A DNA stretch of 64,000 nt from Pseudomonas sp. AL03. Its GTDB lineage: Bacteria > Pseudomonadota > Gammaproteobacteria > Pseudomonadales > Pseudomonadaceae. The position numbers and the translations under genes were made by a program. The DNA is taken from contig NZ_JASBRE010000002.1 of assembly GCF_029960815.1 (NCBI RefSeq), forward strand, positions 250,698 to 314,697. Reading direction: 5' to 3'. Positions within the stretch are counted from its first letter, which is position 1. Each line of letters opens with the position of its first letter. The notes beneath the pieces were generated by a model. That model was not told where the DNA came from and did no database searches. It saw nothing but the letters and a program-made list of their open reading frames with translations. Below, in pieces: positions 1 to 64,000 of the stretch.

Positions 1-55
1 GAGTACTCGGCTACGAACCGAGCGGTCACAGGTTCGAATCCTGTCGAGTGCACCA
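1..55 (+). tRNA. tRNA-Arg (ACG), 5' truncated by window edge
   Basis: These 55 bases are identical to the 3' part of the complete tRNA-Arg at 127-203: the anticodon loop with ACG at 13-15, the variable loop, the T arm and the encoded CCA end. The 5' part lies before the window. Together the two copies form a tandem array of tRNA-Arg(ACG) genes. Confidence 0.95.
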
Positions 56-126
56 TTTAAGAGTTGTTTGCAGTAATGCGAATGACTTTGCTTCAGCCAG
101 TTGTGATCTGGGATAAAAACACAAAT

Positions 127-203
127 GCACTCGTAGCTCAGCTGGATAGAGTACTCGGCTACGAACCGAGCGGTCACAGGTTCGAATCCTGTCGAGTGCA
201 CCA
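127..203 (+). tRNA. tRNA-Arg (anticodon ACG)
   Basis: A 77-nt cloverleaf. The acceptor arm GCACTCG pairs perfectly with CGAGTGC, followed by discriminator A and an encoded CCA. The anticodon loop reads CTACGAA with ACG at 161-163, and the T arm contains GGTTCGAATCC. It reads the CGN arginine codons after A34-to-I modification. It is the last member of a tandem tRNA-Arg array; in Pseudomonas such arrays commonly follow rsmA, which would lie left of the window (from memory). Confidence 0.97.
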
Positions 204-209
204 AACACC

Positions 210-239
210 AAAAAGCCCGCGTTTAACGCGGGCTTTTTG
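210..239. terminator. bidirectional rho-independent terminator
   Basis: A-tract, then AAGCCCGCG, a TTTAA loop region, CGCGGGCTT and a T-tract. It ends the tRNA-Arg array on the plus strand and, read on the minus strand, the convergent gene at 223-741. The stop codon of that gene lies inside the stem-loop. Confidence 0.88.
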
Positions 240-741
240 CCGTCTGGGATTTGGCTTTTCCTTTGGTGCATCCTTTCTCATCGAACTCGACGTGTGCGCT
301 GCGACCTCGCCTGGTGTCGTAACGGTAGCTCGTCGCTGAATTGCGAATACTGATCTTGTCTGGCTTGCCAAGGGCGCTCTCGACGTCCTGCTGACTCATG
401 CCAGCGACAACCCGCTGATTGATGATGGCTTCGCGGCGTTCCCTGGCGCTGATCAGGTTTCCACATTTGTCCTCGGTCCGGCCGACGACAGTCGGATCTC
501 TCCTTTTGATTTTCATGCCTGATGTTTCACGAATCTCGGCTTCCGGCATGAGAGCGGTTGTGCTGCCTGGCGTGAAGGTGCGCACATCCTGAAGCGAAAG
601 GCTGTCTCCGGCCGCACAGCTCAACGTAGTGAAGGTAGTGCGCCCGTTGGCCGCTTCGCAGCGGTGAACGGTCGTGGCCAGCGCCCAGGGCGACGGGCAG
701 AGCAGGGCGATCAAAAAAAAATAATGTGCATTCGATGGCAT
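223..741 (-). CDS. small secreted protein, DUF4124-like N-terminus and BamE-like C-terminus
   Basis: The protein has 172 residues from the ATG at 741, which I prefer to the longer frame from 765 because it begins directly with a signal peptide (about residues 1-22, ending near ALA). The mature part starts with a DUF4124-like segment (VHRCEAANGRTTFTTLSC, two cysteines). It ends with a segment INQRVVAGMSQQDVESALGKP that resembles the BamE/SmpA fold, in which a short helix precedes GxP. That suggests a periplasmic or envelope protein; no catalytic motif is visible. The stop codon sits inside the terminator shared with the tRNA-Arg array. The function is unknown. Confidence 0.75.
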   Translation of the reverse strand: MPSNAHYFFLIALLCPSPWALATTVHRCEAANGRTTFTTLSCAAGDSLSLQDVRTFTPGSTTALMPEAEIRETSGMKIKRRDPTVVGRTEDKCGNLISARERREAIINQRVVAGMSQQDVESALGKPDKISIRNSATSYRYDTRRGRSAHVEFDEKGCTKGKAKSQTAKSPR

Positions 742-1061
742 TAAACGTCCTCCATGACGGTCCATCTCAAGGGTAGTCGCTACATTTTTCGGCTGTGGTG
801 TGTTTTCTTTTCAGGATGAGTCGTCGCAATTTGACGGATCAGGACAGCGCTCAAGTTTGTCTTGCAAGCGCTTGTTTCAGCCACGATTTTTTAACGATTA
901 AAACCGTCGGGCGGTGTATCATTGCGCCCGTCAGCCCCGCCGGGGCTTGTGGAATACCTCCATGGACTTACCCAGTAGTTACTCAGTATCCCTTTTTTCC
1001 AATCATGAATTGACTGATTGATCCTTCCGGCGTGCCCCGCTGCTGGGAGTGGAGTTCGCCT
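742..1061 (+). other. intergenic region upstream of mgtE
   Basis: 320 bases between divergent genes, with no convincing gene. A short ORF at 795-1013 has poor start context and no recognisable product. The region contains a GC-rich hairpin at 933-947 (AGCCCC/GGGGCT) and the mgtE ribosome binding site GGAG at 1051-1054. I see no match to the known Mg2+ M-box architecture. Confidence 0.5.
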
Positions 1062-2504
1062 ATGTCTGAAGTTGAAGTAAAGAAAACGCAGGAAAGCTTG
1101 CAGGACCGCCTCGCTCAAGTTGTTGAGCTGCTGCAGCGTCAGCGAGTGGTCGAAGACCTGACTCATCGCCAGGAAGGTCCGCATCACGACCGGGTCGAGA
1201 ACCTGGTTCACCGGCAAAACCTCGTCGAGTTGCAACGCAAGCTCGATGATTTGCACTCCGCCGACGTCGCCTACATCCTTGAAGCCTTGCCGCTGAACGA
1301 TCGTCTGACGCTCTGGCAATTGGTCAAGGCCGATCGCGACGGCGACATTCTGCTCGAAGTATCCGATTCGGTTCGTGAAACGCTGATCGCCGACATGGAC
1401 GATCACGAGCTCCTGGCTGCGGCCAAGGACATGGACGCCGACGAACTTGCTGACCTGGCCTCCGAGCTACCGCGAGACGTCGTCCACGAGCTGATGGAAA
1501 CCCTCGATGGTCAACAGCGTGAGCGCGTACGCTCTGCGTTGTCCTACGACGAGGATCAGGTCGGTGCGCTGATGGACTTCGAGATGGTGACGATCCGTGA
1601 GGACGTCAGTCTCGAAGTGGTTTTGCGTTACCTGCGCCGCCTCAAGGAGCTGCCGAGCCACACGGACAAATTGTTCGTGGTCGATTACGACGGTGTCCTC
1701 AAGGGCGTGTTGCCAATCAAGCGATTGCTGGTAAATGACCCGGAAAAACAGGTTGCTGAAGTCATGGCCAGCGACCCGGTGAGTTTTCACCCGGACGAAG
1801 ACGCCTATGACGCGGCTCAGGCGTTCGAGCGTTACGACTTGGTCTCGGCGCCCGTAGTCGACAAGAACGGCAAGCTGATCGGTCGTCTGACCATCGATGA
1901 AATGGTCGACCTGATTCGTGAAGAGAGCGAAAACGAAGTTCTCAACATGGCGGGTCTGCGCGAAGAAGAAGATATTTTTGCGTCAGTCTGGAAATCCCTG
2001 CGTAACCGTTGGGCCTGGTTGGCCGTGAACCTGATTACCGCGTTTATCGCATCCCGGGTGATCGGTCTTTTCGAAGGCTCCATCGAGAAGCTGGTGGCGC
2101 TGGCGGCATTGATGCCGATCGTGGCCGGTATCGGTGGCAACTCGGGTAACCAGACGATCACCATGATCGTTCGGGCCATGGCGCTGGATCAGGTCAGCAC
2201 CGGCAATACTTCGCGCCTGATGCGCAAGGAATTGGCGGTAGGTCTGATCAATGGCCTGGTCTGGGGCGGTGTGATCGGCGTGGTCGCCTACCTGCTGTAT
2301 GGCAGTTGGTCTCTGGGTGTGGTGATGATGGCCGCCATGACGCTCAACTTGTTGCTGGCGGCATTGGCGGGAGTGTTGATTCCCATGACCCTGGCGCGGC
2401 TGGGGCGCGATCCTGCGATGGGTGCCAGTGTGATGATCACCGCCATGACGGACAGCGGCGGATTTTTCATCTTTCTCGGGCTGGCGACAATCTTCCTGCT
2501 CTGA
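1062..2504 (+). CDS. mgtE: magnesium transporter MgtE
   Basis: A Mg2+ channel/transporter of the inner membrane, 480 residues. The order is: a cytosolic MgtE N domain (about residues 30-135) with many acidic side chains, two CBS domains (about 140-265), then a C-terminal membrane domain with about five helices (about 285-480) carrying the conserved pore segment PIVAGIGGNSGNQT. In this family Mg2+ binding between the N and CBS domains gates the pore. I chose the ATG at 1062 over the upstream GTG at 1032 because GGAG lies 7 bases ahead and the protein then starts with the usual acidic N-terminus. It stands alone and ends in its own terminator. Confidence 0.96.
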   Translation: MSEVEVKKTQESLQDRLAQVVELLQRQRVVEDLTHRQEGPHHDRVENLVHRQNLVELQRKLDDLHSADVAYILEALPLNDRLTLWQLVKADRDGDILLEVSDSVRETLIADMDDHELLAAAKDMDADELADLASELPRDVVHELMETLDGQQRERVRSALSYDEDQVGALMDFEMVTIREDVSLEVVLRYLRRLKELPSHTDKLFVVDYDGVLKGVLPIKRLLVNDPEKQVAEVMASDPVSFHPDEDAYDAAQAFERYDLVSAPVVDKNGKLIGRLTIDEMVDLIREESENEVLNMAGLREEEDIFASVWKSLRNRWAWLAVNLITAFIASRVIGLFEGSIEKLVALAALMPIVAGIGGNSGNQTITMIVRAMALDQVSTGNTSRLMRKELAVGLINGLVWGGVIGVVAYLLYGSWSLGVVMMAAMTLNLLLAALAGVLIPMTLARLGRDPAMGASVMITAMTDSGGFFIFLGLATIFLL

Positions 2505-2516
2505 CTTGCTGACGTT

Positions 2517-2544
2517 AAAAACCCGCCAATTGGCGGGTTTTTTA
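2517..2544 (+). terminator. rho-independent terminator of mgtE
   Basis: AAAACCCGCCAATTGGCGGG followed by six T. The stem ACCCGCC/GGCGGGT is perfect, 13 bases after the mgtE stop. Confidence 0.93.
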
Positions 2545-2560
2545 TGCCCGAATTTCAGGC

Positions 2561-2587
2561 AAAAAAAAGCCAGCGATTAAGCTGGCT
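2561..2587 (-). terminator. rho-independent terminator of amrZ
   Basis: Read on the minus strand, AAGCCAGC, a short loop, GCTGGCTT and an eight-T tract. It lies 18 bases past the amrZ stop and back-to-back with the mgtE terminator. Confidence 0.92.
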
Positions 2588-2604
2588 TGAGCATTCGGAA
2601 TGAA

Positions 2605-2931
2605 TCAGGAAGCGTCTGCGGCCATTTCGGTATCATGCGCAATCAGCGAGACAAGAGCGTTCTGCTGACGGTGGGAGAGTTGGCGGAAGCGTTGCAGCAG
2701 TTCACGTTCGTGCAATGACAGCTCCGGGCTGTCCAGACGCATACTCAATTCTTCGCCCAACGCGCCTTCCTGAATAAGGCTCTGCTCAAGGCGCGCGATG
2801 ATTTCGGAGTTCATGCTGCGATGATGATTGCGAGCCACCTCGGCAATGCGTTCACGCATTCCGTCTGGCAGACGTACGACGAACTTGTCAGCCGTACGGC
2901 TGGAATAAATTGCCTGTTTCAATGGGCGCAT
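2605..2931 (-). CDS. amrZ: ribbon-helix-helix regulator AmrZ
   Basis: A 108-residue Arc/MetJ-type DNA-binding protein, a global regulator of alginate, motility, c-di-GMP and iron genes in Pseudomonas. The ribbon-helix-helix domain spans about residues 12-60: beta strand [10 protein letters not shown], then helices ending [15 protein letters not shown]. The C-terminal oligomerisation segment [15 protein letters not shown] is also typical. Near identity to my memory of P. aeruginosa AmrZ (PA3385) makes the assignment firm. The gene is monocistronic and has an upstream region of more than 380 bases, consistent with strong regulation and the known autorepression. In P. aeruginosa the phn operon is its neighbour; here only phnN remains. 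Confidence 0.96.
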
Positions 2932-3123
2932 ATATTTAACCGGTTAGTTCAGGGGAGCGGTTCTCGGGATTGGCCGCAGGATGTCTGTTAGGACAAGCAC
3001 TCTGGCCAAATGTTCAACCTGAATTGATAGAGGCTCGCATCATGCCTCAACGCAGCCAGTTCATTGGCGTCAATTCTGTGACAAATATTGAACTGGATAA
3101 AGGCTTTATGCCAGCACCCATTA

Positions 3124-3152
3124 TCAGAAATGCGGGCTGGTTTGAAAAGTTT
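3124..3152 (-). promoter_or_regulatory. possible AlgU (sigma-22) promoter of amrZ
   Basis: On the minus strand AAACTT is followed 18 bases later by TCTGA, close to the sigma-22 pattern GAACTT-N16/17-TCtGA, about 200 bases before the amrZ start. Transcription of amrZ from an AlgU promoter is known in P. aeruginosa. The first base of the -35 and the spacing are not ideal. The rest of 2932-3318 holds no gene that I can support; the ORF at 2970-3197 has no recognisable product. Confidence 0.3.
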
Positions 3153-3318
3153 GCTCTAGTCCGTTTGACTGACCGCATCCTCCTGGTCGACAGGTGATGT
3201 CCGAAGACGCCTGAAGGTGCATGCTGTGCGGATTCGATCAGTGTTCCTTACTTTGTACAGGATAGTGGCATATGGCCGATTTACTAGGGGCAGACATGCA
3301 GTGGGAGGCTATTTCAGG

Positions 3319-3891
3319 ATGGATGGCAGGCTGATTTACTTGATGGGGCCTTCTGGGTCCGGCAAGGACAGCCTCATCGAAGCCGCTCGAGAGCCTTTGC
3401 AGGTGCGCAATTGTGGAGTGGTGCGTCGGTTCATCACGCGGTCGGCCGAATCAGTGGGTGAGGATGCGATCGGAGTTTCCCGGGAAGCGTTCGAACGACA
3501 CAGAGTCGAGGGTGATTTCGCGCTGTTCTGGAACGCGAATGGCCTGGATTACGGTATTCCGATCGAAATAGATCAATGGCTCAATGACGGCCGACATGTC
3601 CTCGTCAACGGCTCCCGCGGCCATCTGGCTGAGGCGCTGCACCGGTATCCAACGCTGTTGCCGGTTCTGTTGACGGTCAAGGATCAAGTCCTGCGAGAAC
3701 GACTGTTGCGCCGTGGTCGCGAGAGTCTTGAGGAGATTGAGGCAAGGCTCCATCGCAATGGGTTATTCACGGCAGAGGGTTCAATTGGTGGCACTCAGAT
3801 CCATCGACTCGACAATTCAGGCGAACTGTCCACCACAGTTGCCAATCTGCTGAATCTGTTGAGGGTTAACGCAGTACCGGATCGAACTTGA
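3319..3891 (+). CDS. phnN: ribose 1,5-bisphosphokinase PhnN
   Basis: A cytosolic kinase of 190 residues, related to guanylate kinase, that converts ribose 1,5-bisphosphate to PRPP in the phosphonate C-P lyase pathway. The P-loop GPSGSGKDS lies at about residues 9-17, and TRSAES and DYGIPIEID match the substrate lid region. The ATG at 3319 is chosen because the P-loop then sits at the usual distance; the longer frame from 3217 adds 34 residues without homology. No other phn gene is present, so this copy is detached from the phn operon that normally houses it. Its last 26 bases overlap the convergent gene at 3866-4045. Confidence 0.85.
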   Translation: MDGRLIYLMGPSGSGKDSLIEAAREPLQVRNCGVVRRFITRSAESVGEDAIGVSREAFERHRVEGDFALFWNANGLDYGIPIEIDQWLNDGRHVLVNGSRGHLAEALHRYPTLLPVLLTVKDQVLRERLLRRGRESLEEIEARLHRNGLFTAEGSIGGTQIHRLDNSGELSTTVANLLNLLRVNAVPDRT

Positions 3892-4045
3892 TCTTGCGCC
3901 CGGCAATCAGTGCCAGCACAAACAGCGCACCGAATACGCCGCTGGCGATCAGGGGCAACGTAATGACAGTGTCCTGTACTACTGACAAATGAAGAATGCC
4001 GCTCAGTAAGGCGAGGATGAAAAATCCAGCGGCGGATTTGGACAT
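3866..4045 (-). CDS. 59-residue membrane protein
   Basis: A 59-codon gene starting at the ATG at 4045, preceded by GGAGCACCGC on the minus strand, which provides a good ribosome binding site. Two hydrophobic helices are visible, GFFILALLSGIL (about residues 7-18) and ITLPLIASGVFGALFVLALI (about 28-47). The tail GRKIKFDPVLR is positively charged, so an inner-membrane hairpin is expected. It lies 22 bases after the stop of the gene at 4068-4301, with which it probably forms an operon. Its 3' end overlaps the convergent phnN by 26 bases. I recognise no family. Confidence 0.7.
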   Translation of the reverse strand: MSKSAAGFFILALLSGILHLSVVQDTVITLPLIASGVFGALFVLALIAGRKIKFDPVLR

Positions 4046-4067
4046 GCGGTGCTCCTGATGGGGTGAT

Positions 4068-4301
4068 TCAAAATACCAAACGTTCGGAAGACTGAGCTGG
4101 CAGCAGGATGCCCTCCTGGCTCACCTCTTGGCTGACAAAGCTGCGCTCATCGCTCATTACCGCCAATTGAGGCGCTTTTTGCAGTTGAAGGTAATGCGGC
4201 ATGCGTTGGGCAACTGACTCAACACCGCTCTCGGGGACAAAATGAAAGCCCAACAGAGTCGCCAGGGTAATCGCGTTCGAGAGTAAAAGGGCGCTGTTCA
4301 T
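4068..4301 (-). CDS. small protein with N-terminal hydrophobic segment
   Basis: 77 residues. The N-terminus (NSALLLSNAITLATLLGFHFV) is a single hydrophobic segment that could be a signal anchor. The remainder is polar and without known motifs or cysteines. A strong ribosome binding site (GGAGG, 8-9 bases before the ATG) supports translation. It is the first gene of a probable two-gene unit with the 59-residue membrane protein at 3866-4045. Inverted repeats 116-160 bases upstream (4417-4462) may be operators for it. The function is unknown. Confidence 0.62.
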   Translation of the reverse strand: MNSALLLSNAITLATLLGFHFVPESGVESVAQRMPHYLQLQKAPQLAVMSDERSFVSQEVSQEGILLPAQSSERLVF

Positions 4302-4416
4302 TAGGCAGGCCTCCGTTGTTCTGTGGAGAACGACTCAAGCAGCCCGCATGCCAAGAGTCTGACGGCAATTAAATCCTTTAAAAACAACGAATTAAGTTAT
4401 TTGTTCGAGGTGACTG

Positions 4417-4462
4417 CATTGCATTTTGCAATGATGGCTTTTTTGAGGTGATGCAATTTGCA
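4417..4462. promoter_or_regulatory. two TGCAA-type inverted repeats, possible operators
   Basis: CATTGCA-TTT-TGCAATG at 4417-4433 is a perfect inverted repeat, and TGCAATTTGCA at 4452-4462 repeats the motif about three helical turns away. They lie between the minus-strand gene at 4068-4301 and the tRNA at 4597. The regulator is unknown. Confidence 0.4.
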
Positions 4463-4596
4463 CGGTAAACAAAGCCACGCTCCGCCAAGGCGTGTGCCTA
4501 CACTGAAAAAGCCCAAAGGACGACATGACAAAAGCAGGCCTGCCCGTTAACATGCACGCCGTCCATTGCACCGCGTTTTCTTCGTGGTCGACCTGT

Positions 4597-4673
4597 GTCT
4601 CAGTAGCTCAATTGGATAGAGCATCCCCCTCCTAAGGGGAAGGTTGGCAGTTCGAACCTGCCCTGGGACACCA
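4597..4673 (+). tRNA. tRNA-Arg (anticodon CCT)
   Basis: A 77-nt cloverleaf. GTCTCAG pairs with CTGGGAC (one G-T pair), followed by discriminator A and CCA. The anticodon arm TCCCC-CTCCTAA-GGGGA carries CCT. The T arm contains GGCAGTTCGAACCTGCC. It reads AGG codons. A strong terminator follows at 4753. Confidence 0.96.
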
Positions 4674-4752
4674 TTAATCCAAGCCTCTTTGGTCACCTGT
4701 CTGACAGGGCATTTACTCCGCGTCAGCAGGTAGCACCAAGCGGCAAATAAGA

Positions 4753-4786
4753 GCCCCGCCGGGCGATTTTCCGGCGGGGCTTTTTT
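4753..4786 (+). terminator. rho-independent terminator of tRNA-Arg(CCT)
   Basis: GCCCCGCCGG, loop GCGATTTT, CCGGCGGGGC, then six T. A very strong hairpin 80 bases after the tRNA. Confidence 0.92.
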
Positions 4787-5208
4787 ACGCGCTATCACCC
4801 GACGATCTACAGGGAAAGTCTGTCATTGCTGTGCCTTGCTCCAGACACGCCTTATGGAGTGAAATTGATGCGACGAAGAGGCGCAAAGTTCTGGGTTCAG
4901 ATCTGACGATGCTGGGAGGAGTATCTGACCGACAAGGGGGCATGCTGACACTGATGCGCTCAACGAAGGGCGATCCCTCGATTTGTGGGCTGATCACAAG
5001 GAGCGGCTCAGGCACGACATCTCACTCCAGGGCCTTGAGGGCTTCTCGATCACGGAAGCAATTGGTCACGCCGATCAGCATGTCGCCCAACAGTAAACCT
5101 TCAAATATTTAGCGCGTACTGAGCGGCATGACTTCTTAAGGGAACGCCACTACTGGCCGATAACCCGAACAGTCATGGTCTTCTTCTTAAATTGCCTGGA
5201 AAGCTTCG
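4787..5208. other. intergenic region with no recognisable gene
   Basis: About 420 bases between the tRNA-Arg terminator and the response regulator gene. ORFs of 76-93 codons exist on both strands (4785-5015 minus, 4831-5112 plus) but overlap each other and show no recognisable domains or convincing start context. The position beside a tRNA gene would suit the edge of an old insertion. I see no integrase or attachment repeat. Confidence 0.4.
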
Positions 5209-6813
5209 ATGCTGTCGTATCACCAAAAGCGTTTTTTGATCGTCGATGATTTCTCGGATTTCCGCAGTTCCGTCAGGTCCATGCTGCGCGAGCTGGGCGT
5301 CAAGGATGTCGACACTGCCGACACCGGAGAACAGGCGCTGCGTATGTGTTCGCAGAAGGCCTACGATTTCATCCTGCAGGACTTTCACTTGGGCGATGGC
5401 AAGAAGAACGGTCAGCAGGTGCTTGAAGACCTGATGATCGAGAAGCTGATCAGTCATGAAGCCGTGTTCGTCATGGTCACCGCAGAGACCAGTCAGGCAA
5501 TGGTGCTCAGTGCGTTGGAACACGAACCCGATGCGTACCTGACCAAACCGTTCAACCGTTCCGGCCTGGCTCAACGTCTGGAGCGGCTAGAGCAACGCAA
5601 GACGTTGCTCAAGCCGATCCTGCAAGCCCTCGACCGGGGCAAACCGGTTGAAGTGCTCAATGCCTGCATCGCCCTGTGCAAGCAAGACATCCGCTACTCG
5701 CCGTTGTGCCTGCGCTATCGCGCCGATGCCCTGCGCGACCTGAATCAGAACGAAGCGCTGGAGCGTCTCTACAACAGCATCATTGCTGATCGGCCTTTGC
5801 CGTGGGCGTTTGCCGGTCTGGGCAAATTGCTGTTCAAGCGCGGCCAGGCCAGTCAGTCCAAGGGCGTCTACGAAAAAGCCCTGAAAGTGTTCCCGATGAT
5901 GCCGGCGCTCTACGACGGCATGGCCGATGTGCTGATCGCTGAAGGAGACACCAGGGCTGCCCAAAACGTGCTGGAAGAGGCGATCCGATTGTCGCCGCTG
6001 GCGGTGCGCCGGCAAGCGCTGCTGGGCAAGTTGGCGATGGCCAACGAAGATTTTGAAACCGCCGCCAAAGCCTATCGTCAGGCCGTGGCGCAGGGCGCGC
6101 AGTCACGTTTCAAGGATGCGGAGAGCAACCTGGGCCTGGCCCACGCTTTGATCAGCAAAGGCAGCGAAAAAGGCCTGGATACCCGGACCCGGCTGGAAAT
6201 CAACACGACGCTGAGTGCGGTGGCCAAGGAAAACCCTACCGATCCTGGTCTGCAGATTCGTGCGCGGCTGATGAAAGCCACCAGCCTGCTGCTTAACGAT
6301 GCCGAAACCGCCGAGAAGCTTACCGAGCAGGCAATGATGCGCCTCGATGGCATGGAGCAGTTCATGAGTGCCGAAGCGGCGCTGCTGGTGGCCAAGCAAC
6401 TGCAAATGCTCGGGCAGGCCAGCGCCGGTGCCTCGATGCTGAAAAACTGTGCGGAAATCTACGGCGACGACCCGGCGGTGATGAAGGGCATCGCCAAGTT
6501 GACCGACGATCCGAGTATTCTCAATTCCGGCAACGCCGCTGCCGACCTCAACCGTCAGGGCGTGCGGGTATACAAGACCGGCAACCTGGTGGAAGCGCGG
6601 CAGGTGTTCCGCAAAGCCTTGGCGATGCAGCCGAAGAACATCAGTATCGCGCTGAACATGGCGCAGTCGCTGCTGCACGGCACCGACACCAGTGCTCCTT
6701 CGGCGGAGCTGGAGGAATGTCGGGCCTGCCTGAAAATGGTCGGCCTGATGCCCGATACCGATGCGCGTTATTCCCGTTATCAGAAGCTGCGAAGCAAGGC
6801 GTTTGGCGAATGA
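5209..6813 (+). CDS. response regulator with C-terminal TPR repeats
   Basis: 534 residues. Residues about 5-125 are a receiver domain: acidic pair D13/D14, phospho-acceptor D58 in ILQDFHLGDG, T in VMVTAE near 88 and K in YLTKPF near 110. Residues about 130-530 are helical tetratricopeptide repeats (for example LRYRADALRDLNQNEALERLY, GVYEKALKVFPMMPALYDGMA, QVFRKALAMQPKNISIALNMA). There is no DNA-binding or enzymatic output, so signalling presumably works through TPR-mediated protein contacts. The stop codon overlaps the start of the kinase gene at 6810 (ATGA), which makes the two a translationally coupled two-component pair. The input signal is unknown. Confidence 0.9.
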   Translation: MLSYHQKRFLIVDDFSDFRSSVRSMLRELGVKDVDTADTGEQALRMCSQKAYDFILQDFHLGDGKKNGQQVLEDLMIEKLISHEAVFVMVTAETSQAMVLSALEHEPDAYLTKPFNRSGLAQRLERLEQRKTLLKPILQALDRGKPVEVLNACIALCKQDIRYSPLCLRYRADALRDLNQNEALERLYNSIIADRPLPWAFAGLGKLLFKRGQASQSKGVYEKALKVFPMMPALYDGMADVLIAEGDTRAAQNVLEEAIRLSPLAVRRQALLGKLAMANEDFETAAKAYRQAVAQGAQSRFKDAESNLGLAHALISKGSEKGLDTRTRLEINTTLSAVAKENPTDPGLQIRARLMKATSLLLNDAETAEKLTEQAMMRLDGMEQFMSAEAALLVAKQLQMLGQASAGASMLKNCAEIYGDDPAVMKGIAKLTDDPSILNSGNAAADLNRQGVRVYKTGNLVEARQVFRKALAMQPKNISIALNMAQSLLHGTDTSAPSAELEECRACLKMVGLMPDTDARYSRYQKLRSKAFGE

Positions 6814-7502
6814 GCGACCGCGAACAGGCACTCGATTTTTCCACGGTGATTGCCTCCACCGTGCACGACATGAAGAACTCCCTGGCCATGCTGATGCAGG
6901 CCCACAGTCAATGGCTGGCGCGCTTGCCGGATCCGCAGCAGCACACTCCGGAGCAGGGCGTCATCGACTTCGAGTTCGCCCACCTCAACGGCATGCTGGT
7001 GCAGTTGCTGGGTCTGTACAAACTCGGCGTCAACCAGATGCCATTGCAACCGGCCTACCATGAGCTGGATGACTTCATCGAAGCGCAATTGGCAGCGCAC
7101 CAAGAAGTGTTCGCCAGTCGCGGCATTATGGCGACCTATGAAGTGGACCCGTTGAGCCCGCTGGGCTTCTTCGACCGGGAGCTGATTGCTTCGGTGCTGG
7201 CCAACAGCATTAACAATGCCATTCGTTACGCCCGCCACGCGGTGTTGGTCAGCGTCAGCGATGAAGCCGGGCAATTGGTGCTGACCGTCAACGACGATGG
7301 CGAGGGTTATCCTCCCGAGATGATCGAGCGTCAGGCCGATTACGTGCAGGGCATCAACCACAGCAGCGGAAGCACTGGCCTGGGCCTGTACTTTGCCGGG
7401 CGGATTGCCGCACTTCATCAGCGTAATGGCGTGGGCGGACGCACCGAAATCAGCAATGGTGGTCCGCTGGGTGGTGGAGTGTTCAACCTCTATCTGCCCT
7501 GA
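6810..7502 (+). CDS. soluble sensor histidine kinase without input domain
   Basis: 230 residues, starting at the ATG that overlaps the preceding stop. The order is a short HisKA-like segment with H19 in STVHDMKNSL, then a HATPase domain: N box NSINNAIRYARHA (about 130-143), G1 box DDGEGYPP and G2 box STGLGLYFAGR. There are no membrane segments and no PAS or GAF domain, so the kinase must be cytosolic and depends on a partner for its signal, presumably the TPR part of the upstream regulator. The H box deviates from the usual HELRTP (it is HDMKNS), as in several cytosolic kinases. Confidence 0.88.
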   Translation: MSDREQALDFSTVIASTVHDMKNSLAMLMQAHSQWLARLPDPQQHTPEQGVIDFEFAHLNGMLVQLLGLYKLGVNQMPLQPAYHELDDFIEAQLAAHQEVFASRGIMATYEVDPLSPLGFFDRELIASVLANSINNAIRYARHAVLVSVSDEAGQLVLTVNDDGEGYPPEMIERQADYVQGINHSSGSTGLGLYFAGRIAALHQRNGVGGRTEISNGGPLGGGVFNLYLP

Positions 7503-7601
7503 CCGGTTCTTTTTGTTGGCCGCTGCTTGATATTCCAAACAGGCGGAGCCTATTTTGTACGGGTCGCCGTTCGCGGCTTGCATAACAAAAAGGATTGCGT
7601 C

Positions 7602-8945
7602 ATGACAACCGATGGCCATTGTTCACTCGCGGAGCGATTGACGGGCATTGATGAGATTGAATGTGTCACGCCGGACTTGAATGGCGTACCGCGCGGCAAG
7701 GTAATGACCGCCGAAGGCTTTCTCGAGGGGCGGCGTTTGCAGATGGCACGGGGGGTGCTGCTGCAATGCATCATGGGCGGATATCCGCCAGCGCGCTTTT
7801 ATGGAAGCGATGATGGCGACCTGGCGCTGGTGCCCGATCTCGCACAGATCCATCGCTTGCCCTGGAGCAAACAGCCACGAGCTTTCGCCATTTGCGATGC
7901 GGACGAGCTGAGCGGCGAAAGCTCGTCTCTGTCGACCCGCGGCCAACTCAAAGCCGTGATCGCGCGTTATGCGGCCCTCGGCCTGGCGCCGGTAGTGGCG
8001 ACCGAGCTGGAATTCTTTGTGTTTGCGCCCAACACCGACCCCACTCAACCGTTCCAGCCGCCGCTGGGCCTGGACGGTCGTCGCGAGGACGGTCTTTCGG
8101 CGTTCAGTGTCAGTTCCAATAACGGCTTGCGGCCATTCTTCAGTGAAGTCTACGTATGCATGGCGGCCCTGGGCTTGCCGCGCGATACCTTCATGCACGA
8201 GATGGGCGTCAGCCAGTTTGAGATCAACCTGCTGCACGGCGACCCGCTGCTGTTGGCCGACCAGACCTTCCTGTTCAAACATTTACTTAAAGAAGTTGCG
8301 CTCAAGCATGGCCTGACCGTGGTCTGCATGGCCAAACCCCTGGCACACACGCCGGGCAGTTCGATGCATATTCACCAGAGCATCGTCGAGATCGGCAGCG
8401 GGCGTAACGTGTTCAGCGACCAGGCCGGTGAGCCAACCGCAGCGTTCCGCCATTTCATCGCGGGTCAGCAGGCCGGCATGGCGGATTTCACCGCGTTGTT
8501 CGCGCCGAACGTGAACTCTTATCAGCGCTTGTGCCATCCCTTCGCATCGCCGAATAATGCCTGTTGGTCCCACGACAACCGTGCGGCCGGTTTGCGTATT
8601 CCGGCCAGCTCCCCAGCCGCTCGTCGGGTCGAGAACCGCTTGCCGGGGGCCGATGCAAATCCCTATCTGGCGATCGCCGCCAGTCTTGCCGCAGGGTTGT
8701 ATGGCATTGAACACAAACTGGAGCCGAGCGAGGCGATCCAGGGTGAATTCGAAGTGCCGGACAATCTTTCGTTGCCGTGTACCTTGCATGCCGCTATTGA
8801 GCGTCTGAAACGTAGTCAATTGGCGAAGGAACTGTTTGGCAAGGAGTTCATCGAAGGCTACGTCGCTTCGAAGACCATGGAGTTGACCAGCTTCTTTGAT
8901 GAAATTACTCCCTGGGAGCGCCGTATCCTGGCTGCTCAGGCCTGA
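7602..8945 (+). CDS. glutamine synthetase family protein (probable gamma-glutamylpolyamine synthetase)
   Basis: 447 residues from the ATG at 7602, preceded by AAGGA. The glutamine synthetase fold is complete: an N-terminal beta-grasp part (about 10-100, including VTPDLNGVPRGK) and the catalytic part with ELEFFVF, EMGVSQFEINLLHGDPL, the nucleotide loop GSSMHIHQS, RAAGLRIPASSP and the final glutamates in VENRLPGADANPYLAIAASLAAGLYGIE. The length and these variants resemble the glutamate-polyamine ligases (PauA/PuuA type) used in putrescine and spermidine catabolism rather than GlnA, which is about 470 residues and carries an adenylylation loop not seen here. The exact substrate cannot be read from sequence. 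Confidence 0.85.
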   Translation: MTTDGHCSLAERLTGIDEIECVTPDLNGVPRGKVMTAEGFLEGRRLQMARGVLLQCIMGGYPPARFYGSDDGDLALVPDLAQIHRLPWSKQPRAFAICDADELSGESSSLSTRGQLKAVIARYAALGLAPVVATELEFFVFAPNTDPTQPFQPPLGLDGRREDGLSAFSVSSNNGLRPFFSEVYVCMAALGLPRDTFMHEMGVSQFEINLLHGDPLLLADQTFLFKHLLKEVALKHGLTVVCMAKPLAHTPGSSMHIHQSIVEIGSGRNVFSDQAGEPTAAFRHFIAGQQAGMADFTALFAPNVNSYQRLCHPFASPNNACWSHDNRAAGLRIPASSPAARRVENRLPGADANPYLAIAASLAAGLYGIEHKLEPSEAIQGEFEVPDNLSLPCTLHAAIERLKRSQLAKELFGKEFIEGYVASKTMELTSFFDEITPWERRILAAQA

Positions 8946-9015
8946 CGTTCCATCGTCTTCGGGCTATCTTTTCGGGTAGCCCGATTCTCACTGCAAGGAG
9001 CCGCTCGGAACGCCG

Positions 9016-10410
9016 ATGCGCCAAATCTGGAAACCCTTTCGAGCGCTTTATTTTGCCTCGCTGATGATGTTGATCGGCTCTGGCCTGTTGAGTACTTACC
9101 TGGCCTTGCGCCTGGCCGCCGACCATGTCGACAGCCTGTGGGTCGGGGCGTTGATGGCAGCCAACTATTTCGGCCTGGTGCTGGGCGGCAAGATCGGCCA
9201 TCGGCTGATTGCCCGGGTCGGGCATATCCGAGCTTATTCAGTCTGCGCCGGGATTGTCGGCGCGGCGGTGCTGGGCCATGGCCTGGTCGACTGGTTGCCT
9301 GCCTGGATCTTCCTCCGGGTCATCGTCGGCCTCGGGATGATGTGCCAGTACATGGTCATCGAAAGCTGGCTCAATGAGCAGGCCGAAGCCAAGCAACGTG
9401 GCATCGTTTTCAGCGGCTACATGATCGCCTCGTACCTGGGGCTGGTGTTGGGTCAATTGATCCTGGTCATGCACCCGGCGCTGGGCTTGGAACTGTTGAT
9501 GTTGGTCGCTCTTTGCTTTGCCCTGTGTCTGGTGCCGGTGGCCCTGACCCAGCGGATTCACCCGGCGGCGTTGCACCCCGCGCCGATGGAGCCGCGGTTT
9601 TTTATCAAGCGCGTGCCGCAATCGTTGAGCACGGTGCTTGGGGCAGGGCTGATCGTCGGTTCGTTTTACGGCCTGGCGCCGCTGTACGCCTCGCAGCAAG
9701 GCTTGTCCACGGAGCAGGTCGGTCTGTTCATGGGTAGCTGCATTTTCGCCGGTCTGGTGGTGCAGTGGCCGCTGGGTTGGCTGTCCGATCGTTATGACCG
9801 GGCACTGTTGATCCGCTGTTTTGCATTTAGCCTGGCGCTGGCTGCATTGCCACTGGCGATCATCAAGCAAGTGCCGCTGGAGGTGCTGTTTATTGCCGGG
9901 TTCTTCTGTTCGTTGGTGCAGTTCTGCCTGTATCCATTGGCGGTGGCGTTTTCCAACGACCACGTCGAGGGTGATCGGCGGGTGTCCCTGACGGCGATGC
10001 TGTTGGTGACCTACGGTGTCGGTGCCAGTATCGGGCCGCTGGTGGCCGGGGTACTGATGAAAATGTTCGGCAGTCACATGCTCTATGCCTTCTTCAGTTT
10101 CTTCGCGTTGGTGCTGGTGTGGCGGATTCGCCCGAAAGCGGTGACCAACCTGCATCAGGTGGACGATGCACCGCTGCATCACGTCGCCATGCCGGACAGC
10201 ATGTCGAGTTCACCGTTGGTGGCTTGCCTTGACCCGCGTGTCGATGAACAGGTGGTGCAGGACCAGATGCAGAACCCGATCAATCCTGAACCTGAACCTG
10301 AACCTGAACCTGAACCTGAACCAGAACCAGAGCCAGAGCCCGAAACCGATCCACCGCCCGAAGACCCTAACGCGGGTCGCGAGCAAAGTTTTACCGAGGC
10401 CAGGCCTTAG
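9016..10410 (+). CDS. MFS transporter (YcaD-like) with Pro-Glu repeat tail
   Basis: An inner-membrane permease of 464 residues with twelve predicted membrane helices in about residues 8-375. The loop between helices 2 and 3 has GGKIGHRLIARVGH, the usual MFS motif A region, and LGWLSDRYDR repeats it in the second half. It resembles YcaD-type transporters with unknown substrates. After the last helix comes a cytosolic tail of about 85 residues that ends in a (PE)n run followed by TDPPPEDPNAGRE. The run is encoded by a 6-bp tandem DNA repeat (10285-10344), so its length may vary between strains without changing frame. It is followed by a bidirectional terminator. Confidence 0.88.
   Translation: MRQIWKPFRALYFASLMMLIGSGLLSTYLALRLAADHVDSLWVGALMAANYFGLVLGGKIGHRLIARVGHIRAYSVCAGIVGAAVLGHGLVDWLPAWIFLRVIVGLGMMCQYMVIESWLNEQAEAKQRGIVFSGYMIASYLGLVLGQLILVMHPALGLELLMLVALCFALCLVPVALTQRIHPAALHPAPMEPRFFIKRVPQSLSTVLGAGLIVGSFYGLAPLYASQQGLSTEQVGLFMGSCIFAGLVVQWPLGWLSDRYDRALLIRCFAFSLALAALPLAIIKQVPLEVLFIAGFFCSLVQFCLYPLAVAFSNDHVEGDRRVSLTAMLLVTYGVGASIGPLVAGVLMKMFGSHMLYAFFSFFALVLVWRIRPKAVTNLHQVDDAPLHHVAMPDSMSSSPLVACLDPRVDEQVVQDQMQNPINPEPEPEPEPEPEPEPEPEPETDPPPEDPNAGREQSFTEARP
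10285..10344 (+). repeat. CCTGAA hexanucleotide microsatellite inside the MFS gene
   Basis: Six perfect CCTGAA copies (10285-10320) followed by four degenerate copies (CCAGAA, CCAGAG, CCAGAG, CCCGAA). They encode alternating Pro-Glu. The unit is a multiple of three, so slippage changes tail length but not frame. Confidence 0.95.
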
Positions 10411-10424
10411 ATCCAACGCATAAA

Positions 10425-10459
10425 AAAACGGGCAGTCGCCGCAAGGGACTGCCCGTTTT
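10425..10459. terminator. bidirectional terminator between MFS gene and flgZ
   Basis: AAAACGGGCAGTC, a nine-base loop, GACTGCCCGTTTT. The A- and T-tracts on both sides serve both convergent genes. Confidence 0.92.
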
Positions 10460-10475
10460 CTATTGAAACGTCGTA

Positions 10476-11222
10476 TTACATGTCGTCTTTGTCGAAGCGC
10501 CGTGCTTCGCGCTGAAGCTGATAGACGAACCGCTCGACCTGGCGCTGCACCAGCCCGCTCATGTTGTGAAAGCGTACGCCGGCGAAGGTGGTGGAGATCC
10601 TTTCTTCGAAGTGCAGATAACGCAATTCGACCGGAGCCGTCATGTTGCCAAAGGGCAGGGCGGCGGTGAAGCGGTCATAGACCTGACCCAGTTGCAGGCT
10701 GCCCGTGATGTCGCCTTCGAAGCGCAACTTGCAGCCGGTGGCCGAGATGTCCAGGAGCTTGCCACTGATCGGCGACTTGAGTTTTTCTCCGCCCAGATCG
10801 ACGTTGACCAGTTGTGCCAGCTTCAATGCCGCGCGGAATGCATTACGGCGCTGATGGTAAACCACCTCGGAGGGCAGGGGCCCACGGTAGCAGCGAGCAC
10901 CATCGGATTCGTCGATGGTCAACGGACCGTTGCTTTCCCAGGCAATACGTACGCCGTCGTGAAAGCCTTCTACCTTGAACGGTTCGCCTGCCAGCAGGAA
11001 ACGTTCACCGTCGCGGGGAATCATTTCGTCCAGGGCAATCATGTTGCTGTCACGGTCGATGTCCACCAGATAACTCTGGAAGCGCTGGCTGCGCTCATGG
11101 AACGTGATGATCAGCGGATCATGGCTGTCTTGCAGTTGACGCAGGTTGCCGGAGATCTCCAGAGGCGTGGTGAGCACCTTGGGTGGCTGCGGAGCATCTT
11201 CCGCGCTTAAGGCATTGAACAC
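10476..11222 (-). CDS. flgZ: flagellar brake protein, c-di-GMP binding (YcgR/FlgZ)
   Basis: 248 residues with a YcgR N-terminal domain (about 20-120) and a PilZ domain (about 125-240). The c-di-GMP binding residues are visible: RRNAFR (RxxxR) near 125-130 and DISATGCKL (D/N-x-S-x-x-G) near 160. In Pseudomonas FlgZ binds c-di-GMP and slows swimming through the stator. The start is GTG at 11222 with GGAG 11 bases upstream; the nearby ATG at 11229 is out of frame. It is the last gene of the minus-strand flgA-flgM-flgN-flgZ group, 92 bases after flgN. Confidence 0.92.
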
Positions 11223-11314
11223 GGTTCATCGATCTCCAGACAAAATATGACTACGGCTGGCCATTAGTTTGCCAGCATGTTTCGCGTCTTGATAGTGCGT
11301 GCTTTTCGGCAGGC

Positions 11315-11782
11315 TCAAGCCTGACTGAGCGCGCGCGGCTTCGCAAGCATGGAGGTTGATCCGCGTGCATCATAGAGCGCTGGCGGCTCGCCGCCGTTGA
11401 GGATTTTCAGCTGATTGGCCGTCGCGGCCTGTTGCACCAGAATCGACTGGCCATTCTTGATGTTGGCCGCCTGGCACTGCGCCAGAAGATCGGTCAGCAC
11501 ATCGCTCCGCTCCAGTAACTGATCGCCAATGCTCGAATGGCTGGCGAGTTGCTCCAGGCCGTTGCGGTTGGTCGGCAGTTTGAGGCTGGCGAGGATTTCA
11601 CTGCGCTTGCGGCCATGCTGATCGAGCAAAATGATCAATGCCTGTTTCTGCGCCAGAATTTCTTCCAGCAGTGGCATGTCACGACCGTGCAAGGCGAGGG
11701 ACTCGGCTTGCAGTAACGCCAGCAAATGCTGTGCTGGAGCGAAATCGTCAGTGATCAGTTGCAGTAAATTAGAGTCGTGCAT
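11315..11782 (-). CDS. flgN: flagellar export chaperone FlgN
   Basis: 155 residues, mostly helical, matching the FlgN family that chaperones the hook-associated proteins FlgK and FlgL in the cytosol. Typical features are the amphipathic N-terminal helices (LLQLITDDFAPAQHLLALLQ, LLEEILAQKQALIILLDQHG) and the Q/N-rich C-terminal half ending in a disordered tail. It lies 48 bases after flgM, as in most Pseudomonas, and probably shares its transcript and the FliA promoter upstream of flgM. Confidence 0.9.
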   Translation of the reverse strand: MHDSNLLQLITDDFAPAQHLLALLQAESLALHGRDMPLLEEILAQKQALIILLDQHGRKRSEILASLKLPTNRNGLEQLASHSSIGDQLLERSDVLTDLLAQCQAANIKNGQSILVQQAATANQLKILNGGEPPALYDARGSTSMLAKPRALSQA

Positions 11783-11830
11783 GGCTGGCCTTGGGTTTTA
11801 AGCGTCCAAAAGCCTGGCGCGGGCCTTGGC

Positions 11831-12157
11831 CTAGCGCTGGGCTTCGAAGTTGAGCAGTTTGCTGGCTACACGGTTGCTGTCGACTTTGTAGCTGCCATCG
11901 GCAATCGCTGCTTTCAACTCGGCCACGCGGGCGTTGTCGACGGCAGGCTGATCGCGCAGCTTGTCAGTGACCTTCTGCAACTGTTGAGCCTCATTGCTGA
12001 GATGTACCGATTCCCCGCTTTTAGCGGTACTGACCTGCTCGGCCGGGGTATTCAGCGGTGCGGATTTGCCAGCTTCGGCGGTTTCCTTCGCGGCGCTGGT
12101 CCGTGTACTGCCGGTAAGTGACGGGGAACTGTTTAAACGGCTGAAATCGATGACCAT
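11831..12157 (-). CDS. flgM: anti-sigma-28 factor FlgM
   Basis: 108 residues. FlgM holds FliA (sigma-28) inactive until hook completion allows its export. The N-terminal half is Ser/Thr/Ala-rich and disordered. The C-terminal sigma-binding part has [13 protein letters not shown] and [29 protein letters not shown], the family signature. I start it at the ATG at 12157 (MVIDFSRL), which has AGAGG upstream; the longer frame to 12274 runs through the promoter. A near-perfect FliA promoter lies just upstream, giving the known autoregulatory loop. Confidence 0.94.
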
Positions 12158-12194
12158 GATAAAAAAACCTCTGGGTATTTGGACGCTTGCCATG

Positions 12195-12221
12195 TTTTCG
12201 GCCATACCCGGAAAAACTTTA
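12195..12221 (-). promoter_or_regulatory. FliA (sigma-28) promoter of flgMN
   Basis: On the minus strand TAAAGTTT, 11 bases, GCCGAAAA, which matches the FliA consensus TAAAGTTT-N11-GCCGATAA at all but one position. It is 38 bases before the flgM start. Confidence 0.88.
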
Positions 12222-12308
12222 GGCCCCGTTATCAATGAGCTTGCGCGCGTCAGCGCTTGCCCTGCATGGGGCACAGTTTAAGGAACAGTCGAGCGGCGCG
12301 CCAGTGTT

Positions 12309-13070
12309 CTACATGGCCACTTCCACTTGGCCGGGCGCGGTGACTTGCGCCTTGATGACCCGCTGGGAGTTGAGGTTTTTCACCCGAATCTGTTCGCGCA
12401 AGCCGCCGTTGGACAGCGCTTCGCCCGGCATGCGCACGCTGAGCGTACCGCTGCGGGCGGTAATCACCACCTGGTCGCCCTTACTGATGACTTCTGCCTG
12501 TTCCATGTGCACCAGGGTCATGACCTGATCGGCGACCATTGGTCGGGTAAGTTTCTGCCCGATCGCCTGGTCGACAGAAGTCAGGTAACCCTGGTTGATA
12601 AGGCTGATGTCGCGCTCGCGCAAGGTCACATCGTCGGGCTCGACGATACCGGCGCGTCGCAGCGGGCGGGTGGTGGTCACAATGTCGCGAAACAGGTGCA
12701 CTTGAGCGGGTACGAAGACGGTCCAGGGCGACGCGCCCTCGCAGCGAACTTTGACCGTGACGCGGCCTAATGGCTTGGCCGGGCTCTCCAGGGTCGCTGT
12801 CAATTCCTTGTCGCACATGGGCATGCGCAGGCGTGGATCGAGCTGGTTGACCTCGATCTCGTAACGGCCTTGCGTTTGACTGGTCGCCAGATAGTCTTCT
12901 ACGGTGAATTCAAGAAAGCCCTGAGTGACGCCGATAAGCATGTCAGGCAAGGTAACCGCGTCAGCAAGGGCAGGGCTGCCAGCGTTGAACAGGCAAACGG
13001 CCGACATCGCGCACATTAATGTGCGGGCATTTGATGTCAGGCGTCGGAAAAATGTCGGTTCTGTGTTCAT
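12309..13070 (-). CDS. flgA: flagellar P-ring assembly chaperone FlgA
   Basis: 253 residues from the ATG at 13070. The N-terminus (RTLMCAMSAVCLFNAGSPALA, about 17-36) is a Sec signal peptide, so the protein is periplasmic, where FlgA assists P-ring assembly by FlgI. The C-terminal SAF domain is clear: PLRRAGIVEPDDV, then QAIGQKLTRPMVADQVMT, and VRVKNLNSQRVIKAQVTAPGQVEV at the end (typical ChapFlgA). No strong Shine-Dalgarno precedes this ATG, so the exact start is less certain. It is divergent from cheV and 151 bases upstream of flgM. Confidence 0.93.
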   Translation of the reverse strand: MNTEPTFFRRLTSNARTLMCAMSAVCLFNAGSPALADAVTLPDMLIGVTQGFLEFTVEDYLATSQTQGRYEIEVNQLDPRLRMPMCDKELTATLESPAKPLGRVTVKVRCEGASPWTVFVPAQVHLFRDIVTTTRPLRRAGIVEPDDVTLRERDISLINQGYLTSVDQAIGQKLTRPMVADQVMTLVHMEQAEVISKGDQVVITARSGTLSVRMPGEALSNGGLREQIRVKNLNSQRVIKAQVTAPGQVEVAM

Positions 13071-13152
13071 AAGAGTTAAAAAGCAAGCGCCGTGCCGTTT
13101 AGTGATGAATGCGCGTCGCAACACACTTAAGCGTTGGTGTAGGAGTCTGTGC

Positions 13153-14085
13153 ATGGCTGGTGTAATGGATGCGGTAAACCAGCGCACGCAACTGGTAGGG
13201 CAAAATCGCCTTGAGCTGTTGTTGTTCCGTCTTGACGGCCAGCAGCTGTATGGGATCAACGTGTTCAAGGTTCGGGAGGTGCTGCAATGCCCCAAACTGA
13301 CGCTGATGCCAAAATCCAGTCCTGTCGTGTGCGGTGTGGCAAGTATTCGGGGGGCGACCATTCCGATTCTTGATCTGGCGATGGCGACCGGTTCCGGTGC
13401 GCTGAAAGATCAAAGCAATCCCTTCGTGATTATCACGGAGTACAACACCAAGACCCAGGGTTTCCTGGTGCGATCGGTAGAACGCATCGTCAACATGAAT
13501 TGGGAGGAGATTCATCCGCCACCCAAGGGCACGGGACGCGACCATTACCTGACGGCTGTGACTCGGGTCGACAATCAGTTAGTCGAAATCATCGACGTCG
13601 AGAAAGTGCTGGCAGAGGTGGCGCCGACACCGGAAGCGATTTCGGTTGGCGTGGTGGATGTCGAGACTCAGCACAAGGCGTTGTCCTTGCGGGTTTTGAC
13701 GGTCGATGACTCGTCGGTGGCGCGCAAGCAGGTGACCCGTTGCCTGCAGACGGTCGGTGTCGAAGTGGTGGCGTTGAACGACGGTCGGCAAGCGCTGGAT
13801 TACCTGCGCAAGCTGGTCGACGAGGGCAAGAAGCCGGAAGAGGAGTTCCTGATGATGATTTCCGACATCGAGATGCCGGAGATGGACGGGTACACCCTCA
13901 CGGCCGAGATCCGCAGCGACCCTCGCATGCAAAAGCTTCACATCATCCTGCATACTTCGTTGTCGGGTGTATTCAATCAGGCGATGGTCAAGAAGGTCGG
14001 TGCCGATGACTTCCTTGCCAAATTCCGTCCTGATGACCTGGCATCCCGGGTAGTCAACCGGATCAAAGCAGCAGACATCAGCTAG
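13153..14085 (+). CDS. cheV: chemotaxis coupling protein CheV
   Basis: 310 residues. An N-terminal CheW domain (about 15-165; LLFRLDGQQLYGINVFKVREVL, GVASIRGATIPILDLA) is joined to a C-terminal receiver domain (about 180-305) with the acidic pair in TVDDSSVARKQ, phospho-acceptor D in MISDIEMPEMDG, T in ILHTSLSG and K in FLAKFRPDD. CheV links chemoreceptors to CheA and can act as a phosphate sink. The ATG at 13153 has TAGGAG upstream; the much longer open frame upstream is antisense to flgA. CheR follows after 46 bases, as is usual in Pseudomonas. Confidence 0.95.
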   Translation: MAGVMDAVNQRTQLVGQNRLELLLFRLDGQQLYGINVFKVREVLQCPKLTLMPKSSPVVCGVASIRGATIPILDLAMATGSGALKDQSNPFVIITEYNTKTQGFLVRSVERIVNMNWEEIHPPPKGTGRDHYLTAVTRVDNQLVEIIDVEKVLAEVAPTPEAISVGVVDVETQHKALSLRVLTVDDSSVARKQVTRCLQTVGVEVVALNDGRQALDYLRKLVDEGKKPEEEFLMMISDIEMPEMDGYTLTAEIRSDPRMQKLHIILHTSLSGVFNQAMVKKVGADDFLAKFRPDDLASRVVNRIKAADIS

Positions 14086-14131
14086 GGGCCTTCTGCCCCT
14101 GGCGGTTAACACGATTTAAGAGGCGGCATCT

Positions 14132-14959
14132 TTGTCTACGGGTAATTTGGATTTTGAACAGTTCCGGGTCTTCCTGGAAAAAGCCTGTGGCATTTTGCTC
14201 GGTGAAAACAAGCAATACCTGGTCTCGAGCCGTCTCAACAAACTGATGGAACAGCAAGGCATCAAGTCCCTGGGTGAGCTGGTCCAGCGCATCCAGACCC
14301 AGCCACGCAGCGGTTTGCGCGAGATGGTGGTGGATGCCATGACCACCAACGAAACCCTGTGGTTTCGTGACACCTATCCGTTTGAAGTCTTGAAGAACAA
14401 GGTGCTGCCCGCCGCGATCAAGGCCGCCCCTGGCCAGCGTCTGCGGATCTGGTCGGCGGCGTGTTCGTCGGGTCAGGAACCGTATTCGCTGTCGATGTCG
14501 ATCGATGAGTTCGAGCGCGTGAACATGGGCCAGTTGAAGATGGGCGTGCAAATCGTTGCCACCGACCTGTCCGGCACCATGCTGACCAACTGCAAGACCG
14601 GCGAGTACGACAGCCTGGCCATCGGCCGTGGTCTGTCGCCCGAGCGCCTTCAGCGTTACTTCGACCCGAAAGGGCCGGGGCGCTGGGCCATCAAGGCGCC
14701 GATCAAGAGCCGGGTGGAGTTTCGCTCGTTCAACCTGCTGGACAGCTACGCGAGCCTCGGCAAGTTCGATATCGTGTTCTGTCGCAACGTGCTGATCTAC
14801 TTCTCCGCCGAGGTGAAGAAGGACATCCTGTTGCGCATTCACAGCACGTTGAAGCCAGGCGGTTATCTGTTCCTCGGTGCTTCCGAGGCGCTGAACGGTT
14901 TGCCGGACCATTACCAAATGGTCCAATGCAGCCCGGGGATCATTTACCAGGCGAAGTGA
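14132..14959 (+). CDS. cheR: chemotaxis methyltransferase CheR
   Basis: 275 residues. It methylates receptor glutamates with S-adenosylmethionine. The helical CheR_N domain (about 5-70) is followed by the methyltransferase domain with VVDAMTTNETLWFRD, the SAM motif WSAACSSGQEPYSLSM, ATDLSGTML and FDIVFCRNVLIYF. The start is TTG at 14132 with AGAGG upstream; the protein then begins STGNLDFEQFRVFLE, which fits the family. It shares the cheV transcript and is closed by the terminator at 14974. Confidence 0.95.
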   Translation: MSTGNLDFEQFRVFLEKACGILLGENKQYLVSSRLNKLMEQQGIKSLGELVQRIQTQPRSGLREMVVDAMTTNETLWFRDTYPFEVLKNKVLPAAIKAAPGQRLRIWSAACSSGQEPYSLSMSIDEFERVNMGQLKMGVQIVATDLSGTMLTNCKTGEYDSLAIGRGLSPERLQRYFDPKGPGRWAIKAPIKSRVEFRSFNLLDSYASLGKFDIVFCRNVLIYFSAEVKKDILLRIHSTLKPGGYLFLGASEALNGLPDHYQMVQCSPGIIYQAK

Positions 14960-14973
14960 TTCGTTGACGGTAT

Positions 14974-15011
14974 AAAAAAAACGGGAGTCCTCAGGGGCTC
15001 CCGTTTTTTTT
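14974..15011 (+). terminator. rho-independent terminator of cheVR
   Basis: Eight A, ACGGGAG, TCCTCAGGGG, CTCCCGT and eight T. It isolates cheVR from the flgB promoter. Confidence 0.93.
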
Positions 15012-15132
15012 GCCTGCGATTTTTGGGAGGCGAGCGGCAGAAAAGCGGCAGGCGGCGGAAATCGGTTGCCGCTTTTCTGGCATTGCCACGTTGCCACTGC
15101 CCGCATAGCCCCGGTTTACGGCCTTTTTTGAA

Positions 15133-15148
15133 TTGGCACGCCGCTTGC
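15133..15148 (+). promoter_or_regulatory. sigma-54 promoter of flgBCDE
   Basis: TTGGCACGCCGCTTGC: the invariant GG and GC elements are separated by ten bases, a near-perfect -24/-12 site 46 bases before flgB. In Pseudomonas these class genes are driven by RpoN with FleQ/FleR. Confidence 0.92.
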
Positions 15149-15193
15149 TATGTCTCTGTTACGAAAAATCAGGTCACCCGAAGGTTTCCCGAC

Positions 15194-15601
15194 ATGAGCA
15201 TCAGCTTCGATAAAGCGCTCGGTATCCACGAACAAGCCCTGGGCTACCGCGCTCAGCGTGCCGAAGTCCTGGCCAACAACATCGCCAATGCCGACACCCC
15301 GAACTACAAGGCTCGGGATCTGGACTTCTCGAAAGTGCTCGCCGAGCAGAATGAGAAGACCAAGAGCGGCACTTTCGCCTTGAACATGACCAACAACCGT
15401 CATATCGAAGCCGAAGGACTGGGCAATGGCGACGAGTCGCTGCTGTATCGCACGCCGATGCAACCGTCGATCGACCAGAACACCGTGGACGCCCAGCTTG
15501 AGCAGTCGAACTACGCGGAAAACGCCGTCGGCTTCCAGGCCAGCTTCACCCTGCTCAACAGCAAATTCAAAGGGCTGGTATCAGCCCTGCGCGGAGAGTA
15601 A
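15194..15601 (+). CDS. flgB: flagellar proximal rod protein FlgB
   Basis: 135 residues from the ATG at 15194. The rod protein signature is in place: ALGIHEQALGYRAQRAEVLA followed by NNIANADTPNYKARD near residues 28-42, and C-terminal AVGFQASFTLLNSKFKGLV. FlgB forms the base of the rod in the periplasm and is exported by the flagellar type III system, so it has no Sec signal. The upstream codons of the longer frame overlap the sigma-54 promoter and are not translated. First gene of flgBCDE; flgC follows after 3 bases. Confidence 0.96.
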   Translation: MSISFDKALGIHEQALGYRAQRAEVLANNIANADTPNYKARDLDFSKVLAEQNEKTKSGTFALNMTNNRHIEAEGLGNGDESLLYRTPMQPSIDQNTVDAQLEQSNYAENAVGFQASFTLLNSKFKGLVSALRGE

Positions 15602-15604
15602 GCC

Positions 15605-16048
15605 ATGTCTCTATCCAGTGTTTTCAACATTGCCGGTAGCGGCATGAGTGCCCAGACCACTCGCTTGAACACCGTCGCCAGTAACATCGCCAACGCCGAG
15701 ACCGTCTCCTCGAGCATCGACCAGACCTACCGTGCACGGCACCCGGTATTTGCCACCATGTTCCAGGGCGGCCAGAGCGGCGGCAGCGATTCGCTGTTCC
15801 AGAGCCAGGACGCGGCCGGTCAAGGTGTGCAAGTGCTTGGCGTAGTCGAAGACCAGAGCAACCTTGAGGCGCGCTACGAGCCGAACCATCCGGCGGCCGA
15901 CGGCAAGGGCTACGTCTACTACCCGAACGTCAACGTGGTGGAAGAAATGGCTGACATGATTTCCGCGAGCCGCTCGTTCCAGACCAACGCCGAAATGATG
16001 AACACCGCCAAAACCATGATGCAGAAGGTCCTGACCCTCGGTCAGTGA
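15605..16048 (+). CDS. flgC: flagellar proximal rod protein FlgC
   Basis: 147 residues. It starts MSLSSVFNIAGSGMSAQTTR followed by LNTVASNIANAETVSSS, the flg_bb_rod motif, and ends with EEMADMISASRSFQTNAEMMNTAKTMM, the conserved C-terminal helix that packs in the rod. It works with FlgB, FlgF and FlgG in the rod. Very short gaps on both sides (3 and 15 bases) place it in the flgBCDE operon. Confidence 0.96.
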   Translation: MSLSSVFNIAGSGMSAQTTRLNTVASNIANAETVSSSIDQTYRARHPVFATMFQGGQSGGSDSLFQSQDAAGQGVQVLGVVEDQSNLEARYEPNHPAADGKGYVYYPNVNVVEEMADMISASRSFQTNAEMMNTAKTMMQKVLTLGQ

Positions 16049-16063
16049 TAAGGGGCGACTCAG

Positions 16064-16792
16064 ATGAGTATTACCGATACCACCAGTGGCCCTAGCCTCA
16101 AAGACATCTTGGCCAACTCTTCGATCAAGACCAAGACCAACACCAGTGCCGATGGCCTGGCGTCCGCGACGAACAGCGCCACCGGCAAGCAGTCTCTGGG
16201 CAAGGACGCGTTCCTGCAACTGCTGGTGACCCAGCTGAAAAACCAGAACCCGCTCGAACCGCAGGACAACGGTGAGTTCGTGGCTCAGTTGGCGCAGTTC
16301 AGTAGTCTGGAAGGGATCACTACGCTCAACACCAGCGTGAGCAAAATTGCCGCCAGCAACAGCTCGTCGCAGGCGTTGCAAGCCTCGTCGCTGGTGGGGC
16401 GCTCGGTCATCGCACCGGGAAGCAAAGCCGTGGTCGATACCTCGAAGTCGTTTAGCGGTGAGGTCGTGCTCCCGGCGTCGGTGGCGGGAGTTACGGTGAA
16501 GATCACGGACGCGGAGGGCAAGCTTGTTCGCACCATCGATCTAGGGGCTCAGGCAACCGGCAATTCCAGCTTCATCTGGGACGGCAAGGACTCTGCGGGT
16601 AAAGCCCTGGCGTCGGGCACTTACACCTTCGCGGCATCGACGACCATCGATAGCAAGGCGGTATCGCTGATCACCAACCTGCCAGCAACGGTCAACAGCG
16701 TGACCATCAGCCAGACCGGCGGTGAGTTGATGCTCAATCTGGCCGGGCTGGGCAGCATCGCCCTGTCCAAAGTTAAAACCATTGGTATGTAG
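16064..16792 (+). CDS. flgD: flagellar hook assembly scaffold FlgD
   Basis: 242 residues. The N-terminal part has the conserved export and capping segment LGKDAFLQLLVTQLKNQNPL and DNGEFVAQLAQFSSLEGI (about 45-90). The middle and C-terminal part carry the FLgD_tudor and FlgD Ig-like domains (SSFIWDGKDSAGKALASGTY, about 160-185). FlgD caps the growing hook and is later discarded. It is the third gene of the operon; the 31-base gap to flgE contains AAGGAG. Confidence 0.95.
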   Translation: MSITDTTSGPSLKDILANSSIKTKTNTSADGLASATNSATGKQSLGKDAFLQLLVTQLKNQNPLEPQDNGEFVAQLAQFSSLEGITTLNTSVSKIAASNSSSQALQASSLVGRSVIAPGSKAVVDTSKSFSGEVVLPASVAGVTVKITDAEGKLVRTIDLGAQATGNSSFIWDGKDSAGKALASGTYTFAASTTIDSKAVSLITNLPATVNSVTISQTGGELMLNLAGLGSIALSKVKTIGM

Positions 16793-16823
16793 AGCCGGCT
16801 AACACGGCACAAAGGAGTGGAAT

Positions 16824-18146
16824 ATGTCTTTCAATATCGGCCTTAGCGGTCTCTATGCAGCCAACAAACAACTGGACGTAACCGGCAACAACATCGCCAA
16901 CGTCGCGACCACCGGTTTCAAATCGTCCCGTGCAGAATTCGAAGACGTTTATTCGGCCACCAAGCTGGGTTCCGGCAGCAAAACCATCGGTAACGGCGTG
17001 CGCCTGGCCAACGTTTCCCAGCAGTTCACCCAGGGCGACGTCAGCAATACCGGCAACGTGCTGGACATGGGTATCAACGGTTCCGGCTTCTTCGTGCTGA
17101 ACGATAACGGCTCGCTGTCCTACACCCGTGCCGGTACGTTCAAGGTCGACAAGGACGGTTACGTGACCAACACCGATGGCTCTGCGCGTCTGCAGGGTTA
17201 CGGGGTGGATGCCAATGGCAAGATTATCAATGGCGTTTTGACTGACCTGCGCATTGATACGTCGAACCTGGCACCGAAGACCACCACCACTGTTTCGTCG
17301 ACAATCAACCTGAACTCCACGGCGCCGATCATCGACCAGGCTCTTCCCGCCAACAAGTTTGACCCGTCGAAGCAGGAAACTTTCACCAAGCAGTTCAGCA
17401 CCCCGATTTACGACACTCAGGGTAATTCGCACGTCATGGATCAATTCATGGTCAAGACTGGCGCGAACACTTGGCAAACCTACACCTTGATCGATGGTCG
17501 CAACCCGAATGGCAGCGACCCGACTCTTGCCGCTTCGCCACCGGTCGCTTCGACCATGGTGTTCGACACCTCGGGCAAGCTGGTTTCGGTGACCACTCCA
17601 GCCGTGCCGGCACCGATCGTCAGCCCTGACCTGAAGGTCACAGGCTGGATTCCCGGCAAGGTGACCAATGGTGTGTGGGCAGCCAATGGCGCCGCCGCCG
17701 ACCCGGCTGGTGTAACTATCTCCATGAGCAATACCAAGCAGTTCAACGCCGACACCGCGCGTTCGATTCCTACACAGAACGGTTACGCCACGGGCCAGAT
17801 CACCAACTTGACCATCGACGGCAGCGGTGTGATGCTCGCCAACTTCAGCAACAGCCAGACCAAGGCCATCGGCCAGATCTCGCTCGCCAGTTTCACCAAC
17901 GAGCAAGGTCTGCAGCCAATTGGCGGCACCGGCTGGAAAGAAACCTACGCGTCGGGTATCCCGGGCTACGATGCGCCGAACACTGGTACCTTGGGCGAGA
18001 TCAATTCCAACTCTCTGGAAGAGTCCAACGTCAATCTGACCAATGAACTGGTCGACCTGATTAAGGCCCAGAGTAACTACCAAGCGAACGCCAAGACCAT
18101 CTCCACCCAAAGCACCATCATGCAAACCATCATTCAGATGACCTGA
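16824..18146 (+). CDS. flgE: flagellar hook protein FlgE
   Basis: 440 residues. The N-terminal helix MSFNIGLSGLYAANKQLDVTG... with NNIANVATTGFKSSR is the basal-body rod motif, and the C-terminal helix (SNVNLTNELVDLIKAQSNYQ, then AKTISTQSTIMQTI) closes the molecule. The central part is the variable D1/D2 hook domain, about 100 residues longer than a minimal FlgE and rich in Thr, Ala and Asn. About 120 copies form the hook. The operon ends here with a terminator; flgF-flgL are not next to it, unlike in P. aeruginosa (from memory). Confidence 0.96.
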   Translation: MSFNIGLSGLYAANKQLDVTGNNIANVATTGFKSSRAEFEDVYSATKLGSGSKTIGNGVRLANVSQQFTQGDVSNTGNVLDMGINGSGFFVLNDNGSLSYTRAGTFKVDKDGYVTNTDGSARLQGYGVDANGKIINGVLTDLRIDTSNLAPKTTTTVSSTINLNSTAPIIDQALPANKFDPSKQETFTKQFSTPIYDTQGNSHVMDQFMVKTGANTWQTYTLIDGRNPNGSDPTLAASPPVASTMVFDTSGKLVSVTTPAVPAPIVSPDLKVTGWIPGKVTNGVWAANGAAADPAGVTISMSNTKQFNADTARSIPTQNGYATGQITNLTIDGSGVMLANFSNSQTKAIGQISLASFTNEQGLQPIGGTGWKETYASGIPGYDAPNTGTLGEINSNSLEESNVNLTNELVDLIKAQSNYQANAKTISTQSTIMQTIIQMT

Positions 18147-18173
18147 TGCTGGTTGGTTGAAAGCGCTGCACAA

Positions 18174-18202
18174 AGAGCCCCTCGCAAGAGGGGCTTTTTT
18201 GT
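18174..18202 (+). terminator. rho-independent terminator of flgBCDE
   Basis: AGAGCCCCTCGCAAGAGGGG followed by CTTTTTT. A tight hairpin 28 bases after flgE. Confidence 0.92.
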
Positions 18203-18236
18203 GGGCAAGACAAAATCTTAAAGGTGAGGCAAAAGA

Positions 18237-18272
18237 AAACCCCCGGCAAACCAGAGGCCCGTCGGGGGTTTC
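18237..18272 (-). terminator. rho-independent terminator of nrdA
   Basis: On the minus strand AAACCCCCGACGGG, loop, CCGGGGGTTTT. It lies just past the nrdA stop and convergent with the flgE terminator. No nrdB lies between. Confidence 0.85.
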
Positions 18273-18305
18273 GAGTAAGCGCCTTGCAGCGCCTACCGGC
18301 TCAGC

Positions 18306-21200
18306 TTATTGGCAAGCTTCGCAATCCGGCTCGTCGATGGCGCAAGCCTTCGGCACTGGAGCAGGACCGGCAGGTGCTGCCAGGACCGAATCTTCACCGT
18401 GGTTGCCGCCGCTGGAAACAGCGTTCAGCTTGCCGGTGTTGATGGTCGACTTCTCGGTGCTGGTCGCGGCCAGGGCACGGAGGTAGTAAGTGGTTTTCAG
18501 GCCACGGTACCAAGCCATGCGGTAGGTCACGTCCAGCTTCTTGCCCGAGGCGCCGGCGATGTACAGGTTCAGCGACTGAGCCTGGTCGATCCACTTCTGA
18601 CGACGACTGGCCGCGTCAACGATCCACTTGGTGTCCACTTCGAAGGCGGTCGCGTAGAGCTCTTTGAGTTCTTGCGGGATGCGTTCGATCTGTTGCACCG
18701 AACCGTCGTAGTACTTCAGGTCGTTGATCATGACCGAGTCCCACAGGCCGCGAGCCTTCAGGTCGCGAACCAGGTACGGGTTGATCACGGTGAATTCGCC
18801 CGACAGGTTCGATTTCACGTAGAGGTTCTGGTAGGTCGGTTCGATCGACTGCGAGACGCCAGTGATGTTGGCGATGGTCGCGGTCGGTGCGATGGCCATG
18901 ATGTTGGAGTTACGAATGCCTTTTTGTACACGGGCGCGAACCGGTGCCCAGTCCAGGGATTCGTTCAGGTCAACGTCGATGTACTTCTGGCCACGTTGCT
19001 CGATCAGGATCTGTTGCGAATCCAGCGGCAGGATGCCTTTGGACCACAGCGAACCCTGGAACGTCTCGTAGGCGCCGCGCTCGTCAGCCAGGTCGCAGGA
19101 AGCCTGGATCGCGTAGTAGCTGACCGCTTCCATCGACTTGTCGGCGAACTCGACGGCAGCATCGGAACCGTAAGGAATGTGCTGCAGGTACAGCGCGTCC
19201 TGGAAGCCCATGATGCCCAGACCGACCGGACGGTGCTTGAAGTTGGAGTTCTTCGCTTGTGGCACCGAGTAGTAGTTGATGTCGATAACGTTATCGAGCA
19301 TGCGAACGGCGGTGTTCACGGTGCGTTCCAGCTTGGCGGTGTCGAGCTTGCCGTTAGTGATGTGGTTCGGTAGGTTGATCGAGCCCAGGTTGCAAACGGC
19401 GATCTCGTCCTTGTTGGTGTTCAAGGTGATCTCGGTGCACAGGTTCGAGCTGTGAACCACGCCGACGTGCTGCTGCGGGCTGCGCAGGTTGCACGGGTCT
19501 TTGAAGGTCAGCCATGGGTGGCCGGTTTCGAAGAGCATGGACAGCATTTTGCGCCACAGGTCTTTGGCCTGGATGGTCTTGAACAGCTTGATCTTGCCTG
19601 GGTACTGGGACAGGGCTTCGTAGTACTCGTAACGCTCTTCGAAGGCCTTGCCGGTCAGGTCGTGCAGGTCCGGTACTTCGGACGGCGAGAACAGGGTCCA
19701 CGGGCCGTCATCGAAGACGCGCTTCATGAACAGGTCAGGGATCCAGTTAGCGGTGTTCATGTCGTGGGTACGACGACGATCATCACCGGTGTTCTTGCGC
19801 AGCTCGATGAACTCTTCAATGTCCATGTGCCAGGTTTCCAGGTAGGCACAGACAGCGCCTTTGCGCTTGCCACCCTGGTTAACGGCTACCGCGGTGTCGT
19901 TCACCACTTTCAGGAACGGAACAACGCCCTGGGATTTGCCGTTGGTGCCCTTGATGTACGAACCGAGCGCACGAACCGGCGTCCAGTCGTTGCCCAGGCC
20001 GCCCGCAAATTTCGACAACATGGCGTTGTCGTGGATCGCGTGGTAAATGCCCGACAGGTCATCCGGCACGGTGGTCAGGTAGCAGCTCGACAGCTGTGGA
20101 CGCAGGGTGCCGGCGTTGAACAGGGTCGGGGTCGACGACATGTAGTCGAAGGACGACAACAGGTTGTAGAACTCGATCGCACGGTCTTCCTTGTTCTTCT
20201 CTTCGATCGCCAGGCCCATGGCCACGCGCATGAAGAAGATCTGCGGCAGTTCGAAGCGGATACCGTCCTTGTGGATAAAGTAACGGTCGTACAGGGTTTG
20301 CAGGCCCAGGTACGTGAACTGCTGATCGCGCTCGTGGTTGATCGCTTTGCCGAGTTTTTCCAGGTCGAAGGTAGCGAGGACCGGGTTCAGCAATTCGAAT
20401 TGGATACCCTTGGCGATGTACGAAGGCAGGGCCTTGGCGTACAGGTCGACCATTTCGTGGTGAGTGGCGCTTTCAGCGACTTCCAGGAAGCTCAAGCCTT
20501 CGGCACGCAGGGTGTCCATCAGCAGGCGAGCGGTCACGAACGAGTAGTTCGGCTCACGCTCGACCAGGGTACGGGCGGTCATCACCAACGCAGTGTTGAC
20601 GTCGGTCAGGGCCACGCCGTCGTACAGGTTTTTCAGGGTTTCGCGCTGGATCAAGTCGCCGTCGACTTCTGCAAGGCCTTCGCACGCTTCGGTGACGATG
20701 GTGTTCAGGCGGCTCATGTCCAGCGGAGCAAAGGTGCCGTCGGCGCGGGTGATGCGGATCGACGGGTGAGCGTTGACCGCTTCCTCGGCCGGCGCGTGGG
20801 CGGCGCGTTCTTTCGAACGACCATCACGGTAGATCACGTAGTCGCGCGCCACTTTCTGCTCGCCGGCACGCATCAGGGCCAGTTCAACCTGGTCCTGGAT
20901 TTCTTCGATGTGGATCGTGCCGCCCGATGGCATGCGACGCTTGAAGGTCGCGGTGACTTGTTCGGTCAGACGGGCAACGGTGTCGTGGATTCGCGACGAA
21001 GCGGCAGCGGTGCCGCCCTCAACTGCAAGAAACGCTTTGGTGATGGCGACGGTAATCTTGTCATCGGTGTAAGGAACGACAGTGCCGTTACGCTTGATCA
21101 CGCGCAGCTGGCCAGGCGCGGTGGCGGACAGATCCGAAGTCGAATCAGCGGCCTGCGGCAAGGTGCCCTGCGGGTTCTCGCGAGTTGTGTCGGTTTGCAT
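18306..21200 (-). CDS. nrdA: ribonucleotide reductase class Ia, alpha subunit
   Basis: 964 residues; reduces ribonucleoside diphosphates with NrdB. Two N-terminal ATP-cone domains are visible in tandem, one from about residue 30 (QLRVIKRNGTVVPYTDDKI) and a second near 155 (SIRITRADGTFAPLDMSRLN), which makes it longer than E. coli NrdA (761) and matches Pseudomonas NrdA. The catalytic barrel has the active-site cysteines in LSSCYLTTV and SSNLCTEIT (with the catalytic Glu), the tyrosine pair region, and the C-terminal redox cysteines in EPDCEACQ. The ATG at 21200 has GGAGAC upstream; the longer frame to 21413 runs through a leader. nrdB is absent from the window. Confidence 0.97.
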   Translation of the reverse strand: MQTDTTRENPQGTLPQAADSTSDLSATAPGQLRVIKRNGTVVPYTDDKITVAITKAFLAVEGGTAAASSRIHDTVARLTEQVTATFKRRMPSGGTIHIEEIQDQVELALMRAGEQKVARDYVIYRDGRSKERAAHAPAEEAVNAHPSIRITRADGTFAPLDMSRLNTIVTEACEGLAEVDGDLIQRETLKNLYDGVALTDVNTALVMTARTLVEREPNYSFVTARLLMDTLRAEGLSFLEVAESATHHEMVDLYAKALPSYIAKGIQFELLNPVLATFDLEKLGKAINHERDQQFTYLGLQTLYDRYFIHKDGIRFELPQIFFMRVAMGLAIEEKNKEDRAIEFYNLLSSFDYMSSTPTLFNAGTLRPQLSSCYLTTVPDDLSGIYHAIHDNAMLSKFAGGLGNDWTPVRALGSYIKGTNGKSQGVVPFLKVVNDTAVAVNQGGKRKGAVCAYLETWHMDIEEFIELRKNTGDDRRRTHDMNTANWIPDLFMKRVFDDGPWTLFSPSEVPDLHDLTGKAFEERYEYYEALSQYPGKIKLFKTIQAKDLWRKMLSMLFETGHPWLTFKDPCNLRSPQQHVGVVHSSNLCTEITLNTNKDEIAVCNLGSINLPNHITNGKLDTAKLERTVNTAVRMLDNVIDINYYSVPQAKNSNFKHRPVGLGIMGFQDALYLQHIPYGSDAAVEFADKSMEAVSYYAIQASCDLADERGAYETFQGSLWSKGILPLDSQQILIEQRGQKYIDVDLNESLDWAPVRARVQKGIRNSNIMAIAPTATIANITGVSQSIEPTYQNLYVKSNLSGEFTVINPYLVRDLKARGLWDSVMINDLKYYDGSVQQIERIPQELKELYATAFEVDTKWIVDAASRRQKWIDQAQSLNLYIAGASGKKLDVTYRMAWYRGLKTTYYLRALAATSTEKSTINTGKLNAVSSGGNHGEDSVLAAPAGPAPVPKACAIDEPDCEACQ

Positions 21201-21229
21201 GGGTGTCTCCACATTCTCTATGTTTGTTT

Positions 21230-21248
21230 GGGCACCATCACGGTGCCC
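21230..21248 (-). other. hairpin in the nrdA leader
   Basis: GGGCACC/GGTGCCC with a five-base loop, 29 bases before the nrdA start codon. The transcribed leader could be up to about 350 bases. I see no known riboswitch consensus in 21201-21540. Confidence 0.5.
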
Positions 21249-21559
21249 ACCGTTCCGTCCTGAAGCACTACAACCGGCGAGTGCCGGGCATACCAACTTC
21301 GGGACAGTCAGGAAGGGGGCTATTGAGCGCCGCTTCCATGCCGAAGTCTTTGGTATCAAGCCATGTGCCTGAGACCGAGTTCCTTGCTGGGTGACAGTTG
21401 GGGACTGCAACACCCGTACTGTTTCTCCCCTTGGGCTGAAAAACAGCAGCCATCCGCACGCGCGGTTTGGTCTTTCAAAAATTCGTTTGGTTCAACCGGA
21501 AAGAGGCAATAAAAGCGCTTGAAATGGGTGTCTGGTTTGTGTTTGGTTTTTTACGCAAA

Positions 21560-21606
21560 ACCCTACATGTAGGGTTTTTTTCGCGCCGGGCTACAAGATA
21601 ATGCGT
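21560..21606 (-). promoter_or_regulatory. candidate NrdR box pair upstream of nrdA
   Basis: Two 16-bp sites, at 21560-21575 (ACCCTACATGTAGGGT, a perfect palindrome) and 21591-21606, start exactly 31 bp apart. They match the NrdR consensus acaCwAtATaTwGtgt at 12 and 11 of 16 positions. Paired sites three helical turns apart are the usual NrdR arrangement. The first could also act as a weak terminator because T's follow it on the plus strand. Confidence 0.6.
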
Positions 21607-21633
21607 TTGGGGGGGGGATTGCAACGTACTACC

Positions 21634-21642
21634 TGTGGATAA
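21634..21642 (-). promoter_or_regulatory. DnaA box upstream of nrdA
   Basis: TGTGGATAA, the exact complement of the DnaA consensus TTATCCACA. A weaker copy, TGTGCGTAA, follows at about 21646. In E. coli DnaA controls nrdAB through such sites; a role here is inferred. A nine-G run sits at 21609-21617. Confidence 0.55.
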
Positions 21643-21932
21643 ACCTGTGCGTAAATTGTGTGTGAAAGGTAGAACGGGCGTGTAGGCCGCGACGTAGCTG
21701 GAGCGCGCCGTTTTTCACTGATTTTCAATGATTGAAAACGGTCATTTGGATTTTTAAGGGCGCGAACCCTATCACAAAAAGCCGGGTTGTCCGAACGCAT
21801 TTACCGGCTTGTGTTCTCGGCGAGCGACGTTTATACAATCGGCCAGTGCGTACGCATTCTTATCCTCCCCAATCATTACAAAAAGACGGGCGGATCCTTC
21901 CTTATTAGTGTTGTTGGCAAGCAGAGGTCACC

Positions 21933-22646
21933 GTGGAGCAAGAAGCCTGGCAGGTATTGATTGTCGAGGACGACCAGCGTCTGGCCGAACTGACCCGCGA
22001 TTACCTGGAAGCCAATGGCCTGCGCGTATCGATCGAGGGCAATGGCGCCTTGGCCGCGGCACGGATCATCAAGGAAAAACCGGACCTGGTGATCCTCGAC
22101 CTGATGTTGCCGGGCGAAGATGGCCTGAGCATCTGCCGCAAGGTCCGCGACAAGTATGACGGCCCGATCCTGATGCTCACCGCCCGCACCGACGACACCG
22201 ACCAGATTCTTGGCCTCGACCTGGGCGCCGACGACTACGTGTGCAAACCGGTTCGCCCACGACTGCTGCTGGCGCGTATCCAGGCCTTGTTGCGACGCAG
22301 TGAAGCCCCTGAAGTGGCGCCGGAAAAACAACGGCGTCTGCAGTTTGGCCCGTTGGTGGTGGACAACGCACTGCGCGAAGCCTGGCTGAATGACAACGGC
22401 ATCGAACTGACCAGCGCCGAGTTCGATCTGCTCTGGCTGCTGGTGGCCAACGCCGGGCGCATCCTGTCCCGAGAAGAGATTTTCACCGCGCTTCGCGGTA
22501 TTGGCTATGACGGCCAGGACCGTTCCATCGACGTGCGTATCTCGCGCATCCGCCCCAAGATCGGCGATGACCCGGAGCATCCGCGGCTGATCAAGACCAT
22601 CCGCAGTAAAGGTTATCTGTTCGTTCCGGAAGCCTGCACGCTGTGA
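21933..22646 (+). CDS. OmpR-family response regulator (RstA-like)
   Basis: 237 residues. Receiver domain about 8-120: acidic pair EDD, phospho-acceptor D in LVILDLMLPGEDG, T in LMLTARTDD, K in YVCKPVRP. The winged-helix DNA-binding domain is about 140-232 (LTSAEFDLLWLLVANAGRILSREE, SIDVRISRIRPKIGDDPEHPRLIKTIRSKGYLF). The start is GTG at 21933. It overlaps the sensor kinase gene by four bases. The pair is divergent from nrdA, which matches my memory of PA1157-PA1158 next to nrdA in P. aeruginosa and of RstAB in other annotations; the stimulus is unknown. Confidence 0.9.
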   Translation: MEQEAWQVLIVEDDQRLAELTRDYLEANGLRVSIEGNGALAAARIIKEKPDLVILDLMLPGEDGLSICRKVRDKYDGPILMLTARTDDTDQILGLDLGADDYVCKPVRPRLLLARIQALLRRSEAPEVAPEKQRRLQFGPLVVDNALREAWLNDNGIELTSAEFDLLWLLVANAGRILSREEIFTALRGIGYDGQDRSIDVRISRIRPKIGDDPEHPRLIKTIRSKGYLFVPEACTL

Positions 22647-24253
22647 ACTCGATCTTCCTGCGCATTTACGGCGGCATGTGCGCGGCGCTGATTCTGGTGG
22701 CGGTACTCGGCGTGCTGGCGTTGCACTTGCTCAACCAGGTGCGCAGCGAGCAATACCGTGAACGCCTGGCCCACGGCACGTTCTCGTTGATGGCCGACAA
22801 CCTGAACCCGATGAACGAAACCGAGCGCCACCGTGCCTTGCTGGTGTGGGAGCGGTTGCTGGGGATTCCTCTGGCGCTAAAGACCTTTGCCCAGACCGAC
22901 CTCGACCTCACCCAGCGCACCCGCGTGCTGCGCGGTCAGGCGCTGGTGGAACAGACCGGCCCGCATGCGGCGAAGGTTTACCGGTTGGTCAGCGACAAGC
23001 AACAGCTGGTGCTGACGGGGGAGGTCCAGCAGATCAGCGAGCAACTGGCCCGGGCGACTATTTACCTGTTGGCCGATGAACTGGTGCGTTACCCGGTGGC
23101 GGAGCAGCCCGAACGCCTGGCGCAGTTGAAGCGTGACAAAGGGTTTGGTTTCGACTTGCGGCTGGTGAAGGTCGAGCAGGCGGACATGGACGAGGACCAG
23201 CGTCGCCGGGTGTCCGAGGGCGACACGGTGATGGCGCTGGGCAAGGGCGGCGACTCGATCCGGGTGTTTGCTGGCATGGTCGGTACGCCGTGGGTGCTGG
23301 AAATCGGTCCGTTGTATCAGATGAATCCTTATCCGCCGGAGTGGCTGGTGCTGATCGCCGCCCTTGGTTTGAGCCTGATCGGTTTGATCGTCTATCTGTT
23401 GGTGCGGCAACTTGAGCGCCGTTTGCGTGGCCTGGAAGCGGCCGCCACGCGCATCGCCAAGGGCAGTCTGGAAACCCGCGTTCCGGCACGCGGTGCGGAC
23501 TCGGTGGGACGGCTGGCCTCGGCGTTCAACGGCATGGCCGAGCACTTGCAGCAGTTGCTGGCGATCCAGCGTGAATTGGTGCGCGCCGTGTCTCATGAGC
23601 TGCGCACACCCGTGGCACGACTGCGTTTTGGTCTGGAAATGATCGGCTCGGCCACCACGCCGCAGGCGTTGGAAAAATACCGTGAAGGCATGGACCACGA
23701 CATCGAGGACCTCGATAAGCTGGTGGACGAGATGCTCACTTACGCGCGGCTGGAGCAGGGCTCACCGGCGCTGAATTTTCAGCGGATCGATCTGGATGCG
23801 TTGGTCAATCAGGTGATCGAAGAACTGGCGCCGTTACGCGCCGACGTCACGGTGCAGCGCGGCTTGTGCCTGTCCGCCGCTGACAACGACGACGCGTGGG
23901 TCGAGGCCGAGCCGCGCTACCTGCACCGGGCGTTGCAGAACCTGGTGAGCAATGCCATGCGCCACGCTCAATCACGGGTGACCGTCAGCTATCAGGTGGG
24001 GCAGCAGCGCTGTCGGGTCGATGTCGAGGATGACGGGCCGGGCGTGCCGGAAATGGCCTGGGAGAAGATTTTCACGCCGTTCCTGCGTCTCGATGACAGC
24101 CGCACCCGCGCCTCGGGCGGGCATGGGTTAGGGTTGTCCATCGTGCGGCGAATCATCCACTGGCATGATGGCCGGGCGTTGATCAGCAAGAGCAAAAGCC
24201 TGGGCGGGGCGTGTTTCAGCCTGAGCTGGCCGAGGAATCAGGAGAAGCGGTGA
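22643..24253 (+). CDS. membrane sensor histidine kinase (RstB-like)
   Basis: 536 residues, GTG start overlapping the regulator stop. TM1 about 8-28 (MCAALILVAVLGVLALHLL), a periplasmic sensor domain of about 200 residues without cysteines, TM2 about 232-254 (WLVLIAALGLSLIGLIVYLLV), HAMP (RLRGLEAAATRIAKGSLETR), a HisKA domain with H in RAVSHELRTPVARLR, and HATPase with N box NLVSNAMRHA, G1 DDGPGVP and G2 GGHGLGLSIVRR. It is a classical EnvZ-type kinase, partner of the upstream regulator. Residue content does not reveal the signal. Confidence 0.9.
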   Translation: MNSIFLRIYGGMCAALILVAVLGVLALHLLNQVRSEQYRERLAHGTFSLMADNLNPMNETERHRALLVWERLLGIPLALKTFAQTDLDLTQRTRVLRGQALVEQTGPHAAKVYRLVSDKQQLVLTGEVQQISEQLARATIYLLADELVRYPVAEQPERLAQLKRDKGFGFDLRLVKVEQADMDEDQRRRVSEGDTVMALGKGGDSIRVFAGMVGTPWVLEIGPLYQMNPYPPEWLVLIAALGLSLIGLIVYLLVRQLERRLRGLEAAATRIAKGSLETRVPARGADSVGRLASAFNGMAEHLQQLLAIQRELVRAVSHELRTPVARLRFGLEMIGSATTPQALEKYREGMDHDIEDLDKLVDEMLTYARLEQGSPALNFQRIDLDALVNQVIEELAPLRADVTVQRGLCLSAADNDDAWVEAEPRYLHRALQNLVSNAMRHAQSRVTVSYQVGQQRCRVDVEDDGPGVPEMAWEKIFTPFLRLDDSRTRASGGHGLGLSIVRRIIHWHDGRALISKSKSLGGACFSLSWPRNQEKR

Positions 24254-24270
24254 GATTGGTGCAGGAGACC

Positions 24271-24404
24271 TGTAGCAGCTGGCGAAGCCTGCGTTCGGCT
24301 GCGCAGCAGTCGTTAAACCATACAACTCGGTGCTTCAGATAAACCGCGTGCGCATGCATTTACGACTGCTGCGCAGCCGAACGCAGGCTTCGCCAGCTGC
24401 TACA
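24271..24404. repeat. REP/BIME with perfect 43-bp inverted repeat
   Basis: The left arm 24271-24313 is exactly complementary to the right arm 24362-24404, with a 48-base spacer. The arms contain the core GTAGCAGCTGGCGAAGCCTG, which recurs at 39722. It lies between the convergent sensor kinase and pcpS genes and may act as their shared 3' structure. Confidence 0.93.
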
Positions 24405-24416
24405 GGGATCGCGTTC

Positions 24417-25142
24417 TCAGGCCTTGATGCTGACCACACTCAACAACTGCCCATCCATGACCCCGAACTGCGCATCCAGCTCAGTGCCACTGCGCCACTC
24501 GCTGGACAGATCCGTCAGCAACCGCAGTCGCACTTCACCGGTCTCGGTCCACTCCAGCACTTCGGCGTGCTCGAAATAGAAGCGCTGCTGAACGATCGGA
24601 TAAAGCGCCTTGAACAGGCTTTCCTTCACCGAAAACGTCAGGGTCACCAGCATCGCCAGCTGATCGCGACGGCCGGCGGTCATGCGTTGCAACTCAGGCG
24701 CGGTGAGGATTTCCCCGGACAGGCGTTCGGCCCGTTCAGGGTTGAGCAGATTCTCCAGGTCCATCCCCAAGCCGCGCCAGTGGGCTTTCTTGGCGACAAT
24801 CGCCGCGGCCCGGCCGGTGCTGTGGGTGATCGAGCCCGTGATGTGCGTCGGCCAAACCGGCGCCCGGTCTTCACCAATGGCCGGGACAAAACTCAACCCT
24901 TCCAATTGTTGCAACGCAGCCCGGGCGCAAACCCTTCCGGCGAGGAACTCTGCCTGACGCTTGGCGACCGAACGCTGGATGGTAGCCGGCGGCTCGATGG
25001 CGCTGCGCTGGAAATCATCGCTGGCCAGTTGCGAGGTATCGAAGCGAGTGCTCAACAGCACCGTACCGGGCAGCGCAAATGGCAGCGGCCAATGGGCATC
25101 GAGTGGGGTGCAGCAGACGGGTAGGGCGGGGGCGCGATTCAT
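24417..25142 (-). CDS. pcpS: 4'-phosphopantetheinyl transferase (PcpS type)
   Basis: 241 residues, EntD/Sfp superfamily. It transfers phosphopantetheine from CoA to carrier proteins; in Pseudomonas a single enzyme serves both fatty acid ACP and siderophore synthetases. Motifs: VAKRQAEFLAGRVCARAAL (P1 region), GSITHSTGRAAAIVA, the Mg2+-binding GMDLENL (D and E), and FSVKESLFKALYP, corresponding to WSxKExxFK. The ATG at 25142 removes an upstream extension. Gene order next to the OmpR/EnvZ pair and phoPQ matches PA1165 in P. aeruginosa as I remember it. Confidence 0.85.
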   Translation of the reverse strand: MNRAPALPVCCTPLDAHWPLPFALPGTVLLSTRFDTSQLASDDFQRSAIEPPATIQRSVAKRQAEFLAGRVCARAALQQLEGLSFVPAIGEDRAPVWPTHITGSITHSTGRAAAIVAKKAHWRGLGMDLENLLNPERAERLSGEILTAPELQRMTAGRRDQLAMLVTLTFSVKESLFKALYPIVQQRFYFEHAEVLEWTETGEVRLRLLTDLSSEWRSGTELDAQFGVMDGQLLSVVSIKA

Positions 25143-25213
25143 GTGGGCATTTTGCCGGGTTGCCTTTGTGCTGGGTAGCCCCACACTGATCGTACAACAG
25201 CCTGGTCGATTTG

Positions 25214-25263
25214 ATTCAGCTCAGGTTCAGAGTGCGTTCAGGGTGAGTTCAGGGCCGGTTGAG
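25214..25263 (+). promoter_or_regulatory. five-fold PhoP-type box array upstream of the phoPQ unit
   Basis: ATTCAG at 25214, GTTCAG at 25225, 25236 and 25247, and GTTGAG at 25258 recur with exact 11-bp phase. Direct hexamer repeats one helical turn apart are typical of OmpR-family sites; PhoP boxes of related sequence control oprH-phoPQ in P. aeruginosa. TACCTA about 12 bases after the last repeat could be the -10. Confidence 0.75.
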
Positions 25264-25312
25264 TAACCTTGCCCGTACCTAAAAAGCATGCAGCGCATGA
25301 GGAAATTCCCTA

Positions 25313-25444
25313 ATGACGGGCTTTAAGAACCTGCTTCTGGCGTTTACCGTCCTGACCGCGAGTACACACAATGGCATTAAACTCCGTCAGGAAGACCTCA
25401 TGGGCCGCTACGATCGGTCCTGCCACAGCCAGTCGCCGTGTTAG
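25313..25444 (+). pseudogene. oprH: internally deleted remnant of outer-membrane protein OprH
   Basis: A 43-codon frame with a good ribosome binding site (GAGGA, 9 bases before the ATG). The first half (MTGFKNLLLAFTVLTAS) is a signal-peptide-like segment. The second half, NGIKLRQEDLMGRYD, closely resembles an internal strand of P. aeruginosa OprH that I recall as GNKLRQQNLLGSYD, about 70 residues further along in the intact protein. Everything between is gone and the frame closes at TAG soon after. Position between a PhoP-box array and phoP is exactly that of oprH. It may still be translated as a 43-residue peptide with two C-terminal cysteines, so a residual function is not excluded. Confidence 0.7.
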
Positions 25445-25525
25445 CCACCGTGAAGTGCGTGCCTTTGGGTGATGCCTTTGAGTAAGTTGTGCCTCTGGAG
25501 ATGTTGATTTGCCCGGGAGAGCGTT

Positions 25526-26203
25526 ATGAAACTGCTGGTTATCGAAGATGAAGCGCTATTGCGCCATCACCTGCAAACCCGCCTGACGGATAGCGGCCAC
25601 GTGGTCGAGTCCGTGGCCAATGCCGAGGAGGCGCTGTACCAGACCGAGCAGTTCAACCATGACCTGGCAGTGATCGACCTCGGATTGCCGGGCATGGGCG
25701 GGCTCGACCTGATTCGTCAACTGCGCTCGCGCGGCAAGACCTTCCCGATCCTGATCCTCACCGCGCGCGGCAACTGGCAGGACAAGGTCGAAGGTCTTGC
25801 CGCCGGCGCCGACGATTACGTGGTCAAGCCGTTCCAGTTCGAAGAACTCGACGCGCGCCTGAATGCCTTGCTGCGCCGCTCCAGCGGTTTCACCCAGTCG
25901 ACCATCGTCGCCGGGCCATTGCTGCTGGACCTCAACCGCAAACAGGCGTCCCTCGATGAACAACCGCTGGCGCTGACCGCGTATGAGTACCGAATCCTCG
26001 AGTACCTGATGCGTCATCACCAGCAAGTCGTGGCCAAGGACCGCTTGATGGAACAGCTCTACCCTGACGATGACGAGCGCGATCCGAACGTGATCGAAGT
26101 GCTGGTCGGTCGTCTGCGCCGCAAACTTGAAGGCCCGGCCGGCTTCAAACCGATCGATACCGTGCGTGGCCTCGGCTACCTGTTCAATGAGCGCTGCAAT
26201 TGA
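25526..26203 (+). CDS. phoP: response regulator PhoP
   Basis: 225 residues, OmpR family, the Mg2+- and cationic-peptide-responsive regulator. Receiver: IEDEALLRHHL, phospho-acceptor D in LAVIDLGLPGMGGLD, T in LILTARGNWQDKVEG, K in YVVKPFQFEEL. DNA-binding wing: LTAYEYRILEYLMRHHQQVVAKDRL, DPNVIEVLVGRLRRKLEG, GLGYLF. The paired kinase overlaps its stop by four bases. It lies 81 bases after the oprH remnant and is presumably autoactivated through the GTTCAG array at 25214. Confidence 0.92.
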   Translation: MKLLVIEDEALLRHHLQTRLTDSGHVVESVANAEEALYQTEQFNHDLAVIDLGLPGMGGLDLIRQLRSRGKTFPILILTARGNWQDKVEGLAAGADDYVVKPFQFEELDARLNALLRRSSGFTQSTIVAGPLLLDLNRKQASLDEQPLALTAYEYRILEYLMRHHQQVVAKDRLMEQLYPDDDERDPNVIEVLVGRLRRKLEGPAGFKPIDTVRGLGYLFNERCN

Positions 26204-27546
26204 TTCGTTCCCTTCGTGTCCGCTTGATGCTCGCCGCCACCCTCCTGGCGGTGCTGTTCATGCTGGCGTTGCTGCCAGCCATGCAGGGCGCGTTCAGCCT
26301 GGCGTTGCAGGATTCGATCGAGCAGCGCCTGGCGTCGGACGTCACCACGCTGATCTCCGCCGCCCGGGTGGAAAACAACCGCTTGCAGATGCCGGCGCAG
26401 TTGCCCGATGAGCGTTTCAACCTCACTGACAGCCGTTTGCTCGGCTACGTCTATGACCGCGAAGGGCACCTGGTCTGGCGTTCGAAGGGCACCCAGCAAG
26501 AAAACATCAATTACAAACCGCGTTACGACGGACGCGGTAACGAGTTTGCGAGGATCAGCGAAGCCAACGGCCAGGAGTTCTTCGCCTATGACGTCGAGGT
26601 CAAACTGCTGGGCGGCAAGAGCGCGGCGTTCAGCATCGTCGCGCTGCAACCGGTGCGGGAATACGACGACACCCTCGAAGGCCTGCGGGAAAACTTGTAT
26701 CTGGGCTTCGGCGCGGCCTTGCTGGTGTTGCTCGCGTTGCTGTGGATTGGTCTGACCTGGGGCTTGCAGGCATTGCGCCGGCTCAGCCAGGAACTGGACG
26801 AAATCGAAAGCGGCACCCGCGAAAGCCTCAGCGAACAACACCCGCGCGAACTGCTGCGCCTGACCGGCTCCCTCAACCGCTTGCTGCACAGCGAGCGCGA
26901 ACAACGCAGCCGTTATCGCGATTCCCTCGACGACCTGGCCCACAGCCTGAAAACCCCGCTGGCCGTGTTGCAAGGCGTCAGCGAAGACATGGCCCAGCGC
27001 CCGGCAGATCGCGATCAGGCCTGGGTGCTGCAATCGCAGATCGAACGCATGAGCCAGCAGATCAGCTATCAGTTGCAACGCGCCAGCCTGCGCAAAAGCG
27101 GTCTGGTGCGCCACCAAGTGCGCCTGCGCCCCGTGCTGCAAAGCCTCTGCGACACCCTGGACAAGGTCTACCGCGACAAGCGCGTGCGGGTCGCTTTCGA
27201 TTTGCCGGAACAGTGTTACGTGCCGATCGAGCAGGGCGCCTTGCTGGAAATGATGGGCAACCTGCTGGAAAACGCCTATCGCCTCTGCCTCGGCGAAGTG
27301 CGCATCAGCGTGCGTGAAAGCCTTGGCGGGGTTGAGTTGTGCGTTGAAGACGATGGGCCGGGCGTGCCACCGGGTCAGCGTGCGCGGATTCTGCAAAGGG
27401 GCGAACGGCTGGACCGGCAGCATCCGGGGCAGGGGATTGGGTTGGCGGTGGTCAAGGACATCATCGAAAGCTACAGCGCGAAGCTGACGCTGGGGGATTC
27501 GCCGATGGGTGGGGCGGCGTTTCGGATTCATTTTCCGGTGGCTTGA
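26200..27546 (+). CDS. phoQ: sensor histidine kinase PhoQ
   Basis: 448 residues with TTG start inside the phoP stop overlap. TM1 about 7-29 (LMLAATLLAVLFMLALLPAM), an acidic periplasmic PAS-like sensor of about 135 residues, TM2 about 168-188 (LGFGAALLVLLALLWIGL), HAMP, H box SLDDLAHSLKTPLAVLQ (phospho-acceptor H), N box NLLENAYRLC, G1 DDGPGVPP, G2 GQGIGLAVVKD. The kinase DLAHSLKTPL variant is typical of PhoQ. A shortened run after the G1 box (RARILQRGERLDRQHPGQG) is also as in PhoQ. A BIME follows the stop. Confidence 0.92.
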   Translation: MIRSLRVRLMLAATLLAVLFMLALLPAMQGAFSLALQDSIEQRLASDVTTLISAARVENNRLQMPAQLPDERFNLTDSRLLGYVYDREGHLVWRSKGTQQENINYKPRYDGRGNEFARISEANGQEFFAYDVEVKLLGGKSAAFSIVALQPVREYDDTLEGLRENLYLGFGAALLVLLALLWIGLTWGLQALRRLSQELDEIESGTRESLSEQHPRELLRLTGSLNRLLHSEREQRSRYRDSLDDLAHSLKTPLAVLQGVSEDMAQRPADRDQAWVLQSQIERMSQQISYQLQRASLRKSGLVRHQVRLRPVLQSLCDTLDKVYRDKRVRVAFDLPEQCYVPIEQGALLEMMGNLLENAYRLCLGEVRISVRESLGGVELCVEDDGPGVPPGQRARILQRGERLDRQHPGQGIGLAVVKDIIESYSAKLTLGDSPMGGAAFRIHFPVA

Positions 27547-27558
27547 CCGCGAGTAACC

Positions 27559-27669
27559 GATCGTTCCCACGCTCCGCGTGGGAATGCAGCCCGGGACGCT
27601 CCGCGTCCCATCTACAGCCGAACGCGGAGCGTCCGTTGAGGCATTCCCACGCGGAGCGTGGGAACGATC
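27559..27669. repeat. BIME of the GATCGTTCCCACGC family, copy 1
   Basis: Opens with GATCGTTCCCACGCTCCGCG and closes with its inverse ending GGGAACGATC; two inner inverted pairs (GGGACGCTCCGCG) lie between. Related copies flank the next gene (28371-28484) and occur at 35649-35751 and, as a half unit, 37739-37769. Confidence 0.93.
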
Positions 27670-27789
27670 ATTAAGCGGTGTTTAAAACACATCTCCAGAC
27701 ACTCACTCAAGCTACACATCCTTGCGCCGCTGCCTACGACTACGCCAGAATCCGCCGGCTTGTGCGCCTTGGGTCTGGGCTCTATCGTT

Positions 27790-28008
27790 TGCGGGTCGCT
27801 GCCAATTCAGCGTCCGGATTTGACCGTCCGATTCAATCAAGGCGTACCAGTGTCCAAGAAAAGCTTCAGGCTTTTTTGCGGTGGCTGTGCGCGGGACACC
27901 TTCGGGTGTGCCGGATACCTTGATTTCCGGTCGGTCAACCCGCGCACAGCTGCCACCTTTTCGTTTGACCGCGAACGGTGGCAGCTCCGCTAATCAAGGA
28001 GCATCACC
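27790..28008 (+). ncRNA. structured leader RNA with alternative helices, candidate cis-regulator of the DUF6124-type gene
   Basis: Complementary segments form P1, 27880-27895 with 27939-27957 (16 bp, three-base bulge), enclosing a UUCG hairpin (27896-27909) and a second hairpin (27911-27930). The 3' strand of P1 (27948-27957, AGCTGCCACC) can instead pair perfectly with 27977-27986 (GGTGGCAGCT) as P2. The end of P2 overlaps GCTCC at 27984-27988, which can pair with GGAGC at 27998-28002, the Shine-Dalgarno of the gene (P3). P2 and P3 exclude each other, as do P1 and P2. Upstream, AAAAGC/GCTTTTTT at 27859-27876 looks like a weak terminator. No known class is recognised; the ligand or trigger is unknown. 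Confidence 0.65.
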
Positions 28009-28368
28009 ATGTTCAAAGCCACGCCCAACCCTCCGGAAACCGACGACGTTTCCCCCTACGAAACCCCCGATTCCAAAATACTCAACGAAGCCGCCGACCG
28101 CGCCCTCGATTACTACCTCAACCCGGCTGCCCACATCAAAGCCCCCCCGCGCACACCCGGCACCATGTTCATCGTCAACCCGGAGCTCGATACCGAAACC
28201 CTGCTGGCCCACGCTTGCGAGTCGCTGGCCTCGGCCAATGTCATGACCATGGACCTGGCGGACCATATGGAGGGGCCGAGTCGCAATTCGCTGTTGGGTA
28301 TTGCGCAAATCATCATGCTGGGGGAGCTGGCGGTAAATCGGGCGCTGGATAACATCGACCAGCAGTAA
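28009..28368 (+). CDS. DUF6124/DUF3077-type small Pseudomonas protein
   Basis: 119 residues, starting MFKATPNPPETD and continuing with SKILNEAADRALDYYLNP, then FIVNPELDTETLLAHACESLASANVMTMDLADHMEGPSRNSLLGI and a C-terminal helix IIMLGELAVNRALDNI. It matches from memory a family found many times in fluorescent pseudomonads and of unknown function. There is no signal peptide, membrane helix or catalytic motif; it is acidic and mostly helical, so a small cytosolic protein. GGAG lies 7 bases ahead of the ATG and can be sequestered by the leader RNA. BIMEs flank the leader-gene unit on both sides. Confidence 0.8.
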   Translation: MFKATPNPPETDDVSPYETPDSKILNEAADRALDYYLNPAAHIKAPPRTPGTMFIVNPELDTETLLAHACESLASANVMTMDLADHMEGPSRNSLLGIAQIIMLGELAVNRALDNIDQQ

Positions 28369-28370
28369 CC

Positions 28371-28484
28371 GATCGTTCCCACGCTCCCGCGTGGGAATGC
28401 AGCCCGGGACGCTCTGCGTCCCTCTCGAGAGCTGGAACGCGGAGCGTTCCTTGAGGCATTCCCACGCGGAGCGTGGGAACGATC
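28371..28484. repeat. BIME of the GATCGTTCCCACGC family, copy 2
   Basis: Same architecture as 27559-27669 with small changes. With that copy it brackets the DUF6124-type gene and its leader. Confidence 0.92.
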
Positions 28485-28491
28485 ATCGGCT

Positions 28492-29490
28492 CTAGTTTTC
28501 TTGCGCGCGGTAGGCGCCCGGCGTCACCCCCGTCCACTTCTTGAACGCCCGATGAAACGCCGAAGGCTCGGAAAACCCCAGTTGCTCGGCAATCTGTTGC
28601 AACGACAGATCTGCCCGCCCCAGGTGATAAATCGCAATGTCCCTTCGCAGCTGATCCTTCAATTCCTGAAAACTCGACCCTTCTTCCCGCAAATGCCGAC
28701 GCAAGGTCTGCGGGCTGATGTGCAGGTGCGCGGCCACCGCTTCCAGGTCCGGCCAGCGTGAACTGTCGCGGCTTAGCAACCGGCGTAGTTGACTGCTCAA
28801 GCTGTCGCCATCGTCCGGGCGCGACAACAGGTCGGCGGGAGAGCGTTCGAGGAAATGTTTGAGTGTCCGTTCGTCCTGCAACAGCGCCATGTTCAAGTAG
28901 CGACTGTGAAACAGCAGGCTGCTCTGTGCCGTGGAAAACTCCAGCGGGCACGGGAACAGCAAATCGTATTCGGCGCCATGTTCCGGTCTCGGGTAGCTGA
29001 ACGTCGCCTGCTCCAGCCGAATGCGCTGGCCGATCAACCAGCTGCCGAGGCGATGCCACACCATCAACTGGCTCTCGGTGAGGAAATGGTCCGGGTCCTG
29101 GAATTTCGAATCATCCAGGCTGAGGCGGATCATTTCGTCTTCGCGGGTCAGGGTCAGACGCGGCCCCTCGGGGAACAGGCTGTAAAACAATAAGCCGCGT
29201 TGGAGTGCTTTCTCCAGACTGCGGCAGTGAATCACCGCATGGCACATCATCGCGAAGCTGCCGGTTTTACTCGGCACCGGCCCGAAACCCAGGTACTCAT
29301 CGTCCAGCGCCAGCCACAAACCCTGGATCAACCGGGTGAACTGCTCAGGTGCAATTCGTGCACGCGGTTCGTCAAGCAACTCGGGGCTGATGCCCAGTTG
29401 TTGCAACAGGAGTGAATAGTCATAACCCAACCGTCGCGCACCACCGAGGGCGGCACGGGCGAAATGACTGGCGATGGTGCGTTCGCGCAT
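28492..29490 (-). CDS. AraC-family transcriptional regulator
   Basis: 332 residues from the ATG at 29490. The N-terminal half (about 10-210) is an Arabinose_bd-type ligand domain (LGISPELLDEPRARIAPEQF, EYLGFGPVPSKTGSFAMMCH). The C-terminal part holds two helix-turn-helix motifs: AAHLHISPQTLRRHLREEG and IAEQLGFSEPSAFHRAFKKW, ending in TGVTPGAYR, the AraC signature. It is divergent from dctA. Regulators of this subgroup often control catabolic genes, but its target cannot be deduced. Confidence 0.9.
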   Translation of the reverse strand: MRERTIASHFARAALGGARRLGYDYSLLLQQLGISPELLDEPRARIAPEQFTRLIQGLWLALDDEYLGFGPVPSKTGSFAMMCHAVIHCRSLEKALQRGLLFYSLFPEGPRLTLTREDEMIRLSLDDSKFQDPDHFLTESQLMVWHRLGSWLIGQRIRLEQATFSYPRPEHGAEYDLLFPCPLEFSTAQSSLLFHSRYLNMALLQDERTLKHFLERSPADLLSRPDDGDSLSSQLRRLLSRDSSRWPDLEAVAAHLHISPQTLRRHLREEGSSFQELKDQLRRDIAIYHLGRADLSLQQIAEQLGFSEPSAFHRAFKKWTGVTPGAYRAQEN

Positions 29491-29549
29491 AAAAGGCAGA
29501 TCCGTCCATTGAACGGCGGATGGTAGCCGTGGTGGCCGACGATGAACAA

Positions 29550-29604
29550 GGCGGATATCCGCCAAATTGTAGGACGAGGTCTGGGCAATGGGCGGAAATC
29601 CGCC
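29550..29604 (+). promoter_or_regulatory. paired palindromes, probable DctD enhancer sites
   Basis: GGCGGATATCCGCC at 29550-29563 and GGCGGAAATCCGCC at 29591-29604, starts 41 bp apart (about four helical turns); a half site GGCGGA lies at 29515. They are 78-132 bases upstream of the sigma-54 promoter of dctA and resemble the tandem palindromes bound by DctD in rhizobia as I recall them. They could alternatively be operators for the AraC gene. Confidence 0.65.
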
Positions 29605-29681
29605 ACATTGCTGTCACCGGCTGGTGACAAGGAAAACCTGTAACCCTGGTGTCAGAAGGCTTGCCGGCATTTTCTCGAAGG

Positions 29682-29696
29682 TGGCACGGGGCTTGC
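29682..29696 (+). promoter_or_regulatory. sigma-54 promoter of dctA
   Basis: TGGCACGGGGCTTGC has the invariant GG and GC at -24/-12 with correct spacing. It predicts a leader of about 120 bases before dctA and RpoN/DctBD control. Confidence 0.9.
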
Positions 29697-29768
29697 GATA
29701 CAAGCCGCAGAGGTCTGCCGTCGCGCAGCTCGACAAAACAAATCCCTCCAGTGCAGGAGGGTTCGCAA

Positions 29769-29783
29769 ATGAGGTGTCGTTGA
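29769..29783 (+). other. four-codon mini-ORF in the dctA leader
   Basis: ATG AGG TGT CGT TGA, preceded at 8 bases by AGGAGG (29755-29760), the strongest Shine-Dalgarno of the leader. It ends 44 bases before the dctA start. It may tune dctA translation or be chance. Confidence 0.35.
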
Positions 29784-29827
29784 CAACAGACGGATGTTGT
29801 CGCGGGACGCTCTTGAGGAACTTTGCA

Positions 29828-31162
29828 ATGACGACTCGTCAGCCCCTGTATAAATCCCTGTACTTCCAGGTGATCGTTGCCATCGCTATCGGCATCCTGC
29901 TCGGTCACTTCTACCCGCAGACCGGTGTGGCCCTCAAGCCGCTGGGTGACGGGTTTATCAAACTGATCAAAATGGTCATCGCACCGATCATCTTCTGTAC
30001 CGTCGTCAGTGGTATCGCCGGCATGCAGAACATGAAATCGGTCGGCAAGACAGGCGGCTATGCGCTGCTGTACTTCGAAATTGTTTCCACCATTGCCTTG
30101 CTGATCGGTCTGGTCGTGGTCAACGTCGTGCAACCGGGCGCCGGCATGCACATCGACGTGACGACCCTGGACACCAGCAAAATCGCGGGCTTCATCTCGG
30201 CCGGTAAAGACCAGAGCATCATCGCCTTTGTCCTCAACGTGATCCCGAACACCATCGTCGGCGCCTTCGCCAACGGCGATATCCTGCAAGTGCTGATGTT
30301 CTCGGTGATCTTCGGTTTCGCCCTGCATCGCCTGGGTGCCTACGGCAAACCGGTGCTGGACTTCATCGATCGCTTTGCTCACGTGATGTTCAACATCATC
30401 AACATGATCATGAAGCTCGCTCCAGTCGGCGCGTTCGGTGCGATGGCCTTCACCATCGGTGCCTACGGTGTCGGCTCGCTGGTGCAGCTGGGTCAGCTGA
30501 TGATCTGCTTCTACATCACCTGCATCCTGTTTGTGGTCCTGGTACTGGGCGCCATCTGCCGCGCGCACGGTTTCAGCGTCATCAAACTGATTCGCTACAT
30601 CCGTGAAGAACTGCTGATCGTGCTGGGTACTTCCTCTTCGGAATCCGCTCTGCCACGCATGCTGATCAAGATGGAACGCCTGGGCGCGCAGAAGTCGGTT
30701 GTGGGTCTGGTGATCCCGACGGGTTACTCGTTCAACCTCGACGGTACGTCGATCTACCTGACCATGGCCGCTGTGTTCATCGCTCAGGCAACTGATACCC
30801 CAATGGACCTCACCCACCAGATCACTCTGCTGCTGGTGCTGTTGCTGTCCTCCAAAGGTGCTGCGGGCGTGACCGGCAGTGGCTTCATCGTGTTGGCGGC
30901 CACCCTGTCGGCCGTAGGTACTCTGCCGGTGGCCGGTCTGGCGCTGATCCTCGGTATCGACCGCTTCATGTCCGAAGCCCGTGCGCTGACCAACCTCGTT
31001 GGTAATGCGGTTGCGACCCTGGTCGTGGCCAAGTGGGTGAACGAGCTGGACGAAGACAAGCTGCAAGTCGAGCTGGCTTCCGGCGGTCGCGGTATCTCCG
31101 ACGAGCGTGAAGAAGACGACCTGGGTGTGGCTGAAGGGCCAACCCCAATCAACGTCAAATAA
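29828..31162 (+). CDS. dctA: C4-dicarboxylate:H+/Na+ symporter DctA
   Basis: 444 residues, DAACS (SLC1-type) inner-membrane carrier for succinate, fumarate and malate. Signatures: [23 protein letters not shown] (about 42-64), the serine-rich hairpin [13 protein letters not shown] (about 274-286), [20 protein letters not shown] (about 304-323) and [17 protein letters not shown] (about 344-360), with eight helices in total. The ATG at 29828 follows GAGGA and gives the standard N-terminus [16 protein letters not shown] sigma-54 promoter and enhancer palindromes precede it and a terminator follows. Confidence 0.96.
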
Positions 31163-31176
31163 GACGGCTGCACTGA

Positions 31177-31203
31177 AGAAACCCGCTTCGGCGGGTTTTT
31201 TCA
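31177..31203 (+). terminator. rho-independent terminator of dctA
   Basis: AAACCCGCTTCGGCGGGTTT then T's; UUCG tetraloop hairpin 15 bases after the stop. Confidence 0.93.
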
Positions 31204-31306
31204 TGCCTGCGATTTGAGCACAACGGTCACTGCGCCTGACGCATAAGGTGATTGCTGCAATGCCAACGGCTGCCTAGTCTGAGGGCATCGTTTACGGAGA
31301 TCACCC

Positions 31307-32488
31307 ATGCTCGGTCCACTGGCATCCCTCAAGGTTCTGGATTTCTCGACACTGTTGCCGGGGCCGTTCGCCTCACTGTTGCTGGCGGACATGGGCGCCG
31401 AGGTGCTGCGCATCGAATCACCGACTCGCATGGACCTGCTGCGGGTACTGCCGCCGCATGATCAGGGTGTTTCCGCCAGTCACGCCTACCTCAATCGGAA
31501 CAAGCGCAGCCTGGCGCTGGACCTCAAGCAACCTGAGGCGCTGGAGGTGATCAAGCAGTTGCTGCAAAACTACGACATCGTGCTGGAGCAGTTCCGCCCC
31601 GGTGTGATGGAGCGTTTGGGCCTGGGTTATGACGCCTTGAAAGCGATCAATCCGAAACTGATCTACGTGTCGATCACCGGTTACGGCCAGACCGGTCCCT
31701 ACAAGGACCGCGCCGGCCACGACATCAACTACCTGGCGCTGGCGGGGCTGGCAAGCTACACCGGCCGCGCCGACAGCGGACCGCTGCCGTTGGGTATGCA
31801 AGTGGCGGATATCGCCGGTGGCTCGTTGCACGGGGTGATCGGGTTGCTGGCGGCGGTCATCGCTCGGCAGCAGTCAGGGTTGGGGCAACATCTGGATGTG
31901 AGCATGACCGACTGCGCGTTCAGCCTGAACGCCATGGCCGGTGCCGGTTATCTGGCCTGTGGTGAGGAGCCGGGGAGGGAGGATCAGATGCTCAATGGCG
32001 GCAGCTTCTACGACTATTACCGTTCGCGCGATGGGCGTTGGTTGTCGGTGGGCAGTCTGGAGCCGGCGTTCATGCAGCAACTCTGCACGGCGTTGGGTCG
32101 GCCGGAGCTGGCAGCCCAGGGCCTGTCACCCAAACCCGCCGAGCAACAGGCGCTGAAGAATGCGTTGAAGGTTGAATTCGAGAAACATGACTTTGCCGAG
32201 TTGTGCGAGCTGTTTGCCGGCGTCGATGCGTGTGTGGAGCCGGTGTTGAGCCTGGGCGAGGCGGTGCGGCATCCGCAGTTTAAGGCGCGGGAACGGGTGA
32301 CTGAAGTGCCGCGCGGGGATGGGACGAGTCAGGCGCAGATGGCGTGTCCTTTGAAGTTTTCAGAGGGGTTGCCTGAGCCACGGTTTGTCGGCGCGACGCT
32401 GGGGCAGCATACCGATCAGGTGTTGGGGGAGTTGGGGTATAGCGCTGAGCGCATCGAAGCGTTGCGGCGTGCCAAGGTGATTCTCTAG
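31307..32488 (+). CDS. CaiB/BaiF family CoA transferase (class III)
   Basis: 393 residues. Family signatures: LKVLDFSTLLPGPFASLLLADMGAEVLRIE at the N-terminus (read in two parts), NRNKRSLALDLK, YGQTGPYKDRAGHDINYLALAG with the catalytic aspartate (about residue 141), and GLLAAVIARQQSGLGQHLDVSM. Class III CoA transferases form interlocked dimers and move CoA between carboxylates; alpha-methylacyl-CoA racemases belong to the same fold and are an equally good guess for this copy. The gene is alone, with a BIME behind it, so no pathway is indicated. Confidence 0.85.
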   Translation: MLGPLASLKVLDFSTLLPGPFASLLLADMGAEVLRIESPTRMDLLRVLPPHDQGVSASHAYLNRNKRSLALDLKQPEALEVIKQLLQNYDIVLEQFRPGVMERLGLGYDALKAINPKLIYVSITGYGQTGPYKDRAGHDINYLALAGLASYTGRADSGPLPLGMQVADIAGGSLHGVIGLLAAVIARQQSGLGQHLDVSMTDCAFSLNAMAGAGYLACGEEPGREDQMLNGGSFYDYYRSRDGRWLSVGSLEPAFMQQLCTALGRPELAAQGLSPKPAEQQALKNALKVEFEKHDFAELCELFAGVDACVEPVLSLGEAVRHPQFKARERVTEVPRGDGTSQAQMACPLKFSEGLPEPRFVGATLGQHTDQVLGELGYSAERIEALRRAKVIL

Positions 32489-32503
32489 CGGCTGTACTGG
32501 CCT

Positions 32504-32569
32504 CTTCGCGGGCAAGCCTCGCTCCTACGGGGCAATGCAAGACCGTAGGAGCGAGGCTTGCCCGCGAAG
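32504..32569. repeat. REP pair (CGCGGGCAAGCCTCGCTCC type)
   Basis: Perfect 27-bp inverted repeat: 32504-32530 with 32543-32569. It sits between convergent CaiB and sprT genes. Similar core sequence, though diverged, is at 44972 and 53269. Confidence 0.93.
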
Positions 32570-32596
32570 GCGTCCTCAAAAACAGTGAAAATCTAA

Positions 32597-33091
32597 CTAC
32601 TCGACCCGCATCTCCCCGCTGAACACCAACGTACTCCGACAGCGCCGACACAAATACCGCCGCCCCTGCCTTACCAAGCCATGGCGCTGAGCCGAAAACG
32701 GGAAATCACTGCCCGCGCACGGGCATTTGTAGATGTAGCGGGTCACGCTGCGGCGTTTGACGTCGTAGGTGTGGCAGCGATTGGGCGGCAGTTCGTATAC
32801 GCCGCGCATGATCAGTTGCCACTCTTCACCGTGGGGCGCAATGCAGTCGCCGAACAGTTGATGGGCGATCAGGTGCGCGACCTCGTGGGCCACGGTTTGC
32901 TTGAGGAAGTCCTCGGTGTTTTCCCGGTACAGCTGCGGATTGAAGCGCAGCAGGTTCTCGTGCAAATGCGCGACACCGGCTTTTTGACCGCGCAGCTTGA
33001 GGCTCACCACGGGGCGTTTGAAAGGTCGTTTGAAAAAGGATTCAGCGAGTTGGTAACAGTCTTCGATGCGGGTATTGAGTTGCTCGGGCAT
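32597..33091 (-). CDS. sprT: SprT family zinc metalloprotease-like protein
   Basis: 164 residues. The SprT-like domain shows the zinc motif TVAHEVAHLIAHQLFG (HExxH-type, H and E ligands) near residues 65-80 and a third histidine region in PHGEEWQLIMRGV. The C-terminal zinc ribbon has YKCPCAGSDF and YLCRRCRSTL (two cysteine pairs). It is related to the eukaryotic Spartan protease; in bacteria the role is poorly defined. The ATG at 33091 gives the usual N-terminus. It is monocistronic. Confidence 0.9.
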   Translation of the reverse strand: MPEQLNTRIEDCYQLAESFFKRPFKRPVVSLKLRGQKAGVAHLHENLLRFNPQLYRENTEDFLKQTVAHEVAHLIAHQLFGDCIAPHGEEWQLIMRGVYELPPNRCHTYDVKRRSVTRYIYKCPCAGSDFPFSAQRHGLVRQGRRYLCRRCRSTLVFSGEMRVE

Positions 33092-33197
33092 GCTTGATGG
33101 ATCTCCAGAGACGTCGAGTATGCCGCAACCCTCGGGGCTTGCGAATCGCTCAGGCGCCGAATGGTCGTCGCTTCCTGCTCTTTCTTAGAGAGTAGAA

Positions 33198-33215
33198 GGC
33201 CGCCTTGCGGCGGCC
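33198..33215 (-). terminator. hairpin downstream of the Yip1-like gene
   Basis: GGCCGCC-GCAA-GGCGGCC on the minus strand with a weak TTCTACT tail, 37 bases after the stop. A GNRA-looped stem; the terminator role is likely but the T-tract is poor. Confidence 0.5.
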
Positions 33216-33251
33216 TGTGTTGGCAGATCTAGTTTTTTGGGTGATGTGTAA

Positions 33252-33854
33252 CTAATTTGTATAGACCGGCCCCACGCCGAGTCCCCAGACAATCACTGTG
33301 AACGCCATGATGGCCACCAGCACCACCAGGCCTACCGCGAGCACCGAACTTGAAAACAGAAATCCCTCGTCTGATGGAATGTTCATGAAAGTGGGTAGCC
33401 CCACATACAGCAGGTACACCGTGTAACAGATGGCCGCGGTGCCGACGATCATCCCCAGCCACATATGTGGGTACAGCGCCGCCAGACCGCCGACGAACAG
33501 CGGTGTTGCGGTGTAGGTCGCAAAGGCAACGCAGCGTGCCAGGCTCGGGTTGGCGTCATAGGTGCGAGCCATCCAGTGGATGAACGCGCCCATGACCGCA
33601 ACACCGCCGAGCATCGCCAGGTATGACATGACCGTCATCCATAGCGCACTCTCCACCGTCAGCATCACCGGCGCTCGACTGCCGATGACCCAGCCGACCT
33701 GAGTGGTGCCGATAAACGCCGACACTGCGGGGATCGCCGCCAGTATCAGGGTGTGGGTGAGATACATGTGGCTGATGCTTTCCTCCTGGTCGCCACGGAT
33801 CTCTTTCCATTCTTGGTCAGGGTGGGTGAAGAGCCCCACTACGTGATGGATCAT
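33252..33854 (-). CDS. Yip1-domain inner-membrane protein
   Basis: 200 residues from the ATG at 33854, 8 bases after GGAG; a GTG three codons upstream is possible but would overlap the Shine-Dalgarno. The N-terminal amphipathic part GLFTHPDQEWKEIRGDQEES is the typical start of Yip1/DUF1282 proteins, followed by about five membrane helices (for example LTHTLILAAIPAVSAFIG, MTVMSYLAMLGGVAVMGAFI, SVLAVGLVVLVAIMAFTVIV). Bacterial members are of unknown function. The gene is alone, with 268 bases upstream before the divergent ttcA; I see no clear regulator site there. Confidence 0.87.
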   Translation of the reverse strand: MIHHVVGLFTHPDQEWKEIRGDQEESISHMYLTHTLILAAIPAVSAFIGTTQVGWVIGSRAPVMLTVESALWMTVMSYLAMLGGVAVMGAFIHWMARTYDANPSLARCVAFATYTATPLFVGGLAALYPHMWLGMIVGTAAICYTVYLLYVGLPTFMNIPSDEGFLFSSSVLAVGLVVLVAIMAFTVIVWGLGVGPVYTN

Positions 33855-34122
33855 GCCAGTCACTCCTCTTGTTTTTACCGTCGCCCCCCAGTGGAGCGCC
33901 TACGGGCCAAAGTGGCCGAGTAAGGAAAGGTCTGGATATGTGTGTGACCTTATGTCGCAGTATAGAAAGGTCTTCACGGCGCGGGTTGTAGGGTGTTAGA
34001 GCAAATTGCGCTGTAAACACGCCTGTTAATCGCCGCAGGGTCTGTCGCTTGGAGGCTCTTCGCCCCCGAAGCGTTTTTGCGTAAAATGCCGACCTTTCGT
34101 CACACCTCACGGATTTCGCGTC

Positions 34123-34947
34123 ATGGGCACTCTTACGGTCAACCAGAACAAACTGCAAAAGCGCCTTCGCCGCCAGGCCGGTGAGGCGGTTGCCGATTTC
34201 AACATGATTGAAGACGGCGACAAGGTCATGGTCTGCCTGTCCGGTGGCAAGGACAGCTACACCCTGCTCGACGTGCTGATGTACTTTCAGAAGGTCGCTC
34301 CGATCAAGTTCGAGATCGTGGCCGTGAACATGGACCAGAAGCAGCCGGGTTTCCCTGAGCTCGTTTTGCCGGCCTACCTCAAAGCGCTGGGCATCGAATA
34401 CCACATCGTCGAGAAAGACACCTATTCGGTGGTCAAGGAGCTGATCCCGGAAGGCAAGACCACCTGTTCGCTGTGCTCGCGCCTGCGTCGCGGCACGCTC
34501 TACACCTTCGCCGACGAAATCGGCGCGACCAAAATGGCCCTCGGTCATCACCGCGACGACATCGTCGAGACTTTTTTCCTGAACATGTTCTTCAATGGTT
34601 CGCTCAAAGCCATGCCGCCGAAGCTGCGGGCCGACGATGGCCGCAACGTGGTGATCCGCCCGCTGGCTTACTGCAACGAAAAAGACATCCAGGCCTACTC
34701 GGACTTCAAGCAATTCCCGATCATCCCGTGCAACCTCTGTGGTTCTCAGGAAAACCTGCAACGGCAGGTGGTCAAGGACATGCTTCAGGAGTGGGAGCGC
34801 AAAACCCCGGGCCGCACCGAAAGCATTTTCCGCAGCTTGCAGAACGTGATCCCGTCACAACTCGCGGACCGCAATCTGTTCGACTTCACCAGCCTGCGTA
34901 TCGACGAAACCGCGGCATCGCGCTTCGTCAATGTTGTGAATCTCTAA
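34123..34947 (+). CDS. ttcA: tRNA 2-thiocytidine biosynthesis protein TtcA
   Basis: 274 residues. An ATP-dependent tRNA thiolase that makes s2C32 and carries a [4Fe-4S] cluster. The PP-loop [13 protein letters not shown] lies at about residues 40-52; the cluster cysteines are in [12 protein letters not shown] and [36 protein letters not shown] is the conserved family segment. The length and motif order match E. coli and Salmonella TtcA closely. The next gene starts 19 bases later. Confidence 0.95.
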
Positions 34948-34966
34948 TCAAACCTTGGGAGAGGGC

Positions 34967-35641
34967 ATGCGCGATTACAAGTGGCTGCACGAATACTGTC
35001 TGAACCGCTTCGGTTCAGCGGCTGAACTGGAAGCCCATCTGCCCGTTCCGAAAACCCCGACGCAACTACGCAAGATCAGCGACGACCGCTACCTCTCGAC
35101 CATGGCGCTGCGCGTGTTCCGCGCCGGGCTCAAGCACAGTTTGGTGGACGCCAAATGGCCAGCGTTCGAAGAAGTGTTCTTCAAGTTCGACCCGGAAAAA
35201 GTCGTGCTGATGAGTGCCGAACATCTTGAGCGCTTGATGCAGGACGCGCGGATCATTCGCCATCTGGGCAAGCTCAAGAGCGTGCCGCGCAATGCGCAGT
35301 TCATCCTGGACGAGGCACATGAGAGGGGCAGTTTCGGCGCGTTGATCGCCGATTGGCCGGTCACGGATATCGTTGGGTTGTGGACCTACCTGAAAAAGCG
35401 CGGTCATCAATTGGGCGGGTTGTCGGCACCGCGATTCTTGCGGATGGTGGGCAAGGATACGTTTGTGCCGAGCTACGACGTGGTCGCGGCGTTGAATGCG
35501 CAGAAGATCGTCGACAAGGTGCCGACCAGCCTGCGGGATCTGGCCACGGTGCAGGGCGTGTTCAATCAGTGGCATGAAGAGAGTGGTGGGCGGCCGATGA
35601 GCCAGATTTCGATGATGCTGGCGTACACCGTGAATCATTGA
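34967..35641 (+). CDS. DNA-3-methyladenine glycosylase I-like protein
   Basis: 224 residues from the ATG at 34967, five bases after GGAG; an in-frame TTG at 34955 is less likely. It resembles the Tag family (HhH-GPD-like fold): KISDDRYLSTMALRVFRAGLK, FDPEKVVLMSAEHLERLMQDARIIRHLGKL, FGALIADWPVTDIVGLWTYLKKRG, GGLSAPRFLRMVGKDTFVPS. The four zinc ligands of E. coli Tag are not obvious, so this is a divergent member. It probably forms a two-gene unit with ttcA. A BIME follows directly. Confidence 0.82.
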   Translation: MRDYKWLHEYCLNRFGSAAELEAHLPVPKTPTQLRKISDDRYLSTMALRVFRAGLKHSLVDAKWPAFEEVFFKFDPEKVVLMSAEHLERLMQDARIIRHLGKLKSVPRNAQFILDEAHERGSFGALIADWPVTDIVGLWTYLKKRGHQLGGLSAPRFLRMVGKDTFVPSYDVVAALNAQKIVDKVPTSLRDLATVQGVFNQWHEESGGRPMSQISMMLAYTVNH

Positions 35642-35648
35642 CGAAGAT

Positions 35649-35751
35649 GATCGTTCCCACGCTCTGCGTGGGAATGCCGCCCGGGACGCTCCGCGTCCCT
35701 GTGACGCGGAGCGTCACTTGATGCATTCCCACGCAGAGCGTGGGAACGATC
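35649..35751. repeat. BIME of the GATCGTTCCCACGC family, copy 3
   Basis: GATCGTTCCCACGCTCTGCG at the left and its inverse at the right end, with inner GACGC pairs. It lies between the convergent glycosylase and DUF2069 genes. Confidence 0.93.
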
Positions 35752-35764
35752 ACTGTGGGGGCCG

Positions 35765-36190
35765 TCAGGTGGCGGAGGTTTCGCCTTCACCCGCCAACTT
35801 GCGGTTCAACTGAAACCGCCACCGCACATACAGCAGCGCCGAGCAGAATACCGCCAGGCTCGCACCCATCTCCAGCAAACCAAACAACTGCCGGTTCGGG
35901 TCATACGCCGCCAGTGCGCCCTTGATGAAATACAGGTTCACCACAAAACACATCCATGAATGCCCGCGCGCGCTGCCGACAATCATCCCCGGCGCCAGCA
36001 ACAGCAGCGGCACCAGTTCGATCAGCAGAATCACCCACGGCCTTGCGCCGTGCAGGTCGGCGACCACCAGGTAGTAGGCGCAAAGCAGCCCCACCAGACC
36101 GAAAAAGCACAGCAGGCTGATGACGCGCATCGCTCGAACCCTGGGTTCGAGCCATTCGATGGAGGGCAGAATCTTCGGCTTCTTGGCCAC
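35765..36190 (-). CDS. DUF2069 family inner-membrane protein
   Basis: 141 residues from the GTG at 36190 (AKKPKILPSIEWLEP...), one base after the stop of the flavodoxin-like gene, with GGAG 8 bases ahead inside that gene. About four membrane helices: VISLLCFFGLVGLLCAYYLV, VILLIELVPLLLLAPGMIVG, HSWMCFVVNLYFIKGALAAY, GLLEMGASLAVFCSALLYV. It has the DUF2069 length and hydropathy, function unknown. It ends a tight minus-strand unit with the arsC- and wrbA-like genes, as I recall for PA0948-PA0950. Confidence 0.85.
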   Translation of the reverse strand: MAKKPKILPSIEWLEPRVRAMRVISLLCFFGLVGLLCAYYLVVADLHGARPWVILLIELVPLLLLAPGMIVGSARGHSWMCFVVNLYFIKGALAAYDPNRQLFGLLEMGASLAVFCSALLYVRWRFQLNRKLAGEGETSAT

Positions 36191-36191
36191 G

Positions 36192-37138
<947 letters not shown>

Positions 37139-37252
37139 GTGCGGTTCGCATCTTGCGTAAAGTGACGGCTATTCTAACTGTGCAGCGCGTAATCCAGAAC
37201 CTTGGTAGGCGATGGGTCGCAGACGCATTCAATTTTCAACAAGGATCACGAC

Positions 37253-37720
37253 ATGACTAGGCGACTGGCAGCGGCATTGGCGATCATGGGCACGTTGATG
37301 CTGGGGGGCTGCGGTAACGACTATGGCGTCGACCAGAACGGCCAGAAAGTCGCCGCCGAACGTTTGGACAAACAATGGCTGGTGCTCAATTACTGGGCTG
37401 AATGGTGCGGGCCGTGCCGAACCGAGATCCCCGAATTGAACACCTTGGCCGATCAACTCAAGGACAAGAAGATTGGGGTGTTCGGGGTCAACTTCGACAA
37501 CGTGCAGGGTGAAGAGCTGAAAAGCGCCAGCGAGAAGCTGGGGATCAAGTTCACCGTGCTGGCTGCGGATCCGGCGGAGCTTTTTGAATTGCCGCGCAGT
37601 GAGGCGTTGCCGGTGACTTACATCATCGATAACAAAGGCAAGGTAAGGGAACAGCTGATGGGTGAGCAGACGGCGGCGGGGGTGATGGCGAAGTTGGAGG
37701 CGTTGCAGGCGACGAACTGA
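37253..37720 (+). CDS. TlpA-like thioredoxin lipoprotein
   Basis: 155 residues. N-terminal lipoprotein signal with lipobox LGGC (C at about residue 20), then a thioredoxin domain with WAEWCGPCRTEIPELN (CxxC near residues 56-59), VFGVNFDNVQ and the cis-proline in EALPVTYIIDNKGK. It is anchored in the envelope and probably keeps periplasmic cysteines reduced, like TlpA or ResA. Divergent from arsC. A half BIME (37739-37769) follows the stop. Confidence 0.9.
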   Translation: MTRRLAAALAIMGTLMLGGCGNDYGVDQNGQKVAAERLDKQWLVLNYWAEWCGPCRTEIPELNTLADQLKDKKIGVFGVNFDNVQGEELKSASEKLGIKFTVLAADPAELFELPRSEALPVTYIIDNKGKVREQLMGEQTAAGVMAKLEALQATN

Positions 37721-37738
37721 CCGTGACGATCGTACGCT

Positions 37739-37769
37739 GATCGTTCCCACGCGGAGCGTCGGAACGATC
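37739..37769. repeat. single REP half unit (GATCGTTCCCACGC family)
   Basis: GATCGTTCCCACGCGGAGCG ending CGGAACGATC. It looks like a BIME collapsed to its outer arms with one mismatch. Confidence 0.85.
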
Positions 37770-37781
37770 GGTGCGGGAGAA

Positions 37782-38186
37782 TCAACCTTCTTCAAGCCAC
37801 CAACGCAACGGCTTCCCTTGCGCCGGCCAGAAACGCATCTGCGCGATCGGCGAGACGTCCCAACGCTGAACGTTTTCCAACGCCTGGAGGAAACGCTTTT
37901 CCTGCTCCATCAACGCCGGCGCACACAGTTTGCGGGTGCTGCCGACTTTACCGAAGCTCAGCTTGTCGCCTTCCAGGGTGTACGGCGCGAACCAGTGATT
38001 GCAGCCGCCGTTGCCATAGGCCCGACCGTCTTCATCGAGGGTGACAGTCAAATGGCTGTAGTCCATCAACGGACGTTCGCCGATCCATTCCAGAATGTAG
38101 CTGCGGTTCTGTTGCAATTGAACCGGCTCGGCGGCGCAGCCCAGCAGGCTGGCGCCAACCATCGCGGTCAGAGCAAGGCGTTTCAT
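37782..38186 (-). CDS. META-domain lipoprotein (HslJ-like)
   Basis: 134 residues from the ATG at 38186. Signal with lipobox LLGC (cysteine near 18), followed by a META domain: WIGERPLMDYSHLTVTLDEDG, the hallmark GNGGCNHWFAPYTLEGDKLSFG and TRKLCAPALMEQEKRFLQAL. Related to HslJ, linked to novobiocin tolerance and heat in E. coli; the role here is unknown. The start overlaps the stop of the upstream gene (TGATG), so the two are translationally coupled. Confidence 0.88.
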   Translation of the reverse strand: MKRLALTAMVGASLLGCAAEPVQLQQNRSYILEWIGERPLMDYSHLTVTLDEDGRAYGNGGCNHWFAPYTLEGDKLSFGKVGSTRKLCAPALMEQEKRFLQALENVQRWDVSPIAQMRFWPAQGKPLRWWLEEG

Positions 38187-38620
38187 CACGCGGGCTCCTG
38201 GCATTTCGGGCACAGGTGCTTCTCGGCGGCGGTGGTCCAACCCAACTCGGCGATCCGTGCAGTGGCAGCAGGCTTTTCAGCCTTGTTGCCCAGCTTGGCG
38301 TCGACCGCGAACTCGAAGCTCAGCTCTTTGGCGCAGCTGTCGCAGTTGACTTTCCAGGTGTGAATCGCCAGTTCTCCGAACACCGGACCACTGGCCACCG
38401 CGACCCATTGGCCGGGCGGGTTGATCAGGTGGCGAACCGTTTCGACGGTCAGGCGCATGGACAAGTCCTTGGCACCCTTGAGGGTCACTACCAACACGTC
38501 GTTATTACGAATCGAGCCGCCGTTACCGGTGACTTGATAACGCCCCGGCACAAGGGCGCGGCATTCGGTGAGGGTGTGTTGCGGGTTCATCAGGCTGTAG
38601 CGGAAATCGTGTTCGACCAT
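38186..38620 (-). CDS. conserved hypothetical protein with a cysteine-pair (zinc ribbon-like) C-terminal part
   Basis: 144 residues from the ATG at 38620, with GGAGGACCC directly upstream. The N-terminal half (DFRYSLMNPQHTLTECRALVPGRYQVTGNGG) is beta-rich. The C-terminal half has WKVNCDSCAKELSFEF and HLCPKCQEPA, two CxxC pairs about 45 residues apart that could bind zinc. There is no signal peptide. I recognise no family. Translational coupling with the META lipoprotein suggests a related job or simply shared expression. Confidence 0.72.
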   Translation of the reverse strand: MVEHDFRYSLMNPQHTLTECRALVPGRYQVTGNGGSIRNNDVLVVTLKGAKDLSMRLTVETVRHLINPPGQWVAVASGPVFGELAIHTWKVNCDSCAKELSFEFAVDAKLGNKAEKPAATARIAELGWTTAAEKHLCPKCQEPA

Positions 38621-38697
38621 GGGTCCTCCAAGTATGCGCGGCATGCTAGCACGGACATCAGCGCAGTATGGCGCGGGCATATGACCTTCGATCTGGT

Positions 38698-39690
38698 TCA
38701 GTCAGCCTTCACCAGGTTCACTGGCGCGCCCGCCGCCCAGGCCGCGATGTTCTGCAGGGTGGTCGCGGCAATCGTGCCCAGCGCTTCGCGGGTCAGGAAG
38801 GCCTGGTGAGCGGTGACGATCACGTTCGGAAAGGTCAGCAGCCGCGCCAGCACATCATCCTGCAGCGGCAGGTCGGAACGGTCCTCGAAGAACAACTGCG
38901 CCTCCTCTTCATACACATCCAGCCCCAGATAACCCAGTTGACCGTCCTTCAACGCGTCGATCAGCGCCGGCGTGTCCACCAGACCACCGCGTCCGGTGTT
39001 GATCAGCATCGCGCCGGGCTGCATGTGCGCCAGTGACTCGCGATTGATCAAGTGTTTGCTCTGTTCGTTGAGCGGGCAGTGCAGGCTGATGATCTGCGAC
39101 TCGGCCAGCAGTTGCGGCAGGCTCAGGTAACGGGCACCGAGGGCTTCGACTTGCGGGTTGGGGAAGGGGTCGTAGGCCAGCAATTGGCAGCCAAAGCCGT
39201 TCATGATCTTCGCGAAGGTCGCGCCGATTTGTCCGGTGCCGACTACGCCGACGGTCTTGCCCACCAAGTCGAAGCCGGTCAACCCGTGCAGGGTGAAATC
39301 TCCTTCGCGCGTGCGGTTGTAGGCGCGGTGCAGACGTCGGTTGAGCGCCAGGATCAGCGCCACTGCATGTTCCGCCACCGCGTGGGGCGAGTAGGCCGGG
39401 ACGCGCACAATCGACAATCTCAGAAGCTTCGCCACCGCCAGGTCGACATGGTTGTAACCGGCCGAGCGCAAGGCGATCAGGCGAGTGCCGCCGGCGGCCA
39501 GGCGTTCGAGCACCGGTGCGCTGAGGTCGTCGTTAATGAAGGCGCAGACCACCTCGTGATACTCCGCCAGCGCCACCGTATCGAGGCTCAGTCGCGCCGA
39601 TTGAAAGTGCAGCTCGATGCCGGCCGGTAGCTCGGCACTGAGAAAACTGTCGCGGTCGTAGGTCTGGCTGCTGAAAAGAATCGTGCGCAT
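38698..39690 (-). CDS. ldhA: D-lactate dehydrogenase, fermentative
   Basis: 330 residues, D-2-hydroxyacid dehydrogenase family. Motifs: the N-terminal FSSQTYDRDSFLSAEL; NAD-binding VGKTVGVVGTGQIGATFAKIM (GxGxxG); LHCPLNEQSKHLIN; TGRGGLVDTPALIDAL; catalytic R in ALRSAGYNHVDL, E in VYEEEAQLFFEDRS and H in TAHQAFLTREAL. The length and sequence fit LdhA, which makes D-lactate from pyruvate. It sits next to gacS as in P. aeruginosa (PA0927-PA0928). The ATG at 39690 is preferred to the longer frame. Confidence 0.92.
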   Translation of the reverse strand: MRTILFSSQTYDRDSFLSAELPAGIELHFQSARLSLDTVALAEYHEVVCAFINDDLSAPVLERLAAGGTRLIALRSAGYNHVDLAVAKLLRLSIVRVPAYSPHAVAEHAVALILALNRRLHRAYNRTREGDFTLHGLTGFDLVGKTVGVVGTGQIGATFAKIMNGFGCQLLAYDPFPNPQVEALGARYLSLPQLLAESQIISLHCPLNEQSKHLINRESLAHMQPGAMLINTGRGGLVDTPALIDALKDGQLGYLGLDVYEEEAQLFFEDRSDLPLQDDVLARLLTFPNVIVTAHQAFLTREALGTIAATTLQNIAAWAAGAPVNLVKAD

Positions 39691-39721
39691 GCGGTCCTCC
39701 AACTGACTCGGTCACGCTTTA

Positions 39722-39869
39722 TGTAGCAGCTGGCGAAGCCTGCGTTCGGTCCGGGGTCACGCTCGACCGCAGTCGTCGTAAAATCAGACACTGAGATCTT
39801 TCAGGTAAACCGCGGTTACCGGATTTACGACGGCTTCGCCGCCGGACGCAGCCTTCGGCAGCTGCTACA
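39722..39869. repeat. REP/BIME (GTAGCAGCTGGCGAAGCCTG family), diverged copy
   Basis: Left end TGTAGCAGCTGGCGAAGCCT, right end its imperfect inverse. Same family as 24271-24404 but with diverged inner parts. Between ldhA and gacS. Confidence 0.88.
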
Positions 39870-39917
39870 GGGGCCGGTGAGCTTAGCGCTGATGGTGTTC
39901 GGCGTCATTGCGCTGCA

Positions 39918-42671
39918 TCAAGCGTTTATTCGGGCATGGGCGGCCAGGCGATTGATGGCCCGGTCGAGGTCTTCCAGCGCGCTGGGGGCTTTCGGGTCCT
40001 GTTGCTTGAGCAGGGTTTCGCTGCGCTGGCAGGCGGCGCGCAGTTGCGGGACGCCGCAATAGCGTGTCGCGCCATGCAGGCGATGGACTCGCTCGATCAG
40101 GGCGTTCTGGTCGTTGTTTTCCCGGGCGAAGCGAATCGCCTCGCGGTCGGCTTCCAGCGACGCCAGCAGCATCGCCAGCATGTCCGCCGCCAGATCAGCC
40201 TTGCCGGCCGCCAGGCGCAAACCTTCCTCGTGATCGAGCACCTGCAACTCATGACCGCCCCCGTGGCTGTCGCTGGAGCGTTCCGGCCCATGATTGCGCA
40301 GCGCCAGGCCGGTCCACTTCAGCACCACTTGGGCCAGTTGCCGTTCGCTGATCGGTTTGGTCAGGTAGTCGTCCATACCGCTTTGCAGCAACGCGCGTTT
40401 TTCGTTGGCCATGGCGTGGGCGGTGAGGGCAACGATCGGCAGCGGCGTGCAATGCCGTTCATTTTCCCACTGGCGAATCGCTTCGGTGCTTTGACGCCCG
40501 TCCATGCCGGGCATCTGAACGTCCATCAGCACCAGATCGAAGGTTTCGGTCTGCACCGCTTTGACTGCCGCGTAACCGCTTTCCACCGCGAGTACTTTGG
40601 CGCCCATGTCTTCGAGCAGGGTTTGCACCAGCAGCAGGTTGGCCGGGTTGTCGTCGACGCAAAGCACCTTTGGCGCACGGCTGGACAACGGTTCGTCGGG
40701 TTCGCTGCGGTGCTGACGCGGGTTGATCAGGTCGGACAAGGCCCGCCGCAGCTTGCGGGTGCAGGCCGGTTTGGCCTGGAGCTGGCTGTGCGGGTTGGGC
40801 ACCGAGAGGTGGAACAGCGTCTGTTCGGTGGTCGGGCATAACACCAGCACCTTGCAGCCCAAGTGTTCGAGGTCCCAGATGTGCTGGTTGAGGCGCTCCG
40901 GAGGCATGTCATTGCTGGTGATGCCGAGCACCGCCAGGTCGATCGCCTGATCGGTCTGATGCGCGCTGGTCACGCCATTGGCCAGGCTTTCCAGGGTATT
41001 GAACGGGGTGACTTCGAGGCCGCAGTCTTCCAGTTGATGTTGCAATGCCTGACGGGCCAGTTCGTGATTTTCCAGTACCGCCACCCGGCGCCCGAGCAAC
41101 GGCGGACCGGGCAGGTCTTCGGCGTCGTCGCGGGTTTTGGGCAGGCTCAGGCTGATCCAGAATTCCGAACCTTCGCCAGGCGTACTGTCGACACCGATCT
41201 CGCCGCCCATTTGTTCGATCAGGCGTTTGGAAATCACCAGCCCCAGACCGGTGCCGCCCGGTTGCCGGGACAGCGAATTGTCGGCCTGACTGAAGGCCTG
41301 AAACAAGGCGCGCACGTCCTGGTTCGACAGCCCGATGCCGGTGTCCTGAATGCTGATGCGCAGTTGCACGCTGTCTTCATGCTCTTCTTCGAGCATGGCC
41401 CGGGCGACGATGGTGCCTTCGCGGGTGAACTTGATCGCGTTGCTGACAAGGTTGGTCAGGATTTGCTTGAGCCGCAGCGGATCACCCACCAGCGACAACG
41501 GCGTATCGCGATAAACCAGGCTCACCAGCTCCAGCTGCTTGGCGTGGGCGGCCGGGGCGAGGATGGTCAGCGTGTCCTGGAGCAGGTCGCGCAAGTTAAA
41601 CGGAATATGGTCGAGCACCAGTTTGCCGGCCTCGATTTTCGAGAAGTCGAGAATCTCGTTGATGATCCCCAACAGGCTGTCGGCGGATTTTTCGATGGTG
41701 CCCAGATAGTCGAGCTGGCGCGGGGTCAGCTCGCTTTTTTGCAGCAGGTGCGTGAAGCCGAGAATGCCGTTGAGCGGCGTACGGATTTCATGGCTCATGT
41801 TGGCCAGGAACTCGGATTTGATCCGGCTCGCTTCAAGGGCTTCCTTGCGCGCCAGGTCCAGTTCGATGTTCTGGATCTCGATGGTTTCCAGGTTCTGGCG
41901 CACGTCTTCGGTGGCTTGGTCGATGCTGTGCTGCAATTCTTCCTGCGCATTCTGCAGGGTGCCGGCCATGCGGTTGATGCCGGACGCCAGTTCATCCAGC
42001 TCCTGGCTGCCGAGGGGCGGCAGACGGGTTTCCAGATGACCGTCCTTGAGTTGCGCCACCGCTTGCTTGATCTGGCTCAGCGGCCGATTGATGGTCCGGC
42101 CCATACGCAACGCCAGCAGTGCCGCACCGGCCAGGCCTGCGCCGATCAACAGCAGGCTGGCGAACAGGCTGCGGTAACCGCGCAGCAGCATGCCGGTGTG
42201 GGACAGTTCGAGTTCGACCCAACCCAGCAGGCGGTCGGCTTCATCGGGAATCACGTCACCGGCCAGATTGCGGTGCTTGCCAAACACCGGCAGCAAGTAA
42301 CGCGTCGCGTCATTACCGCTGCGGCGCAGCATCTGCGAACTGTTGCCGACCGGCGCCTGATTGAGCATGGTCGGGCCGGCATGGGCCAACAGGGAGCGGT
42401 CGGGCGCGAGGAACGAAACGGCGCGCACGTCTGTTTGTTCGAGGGATTGGGTGGCAATGCGTTCCAGCAGGTCGGTGTTCTTGTCGCCCATGGCTGGGGC
42501 CACCAGAGGCGCCAGTTGTTCGGCGATCATCTCGCCACGCTGCATGAGCTGGGTTTGCAGGTCGGATTGCTGCATCCAGGTGAAATAGCCGCCCAGAATC
42601 AATGCCATCAGGCTGGTCGGCAACAGGGTCAGCAATAGCACGCGGCCTTTAATTCCCAGTTTCTTGAGCAC
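39918..42671 (-). CDS. gacS: global hybrid sensor kinase GacS
   Basis: 917 residues, the length of P. fluorescens GacS, from the GTG at 42671 with GGAGAG just upstream. Order: TM1 about 10-30, periplasmic sensor about 35-165, TM2 about 170-190, HAMP, HisKA with phospho-acceptor H in [16 protein letters not shown] (about 294), HATPase ([25 protein letters not shown]), receiver with D in [15 protein letters not shown] (about 717), and an HPt domain with H in [16 protein letters not shown] (about 863). GacS phosphorylates GacA to turn on the small RNAs that titrate RsmA, controlling secondary metabolism, biocontrol traits and biofilm. The reading frame is intact throughout; gac mutants are common in laboratory stocks. 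Confidence 0.97.
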
Positions 42672-42861
42672 GCATCTCTCCTGCATCCAGCTATTTAATG
42701 ACCTGCACGTACGTCCGGCACGCGCCACTTGCGCAGTGTAGCGATTTGCAGGCGGGCAATCTTCGTAAAATTGATGTCGGCATTCGTCGGCTCGATCGCC
42801 ACTTTTACGTCATGGGCAAAGCTTGGGTTGCCCACCGCGAGGCAATCTTGAATAATCGCCA

Positions 42862-42880
42862 ACTGAGAATTATTTGCAGA
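42862..42880 (-). promoter_or_regulatory. candidate Fur box before pirR
   Basis: Read on the minus strand, TCTGCAAATAATTCTCAGT resembles common Pseudomonas Fur sites (A/T-rich, AATAATTCTCA). It ends 5 bases ahead of the pirR start codon. Fur repression of this two-component pair would fit its siderophore role. Confidence 0.45.
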
Positions 42881-42885
42881 TACTC

Positions 42886-43608
42886 ATGACTCCCATCTCT
42901 GTTGCCCACCCCCGAATTCTTTCCATCGAAGACGACCTCGTGCTCGGTGCTTATGTTCATGAGCACTTGGGACGTTGCGGTTTTCAGGTGACCTGGTGCC
43001 AGAACGGTCAGGAAGGTCTGACCATCGCCCGCCAGCAAGCCTTCGATCTGGTGTTGATGGATATTCTGCTGCCGGGCCTGGACGGGCTAAACGTGCTGAC
43101 ACAGTTGCGCCAGAGCCATTCCACCCCGGTGGTGCTGATGTCGGCGCTCGGTGCCGAGGCAGATCGCATCAGCGGCTTTCGACTAGGCGCCGATGATTAC
43201 CTGCCCAAACCCTTCAGCATGGTTGAGTTGCGGGTGCGCATCGAAGCGATCCTGCGGCGGGTTGCGCTCGACCGCCGGCCAGCGCCGGCACCGTTTGCCC
43301 CGTCGACGGGCAGCCTGAGTTTCGACGATGAACGCTGTGATGTCTTTTATGGCGAACACGTTGCCGGCCTGACCCGCAGCGAGTACCGGTTGCTGGAAAC
43401 GCTGAACTGCAACGGCGATGAAGTCCTGAGCAAAGCCTTCCTTTATCAACATGTCTTGCAGCGTGGTTATGCGCCCCATGACCGCAGCCTCGACATGCAC
43501 ATCAGCCAGATCCGTCGCAAGCTCAAAGCCATCGGTTATACCGAGCGGGAAGTGCGCACGGTCTGGGGCAAGGGTTACGTATTGAGTGCTGTCGATGAAA
43601 TGGTCTGA
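42886..43608 (+). CDS. pirR: response regulator PirR
   Basis: 240 residues, OmpR family. Receiver about 10-122: SIEDDLVLG, phospho-acceptor D in LVLMDILLPGLDG, S in LMSALGAEAD and K in YLPKPFSMVEL. Winged-helix domain about 140-235 (LTRSEYRLLETLNCNGDEVLSK, HDRSLDMHISQIRRKLKAIGY, GKGYVLS). Divergence from gacS and pairing with an iron-type kinase match PirR (PA0929), which controls the ferric-enterobactin receptor pirA in P. aeruginosa. The candidate Fur box supports an iron role. The family relative PfeR is the main alternative. Confidence 0.78.
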   Translation: MTPISVAHPRILSIEDDLVLGAYVHEHLGRCGFQVTWCQNGQEGLTIARQQAFDLVLMDILLPGLDGLNVLTQLRQSHSTPVVLMSALGAEADRISGFRLGADDYLPKPFSMVELRVRIEAILRRVALDRRPAPAPFAPSTGSLSFDDERCDVFYGEHVAGLTRSEYRLLETLNCNGDEVLSKAFLYQHVLQRGYAPHDRSLDMHISQIRRKLKAIGYTEREVRTVWGKGYVLSAVDEMV

Positions 43609-45025
43609 CTTGCCAGGCAGGCATTCGCTGTTCTGGAAGCTGGCCTGTTTGTTGGTGGCGTTCTGTCTGCTGATGATCTGGCTCAGTTGGTCCTGGGGCC
43701 GCTACATGGAACAGAAAAACCTGTTCCTGTCCAACGAGGCCCGGGACACGCTGACCCGCTACGCCGCCGAGGCCGAGCAGGCATGGAATAAGCGCCAGAG
43801 TGCAGACGTCGATGCCTGGTTGCAGAGTATCGGCCATCGCGAGTCGGCTTGGGTCGGTGTGATTGGCGGCGATTTGCAGTCATTGAGCAGTTACCCGCTG
43901 ACGGAAAAAGAAATCCAGCGCCTGACCTTTTTGCGCGGCCTGGACTGGCCGACAAGTCGCCACAGCAAAGGCCGACCGTGGCTGCGCGTGCCTTTTCCCA
44001 ACGATCCGTCCGCCGGCAGTCTGGTCATCGAACTGCCCCAGCGTTTTATGCCCGGCCGCTACCGGGTGTTCTGGCGGGTGATCACCAACGGCGTGATTCC
44101 CGGACTGTTCACCTTACTGTTGTGCGTCGGTCTGTATCGGTTGCTGGTCGTGCCGTTGAACAGTCTGCGAGAACAGGCCAATGCCTGGCGTGCCGACCAG
44201 TTGAGCGTGCGCCTGTCGAGCCAAACCACCAACCGCTCGGATGAGTTGGGTGAACTGGGGCAGGCCTTCGATCACATGTCCGAGCGCCTGCAAAGCACAG
44301 TGGCCCTGCAACAACAACTGCTGCGCGACCTGTCCCACGAATTGCGCACGCCACTGAGCCGTCTGCGGGTGGCCAGCGAAAGCGAGCAGGGGTTGACGCA
44401 GTTGCGTGAACGCATTGGTCGAGAGGTCGATGGCATGCAACGGCTGGTGGAGGACACCCTGCAACTGGCCTGGCTCGACACCGAGCGCGCACCATTGCCC
44501 GACGAAGCCATCCAGATCCAGGCGTTGTGGGAGATGCTTACGGAAAATGCCTGCTATGAAAGTGACTGGCCGGCGAGCCAGTTGCAGTGTGCGGTGGATG
44601 CGTCCTGCTGGGTGCGCGGCAATCTCAATACGTTGGCCCAGGCGCTGGAAAACACCCTGCGCAATGCCATTCGTCATTCACCGCAGGGCGGCGTTGTGCG
44701 TCTGGGTGGGCAGCGTGATGGCGATTTCTGGCATTTGTGGTTGGAGGATGAGGGCGGTGGGGTGGCAGAGACAGATCTTGAACGGATCTTCTGTCCGTTC
44801 ATTCGGCTCGACGGTTCGCGGCCGGGGGATGGTGGATTTGGCTTGGGGTTGAGCATTGCGAGGAATGCGGTGCAGCGGCAGGGCGGGAGTTTGTGGGCTG
44901 AGAACACTGAGACCGGGTTGCGGTTGAATATGCGGTTGGTGGCTGATATTGATGGTGTGAGTGATGACGCTATCGCGAGCAAGCTCGCTCCCACAGTGGA
45001 GGTGTGTCGGCCACAAATGGTGTGA
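43595..45025 (+). CDS. pirS: sensor histidine kinase PirS with REP-encoded C-terminus
   Basis: 476 residues from the ATG at 43595 (a GTG at 43586 is also possible), overlapping pirR by 14 bases. TM1 about 14-33 (LFWKLACLLVAFCLLMIWLS), periplasmic sensor about 35-160, TM2 about 165-185 (GVIPGLFTLLLCVGLYRLLV), HAMP, H in LRDLSHELRTPLSRLR, N box TLRNAIRHSP, G1 DEGGGVAE, G2 GDGGFGLGLSIARN. The last part (DDAIASKLAPTVEVCRPQMV) is encoded inside the REP at 44972-45064, so the original stop has been lost and the tail is foreign. No pirA receptor gene follows. Confidence 0.78.
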   Translation: MKWSDLPGRHSLFWKLACLLVAFCLLMIWLSWSWGRYMEQKNLFLSNEARDTLTRYAAEAEQAWNKRQSADVDAWLQSIGHRESAWVGVIGGDLQSLSSYPLTEKEIQRLTFLRGLDWPTSRHSKGRPWLRVPFPNDPSAGSLVIELPQRFMPGRYRVFWRVITNGVIPGLFTLLLCVGLYRLLVVPLNSLREQANAWRADQLSVRLSSQTTNRSDELGELGQAFDHMSERLQSTVALQQQLLRDLSHELRTPLSRLRVASESEQGLTQLRERIGREVDGMQRLVEDTLQLAWLDTERAPLPDEAIQIQALWEMLTENACYESDWPASQLQCAVDASCWVRGNLNTLAQALENTLRNAIRHSPQGGVVRLGGQRDGDFWHLWLEDEGGGVAETDLERIFCPFIRLDGSRPGDGGFGLGLSIARNAVQRQGGSLWAENTETGLRLNMRLVADIDGVSDDAIASKLAPTVEVCRPQMV

Positions 45026-45064
45026 TCACCCCGATCCCCATGTGGGAGCGAGCTTGCTTGCGAT
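44972..45064. repeat. REP pair overlapping the 3' end of pirS
   Basis: ATCGCGAGCAAGCTCGCTCC at the left and its near-perfect inverse (one mismatch in 24 bases) at 45041-45064. The pirS stop codon lies in the loop between the arms. Confidence 0.92.
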
Positions 45065-45089
45065 GAGGCCCTCCGGTCACCATCACGAA

Positions 45090-45320
45090 AAAGTCTCACC
45101 ACTGGTGAGACAATTCCCTGGTCGCACAACCTGATCATTTTTACCCAGAGCAAACTCCGTTCAAAGGCGCACATATCGGACTCAGCGTCACCCAATCGGC
45201 AATAGTGTCAGCGCTGCTGACACTATTGCCCTGGACCAAAAACCGTCAGAGAAAGTCGCCCCACTGGTGCGACAATTATCCTAGTCGCACAACTTGATCA
45301 TTTTTCAGCCAGAGTCAACG
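45090..45320. repeat. paired 70-bp direct repeats with palindromes around a 15-bp inverted repeat
   Basis: Units at 45090-45158 and 45252-45320 are about 75% identical, 162 bp apart. Each starts with a palindrome around CCACTGG (GTCTCACCACTGGTGAGAC at 45093-45111; GTCGCCCCACTGGTGCGAC at 45255-45273) and continues GACAATT...GTCGCACAAC.TGATCATTTTT. Midway lies a perfect 15-bp inverted repeat, 45198-45230, centred on GCT. There is no coding capacity. They may be operators, recombination sites or element ends. Confidence 0.8.
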
Positions 45321-45379
45321 CTCGGAAGAGCGTGAGTTCTTCCTGTGTATGTGCAGGAATTGTGTTCGAAGCGCGAGAT

Positions 45380-46423
45380 TTAACCACTCAATAACGCGTT
45401 GACTTCAATAATATCGGCTTCACTTAAGGCCCCGACTGTGGCCTTAAGCTGTAGCTGAGCCAGCAGGGTGTCATAACGTGCGCGAGATAACTGTTGAATG
45501 ATGTCACTCAATTTCCCTTGAGCCTCCAACACATCGATACCTACTCGCATTCCTACTTTGTAGCCGATGGTATTGGAGGCCAGTGCCGAATGTGCGGACG
45601 ACTTCGCAGCCTCAAGTGCATTAACCTGCGCCATTCCATCCACCACACCCGACCAAGCCTGTCTGGCTGCGAACACAGCAGCGCGGCGTGCATCCTCCAA
45701 TTCAAACTCGGTTTTTTCCTGCATTGCCATCGCTTGCCGAGTAGCAGAGCCAATTTTGCCCCCGCTATAAAGTGGTATGTTCAAACGCAGCCCGATACTA
45801 GATGAGTCGGTACGATTGATATTGGCATTCGGGTTTTGCTGCATGTTTTGACCGATTACCAGATCAACAGTCGGAAAATGTTCTGCTTTTCGGATATGTA
45901 CTTCGCTACCGGCGATATCTAGGAGTAGCTCTTGAGTTTGCACGCCAAGATTATCCCGCCGAGCCGCCGCTACCCATGTGGCAAGCTCAAATGGTTGCGG
46001 AGGTGAAAGAGCCACGCTGTCGTGGAAGCCTTTCAGTGCGCTGGGATTCTGCCCAGTGATTCGAACTAAAGCGAATTGAGCTAGATCAAGATCACTGCTA
46101 GCTTTGATAAACTGCGCCGTACTTCGATCAAAACTGGCTTGAGCCTCATGTACATCGATAATGCTGACGTTGCCAATTTCAAACATTTTTTTGGCGCTCG
46201 CCAATTGCTCTGTATCCACGGTGCGCAGATCTCGAACCGCCTCAAGTACGTCAGTTGCATTTAGGATCTCAAAGTAGGCTTGAACAACACGCAGCAGCAA
46301 GTCCTGCTCCGCGCGTTCGAACTCAATTTGCGCGTGCACACGATGAAGCTCTCCCTGCTGAAACTGCATCCAATTCTGCCAACGAAAGACTGGCTGTATT
46401 AGCTGTATGCCGTAACTACGATT
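45380..46423 (-). pseudogene. TolC-family outer-membrane secretion protein, N-terminus missing
   Basis: An open frame of 329 codons follows the internal ATG at 46369, but recognisable TolC sequence extends upstream to 46423 (NRSYGIQLIQPVFRWQNW), with no start codon there. About 100 N-terminal residues, including the signal peptide and first strands, are absent. The remainder is typical: YFEILNATDVLEAVRDLRTV, then SIIDVHEAQASFDRSTAQF, LNIPLYSGGKIGSATRQA and AQLQLKATVGALSEADI. TolC proteins form the outer-membrane exit of type I secretion; the missing signal peptide makes this copy non-functional. It lies directly downstream of the microcin-like remnant (46444-46653), and codon usage is visibly less GC-rich than in its neighbours, which suggests a transferred locus. 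Confidence 0.85.
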
Positions 46424-46443
46424 TTGTCTTTTGTGTTGAAGGA

Positions 46444-46653
46444 TTAGTGGTAATTTGTCCCTGCTGTGAAAGCATTTTGAACCTGGCCGCCTAGCATTCC
46501 GCTGTAGTAACCAATATGGGCGCCAACAGCGGTTGATGCTGCTATTTGACCCGCTCCTAAACCTGCTGGTCCCAAGATAAATCCTCCGACTGCGCCGGTC
46601 GCGATAGCTCCGACAAGTCCTTCAGCACGCCTGCCCCCGATAGAAATCCGACC
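46444..46653 (-). pseudogene. remnant of a class II microcin-like peptide gene
   Basis: A 69-codon open stretch ending at TAA (46444-46446), with no start codon; in frame a stop lies just upstream. It encodes GRISIGG, then RRAEGLVGAIATGAVGGF, ILGPAGLGAGQIAASTAVGA and HIGYYSGMLGGQVQNAFTAG, ending TNYH. The Gly-Gly at residues 6-7 resembles a double-glycine leader cleavage site (as in ColV-type VSGG), followed by a Gly/Ala-rich hydrophobic peptide with GxxxG spacing, typical of membrane-active bacteriocins. Placement ahead of a TolC gene fits a type I secreted microcin operon. The leader N-terminus and the exporter genes are absent, so it is decayed here. Identity rests on composition and context only. 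Confidence 0.6.
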
Positions 46654-46752
46654 TTATTCCCATAAACCATAAGCACCGCACTTTGCGTGATATGGCCTGC
46701 CGACGTTTGCCGGTATGATAGGCGCCCCCGCAGTCTGGATTGCGAATACGCC

Positions 46753-47655
46753 ATGACCTTGCAGTACCCAACCATCGCCGATTGCGTCGGCAACACCCCG
46801 CTGGTCCGTTTGCAGCGCCTGCCTGGCGCCACCAGCAATACCCTTTTGCTCAAGCTCGAAGGGAATAACCCGGCGGGTTCGGTCAAGGACCGGCCGGCGT
46901 TGTCGATGATCACTCGCGCCGAGTTGCGCGGGCAGATCCACGCCGGCGATACGCTGATCGAAGCGACCTCGGGTAACACCGGGATTGCGCTGGCGATGGC
47001 CGCCGCGATCAAGGGTTACAAGATGATCCTGATCATGCCGGACAACTCCAGCGCCGAACGTAAAGCCGCCATGACGGCTTATGGCGCCGAGCTGATTCTG
47101 GTCACTCAGGAAGAGGGCATGGAAGGCGCCCGCGACCTCGCCCAGCGAATGGAAGCGGAAGGCCGCGGCAAGGTGCTGGATCAGTTCGCCAACGGCGACA
47201 ACCCCGAAGCGCACTACACCACCACCGGCCCGGAAATCTGGCGTCAGACCGAAGGTACTATCACGCATTTCGTCAGTTCGATGGGCACCACCGGCACCAT
47301 TATGGGCGTCTCGCGCTACTTGAAAGAGCAGAACGAGAGCGTGCAGATCATCGGTCTGCAACCGATGGAAGGCTCGGCGATTCCAGGCATCCGTCGCTGG
47401 CCGCAGGAATACCTGCCGAAGATCTACCAGGCCGAGCGCGTGGACCGGATCGTCGACATGGCGCAAAGCGAAGCCGAAGACGTGACCCGTCGCCTGGCCC
47501 GCGAAGAAGGCATCTTCTGCGGCGTGTCCTCGGGCGGTGCCGTGGCAGCCATGCTGCGCCTGTCCCAGGAAGTTGAAAACGCGGTGATCGTCGCGATCAT
47601 CTGCGACCGAGGCGACCGTTATTTGTCGACCGGCATTTTCGACGCGCCCAACTGA
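46753..47655 (+). CDS. cysM: cysteine synthase B
   Basis: 300 residues, PLP enzyme making cysteine (or S-sulfocysteine) from O-acetylserine. Signatures: [17 protein letters not shown] lysine in [16 protein letters not shown] (about K42), substrate loop [16 protein letters not shown], phosphate-binding [16 protein letters not shown] and [12 protein letters not shown]. CysM is distinguished from CysK by its shorter length and the motif [16 protein letters not shown]. The ATG at 46753 starts the usual N-terminus. It overlaps rlmD by one base (TGATG). The remnant island ends about 100 bases upstream. Confidence 0.95.
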
Positions 47656-49007
47656 TGGCCAAGCAAGAGAGAGGCCTGCGCTTCCAACCCACGGGCGGCA
47701 GCAAGGCCCCGCAAATCCCGACGGGTAAAAAGCAGCGTTTGAGCATCGAGCGTCTGGCCAATGACGGTCGCGGTATCGCTTTTTTTGAAGGTCGCACCTG
47801 GTTCGTCATCGGCGCATTGGCCGGTGAAGAAGTCGAAGCACGTGTGTTGGGCGCCCACGGCAAAGTGGTCGAGGCGCGCACCGAGCGCGTCTTCCTGGCC
47901 AGCGAACTGCGCCGCCCGGCACCGTGCCCGCATGCCGGTCGCTGTGGTGGTTGCAGCGTGCAACATCTGCCGCACAACGAACAACTCGCCCTGAAACAGC
48001 GCATGCTCGCCGAGCAGTTGTCGAAGGTTGCCGGTGTCGTACCCGAAGAATGGGCCGCGCCGTTGAGCGGTCCGGAATTCGGTTACCGTCGTCGCGCCCG
48101 AGTGGCGGTGCGCTGGGACATGAAAGCGAAAAAACTCGAAGTCGGTTTCCGCGCGGCAGGCAGTCAGGACATCGTTGCGATCAACGAATGCACGGTGCTG
48201 GTCCAGCCCTTGCAGCCGATCATGACCCGCTTGCCGGAAATGTTGCGGCGCTTGAGCAAACCTCAAACGCTGGGGCATGTGGAATTATTTGCCGGATCAA
48301 AGCTGGCCGTTTTGCTGCGGCACATGGCGCCGCTGTCCGACGCCGACATGACGATCCTCAAGGATTTCTGCGCCTTCCATGAAGCCCAACTGTGGCTGCA
48401 CGGTGACGGCGAACCGCAACCGGTCGAGGCTGGCCAGGCGCTGGGTTATCGACTTGAACAGTGGGACTTGAACCTGGCCTGGCGGCCGGGGGATTTCATT
48501 CAAGTCAACGCCGGGGTCAACGAAGCGATGGTCGCCCAGGCGCTGGACTGGCTCAAGCCTGTGTCGGATGAGCGGGTTCTGGATCTTTTTTGTGGTTTGG
48601 GTAACTTTGCACTGCCGCTGGCCAAGGCCGTTCGTGAAGTGGTGGCGGTGGAAGGTGTGCAGGCGATGGTCGAGCGTGCCGCTGCAAACGCTGCTAGCAA
48701 TAATCTGAATAACGTAAAGTTTTTTCAGGCCGATTTATCCCAGCCTTTGACCGATGCCGAATGGGCGCGCGAAGGCTTTTGTGCGGTACTCTTGGACCCA
48801 CCACGTGACGGTGCTTTCGAGGTTGTGCGCAAGCTGTCCTCCCTGGGCGCCAAGCGGTTGGTGTACGTGTCGTGCAACCCGGCAACGCTGGCGCGCGATA
48901 CGGTCGAATTGATCAAGCAGGGCTACCGGTTAAAACGTGCCGGGATTCTCGATATGTTTCCTCAGACGGCACATGTCGAGGCCATGGCGTTATTTGAAGC
49001 GAGCTAG
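47655..49007 (+). CDS. rlmD: 23S rRNA m5U1939 methyltransferase RlmD
   Basis: 450 residues. A TRAM domain (about 25-85, [20 protein letters not shown]), the iron-sulfur cysteines [15 protein letters not shown] (about 92-106) plus C in INECTVLV, then the Rossmann SAM domain: [32 protein letters not shown] and [13 protein letters not shown], with the catalytic cysteine in [13 protein letters not shown]. It methylates U1939 of 23S rRNA. The order cysM-rlmD-relA-mazG is the standard Pseudomonas arrangement. Confidence 0.96.
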
Positions 49008-49131
49008 GACGGCTCGTCTGGTCCGACTGGCCCGCCCGTGCCGCGCTCGCATTAGCCCCGCGAGCGTTCACGGGTAACGAAAGGTCAGCGATTTGACGCA
49101 TTGAATCTGCGTCGTAGGGAAGGTAAGCAAG

Positions 49132-51375
49132 ATGGTACAGGTGAGAGCACACCAGCCGATCAACACCGACGGCAGTATCAATCTCGAGGCTTGGCTCGAT
49201 CACGCGGTCAGTGTCGATCCGGCACTGGATCGCGAAGCCTTGAAGGAAGCGTGCGAGTTCGCTCGTGCGTCTGAACAACAGGCCAATGCGGCGAAAAATC
49301 TATGGTCCGAAGGGACCTCGAGTTTCCGCACAGGCCTTGAGATCGCCGAAATTCTCGCCGACCTCAAACTCGATCAGGATTCGTTGGTTGCCGCGATCCT
49401 GTATCGCGGCGTGCGCGAAGGCCAGATTGAGTTGCCGGCGATCAGCCAGCGGTTCGGTCCGGTGGTCGCCAAACTCATCGACGGCGTGTTGCGCATGGCG
49501 GCGATCAGTGCCAGCCTCAGCCCCCGTCAATCCCTGGTGCTGGGCACTCAGGGCCAGGTCGAAAACCTGCGCAAGATGCTGGTCGCCATGGTCGACGACG
49601 TTCGCGTTGCGCTGATCAAACTGGCCGAACGCACCTGCGCGATCCGTGCGGTGAAAACCGCCGATGACGAAAAACGCAACCGCGTCGCCCGCGAAGTTTT
49701 CGATATCTACGCGCCTTTGGCTCACCGTCTCGGTATCGGTCACATCAAGTGGGAGCTGGAGGACTTGTCCTTCCGTTACCTTGAGCCCGACCAGTACAAG
49801 CAGATTGCCAAGTTGCTTCATGAACGGCGCCTGGATCGCGAGCGCTTCATCGCCGACGTGATGAGCCAGCTGAAGAATGAGCTGACCGCCACCGGCGTCG
49901 ATGCCGACATCAGCGGCCGGGCCAAACACATCTATTCGATCTGGCGCAAAATGCAGCGCAAGGGTCTGGAATTCAGCCAGATCTACGACGTGCGTGCCGT
50001 TCGCGTGCTGGTGCCGGAGATGCGCGATTGCTACACCGCGCTCGGTATCGTCCACACCCTGTGGCGGCACATCCCGAAAGAATTCGACGACTACATCGCC
50101 AACCCGAAAGAGAACGGCTACCGCTCGCTGCACACTGCGGTGATCGGCCCCGAGGGCAAGGTGCTGGAAGTGCAGATCCGCACCCACGCCATGCACGAAG
50201 AAGCCGAGCTGGGCGTTTGTGCGCACTGGCGCTACAAGGGCACCGACGTCAAATCCGGTTCCAATCACTACGAAGAGAAAATCTCCTGGCTGCGTCAGGT
50301 CCTCGAGTGGCACGAAGAGCTCGGCGACATCGGCGGCCTGGCGGAACAGTTGCGGGTCGATATCGAGCCGGACCGGGTCTACATCTTCACCCCGGACGGT
50401 CACGCCATCGACTTGCCGAAGGGCTCGACGCCGCTGGACTTTGCCTACCGCGTGCACACCGAAATCGGTCACAACTGCCGCGGCGCGAAGATCAACGGGC
50501 GCATCGTGCCGCTCAACTACAGCCTGCAAACGGGTGAGCAGGTCGAAATCATCACCAGCAAGCACGGCACCCCGAGCCGCGACTGGCTGAACTCGAATCT
50601 GGGTTACATCACCACCTCGCGGGCACGGGCGAAGATCGTTCACTGGTTCAAATTGCAGGCGCGCGATCAGAACGTCGCGGCCGGCAAAACCTTGCTCGAG
50701 CGCGAACTCAATCGCCTCGGTCTGCCAGCGGTGGATTTCGACAAGCTGGCCGAAAAGGCCAACATGAAAACCGCCGAGGACATGTTCGCCGCCCTCGGTG
50801 CCGGCGATTTGCGCCTGGCACAACTGGTCAATCTGGCGCAGCAACTGGTCGAACCGGAACGCGGCAACGAGCAACTGGAACTGATCCCGCGCAAGGCCAC
50901 CGGCTACAAACCGGGCAAGCGCGGCGATATCCAGATCCAGGGCGTCGGCAACCTGATGACCCAGATGGCCGGCTGCTGCCAGCCGCTGCCGGGGGATGCG
51001 ATCGTCGGTTACATCACCCAGGGCCGTGGTGTGAGCATTCACCGTCAGGACTGCGCCTCGGTGCTGCAACTGGGCGGGCGCGAGCCCGAGCGGATCATCC
51101 AGGTCAGCTGGGGCCCAGTGCCGGTGCTCACCTATCCGGTGGACATCATCATCCGTGCCTACGACCGGTCCGGTTTGCTGCGTGACGTCTCGCAAGTGCT
51201 GCTCAACGAGCGGATCAACGTGCTGGCGGTGAACACCCGCTCGAACAAAGAGGACAACACCGCGTTGATGTCCCTGACCATCGAGATTCCGGGCCTGGAT
51301 GCACTGGGGCGGTTGCTGGGGCGGATTTCCCAGTTGCCGAACATTATCGAAACCCGCCGTAACCGGACGCCGTGA
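49132..51375 (+). CDS. relA: GTP pyrophosphokinase RelA
   Basis: 747 residues, stringent-response (p)ppGpp synthetase bound to ribosomes. The N-terminal pseudo-hydrolase domain lacks the HDxxED catalytic pair (LVAAILYRGVREGQIELPAI), as in monofunctional RelA. The synthetase domain (about 245-390) has SGRAKHIYSIWRKMQRKG, YDVRAVRVLVPEMRDCYTAL, PKENGYRSLHTAV and EVQIRTHAMHEEAELGVCAHWRYK. TGS about 410-470 (VYIFTPDGHAIDLPKGSTPL), the ribosome-interaction region, CC/ZFD (AGCCQPLPGD) and a C-terminal ACT domain follow. 124 bases separate it from rlmD. mazG overlaps its end. Confidence 0.97.
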   Translation: MVQVRAHQPINTDGSINLEAWLDHAVSVDPALDREALKEACEFARASEQQANAAKNLWSEGTSSFRTGLEIAEILADLKLDQDSLVAAILYRGVREGQIELPAISQRFGPVVAKLIDGVLRMAAISASLSPRQSLVLGTQGQVENLRKMLVAMVDDVRVALIKLAERTCAIRAVKTADDEKRNRVAREVFDIYAPLAHRLGIGHIKWELEDLSFRYLEPDQYKQIAKLLHERRLDRERFIADVMSQLKNELTATGVDADISGRAKHIYSIWRKMQRKGLEFSQIYDVRAVRVLVPEMRDCYTALGIVHTLWRHIPKEFDDYIANPKENGYRSLHTAVIGPEGKVLEVQIRTHAMHEEAELGVCAHWRYKGTDVKSGSNHYEEKISWLRQVLEWHEELGDIGGLAEQLRVDIEPDRVYIFTPDGHAIDLPKGSTPLDFAYRVHTEIGHNCRGAKINGRIVPLNYSLQTGEQVEIITSKHGTPSRDWLNSNLGYITTSRARAKIVHWFKLQARDQNVAAGKTLLERELNRLGLPAVDFDKLAEKANMKTAEDMFAALGAGDLRLAQLVNLAQQLVEPERGNEQLELIPRKATGYKPGKRGDIQIQGVGNLMTQMAGCCQPLPGDAIVGYITQGRGVSIHRQDCASVLQLGGREPERIIQVSWGPVPVLTYPVDIIIRAYDRSGLLRDVSQVLLNERINVLAVNTRSNKEDNTALMSLTIEIPGLDALGRLLGRISQLPNIIETRRNRTP

Positions 51376-52214
51376 AACCGATGTACAGCCTTGAAGACTT
51401 GCTGCACCTGATGAGCCGTCTGCGCGACCCGCAGTTCGGCTGCCCGTGGGACATCAAGCAAACCTACGAAACCATCGTCCCGCACACCCTTGAGGAAGCC
51501 TACGAAGTCGCCGACGCCATCGAGCGCGGTGACTTCGATCACTTGCAGGGTGAGTTGGGCGATTTACTGTTTCAGGTGGTTTATTACAGCCAGTTGGCCC
51601 GGGAAGAAGGGCGCTTCGAATTCGCCGGCGTCATCGACAGCATCACCCGCAAGTTGATCCGTCGTCATCCTCACGTGTTTCCTACCGGTGATCTGTACGC
51701 GCCGCTGGATGTTCCGCGGTTGAGTGAAGAGCAGGTCAAGCAACGCTGGGAAGAGATCAAGGCTGAAGAACGTGCCGAGAAATCATCCGCGCCTGAACAA
51801 CTGTCCTTGCTCGATGACGTACCCGCCGCATTGCCGGCGTTGTCCCGTTCCGCGAAGTTGCAGAAGCGTGCAGGGCAGGTCGGTTTCGACTGGCCGGACG
51901 CCTTGCCGGTGCTGGATAAAGTCCGCGAAGAGCTTGATGAAGTACTCGAAGCCATGGCCGACAATGACTCGGCAGCGATTGCCGATGAAGTCGGTGATCT
52001 GTTGTTTTCCGTAGTCAATCTGGCGCGTCATCTCAAGGTCGATCCGGAAACTGCACTGCGTGGCGCCAACAGCAAGTTCGAAAGACGCTTCCGTTTTATC
52101 GAACAGGCATTGCGCGATACCCACCGTCCCATAGAAGATTGCACCCTCGAAGAGTTGGACGCCTTGTGGGGCGAAGCCAAACGTCAGGAAAAGAATTTGC
52201 CCAGCTGCGGTTGA
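51372..52214 (+). CDS. mazG: nucleoside triphosphate pyrophosphohydrolase MazG
   Basis: 280 residues counted from the GTG at 51372 that overlaps the relA stop; an in-frame ATG at 51381 (MYSLEDLLHLM) is an equally good start. Two MazG domains in tandem: about 5-110 with CPWDIKQTYETIVPHTLEEAYEVADAI and GELGDLLFQVVYYSQLAREEG, and about 165-270 with KVREELDEVLEAM and IADEVGDLLFSVVNLARHL; the EExxD metal motifs are in both. It hydrolyses dNTPs and NTPs, and in E. coli lowers ppGpp effects under starvation, which fits its place behind relA. Confidence 0.95.
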   Translation: MKPMYSLEDLLHLMSRLRDPQFGCPWDIKQTYETIVPHTLEEAYEVADAIERGDFDHLQGELGDLLFQVVYYSQLAREEGRFEFAGVIDSITRKLIRRHPHVFPTGDLYAPLDVPRLSEEQVKQRWEEIKAEERAEKSSAPEQLSLLDDVPAALPALSRSAKLQKRAGQVGFDWPDALPVLDKVREELDEVLEAMADNDSAAIADEVGDLLFSVVNLARHLKVDPETALRGANSKFERRFRFIEQALRDTHRPIEDCTLEELDALWGEAKRQEKNLPSCG

Positions 52215-52242
52215 GCAGTTGCCTAAGTGAGTAATAAGCACC

Positions 52243-52785
52243 ATGAGCATTTCCCTTCGCGACCAGTTGCTCAAAGCAGGGCTGGTCAACCAGAAGCAGG
52301 CCAAACAGGTCGGCAAAGAGAAGCAGAAGCAGCAGCGTCTGGCCCACAAAGGTCAGATCGAACTTGATGACTCCCAGCAGCGTGCCGCCCAGGAAGCCAT
52401 GGCCGAGAAGGTCAAGCGCGACCAGGAGCTGAACCGTCAGCAGCAGGAGAAGGCAGAAGCCAAGGCCCGCGCCGCCCAGGTCAAGCAATTAATCGAAGTC
52501 TCGCGTCTGCCGAAGCTGACGACCGAGGATTACTACAACTTCGTTGACGACAAGAAGGTCAAGCGGATCTCCGTTAACACGCTGATGCGCAACAAGCTCA
52601 GCAGCGGTTCGCTGGCGATCGTGCACCATGCCGGCGGCTACGAAGTGATACCGCGTGAAGCGGCCCTGAAGATACAGGAGCGCGATCCACAGCGGATCGT
52701 GCAGCTGAACGTCAAGACCGAAGAAGTCGCTACCGAGGACGATCCGTACGCGGCCTATCAGATCCCTGACGATCTGATGTGGTGA
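52243..52785 (+). CDS. DUF2058 family protein
   Basis: 180 residues. The N-terminal two thirds is a highly charged helix (LRDQLLKAGLVNQKQAKQVG, KEKQKQQRLAHKGQ, about 5-90) that is probably a coiled coil, followed by the conserved globular end: TTEDYYNFVDDKKVKRISVN, LSSGSLAIVHHAGGYEVIPR, ALKIQERDP. Members (YaiL in E. coli) are called nucleoprotein or polysome-associated; the function is not settled. It ends the cysM-rlmD-relA-mazG run and has a strong terminator. Confidence 0.9.
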   Translation: MSISLRDQLLKAGLVNQKQAKQVGKEKQKQQRLAHKGQIELDDSQQRAAQEAMAEKVKRDQELNRQQQEKAEAKARAAQVKQLIEVSRLPKLTTEDYYNFVDDKKVKRISVNTLMRNKLSSGSLAIVHHAGGYEVIPREAALKIQERDPQRIVQLNVKTEEVATEDDPYAAYQIPDDLMW

Positions 52786-52804
52786 GCCGTTAAAGGCTGC
52801 AACA

Positions 52805-52841
52805 ACGACAAACCCCGCTTATGGCGGGGTTTGTCGTTTTC
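52805..52841 (+). terminator. rho-independent terminator after DUF2058 gene
   Basis: ACGACAAACCCCGC, loop TTATG, GCGGGGTTTGTCGT, T-tract. Fourteen base pairs; also usable in reverse for the gene at 52856-53044. Confidence 0.93.
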
Positions 52842-52855
52842 AATGCTGTCATTGC

Positions 52856-53044
52856 TTATGCGGATTGGAGCTCTCGTTGCTGCTCCAGTTTTTCCAGTTC
52901 GGCCTTGTAGCTGTGGGCGTCGGTTTCGGAGTGGAACATCCCCACCAGCATGTCTTGTTGGTGCACGTCCCAGATCCGGATACCGGCGGCTATACCTTCA
53001 TGGGATTTATGTGAATCGTCGCGTTCAGTTACTTTTACAGTCAT
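52856..53044 (-). CDS. 62-residue hypothetical protein
   Basis: A small acidic protein: KVTERDDSHKSHEGIAAGIR, then IWDVHQQDMLVGMFHSETDA, then HSYKAELEKLEQQRELQSA. The middle resembles a short beta-hairpin (domain of the 'filamentation or SPOR-like' type cannot be told) and the C-terminus is a charged helix. The start ATG at 53044 has GGAG about nine bases ahead. It has no signal peptide or membrane segment. Its 3' end is beside the strong terminator at 52805. I recognise no function. Confidence 0.62.
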   Translation of the reverse strand: MTVKVTERDDSHKSHEGIAAGIRIWDVHQQDMLVGMFHSETDAHSYKAELEKLEQQRELQSA

Positions 53045-53268
53045 CTGCTAGCTCCAATCTCTGTTATCTGCAGCAAGGCGTGTGCAGGACTCTGTTATAT
53101 GTTTGGTTAGCTGGCTAAGTAAACGACTGAGTTTGGTAACGGAATTTTGCAAAAATAGAGAAAGTCCTGCAGCCCGCCAAATACGCGACATTCGGTCGCA
53201 GGGCGTTGAGTTTTATGACAAAAGCTTCATGTTCGCGACGATGAAAACGGCGGATTGAAACCGGTACC

Positions 53269-53336
53269 TGTAGGAGCCAGGCTTGCCGGCGAAGGCGTCC
53301 TTGGGTGCGCCTTCGCCGGCAAGCCTGGCTCCTACA
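53269..53336. repeat. REP pair with perfect 29-bp inverted repeat (TGTAGGAGCCAGGCTTGCCG type)
   Basis: 53269-53297 pairs exactly with 53308-53336; ten-base loop. It lies in the 368-base gap between the 62-residue gene and fabB. The rest of that gap (53045-53268) holds no gene I can support. Confidence 0.94.
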
Positions 53337-53353
53337 AAAGCAAAAGCAAAGGC

Positions 53354-53392
53354 ATAAAAAAAACGCCCCGAACCAGTCGGGGCGTTTTTATG
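53354..53392 (-). terminator. rho-independent terminator of fabAB
   Basis: On the minus strand AAAAACGCCCCGAC, a short loop, CGGGGCGTTTTTTTT. Twenty bases after the fabB stop. Confidence 0.93.
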
Positions 53393-53412
53393 TGCAGTGA
53401 AGCGGCGGGGTA

Positions 53413-54633
53413 TTACTTACCCTGCCAGCGCTTCAGTACCAGCGTGGCGTTGGTGCCGCCGAAGCCGAAGCTGTTGCTCATCACGGTGTTGATGGTGGCG
53501 TCTTCGCGAGTCTTGGTCAGGATCGGCATGTCAGCCACTTCCGGGTCCAGTTCGTCGATGTTGGCGGAACCCGCCATGAAGTTGCCTTCCATCATCAGCA
53601 TGCAGTAGATCGCTTCGTGAACGCCGGCGGCGCCCAGAGAGTGACCCGACAGGCTCTTGGTGGAGCTGATGGCCGGAGCCTTGTCGCCGAACACTTCACG
53701 CACACCTTTCATCTCCGCGATGTCGCCGACCGGAGTCGAAGTGCCGTGGGTGTTCAGGTAGTCGATCGGAGTGTCAACGGTGGACATGGCCATCTGCATG
53801 CAGCGGATGGCGCCTTCGCCGCTTGGGGCAACCATGTCGTAGCCGTCCGAGGTCGCGCCGTAGCCGACGATTTCCGCGTAGATCTTCGCGCCGCGGGCCA
53901 GAGCGTGTTCCAGCTCTTCGACCACGACCATGCCACCACCGCCGGCGATGACGAAACCGTCGCGCTTGGCGTCGTAGGCACGGGAAGCTTTTTCCGGGGT
54001 TTCGTTGTACTGACTGGACAGTGCGCCCATGGCGTCGAACAGGAACGATTGGCTCCAATGTTCTTCTTCACCGCCGCCGGCGAACACGATGTCCTGCTTG
54101 CCCATCTGGATCTGCTCGACCGCGTTACCGATGCAGTGAGCACTGGTGGCGCAGGCGGAGGAGATCGAGTAGTTCACACCCTTGATCTTGAACGGCGTGG
54201 CCAGACAGGCCGAAACGGTGCTGCCCATGGTCCGCGTGACGCGGTACGGGCCGACGCGCTTGACGCCTTTCTCGCGCAGGATGTCCAGCGCTTCCATCTG
54301 GTTCAAGGTCGACGCGCCACCGGAACCGGCGATCAGGCCCGTACGCACGTTGGAAACCTGCTCGTCGGTCAGGCCGGAATCGGTGATCGCATCTTTCATG
54401 GCCAGGTAGGCGTAAGCCGCCGCGTGGCCGACGAAGCGATAGATCTTGCGATCGATCAGCTCTTCGAGGGGAAGGTCGATGGAGCCGGAAACCTGGCTAC
54501 GCAGACCCATTTCGGCATATTCCGGATTGAACCGGATGCCAGGGCGGCTTGCACGCAGGTTAGCGGAGACGGTCTCTTTGTCATTGCCCAAGCACGAAAC
54601 GATGCCCAGACCAGTGATAACGACGCGGCGCAT
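53413..54633 (-). CDS. fabB: 3-oxoacyl-ACP synthase I
   Basis: 406 residues, the condensing enzyme that elongates unsaturated acyl chains. Catalytic triad: Cys in [16 protein letters not shown] (about 161), His in [16 protein letters not shown] (about 298) and His in [15 protein letters not shown] (about 333), with the lysine in SSTKSLSG. N-terminal [18 protein letters not shown] is diagnostic for FabB. It lies 11 bases after fabA; the pair is the standard Pseudomonas fabAB operon. Well-marked terminator downstream. Confidence 0.97.
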
Positions 54634-54644
54634 GCGGATAACCC

Positions 54645-55160
54645 TTAGAAGTTTTCAGTGGAGGTAAACACGCCGACCCGGAGGCCTTCGGCGGTGTAGA
54701 TTTCGCGGCCGTCGACACTGACCGAACCATCGGCGATGGCCAGGTTCAGCTTGCCCTTCAGCACGCGCTTGATCTGAATGTTATAGGTCACTTTCTTGGC
54801 GGTCGGCAGGACTTGGCCGAAGAATTTTACTTCGCCCGAACCCAGCGCACGGCCACGCCCCGGCAAACCTTGCCAGCCGAGGAAGAAGCCGACCAGTTGC
54901 CACATGGCGTCGAGGCCCAGGCAGCCTGGCATCACCGGATCACCTTCGAAGTGGCAGGCGAAGAACCACAGGTCCGGGGTGATATCCAGCTCGGCGACCA
55001 ATTCACCTTTGCCGTACTTGCCACCCTCTTCGCTGATATGGGTGATGCGATCCACCATCAGCATGTTGGGGGCGGGCAGTTGCGCGTTACCTGGGCCGAA
55101 CAGCTCACCGCGACTGCAGCGCAGCAGGTCTTCCCGAGTAAAGGCGTTTTGTTTGGTCAT
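54645..55160 (-). CDS. fabA: 3-hydroxydecanoyl-ACP dehydratase/isomerase
   Basis: 171 residues, hot-dog fold. The active-site His and Asp are in [17 protein letters not shown] (about H71) and [16 protein letters not shown] (about D85). FabA dehydrates 3-hydroxydecanoyl-ACP and isomerises trans-2 to cis-3, so it introduces the double bond that FabB extends. [24 protein letters not shown] is the usual N-terminus. An inverted repeat 132 bases upstream is a candidate FabR/DesT-type operator. Confidence 0.97.
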
Positions 55161-55291
55161 GCGAGCTCCTCAATAATCCCATGCGGCAGGTGGGGCAAAT
55201 CTTCCCGGCTGATCGAAGCGTTCATGCCTCGAGTCAGCAGCCTACTCATAGACTATTGCGTTGTGGTGAAAGTCACAGCACCAAGGACATG

Positions 55292-55309
55292 AATGTACAC
55301 TTGTGCACT
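55292..55309 (-). promoter_or_regulatory. candidate FabR/DesT-type operator of fabAB
   Basis: AGTGCACAAGTGTACATT on the minus strand matches the FabR-type palindrome AGYGTACANNTGTACRCT at 14 of 16 defined positions. It is centred about 140 bases before the fabA ATG. In P. aeruginosa DesT binds related palindromes at fabAB. Confidence 0.5.
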
Positions 55310-55407
55310 GAAATTATTATTCAAGCCCCTTTTCGGGCTTGTTCGGGTGCCTAAGACTGCCGCACTTTCGCCTTTCACGCCAGTCGCAGATAGCCGAAAG
55401 GCCTGCA

Positions 55408-57309
55408 CTACTGCACCCAGCGCTGCAGAATTTGCTGCAGATCCGTGCGTTTGAAGGGCTTGGCCAGGTAATCGTTCATTCCCGCCGATAAACAGGCTTC
55501 GCGGTCGCCCTGCAAGGCGTTGGCGGTCAGTGCGATGATCGGCAAGTCAGCGCAGCCGGGCAATTGGCGAATCTGTCGGGTGGCTTCATAGCCATCGATG
55601 ATGGGTAGTCGGCAGTCCATCAGAATGGCTTCGAAAATCAGACTCTCGGCACTGCGCACCGCCTGCGCCCCATCGGTGGCGACGCTGACAGTAAAGCCCA
55701 GACTGCGCAACATTGCTTCGATGACCGTCTGGTTGACCGGATTGTCTTCCACCAGCAACACGTTGCGCCCCTCGCCATCACCGTTGCCAGTCGGTGTGCG
55801 CGGTGCCAGCACCGGCAGCGTCTGTTTATAGAGTGCCAGCGGGATTTCCAGGGTGAACACCGAGCCGCGACCTTCCTCGCTCTGGGCGCGTAATGTGCCG
55901 CCCATGCGTTCAGCCAGCGTGCGAGCAATCGGCAGGCCCAGCCCGGTGCCGCCGTAACGCCTCGAAATAGAACTGTCGGCCTGCTGGAAGGCGTTGAACA
56001 TCAATTCCAGGCTTTCGGCCGAAATACCAATCCCGCTGTCGCGCACGGTGCAGGTGAACCACAGCAGTTCATGATCCAGCGACTGCCATTGCGGTTCGAT
56101 GCTGACACGGCCCTGTTCGGTGAATTTCAGCGCATTGCCAATCAGGTTGACCAGGATCTGCCGGATGCGCGTCGGATCGCCCTGAACCTGCAACGTGCGC
56201 ATGTCCTCGGGGATCAGTAGCGTCAGGTTTAACCCGCGTTGCACGGCGCTGTGCGTGAACGACTGGGCGCAACTGCCGATCAGGTCCGCGAGGTTGAACG
56301 GAATGTGCTCCAACTCCAGTTCCGAGCGTTCGATGCGCGAGAAATCGAGAATGTCGTTGATGACTTTGAGCAGGTGTTCGGTGGACTCCGAGGCGAGCGC
56401 CGCGTATTCGACCTGTTCCTCGGTCATCGCGGTGGTTTCCAGCAGTTGCAGCATGCCCAGCACGCCATTCATCGGCGTGCGCAGTTCGTGGCTCATCATC
56501 GCGAGGAAATCGGATTTGGCGGTGTTGGCCTTTTCCGCTTCCTCGCGCGTCTGGATCAACTGCGCCATCGCTTGATGCTGTTCGCGGCTGGCTTGTTCGA
56601 GGCCGTCGGCGAGGTTGTTGATGTGTTGCGACAGCGCGCCCAGTTCGGTGTCGTCGACGATCGGCAACGGGGTTTTGTAGTCGCCGTCCTGAATCGCCTT
56701 GACCGCGTTGCTGATGTCGCGGATCGGTTGCGAGAGGCTGGCGGCCAGTCGCCGGGCGATCAGAAAAGTAAACAGCAGGGCGAACAGCGCCAGGATCCCG
56801 GCCTTGAACAGGATTTCCTGTTGACGCTGGCTGAAGGCGTCATTGGACAGGCCGACGATCACCCGTCCCAGGTAGTCCTCGGCGGGGGCCGTGTTGGCGA
56901 CTTTGCTGCCCTGGAAGAAATCATTGTGCAGCGCGATTCGTTGCAGCCGCACCGGGGCCTGGAACACTTCAACCTGGTGCGAGCGGTCGTGGTTTTCCGA
57001 CGGTTGCTCGACGTACACCAGAATCCGGTTGGCGCTGTCCTGGACCTCCAGAAAGCGCACATTGGGCGTGGCCAGGGTGGCTTTGAGCAAACTGTCGAGC
57101 ACCTCGTTGTTGCCCGAGATCACTCCGTATTCGGTGGCCGGTGCCAGTTGGTTGGCGATCAGCTGCCCGGTGTGGTTGAGCTCCTGGCGCAGGTCCTGGA
57201 TCCGCACGAAGGTGAAGAAGCTGATCAACAGCAACGTCAGCAACAGGGCAGGGCCGAGACTGATGATTTGTGTGCGGGTGTTGATGTCCCAACGGCGACG
57301 GAAGGTCAT
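55408..57309 (-). CDS. hybrid sensor histidine kinase, PA1611/RetS-network type
   Basis: 633 residues. TM1 about 15-35 (IISLGPALLLTLLLISFFTF), a periplasmic sensor of about 120 residues, TM2 about 165-185 (ILALFALLFTFLIARRL), HAMP, H in FLAMMSHELRTPMNGVLG (about 285), HATPase (NLIGNALKFTEQG, DSGIGIS, GGTGLGLPIA), and one receiver with D in EAILMDCRLPIIDGYEA, ending KPFKRTDLQQIL. There is no HPt domain, so a phosphorelay partner is needed. Next to fabA it corresponds to PA1611, which in P. aeruginosa interacts with RetS and so feeds the GacS/GacA system (from memory). It is the third gene of an operon with a TonB receptor and binding protein, overlapping the latter by four bases. Confidence 0.85.
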   Translation of the reverse strand: MTFRRRWDINTRTQIISLGPALLLTLLLISFFTFVRIQDLRQELNHTGQLIANQLAPATEYGVISGNNEVLDSLLKATLATPNVRFLEVQDSANRILVYVEQPSENHDRSHQVEVFQAPVRLQRIALHNDFFQGSKVANTAPAEDYLGRVIVGLSNDAFSQRQQEILFKAGILALFALLFTFLIARRLAASLSQPIRDISNAVKAIQDGDYKTPLPIVDDTELGALSQHINNLADGLEQASREQHQAMAQLIQTREEAEKANTAKSDFLAMMSHELRTPMNGVLGMLQLLETTAMTEEQVEYAALASESTEHLLKVINDILDFSRIERSELELEHIPFNLADLIGSCAQSFTHSAVQRGLNLTLLIPEDMRTLQVQGDPTRIRQILVNLIGNALKFTEQGRVSIEPQWQSLDHELLWFTCTVRDSGIGISAESLELMFNAFQQADSSISRRYGGTGLGLPIARTLAERMGGTLRAQSEEGRGSVFTLEIPLALYKQTLPVLAPRTPTGNGDGEGRNVLLVEDNPVNQTVIEAMLRSLGFTVSVATDGAQAVRSAESLIFEAILMDCRLPIIDGYEATRQIRQLPGCADLPIIALTANALQGDREACLSAGMNDYLAKPFKRTDLQQILQRWVQ

Positions 57310-58238
57310 GGGCGGTTTTCTCCTTCGGCCAACTGTGTTGCGACAGAGGCTTCATTCATCTGTTCAATCCCTAATGAACGAGCCACTTGTGGGTTGCTTA
57401 AAACTTTGAAGTGTTGCGGGTAGTGAGTACGTGGCCACGTGGCGGGTGGCCGGTCGAGCAGTTCGTCGAGTATCGCCAGCCAATCGCTCTGATCGCTGTA
57501 AGTGCTGGCCAGGCTTCCCGCCCTGACAAACCCGGCGTTAGGACCGATCAGCGCCAGTTGCCGTGCATAGCTGCTGAGCAACAGGTTCTTCGCGGTTTTC
57601 GGGTTGTACAAGTCGGGATCATCAAGGCCCAGCAACACGTCGCTGTTTTTCAGCAAGGTCTGCAGCGGTCGGCTGTCGTTGGTGTTATCCCAGCGCTCGG
57701 TGACCACCTCAAGGCCCAGGGAGTGGGCGGCCTGATGCAGTTCTTTCAAGAGGAATTCGCTGTGGCTGTCGAAGAGCACGCCGACCCGTCTGGCCTGAGG
57801 CAGGAGCAGTCGGGTCAGGCGCAATTGTCGCTTCAGGGGCGGGTCGCTCCAGAGCAGGCTGAGGCGCGGGGGCAGGGTGGCGCCCAGATGCTGATGGGCT
57901 TGCAGGCGGCTGACGCGCAGCACCAGCGTCGCCGGGCCTTGGGCGTCTTGCAGGCGCCAGTCGAGGCTCGGCAGGTCGAGCAGAATCAAGCGGGTGCTGG
58001 CGGGCAGTTTGCCCGGCGCCGGCAGACTGGCCAGTGGCTGGAAGCGCACGTTATCGGCAGGCCGCAATTCACTCAGGGCCTGAGTGAAGGATTGCATGCC
58101 CGGGCTGTCCTCGGCGCCGGTCAGCAAAATGTCCGCGGCGGTGGCCTCCAATGGACTCAGCAGGCCGGCAATCACCAGGCACAACCCGGCCAGCAGGCGG
58201 CCAAGGATTGGCGTCTTCGGTGTCTGGCAATGCAGCAT
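57306..58238 (-). CDS. periplasmic binding-protein-like component (ABC substrate-binding fold)
   Basis: 310 residues. A signal sequence is visible (LLAGLCLVIAGLLSPLEATAA, about 15-35; no lipobox). The rest resembles the DUF534/ABC_sub_bind proteins: LTGAEDSPGMQSFTQAL, LLLPQARRVGVLFDSHSEFL, SLGLEVVTERWDNTNDSRPL and LLSSYARQLALIGPNAGFVRAG, two Rossmann-like lobes. There is no ABC permease or ATPase nearby, so it may deliver a ligand to the membrane kinase encoded next (start and stop overlap by four bases) rather than to a transporter. The ligand is not predictable. Confidence 0.8.
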   Translation of the reverse strand: MLHCQTPKTPILGRLLAGLCLVIAGLLSPLEATAADILLTGAEDSPGMQSFTQALSELRPADNVRFQPLASLPAPGKLPASTRLILLDLPSLDWRLQDAQGPATLVLRVSRLQAHQHLGATLPPRLSLLWSDPPLKRQLRLTRLLLPQARRVGVLFDSHSEFLLKELHQAAHSLGLEVVTERWDNTNDSRPLQTLLKNSDVLLGLDDPDLYNPKTAKNLLLSSYARQLALIGPNAGFVRAGSLASTYSDQSDWLAILDELLDRPPATWPRTHYPQHFKVLSNPQVARSLGIEQMNEASVATQLAEGENRP

Positions 58239-58239
58239 C

Positions 58240-60363
58240 TTAGAACGCCAGCTCCGCGCTGAAGTAAAGCACCCGGCGCTCGTCGTAGTTATTGTCGACG
58301 AAGGTCGTGGGCTGGCTGTCGAGGCGTTGCTGGAGCACGCCGGCCAATTCCAGGCTGGCCTTGCCCAGGCCGATGTGTTTGGCGATGCGTGTGTCGACCC
58401 GTTCGAAGCGATAGCCGTTCAGGGTATCGTCACCATAGTAGAAGAGCGCGCTGTTCCAACCATGGCCCCAGTTGCGCAGCCAACCGAGGGAACCGCTATT
58501 TCGGGCAGTCTGGTGCGCATCCTGTGGGTTGCTCGCCTCGGCGTCGACGTAGGCATACGTCAGGCGCAGGCGATCGGCGCGGCTGACTCGCCAGTCGAGC
58601 TGGGTTTCGGTCCCGGAGAAGCGCGAGCTGTTCGAGTTGCTGGCGATGTACTGATTGTTGCGCAGCGGTTCGCTGATCATTGCGGTGATTTCGTCGTAGA
58701 ACAGCTTCACATCGACCGCCAGTCCCCACTCGGCAAAGTAGCCGTTGTAGCCCAGCTCCCGGGAGCGCATGTGCTCCTGTTCGAGGTCGCCGGGGCCGCG
58801 GGTCTTGACGAAGTAGCGGGCACTGGACTGGCCATAGGCACTGGGTCGCAGGTGGGTCACCCGGTAACTCCAGTTGACGTTGTTTTCGAACATGTCCGGC
58901 GAGCGGATGGCTTCCGAGTACACTGCCCGCAAGCCATGGCGCGGGTTGATCAGGTAGTTGATCGCCACCCGAGGGGTGAGCGAACTGCCGATCAATTGCG
59001 TGTCTTCGAACATCGCTCCGCCCTGCAGCAACCAATGCTCGGTGGCGCGCCACTCGAGTTGGCCGAACGCCCGCCAAGTGGTGTCGTCGAGGGTGCCATT
59101 GAAGTAAGTCTCGGAATCTGCCCGGTCGTAACGATAATTCATACCGCTGACCAGCCGCAGATGATCGGACAGGCTGAGGGTGTCCTGCACTTCGAGGTCG
59201 TAGCGCGACTCCCGGGCGCTTTGGTCGATGTCACCGCAGAGGGTTTGTCGGGCGCCGTTTCTCCACTGGTCCAACACTTGATTGGCCAGTGCTCGCTGGG
59301 CCGGGTCACCGGCGGGCGCGCCGAGGCCGGTGTAGCGCTCCATGTTGCGCGCCAGGCGTTCGGTGTAATTGGGGTTGAGCTGCCAGAGCTCGGTCAACTG
59401 CGGGCTGAACGAAACCTCGGCATCGCAGGCACGCCAGGTTTGCTGACGATCCCAGTGTTGCGCCGAGCCTTGGATATAAAGGCTGTGATCGGGATTGATG
59501 TCGAGGTTCCAGCGCAGCGAGCCCGCGTAGTCCTTGGCGATGACGTCGGAATTGTTCCCGGCAGCGGTAATCCCCGAGAAGACCGGGCGGTAGGTATACG
59601 GCCGCTGGTTGGTCCCGTCCTTGGCATTCAATTGCCAATCGATGCTCTGGTTTTCAGTGAGCGTCTGGCTGACCGCGAGGTTGAAGCGATTCAAGCGGCG
59701 GCTGTCGCGGTAATCGGCGCCGTTACGGTCCGAGTCGAAGCCGTCGTCTTGTTGACCGGACAGTGACAGGCGCAGGTCGCCGCCGTCCCAGCCCACACCC
59801 TGGCTGGCGTAAAAGTCGTCGATGCCGCGCTGCCCGCGGGTGATTTTCAGCCGCGTGCCGTGGCTGGCGGCCGGATTGCGTGTGATGATGTTGACCACCG
59901 CCATCAGCGCATTGGCGCCATAGCTGACGGTGTTCGGGCCGCGGAAAACTTCGATGCGTTCGATGTCTTCCATGGCCACCGCAATGTCACTCCAGTCCAC
60001 CGTGGCCAGACCTGCGCGGTACACCGAGCGGCCATCGATCAACACTTGCAGGCGTCGCGCTTCGGTCGCGTTGGTGCCGTGATAATTCACCGCCGCCTGG
60101 TTACCGCTGATGTTGCCGACCATCATCCCCGGCACCAGTCGCAGCAACTCGCTGATGTCACGGGCACCACTGGCGTTGATCAGTTCGCTGTCGATCACCG
60201 TCATGCTTCCCGGCACTGCGGCCGGCGATTGCTTGAGCCGCGTCGCGGTCAGCACTTGCGGCAGCGGCTCGCTGTCCAGAAACAAGTCGTCGGCGAGCAA
60301 TGGCGAGCTGAAGATCAGCGCCAGTACCAGCGGCGAGCGAGGTGATGGGGAACCAAATGACAC
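58240..60363 (-). CDS. TonB-dependent outer-membrane receptor
   Basis: 707 residues, GTG start with AAGGA six bases ahead. Signal peptide about 1-24 (PLVLALIFSSPLLA). The plug domain (about 40-165) shows QVLTATRLKQSPAAVPGSMTV near the TonB box region, ISELLRLVPGMM and VFRGPNTVSYGANALMAVVN. A 22-strand barrel follows, closed by RVLYFSAELAF with terminal Phe. It lacks the N-terminal signalling (STN) domain. Ligand class cannot be told; vitamin B12- or siderophore-type receptors are the nearest comparison. First gene of a three-gene operon; one base separates it from the next gene. Confidence 0.87.
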   Translation of the reverse strand: MSFGSPSPRSPLVLALIFSSPLLADDLFLDSEPLPQVLTATRLKQSPAAVPGSMTVIDSELINASGARDISELLRLVPGMMVGNISGNQAAVNYHGTNATEARRLQVLIDGRSVYRAGLATVDWSDIAVAMEDIERIEVFRGPNTVSYGANALMAVVNIITRNPAASHGTRLKITRGQRGIDDFYASQGVGWDGGDLRLSLSGQQDDGFDSDRNGADYRDSRRLNRFNLAVSQTLTENQSIDWQLNAKDGTNQRPYTYRPVFSGITAAGNNSDVIAKDYAGSLRWNLDINPDHSLYIQGSAQHWDRQQTWRACDAEVSFSPQLTELWQLNPNYTERLARNMERYTGLGAPAGDPAQRALANQVLDQWRNGARQTLCGDIDQSARESRYDLEVQDTLSLSDHLRLVSGMNYRYDRADSETYFNGTLDDTTWRAFGQLEWRATEHWLLQGGAMFEDTQLIGSSLTPRVAINYLINPRHGLRAVYSEAIRSPDMFENNVNWSYRVTHLRPSAYGQSSARYFVKTRGPGDLEQEHMRSRELGYNGYFAEWGLAVDVKLFYDEITAMISEPLRNNQYIASNSNSSRFSGTETQLDWRVSRADRLRLTYAYVDAEASNPQDAHQTARNSGSLGWLRNWGHGWNSALFYYGDDTLNGYRFERVDTRIAKHIGLGKASLELAGVLQQRLDSQPTTFVDNNYDERRVLYFSAELAF

Positions 60364-60559
60364 AACACATCCTTGATCGCGAACAATTGGCCCGCATGTT
60401 AACCGAGCGCAATGACTTTTCCAGTCACGTTGTGGGCATTTTCGTCGGTTTTCTTGGTCTTCTTCCTACAAGTGCCGGTAATTGATACGGGGACTGGCCG
60501 CCACTGGGCCGCTCCGTATAATGCCGTCATCGCCACTGGTATGGATTAACGGATTGCAT

Positions 60560-61585
60560 ATGACTGAACAGCGCCCAATTGCGGTCCTGGGAGGCGGAAG
60601 TTTTGGTACCGCCGTGGCTAATCTGCTGGCCGAGAACGGGCATCAGGTGCGGCAGTGGATGCGTGACCCTGAACAGGCCGAAGCCATTCGGGTCAATCGC
60701 GAGAACCCGCGTTACCTCAAAGGCATCAAGATTCTTCCGGCCGTCGAGCCTGTCACAGACCTGCTGGCCACTCTGGAAGCTTGCGACCTGTGCTTCGTCG
60801 CGCTGCCGTCCAGTGCGCTGCGCTCAGTGCTGGCTCCGCATGCCGCACGTTTGAGCGGCAAGTTGCTGGTGAGCCTGACCAAAGGAATCGAAGCCCACAC
60901 CTTCAAACTGATGAGCGAAATTCTCGAAGAGATCGCCCCGCAAGCGCGCATCGGCGTGCTGTCCGGCCCGAACCTGGCCCGAGAAATCGCCGAACACGCG
61001 CTGACCGCCACGGTGGTCGCCAGCGAAGACGAAGAACTCTGCCAGCGGGTCCAGGAGGCGTTGCATGGCCGGACCTTTCGCGTGTACGCCAGCGCCGACC
61101 GTTTTGGCGTGGAGTTGGGCGGCGCGTTGAAAAACGTCTACGCGATCATTGCCGGGATGGCGGTGGCGCTGGGCATGGGCGAAAACACCAAAAGCATGCT
61201 GATCACCCGGGCGTTGGCGGAAATGACCCGCTTTGCAGTGAATCAGGGCGCCAACCCGATGACCTTCCTCGGTTTGGCGGGCGTCGGCGATCTGATCGTC
61301 ACGTGCTCGTCGCCGAAAAGCCGTAACTACCAGGTCGGGTTCGCCCTCGGCCAGGGCTTGAGTCTGGAAGATGCCGTGACGCGGCTGGGCGAAGTTGCCG
61401 AAGGGGTGAACACCCTCAAGGTGCTCAAGGCCAAGGCTCAGGAAGTGGGCGTGTATATGCCGCTGGTCGCCGGGCTCCACGCCATCCTGTTCGAAGGGCG
61501 CACGCTGGAGCAGGTGATCGGTCTATTGATGCGTGCCGAGCCTAAAACCGACGTCGACTTTATTTCCACCAGTGGTTTCAACTGA
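60560..61585 (+). CDS. gpsA: glycerol-3-phosphate dehydrogenase [NAD(P)+]
   Basis: 341 residues. Makes sn-glycerol 3-phosphate from dihydroxyacetone phosphate for phospholipids. Motifs: [21 protein letters not shown] (N-terminal NAD fold, about 7-27), [50 protein letters not shown] (catalytic K in ALKN) and [11 protein letters not shown]. The ATG at 60560 gives the family N-terminus; the frame upstream is not coding. DUF4389-type and sixA genes follow closely, as in P. aeruginosa (PA1614 onward). Confidence 0.96.
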
Positions 61586-61616
61586 ACACTCAATTGACAG
61601 GGGCAGGGAGCGAGAC

Positions 61617-61964
61617 ATGAACGATCCGAAAGAAGAAGCCAAGTACGAATCCATCCTGCTGCGTGTGGTGTGGATGATTGTCTACGTGCTGGTCTGGCAA
61701 GTGGCGCAATTCATCCTCGGCGCCGTGGTGCTGGTGCAGTTGATCTATCGTTTGATCTATGGTGCCCCAAGCGCCAGCCTGATGAATTTCGGCGACAGCC
61801 TGAGCCAGTTTCTGGCGCAGATCGGTCGTTTCGGCAGTTTCCACAGCGACCAGAAACCCTGGCCGTTCGCCGACTGGCCGACGCCGCGTACACCGGAAGG
61901 TGAAGCGCCGCATGTCGTGGCGCCAGCCCCGCACCCGGCACGAGATGAGGAGCCCAAGCTATGA
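61617..61964 (+). CDS. DUF4389 family membrane protein
   Basis: 115 residues from the ATG at 61617. The N-terminus is acidic and amphipathic, then ILLRVVWMIVYVLVWQVAQ and FILGAVVLVQLIYRLIYGAP (about 17-52) form two membrane helices, followed by a family segment LMNFGDSLSQFLAQIGRFGSF and a proline-rich tail. Family members are of unknown function and often sit next to lipid or phosphatase genes. It overlaps sixA by four bases. Confidence 0.88.
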   Translation: MNDPKEEAKYESILLRVVWMIVYVLVWQVAQFILGAVVLVQLIYRLIYGAPSASLMNFGDSLSQFLAQIGRFGSFHSDQKPWPFADWPTPRTPEGEAPHVVAPAPHPARDEEPKL

Positions 61965-62413
61965 AACTCTGGGTATTGCGTCATGGTGAAGCTGAACCAC
62001 ACGGCAAACGTCCTGATTCCGAGCGGACACTGACGGTCCATGGTCGTGAAGAAGTGCTGCGCACTGCCGCCGAGTTGATCGGCCAGCCGCTTACCGCGAT
62101 CTATGCCAGTCCTTTCCTGCGGGCGCAGGAGACCGCGATGCTGGTACGTGAAGCCCTGGGCTTCCAACCGGAGATTCGCACCGTCGAGTGGCTGACCCCG
62201 GACAATCGGCCGCAAGCGGTGGCAGAGCAGTTGGTGTCTGTCGATCACGCGCTGCTGGTCAGTCATAACCCGCTGGTGGGCAATCTGCTGGGTTACCTTC
62301 AGCACGGTCATGTGCAGGGCCCGGAAGCGGTCCCCACCGCCGGCCTTGCCGAGCTTGAAGGCGAAGGACCGTTGGCCGGCGCGATGAAGCTCAAGGGCAT
62401 CAAACACCCATAA
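61961..62413 (+). CDS. sixA: phosphohistidine phosphatase SixA
   Basis: 150 residues. Histidine phosphatase fold with LWVLRHGEAEPHG (catalytic H8, R7), ASPFLRAQETAMLVREALG and VSHNPLVGNLLGYL (second catalytic His). SixA dephosphorylates phosphohistidine on HPt domains (ArcB in E. coli) and PtsN-type proteins. The length is that of the family. It overlaps the DUF4389 gene, so it probably shares the gpsA transcript. Confidence 0.92.
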   Translation: MKLWVLRHGEAEPHGKRPDSERTLTVHGREEVLRTAAELIGQPLTAIYASPFLRAQETAMLVREALGFQPEIRTVEWLTPDNRPQAVAEQLVSVDHALLVSHNPLVGNLLGYLQHGHVQGPEAVPTAGLAELEGEGPLAGAMKLKGIKHP

Positions 62414-62482
62414 AAATAGTCAACCGAGCAACTGCTTGGTTGACTACGCTTGCTCCAGACCAAAAATAAAGGAGCGAGTCGC

Positions 62483-64000
62483 ATGCCTGCTGCTTTTCGT
62501 TTGCCGCTGGACGTTTTTTACGAGCGTGAAGCGTGCCATCCCCGCCAGCGCTTTTTGGTCCAGCCCACGGGCGGCGGCCAGGTCGAAACGCTGACTTGGG
62601 AAGACGTCGGGCATCAGGCCCGTTGCGCCGCACACTGGTTGCGCGCGCGCGAACTGCCACAAGGCAGCCACATCGCCCTGATCTCGAAAAACTGCGCGCA
62701 CTGGATCATCGCCGACCTGGCGATCTGGATGGCCGGCCATGTGTCGGTGCCGCTCTACCCGAACCTCACCGCCGAGACCGTGGCCCAGGTTCTTGAGCAT
62801 TCGGAAGCGGCGCTGGTGTTTATCGGTAAACTCGATGACTGGCCTGGCATGTCTCGCGGGGTCAGCGCTGATCTGCCGACGATCAGCCTGCCGTTGCATC
62901 CGCCCGGCACGTTCGATTTCAGTTGGGCCGACCTGCAAAAGAGCTCACCGATCCAGGACGATCCCAAGCCGTCCGCCGACCAGTTGGCGACCATCATTTA
63001 CACCTCCGGCACCACCGGCATGCCCAAGGGCGTGATGCACAGCTTCGCCAATCTGGGGTTTGCCACCACGCGCGGCACGCAGTTGTTCGGCCTGAATGAG
63101 TCGGATCGGCTGCTGTCCTACTTGCCGCTGTGCCATGTCGCTGAGCGGATGTTCGTCGAGCTGGCGTCGATCTACACCGGGCAAACGGTATTTTTTGCCG
63201 AGAGCCTGGACACCTTCCTGACCGATTTGCGCCGTGCACGACCGACTGCGCTGTTCGGCGTGCCGAGGATCTGGACCAAATTCCAGATGGGCGTGTACAG
63301 CAAGATCCCGGCAAAGCGTCTCGACTTCCTGCTCGGTCTGCCGATCATCGGCAAGCGGGTCGGGCACAAAGTCCTCGTCGGGCTCGGGCTGGATGCCTTG
63401 CGCATCGCCTTGTCCGGCGCCGCGCCAGTGCCGCAAACCTTGCTGTTGTGGTACCGCAAACTGGGCCTGGATGTGCTGGAGGTCTACGGCATGACCGAAA
63501 GCTGCGGCTATTCGCACGTGTGCCTGCCGGGCCAGAACAAACCCGGCTGGATCGGCAAGCCATGCCCGGAGGTCGAGGTGCGGATCGCCGAGTCGGGGGA
63601 GGTCATGGTGCGCAGCGGCGCAACCATGCTCGGGTATTTCAAGGAGCCTGAGAAAACCGCCGAAACCATCACCGAGGACGGCTTCCTGCGCACCGGCGAC
63701 AAGGGTGAGGAGGACGCCGAAGGCAACCTGCGCCTGACCGGGCGCCTGAAAGAGATTTTCAAGACTAGCAAAGGCAAATACGTCGCCCCGGCACCGATCG
63801 AAAATCGTCTGGCGGAGCATTCGCGGATCGAGCAGGTGTGCGTGGTCGGCGATGGCCTGAGTGCGCCGCTGGGGTTGTGCGTGCTTTCGGCGGTCGGTCA
63901 GCAGGACGCCAGCGGAACGGCGCGCGCAGGTCTGCATTCAAGCCTGGAAAAACTTCTGGAGGAGGTCAACGGCGTCCTCGATAAACACGAACGCTTGCGT
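62483..64000 (+). CDS. long-chain acyl-CoA synthetase-like AMP-binding protein, 3' end beyond window
   Basis: 506 codons of an open frame that runs to the window edge, starting at the ATG at 62483 with GGAG 14 bases upstream (GGAGCG). Adenylate-forming fold: TIIYTSGTTGMPKGVMHSF (A3 motif, about 170-190), LPLCHVAERMFVELASIYTG (A4/5), LSGAAPVPQTLL, EVYGMTESCGYS (A5), FLRTGDKGEEDAEGNLRLTG (A7/8) and KTSKGKYVAPAPIENRLAEH (A8-10). It resembles fatty acid:CoA ligases of the FadD15 or PA1617 type. Only the C-terminal domain end is missing. Confidence 0.9.
   Translation, partial: MPAAFRLPLDVFYEREACHPRQRFLVQPTGGGQVETLTWEDVGHQARCAAHWLRARELPQGSHIALISKNCAHWIIADLAIWMAGHVSVPLYPNLTAETVAQVLEHSEAALVFIGKLDDWPGMSRGVSADLPTISLPLHPPGTFDFSWADLQKSSPIQDDPKPSADQLATIIYTSGTTGMPKGVMHSFANLGFATTRGTQLFGLNESDRLLSYLPLCHVAERMFVELASIYTGQTVFFAESLDTFLTDLRRARPTALFGVPRIWTKFQMGVYSKIPAKRLDFLLGLPIIGKRVGHKVLVGLGLDALRIALSGAAPVPQTLLLWYRKLGLDVLEVYGMTESCGYSHVCLPGQNKPGWIGKPCPEVEVRIAESGEVMVRSGATMLGYFKEPEKTAETITEDGFLRTGDKGEEDAEGNLRLTGRLKEIFKTSKGKYVAPAPIENRLAEHSRIEQVCVVGDGLSAPLGLCVLSAVGQQDASGTARAGLHSSLEKLLEEVNGVLDKHERLR

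Follow-up and report, generated by a model that had tools for sequence, protein, structure and literature searches.

The leader ahead of a small DUF6124 gene in the window (the whole 64,000-nucleotide stretch of Pseudomonas sp. AL03 DNA analysed here) is a member of the C4 antisense RNA family by every feature tested here, and a riboswitch reading was rejected. We consider it highly probable that the locus is a chromosomal C4 antisense RNA unit which represses DUF6124 and has a two-state leader; the C4 copy very probably shuts off the small gene downstream. The new content is the chromosomal expansion of C4 with matched small genes, together with a conserved alternative helix, c3:c2. In the open-licence literature that was searched, none of the papers connected C4 with DUF6124 or reported that C4 has expanded in Pseudomonas, a result that is provisional.

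Identity and layout of the leader

The region 27874-27960 (+) matched the Rfam family C4 antisense RNA (RF01695) over its full length at 79.4 bits, against a cut-off of 45, and 27782-27834 (+) matched c4-a1b1 (RF03163) at 47.5 bits, against a cut-off of 46.7. Both families were catalogued in 2010 for Proteobacteria and phages (PMC2864571). When 4227 Rfam families were searched at cut-off, the whole window gave five matches, namely three tRNAs, C4 and c4-a1b1, and none to a riboswitch family. The isrK family (RF01394) reached 32 bits in the window against a cut-off of 50. Some miRNA-like matches at 28371-28484 were rejected; they were far under their cut-offs and sit on a palindromic repeat. 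A preliminary description of the leader had proposed riboswitch-like logic of no published class and had suggested an Rfam search as a check. Neither the riboswitch nor the absence of a published class held, with RF01695 and RF03163 both over their curated cut-offs and a junction that varies between copies. What the description had right is a structured leader, found here to be conserved, whose pairings ahead of a DUF6124-type gene exclude one another. The order in the window is a1 (27819), b1 (27835), C4 (27874-27960), a2 (27964), b2 (27992) and gene start (28009), with the following features:

27552-27671 (no strand): left REP-type palindromic repeat, sharing 92% identity with its right-hand counterpart
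27760-27765 and 27781-27788 (+): promoter-like motif, TTGTGC, spacer and TCTATCGT, from visual comparison of copies
27819-27826 (+): a1 (TTTGACCG), complement of a'
27835-27842 (+): b1 (AATCAAGG), complement of b'
27879-27895 (+): c5, 5' arm of the C4 closing stem and 5' strand of helix P1
27896-27909 (+): second hairpin of C4, with a UUCG loop
27910-27931 (+): third hairpin of C4, with b' in its loop
27918-27925 (+): b' (CCTTGATT), which recognises b2 and b1
27932-27938 (+): a' (CGGTCAA), which recognises a2 and a1
27939-27957 (+): c3, the 3' half of the stem that closes C4; its part 27948-27957 alternatively pairs with c2
27964-27971 (+): a2 (TTTGACCG)
27977-27986 (+): c2 (GGTGGCAGCT), which pairs with c3
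27984-27988 (+): GCTCC, left arm of the Shine-Dalgarno hairpin, P3
27992-28002 (+): b2 (AATCAAGG, 27992-27999), overlapping the right arm of P3 as well as the Shine-Dalgarno sequence AAGGAG (27996-28001)
28009-28368 (+): DUF6124 gene, 119 aa, the presumed cis target (PF19619, E 1.8e-26), frame intact
28364-28486 (no strand): right REP-type palindromic repeat

The c4-icd-ant unit of phages P1 and P7 has the same C4 fold, with a1/b1 upstream, a2/b2 downstream, b2 at the ribosome site and a regulated start about 50 nt after C4. The annotated order in phage P1 is promoter, a1, b1, C4 (48343-48419), a2, b2 and the icd start at 48470, 51 nt past C4. The window unit differs in being chromosomal, in having 24 copies in the genome and in carrying a single DUF6124 gene in place of icd-ant; icd-like and ant genes were absent behind the window C4. 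The window copy has GG at the expected start of the stem (27880) and lacks the AUGG that occupies C4 model positions 5-8, at the 5' end, in 130 of 136 Pseudomonas copies. Among the 131 Pseudomonas copies having the AUG, the frame is open across all of C4 in 91.

The promoter-like motif would place the transcript start near 27793. A TTG..-TAnnnT pattern just 5' of the a1 hairpin recurs by eye (no statistic), as viewed in the 76 of 113 loci where the a1 hairpin was found; a strict sigma-70 scan of 27500-28500 gave no site. A transcription start downstream of 27880 had been named as a finding that would speak against a regulatory leader. The motif at about 27760-27788, recognised by eye, lies upstream of that point, but the strict scan lends it no site. 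The weak terminator-like hairpin that had been described ahead of C4 is similarly visible by eye at about 27857-27877 but was unreported by the scan. Only 5 of the 24 C4 copies in this genome have a T-run ahead of C4, which makes a short, terminated RNA of the isrK kind unlikely in the majority.

Recognition pairings and alternative helices

In the window copy a' forms 7 bp with a2 and b' forms 8 bp with b2, b2 covers the Shine-Dalgarno sequence, and a', b', a1, b1, a2 and b2 are all intact and matching. The pairings a':a2 and b':b2 were the strongest, and they had been overlooked in the preliminary description. For 23 of the 24 C4 copies in the window's genome (L032, without a downstream gene, was left out), 0 of 10,000 permutations matched the own partners for a':a2, b':b2, a':upstream and b':upstream each, although copy L031 lacks an a1 that matches (rank 23 of 23). 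For larger sets of non-redundant loci, the duplex energy of own partners was compared with that of permuted partners and expressed as z. Among 136 Pseudomonas loci (of 181), z was -20.5 for a':a2, -34.5 for b':b2, -25.0 for a':upstream and -10.1 for b':upstream. The corresponding values for 59 loci outside the genus, phage P1 among them, were -12.4, -19.5, -12.6 and -9.3 (59 of 73 loci; 8 without a start and 6 near-duplicates were left out). Kinship survives permutation, and control pairings, which share this kinship, hence serve as a guard; 10 of them ranged from -3.1 to +1.0 in the Pseudomonas set and 11 from -2.2 to +2.4 outside the genus. An earlier Pseudomonas pairing set comprised 96 of 113 loci (5 without a start and 12 near-duplicates left out), and 15 earlier control pairings gave z of -1.9 to +2.8. 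In alignment A3, composed of 109 sequences (the window, 54 from Pseudomonas and 54 from outside, with phage P1 left out), a':a2 had 200 double-changed cells vs 51.4 +/- 8.4 when shuffled, and all slid versions were far lower.

The loop and linker of the junction, which had been taken as a possible ligand-holding site, are the recognition sequences b' and a', and they change alongside their targets. The junction looks unlike a ligand pocket, since b' and a' vary from copy to copy with these targets and a pocket should conserve its sequence. Across the 24 C4 copies of the genome, a' occurs as 16 different 7-mers, and the b' loop differs in every copy (24 sequences). For 19 of 23 copies in this genome no target scored better than the own one (ties included), and 5.5% of the pairs with a non-cognate partner reached the own score, so the addresses are largely but not wholly private.

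The three helices given in the preliminary description, P1, P2 and P3, are all present. P1 (27879-27895 with 27939-27955) is the closing stem of the Rfam C4 model; P2 joins 27948-27957 (AGCTGCCACC) to 27977-27986 (GGTGGCAGCT) in 10 pairs; and P3 joins GCTCC at 27984-27988 to GGAGC at 27998-28002 in 5 pairs. The hairpin with the UUCG loop (27896-27909) was also found, as the second hairpin of C4, and the other hairpin carries the b' loop. P1 and P2 exclude each other because the c3 strand is common to both. Values of z for P1, P2 and P3 were -17.5, -8.3 and -4.4 in the 136 Pseudomonas loci, and -21.9, -9.4 and -6.2 in the 59 loci outside the genus. The covariation that had been suggested as a check on these helices was found as compensatory changes in P1 and P2, and weakly in P3. 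P2 covaries within and beyond Pseudomonas, with 102 double-changed cells vs 35.8 +/- 12.1 and 0 of 500 shuffles as high (109 sequences), and slid versions of c3:c2 were far lower on both paired cells and covariation score. This helix is an addition to the Rfam C4 model, and phage P1 has 8 of 9 of its pairs by eye. P3, with 23 double-changed cells vs 15.3 +/- 3.5 shuffled and 8 of 500 shuffles as high, is modestly above noise, because a further 12 control pairings reached z -3.4; the column count agrees. The order a'-c3-a2-c2 would allow an H-type pseudoknot as well.

The recurrent AAUCCGUCC near the start codon had raised the idea that the 5' arm of C4 might pair further, into the coding region. 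This extension was unsupported, with z of +0.9, +0.3 and -0.7 in Pseudomonas and of -1.2, -3.4 and +1.0 outside, where the -3.4 falls in a stretch in which pairing was not predicted. Since AAUCCGUCC is in frame in 45 of the 46 Pseudomonas loci having it, it is more likely a shared protein start.

In thermodynamic predictions made without proteins, co-transcriptional folding or pseudoknots, the window leader with its own upstream part had a probability of 0.00 for the C4 fold and 0.63 for c3:downstream, vs 0.54 and 0.45 without the upstream part. Of the 136 full Pseudomonas leaders folded in this way, 63 preferred the C4 fold, 52 preferred the c3:c2 fold and 21 preferred neither; once the upstream part was removed, the C4 fold was preferred by 134 of them. 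The mean predicted C4-fold probability in these loci was 0.44 with the own upstream part, 0.84 with a swapped one and 0.92 with a shuffled one; the values for 65 loci outside the genus were 0.45, 0.83 and 0.86. The predicted shift is thus a property of the cognate a1/b1, and own a1/b1 would unfold C4 and favour P2. Predicted exposure of the Shine-Dalgarno sequence barely moved (own 0.34 vs swapped 0.30; outside the genus 0.27 vs 0.26) and the phage P1 leader was predicted to hold the C4 fold even with a1/b1 (0.94), which weakens a simple on/off reading.

Distribution of C4 and the genes behind it

The assembly of the window contained 24 C4 matches, 23 of them over the cut-off, and 22 a1/b1 matches at E <= 0.001, of which 3 were over the cut-off. 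Coordinate comparison placed 11 of its 15 DUF6124 genes just behind a C4, and an open frame of at least 60 aa starts within 140 nt behind 22 of the 24 C4 copies. Damaged copies were L014, which has a start but an early stop, and L032, which has no downstream gene. Elsewhere in this genome, the DUF6124 gene of locus L052 (C54:59580) has c4-a1b1 upstream at C54:59347-59398 and no C4 match between; it is perhaps a copy that lost its C4. C4 was found over the cut-off in at least 53 of 59 genomes of the genus (own included), with at least 54 copies in one of them, these counts being lower bounds with 61 candidates scored per genome. In a draw from the class, C4 occurred in 18 of 274 genomes, and in a draw from the phylum it was over the cut-off in 60 of 398.

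From the scan for DUF6124 relatives 80 loci were kept, all titled Pseudomonas. C4 lay directly upstream in 74 of them, at 48-60 nt in 73 and at 134 nt in one; of the remaining six, four had a C4 farther upstream and two had none. A single phage record of 50,697 contained DUF6124 and none of the plasmid records did, and C4-like DNA turned up in 31 phage records, every one a Pseudomonas phage. The window protein had no match in PADLOC, PHROGs or NCBIfam, and a literature search of open-licence papers on DUF6124 found none. AlphaFold2 predicted a two-helix hairpin (62-85, 90-118) with a mean pLDDT of 77 and a pTM of 0.49. No function is claimed for DUF6124, because this model had no match in PDB at E <= 0.001 (best E 1.1).

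Gene starts were sought 40-69 nt after the end of the C4 model, and in 108 Pseudomonas loci the chosen start lay 44-65 nt past it. The 108 proteins behind C4, a sample biased to high-scoring C4, formed 14 BLAST clusters, of 56, 18, 15, 7, 2 and 2 members plus eight singles. The largest includes DUF6124 and at least six DUF3077-like proteins, identified by motif, and representatives of the clusters of 18 and 15 had no Pfam match. The cluster of seven includes a Bro-N protein (PF02498, L015), which recalls the antirepressors of phages; its gene follows the own-genome C4 at L015:1501-1588, like the antirepressor targets of phage C4. Elsewhere in the genus, C4 copies thus also precede a Bro-N gene or a short leader ORF that overlaps a second gene. 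The short first frames overlap the next start by 4 nt in 12 of 19 inspected loci, which resembles the icd/ant1 coupling of phage P1. Short-frame loci include L108, L119, L132, L134, L139 and the NPS-type such as L054-L070, and several of the second genes are DUF3077-like by eye. The motif [ND]P[PSYF] was present in the first 14 residues of 109 of 136 Pseudomonas proteins, across families, vs 4 of 59 outside the genus.

At the locus itself, the C4-DUF6124 unit is framed by the two REP-type repeats, whose 21-nt palindrome core has 110 forward and 96 reverse occurrences in the genome. In six related genomes where both neighbour genes stand side by side, the same gap contained no DUF6124 and no similarity to the unit; the four of these gaps that were inspected showed different repeats or very little besides. 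One relative has, in this gap (L083:220-1520), a tandem array of another repeat, of ~185 nt by eye. The unit seems either to have been gained recently or to have survived locally.

Proposed mechanism and competing explanations

We infer a single transcript, from near 27793, that would carry a1/b1, C4, a2/c2/b2 and DUF6124. Folded C4 may be excised from it by RNase P, by analogy with the C4 of phages P1 and P7, for which RNase P processing and an RNA of about 77 nt are described (PMC5320573). The a' and b' of C4 would then pair with a2 and b2 of DUF6124 messages, mask the Shine-Dalgarno sequence and block translation. Alternatively, a1:a' and b1:b' pairing within one molecule would unfold C4 and free its 3' arm for c2, and the resulting P2 would be incompatible with P1 as well as with the hairpin at the Shine-Dalgarno sequence. 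If IsrK of Gifsy-1 is a fair analogue, free RNA of the a1/b1 type supplied in trans should relieve the repression. Against the model of a C4 unit stand the missing AUGG of the window copy, the empty strict promoter scan, the partly shared targets and the lack of a matching a1 in L031.

IsrK (Salmonella prophage Gifsy-1, RF01394) offers a close comparison for a1/b1 in that isrK lies directly upstream of C4, overlapping a1/b1, in 3 of 15 loci scanned (L166, L173 and L265), and this position suggests that the two may be the same element. Differential RNA-seq in Burkholderia cenocepacia assigns isrK, which has a start site and measures 81 nt, to one transcriptional unit with C4, which has none and measures 90 nt (PMC4603805). 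For Gifsy-1, two interconverting leader structures were reported from native gels and compensatory mutants, a likeness to the predicted two-state leader of the window, and the fold with IsrK paired downstream in cis was silent (PMC4825925), which runs opposite to the naive expectation that the a1/b1 fold would be on. The same report describes short IsrK in trans lifting translation about 100-fold; its Table 1D gives 224 and 327 units for compensated double mutants vs 4 for the wild type, with single mutants at 93, 484, 218 and 926 (PMC4825925). The terms 'C4 RNA', 'phage P1' and 'Rfam' do not occur in its main text. The Gifsy-1 system may also be a C4 leader in which short IsrK titrates C4, and such titration would explain why the compensated double mutants stay derepressed.

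The Group 1 sRNAs of Acinetobacter baumannii, described with 21 C4-like copies in one genome, a variable a' loop and an RNA-seq processing pattern (PMC5320573), likewise combine many copies in one chromosome with variation of the a' loop. They are presented there as trans sRNAs with their targets left open, whereas the Pseudomonas copies precede matching target genes. The CI RNA of phage P4, with seqA/seqC, is likewise an antisense RNA released from a leader and flanked by sites complementary to it (PMC4825925); it is likened here by description and differs in acting on transcription termination.

A ligand-binding riboswitch, in which P1 and its two hairpins would hold a small molecule while P1, P2 and P3 switch access to the Shine-Dalgarno sequence, is very improbable. 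These helices do exist and exceed controls, but the region matches an antisense family above cut-off, the changes in its junction linker and loop follow those in a1/a2 and b1/b2, with 16 versions of a' and 24 of b' in the 24 copies of one genome, and no conserved pocket was seen. We find it scarcely credible that the unit is a phage relic in decay, formerly serving C4 immunity and now nonfunctional. The empty locus in six related genomes, the altered AUGG and the damaged copies L032 and L014 would suit such decay, yet the recognition elements and the DUF6124 frame of the window are intact, and DUF6124, nearly absent from phages and missing from plasmid records, is widespread behind C4 in Pseudomonas chromosomes.

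That the leader is mainly a cis switch, where the choice between the a1/b1 fold and the C4 fold sets translation of each transcript and trans C4 is minor, seems unlikely. This reading could draw on the specific shift of the predicted fold by cognate a1/b1, on the covariation of c3:c2 and on the two interconverting structures in the IsrK report (PMC4825925). It sits poorly with b':b2 as the top signal (z -34.5 and -19.5), since b1 occupies b' in the a1/b1 fold, and with a predicted Shine-Dalgarno exposure that is nearly constant. The compensated IsrK doubles stay derepressed (PMC4825925), which loss of a C4-type contact would explain and a pure cis switch would not.

With the C4 antisense unit as the preferred reading, a false riboswitch lead is replaced by a testable antisense mechanism, and DUF6124 gains a regulatory context, 74 of 80 related loci being behind C4. 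At least 54 C4 copies in one genome, and mostly private pairing in the genome of the window, point to a natural orthogonal antisense RNA set. The conserved c3:c2 helix and the a1/b1 effect join phage P1 C4 and Salmonella IsrK in one testable scheme. A wider reading, which we put forward tentatively and think rather doubtful as a whole, is that Pseudomonas genomes carry tens of C4-led islet cassettes each and that C4 leaders are in general two-state with self-reinforcing memory. Each cassette would combine a private antisense address with a small protein gene from one of several families, and would be gained and lost as an islet. If this holds, each transcript would pick either the antisense RNA (c5:c3) or the alternative fold (a1:a', b1:b', c3:c2), and existing C4 would occupy the a1/b1 of transcripts made later, promote the formation of more C4 and so provide memory. 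The genus would then possess a largely orthogonal system of RNA addressing outside phages.
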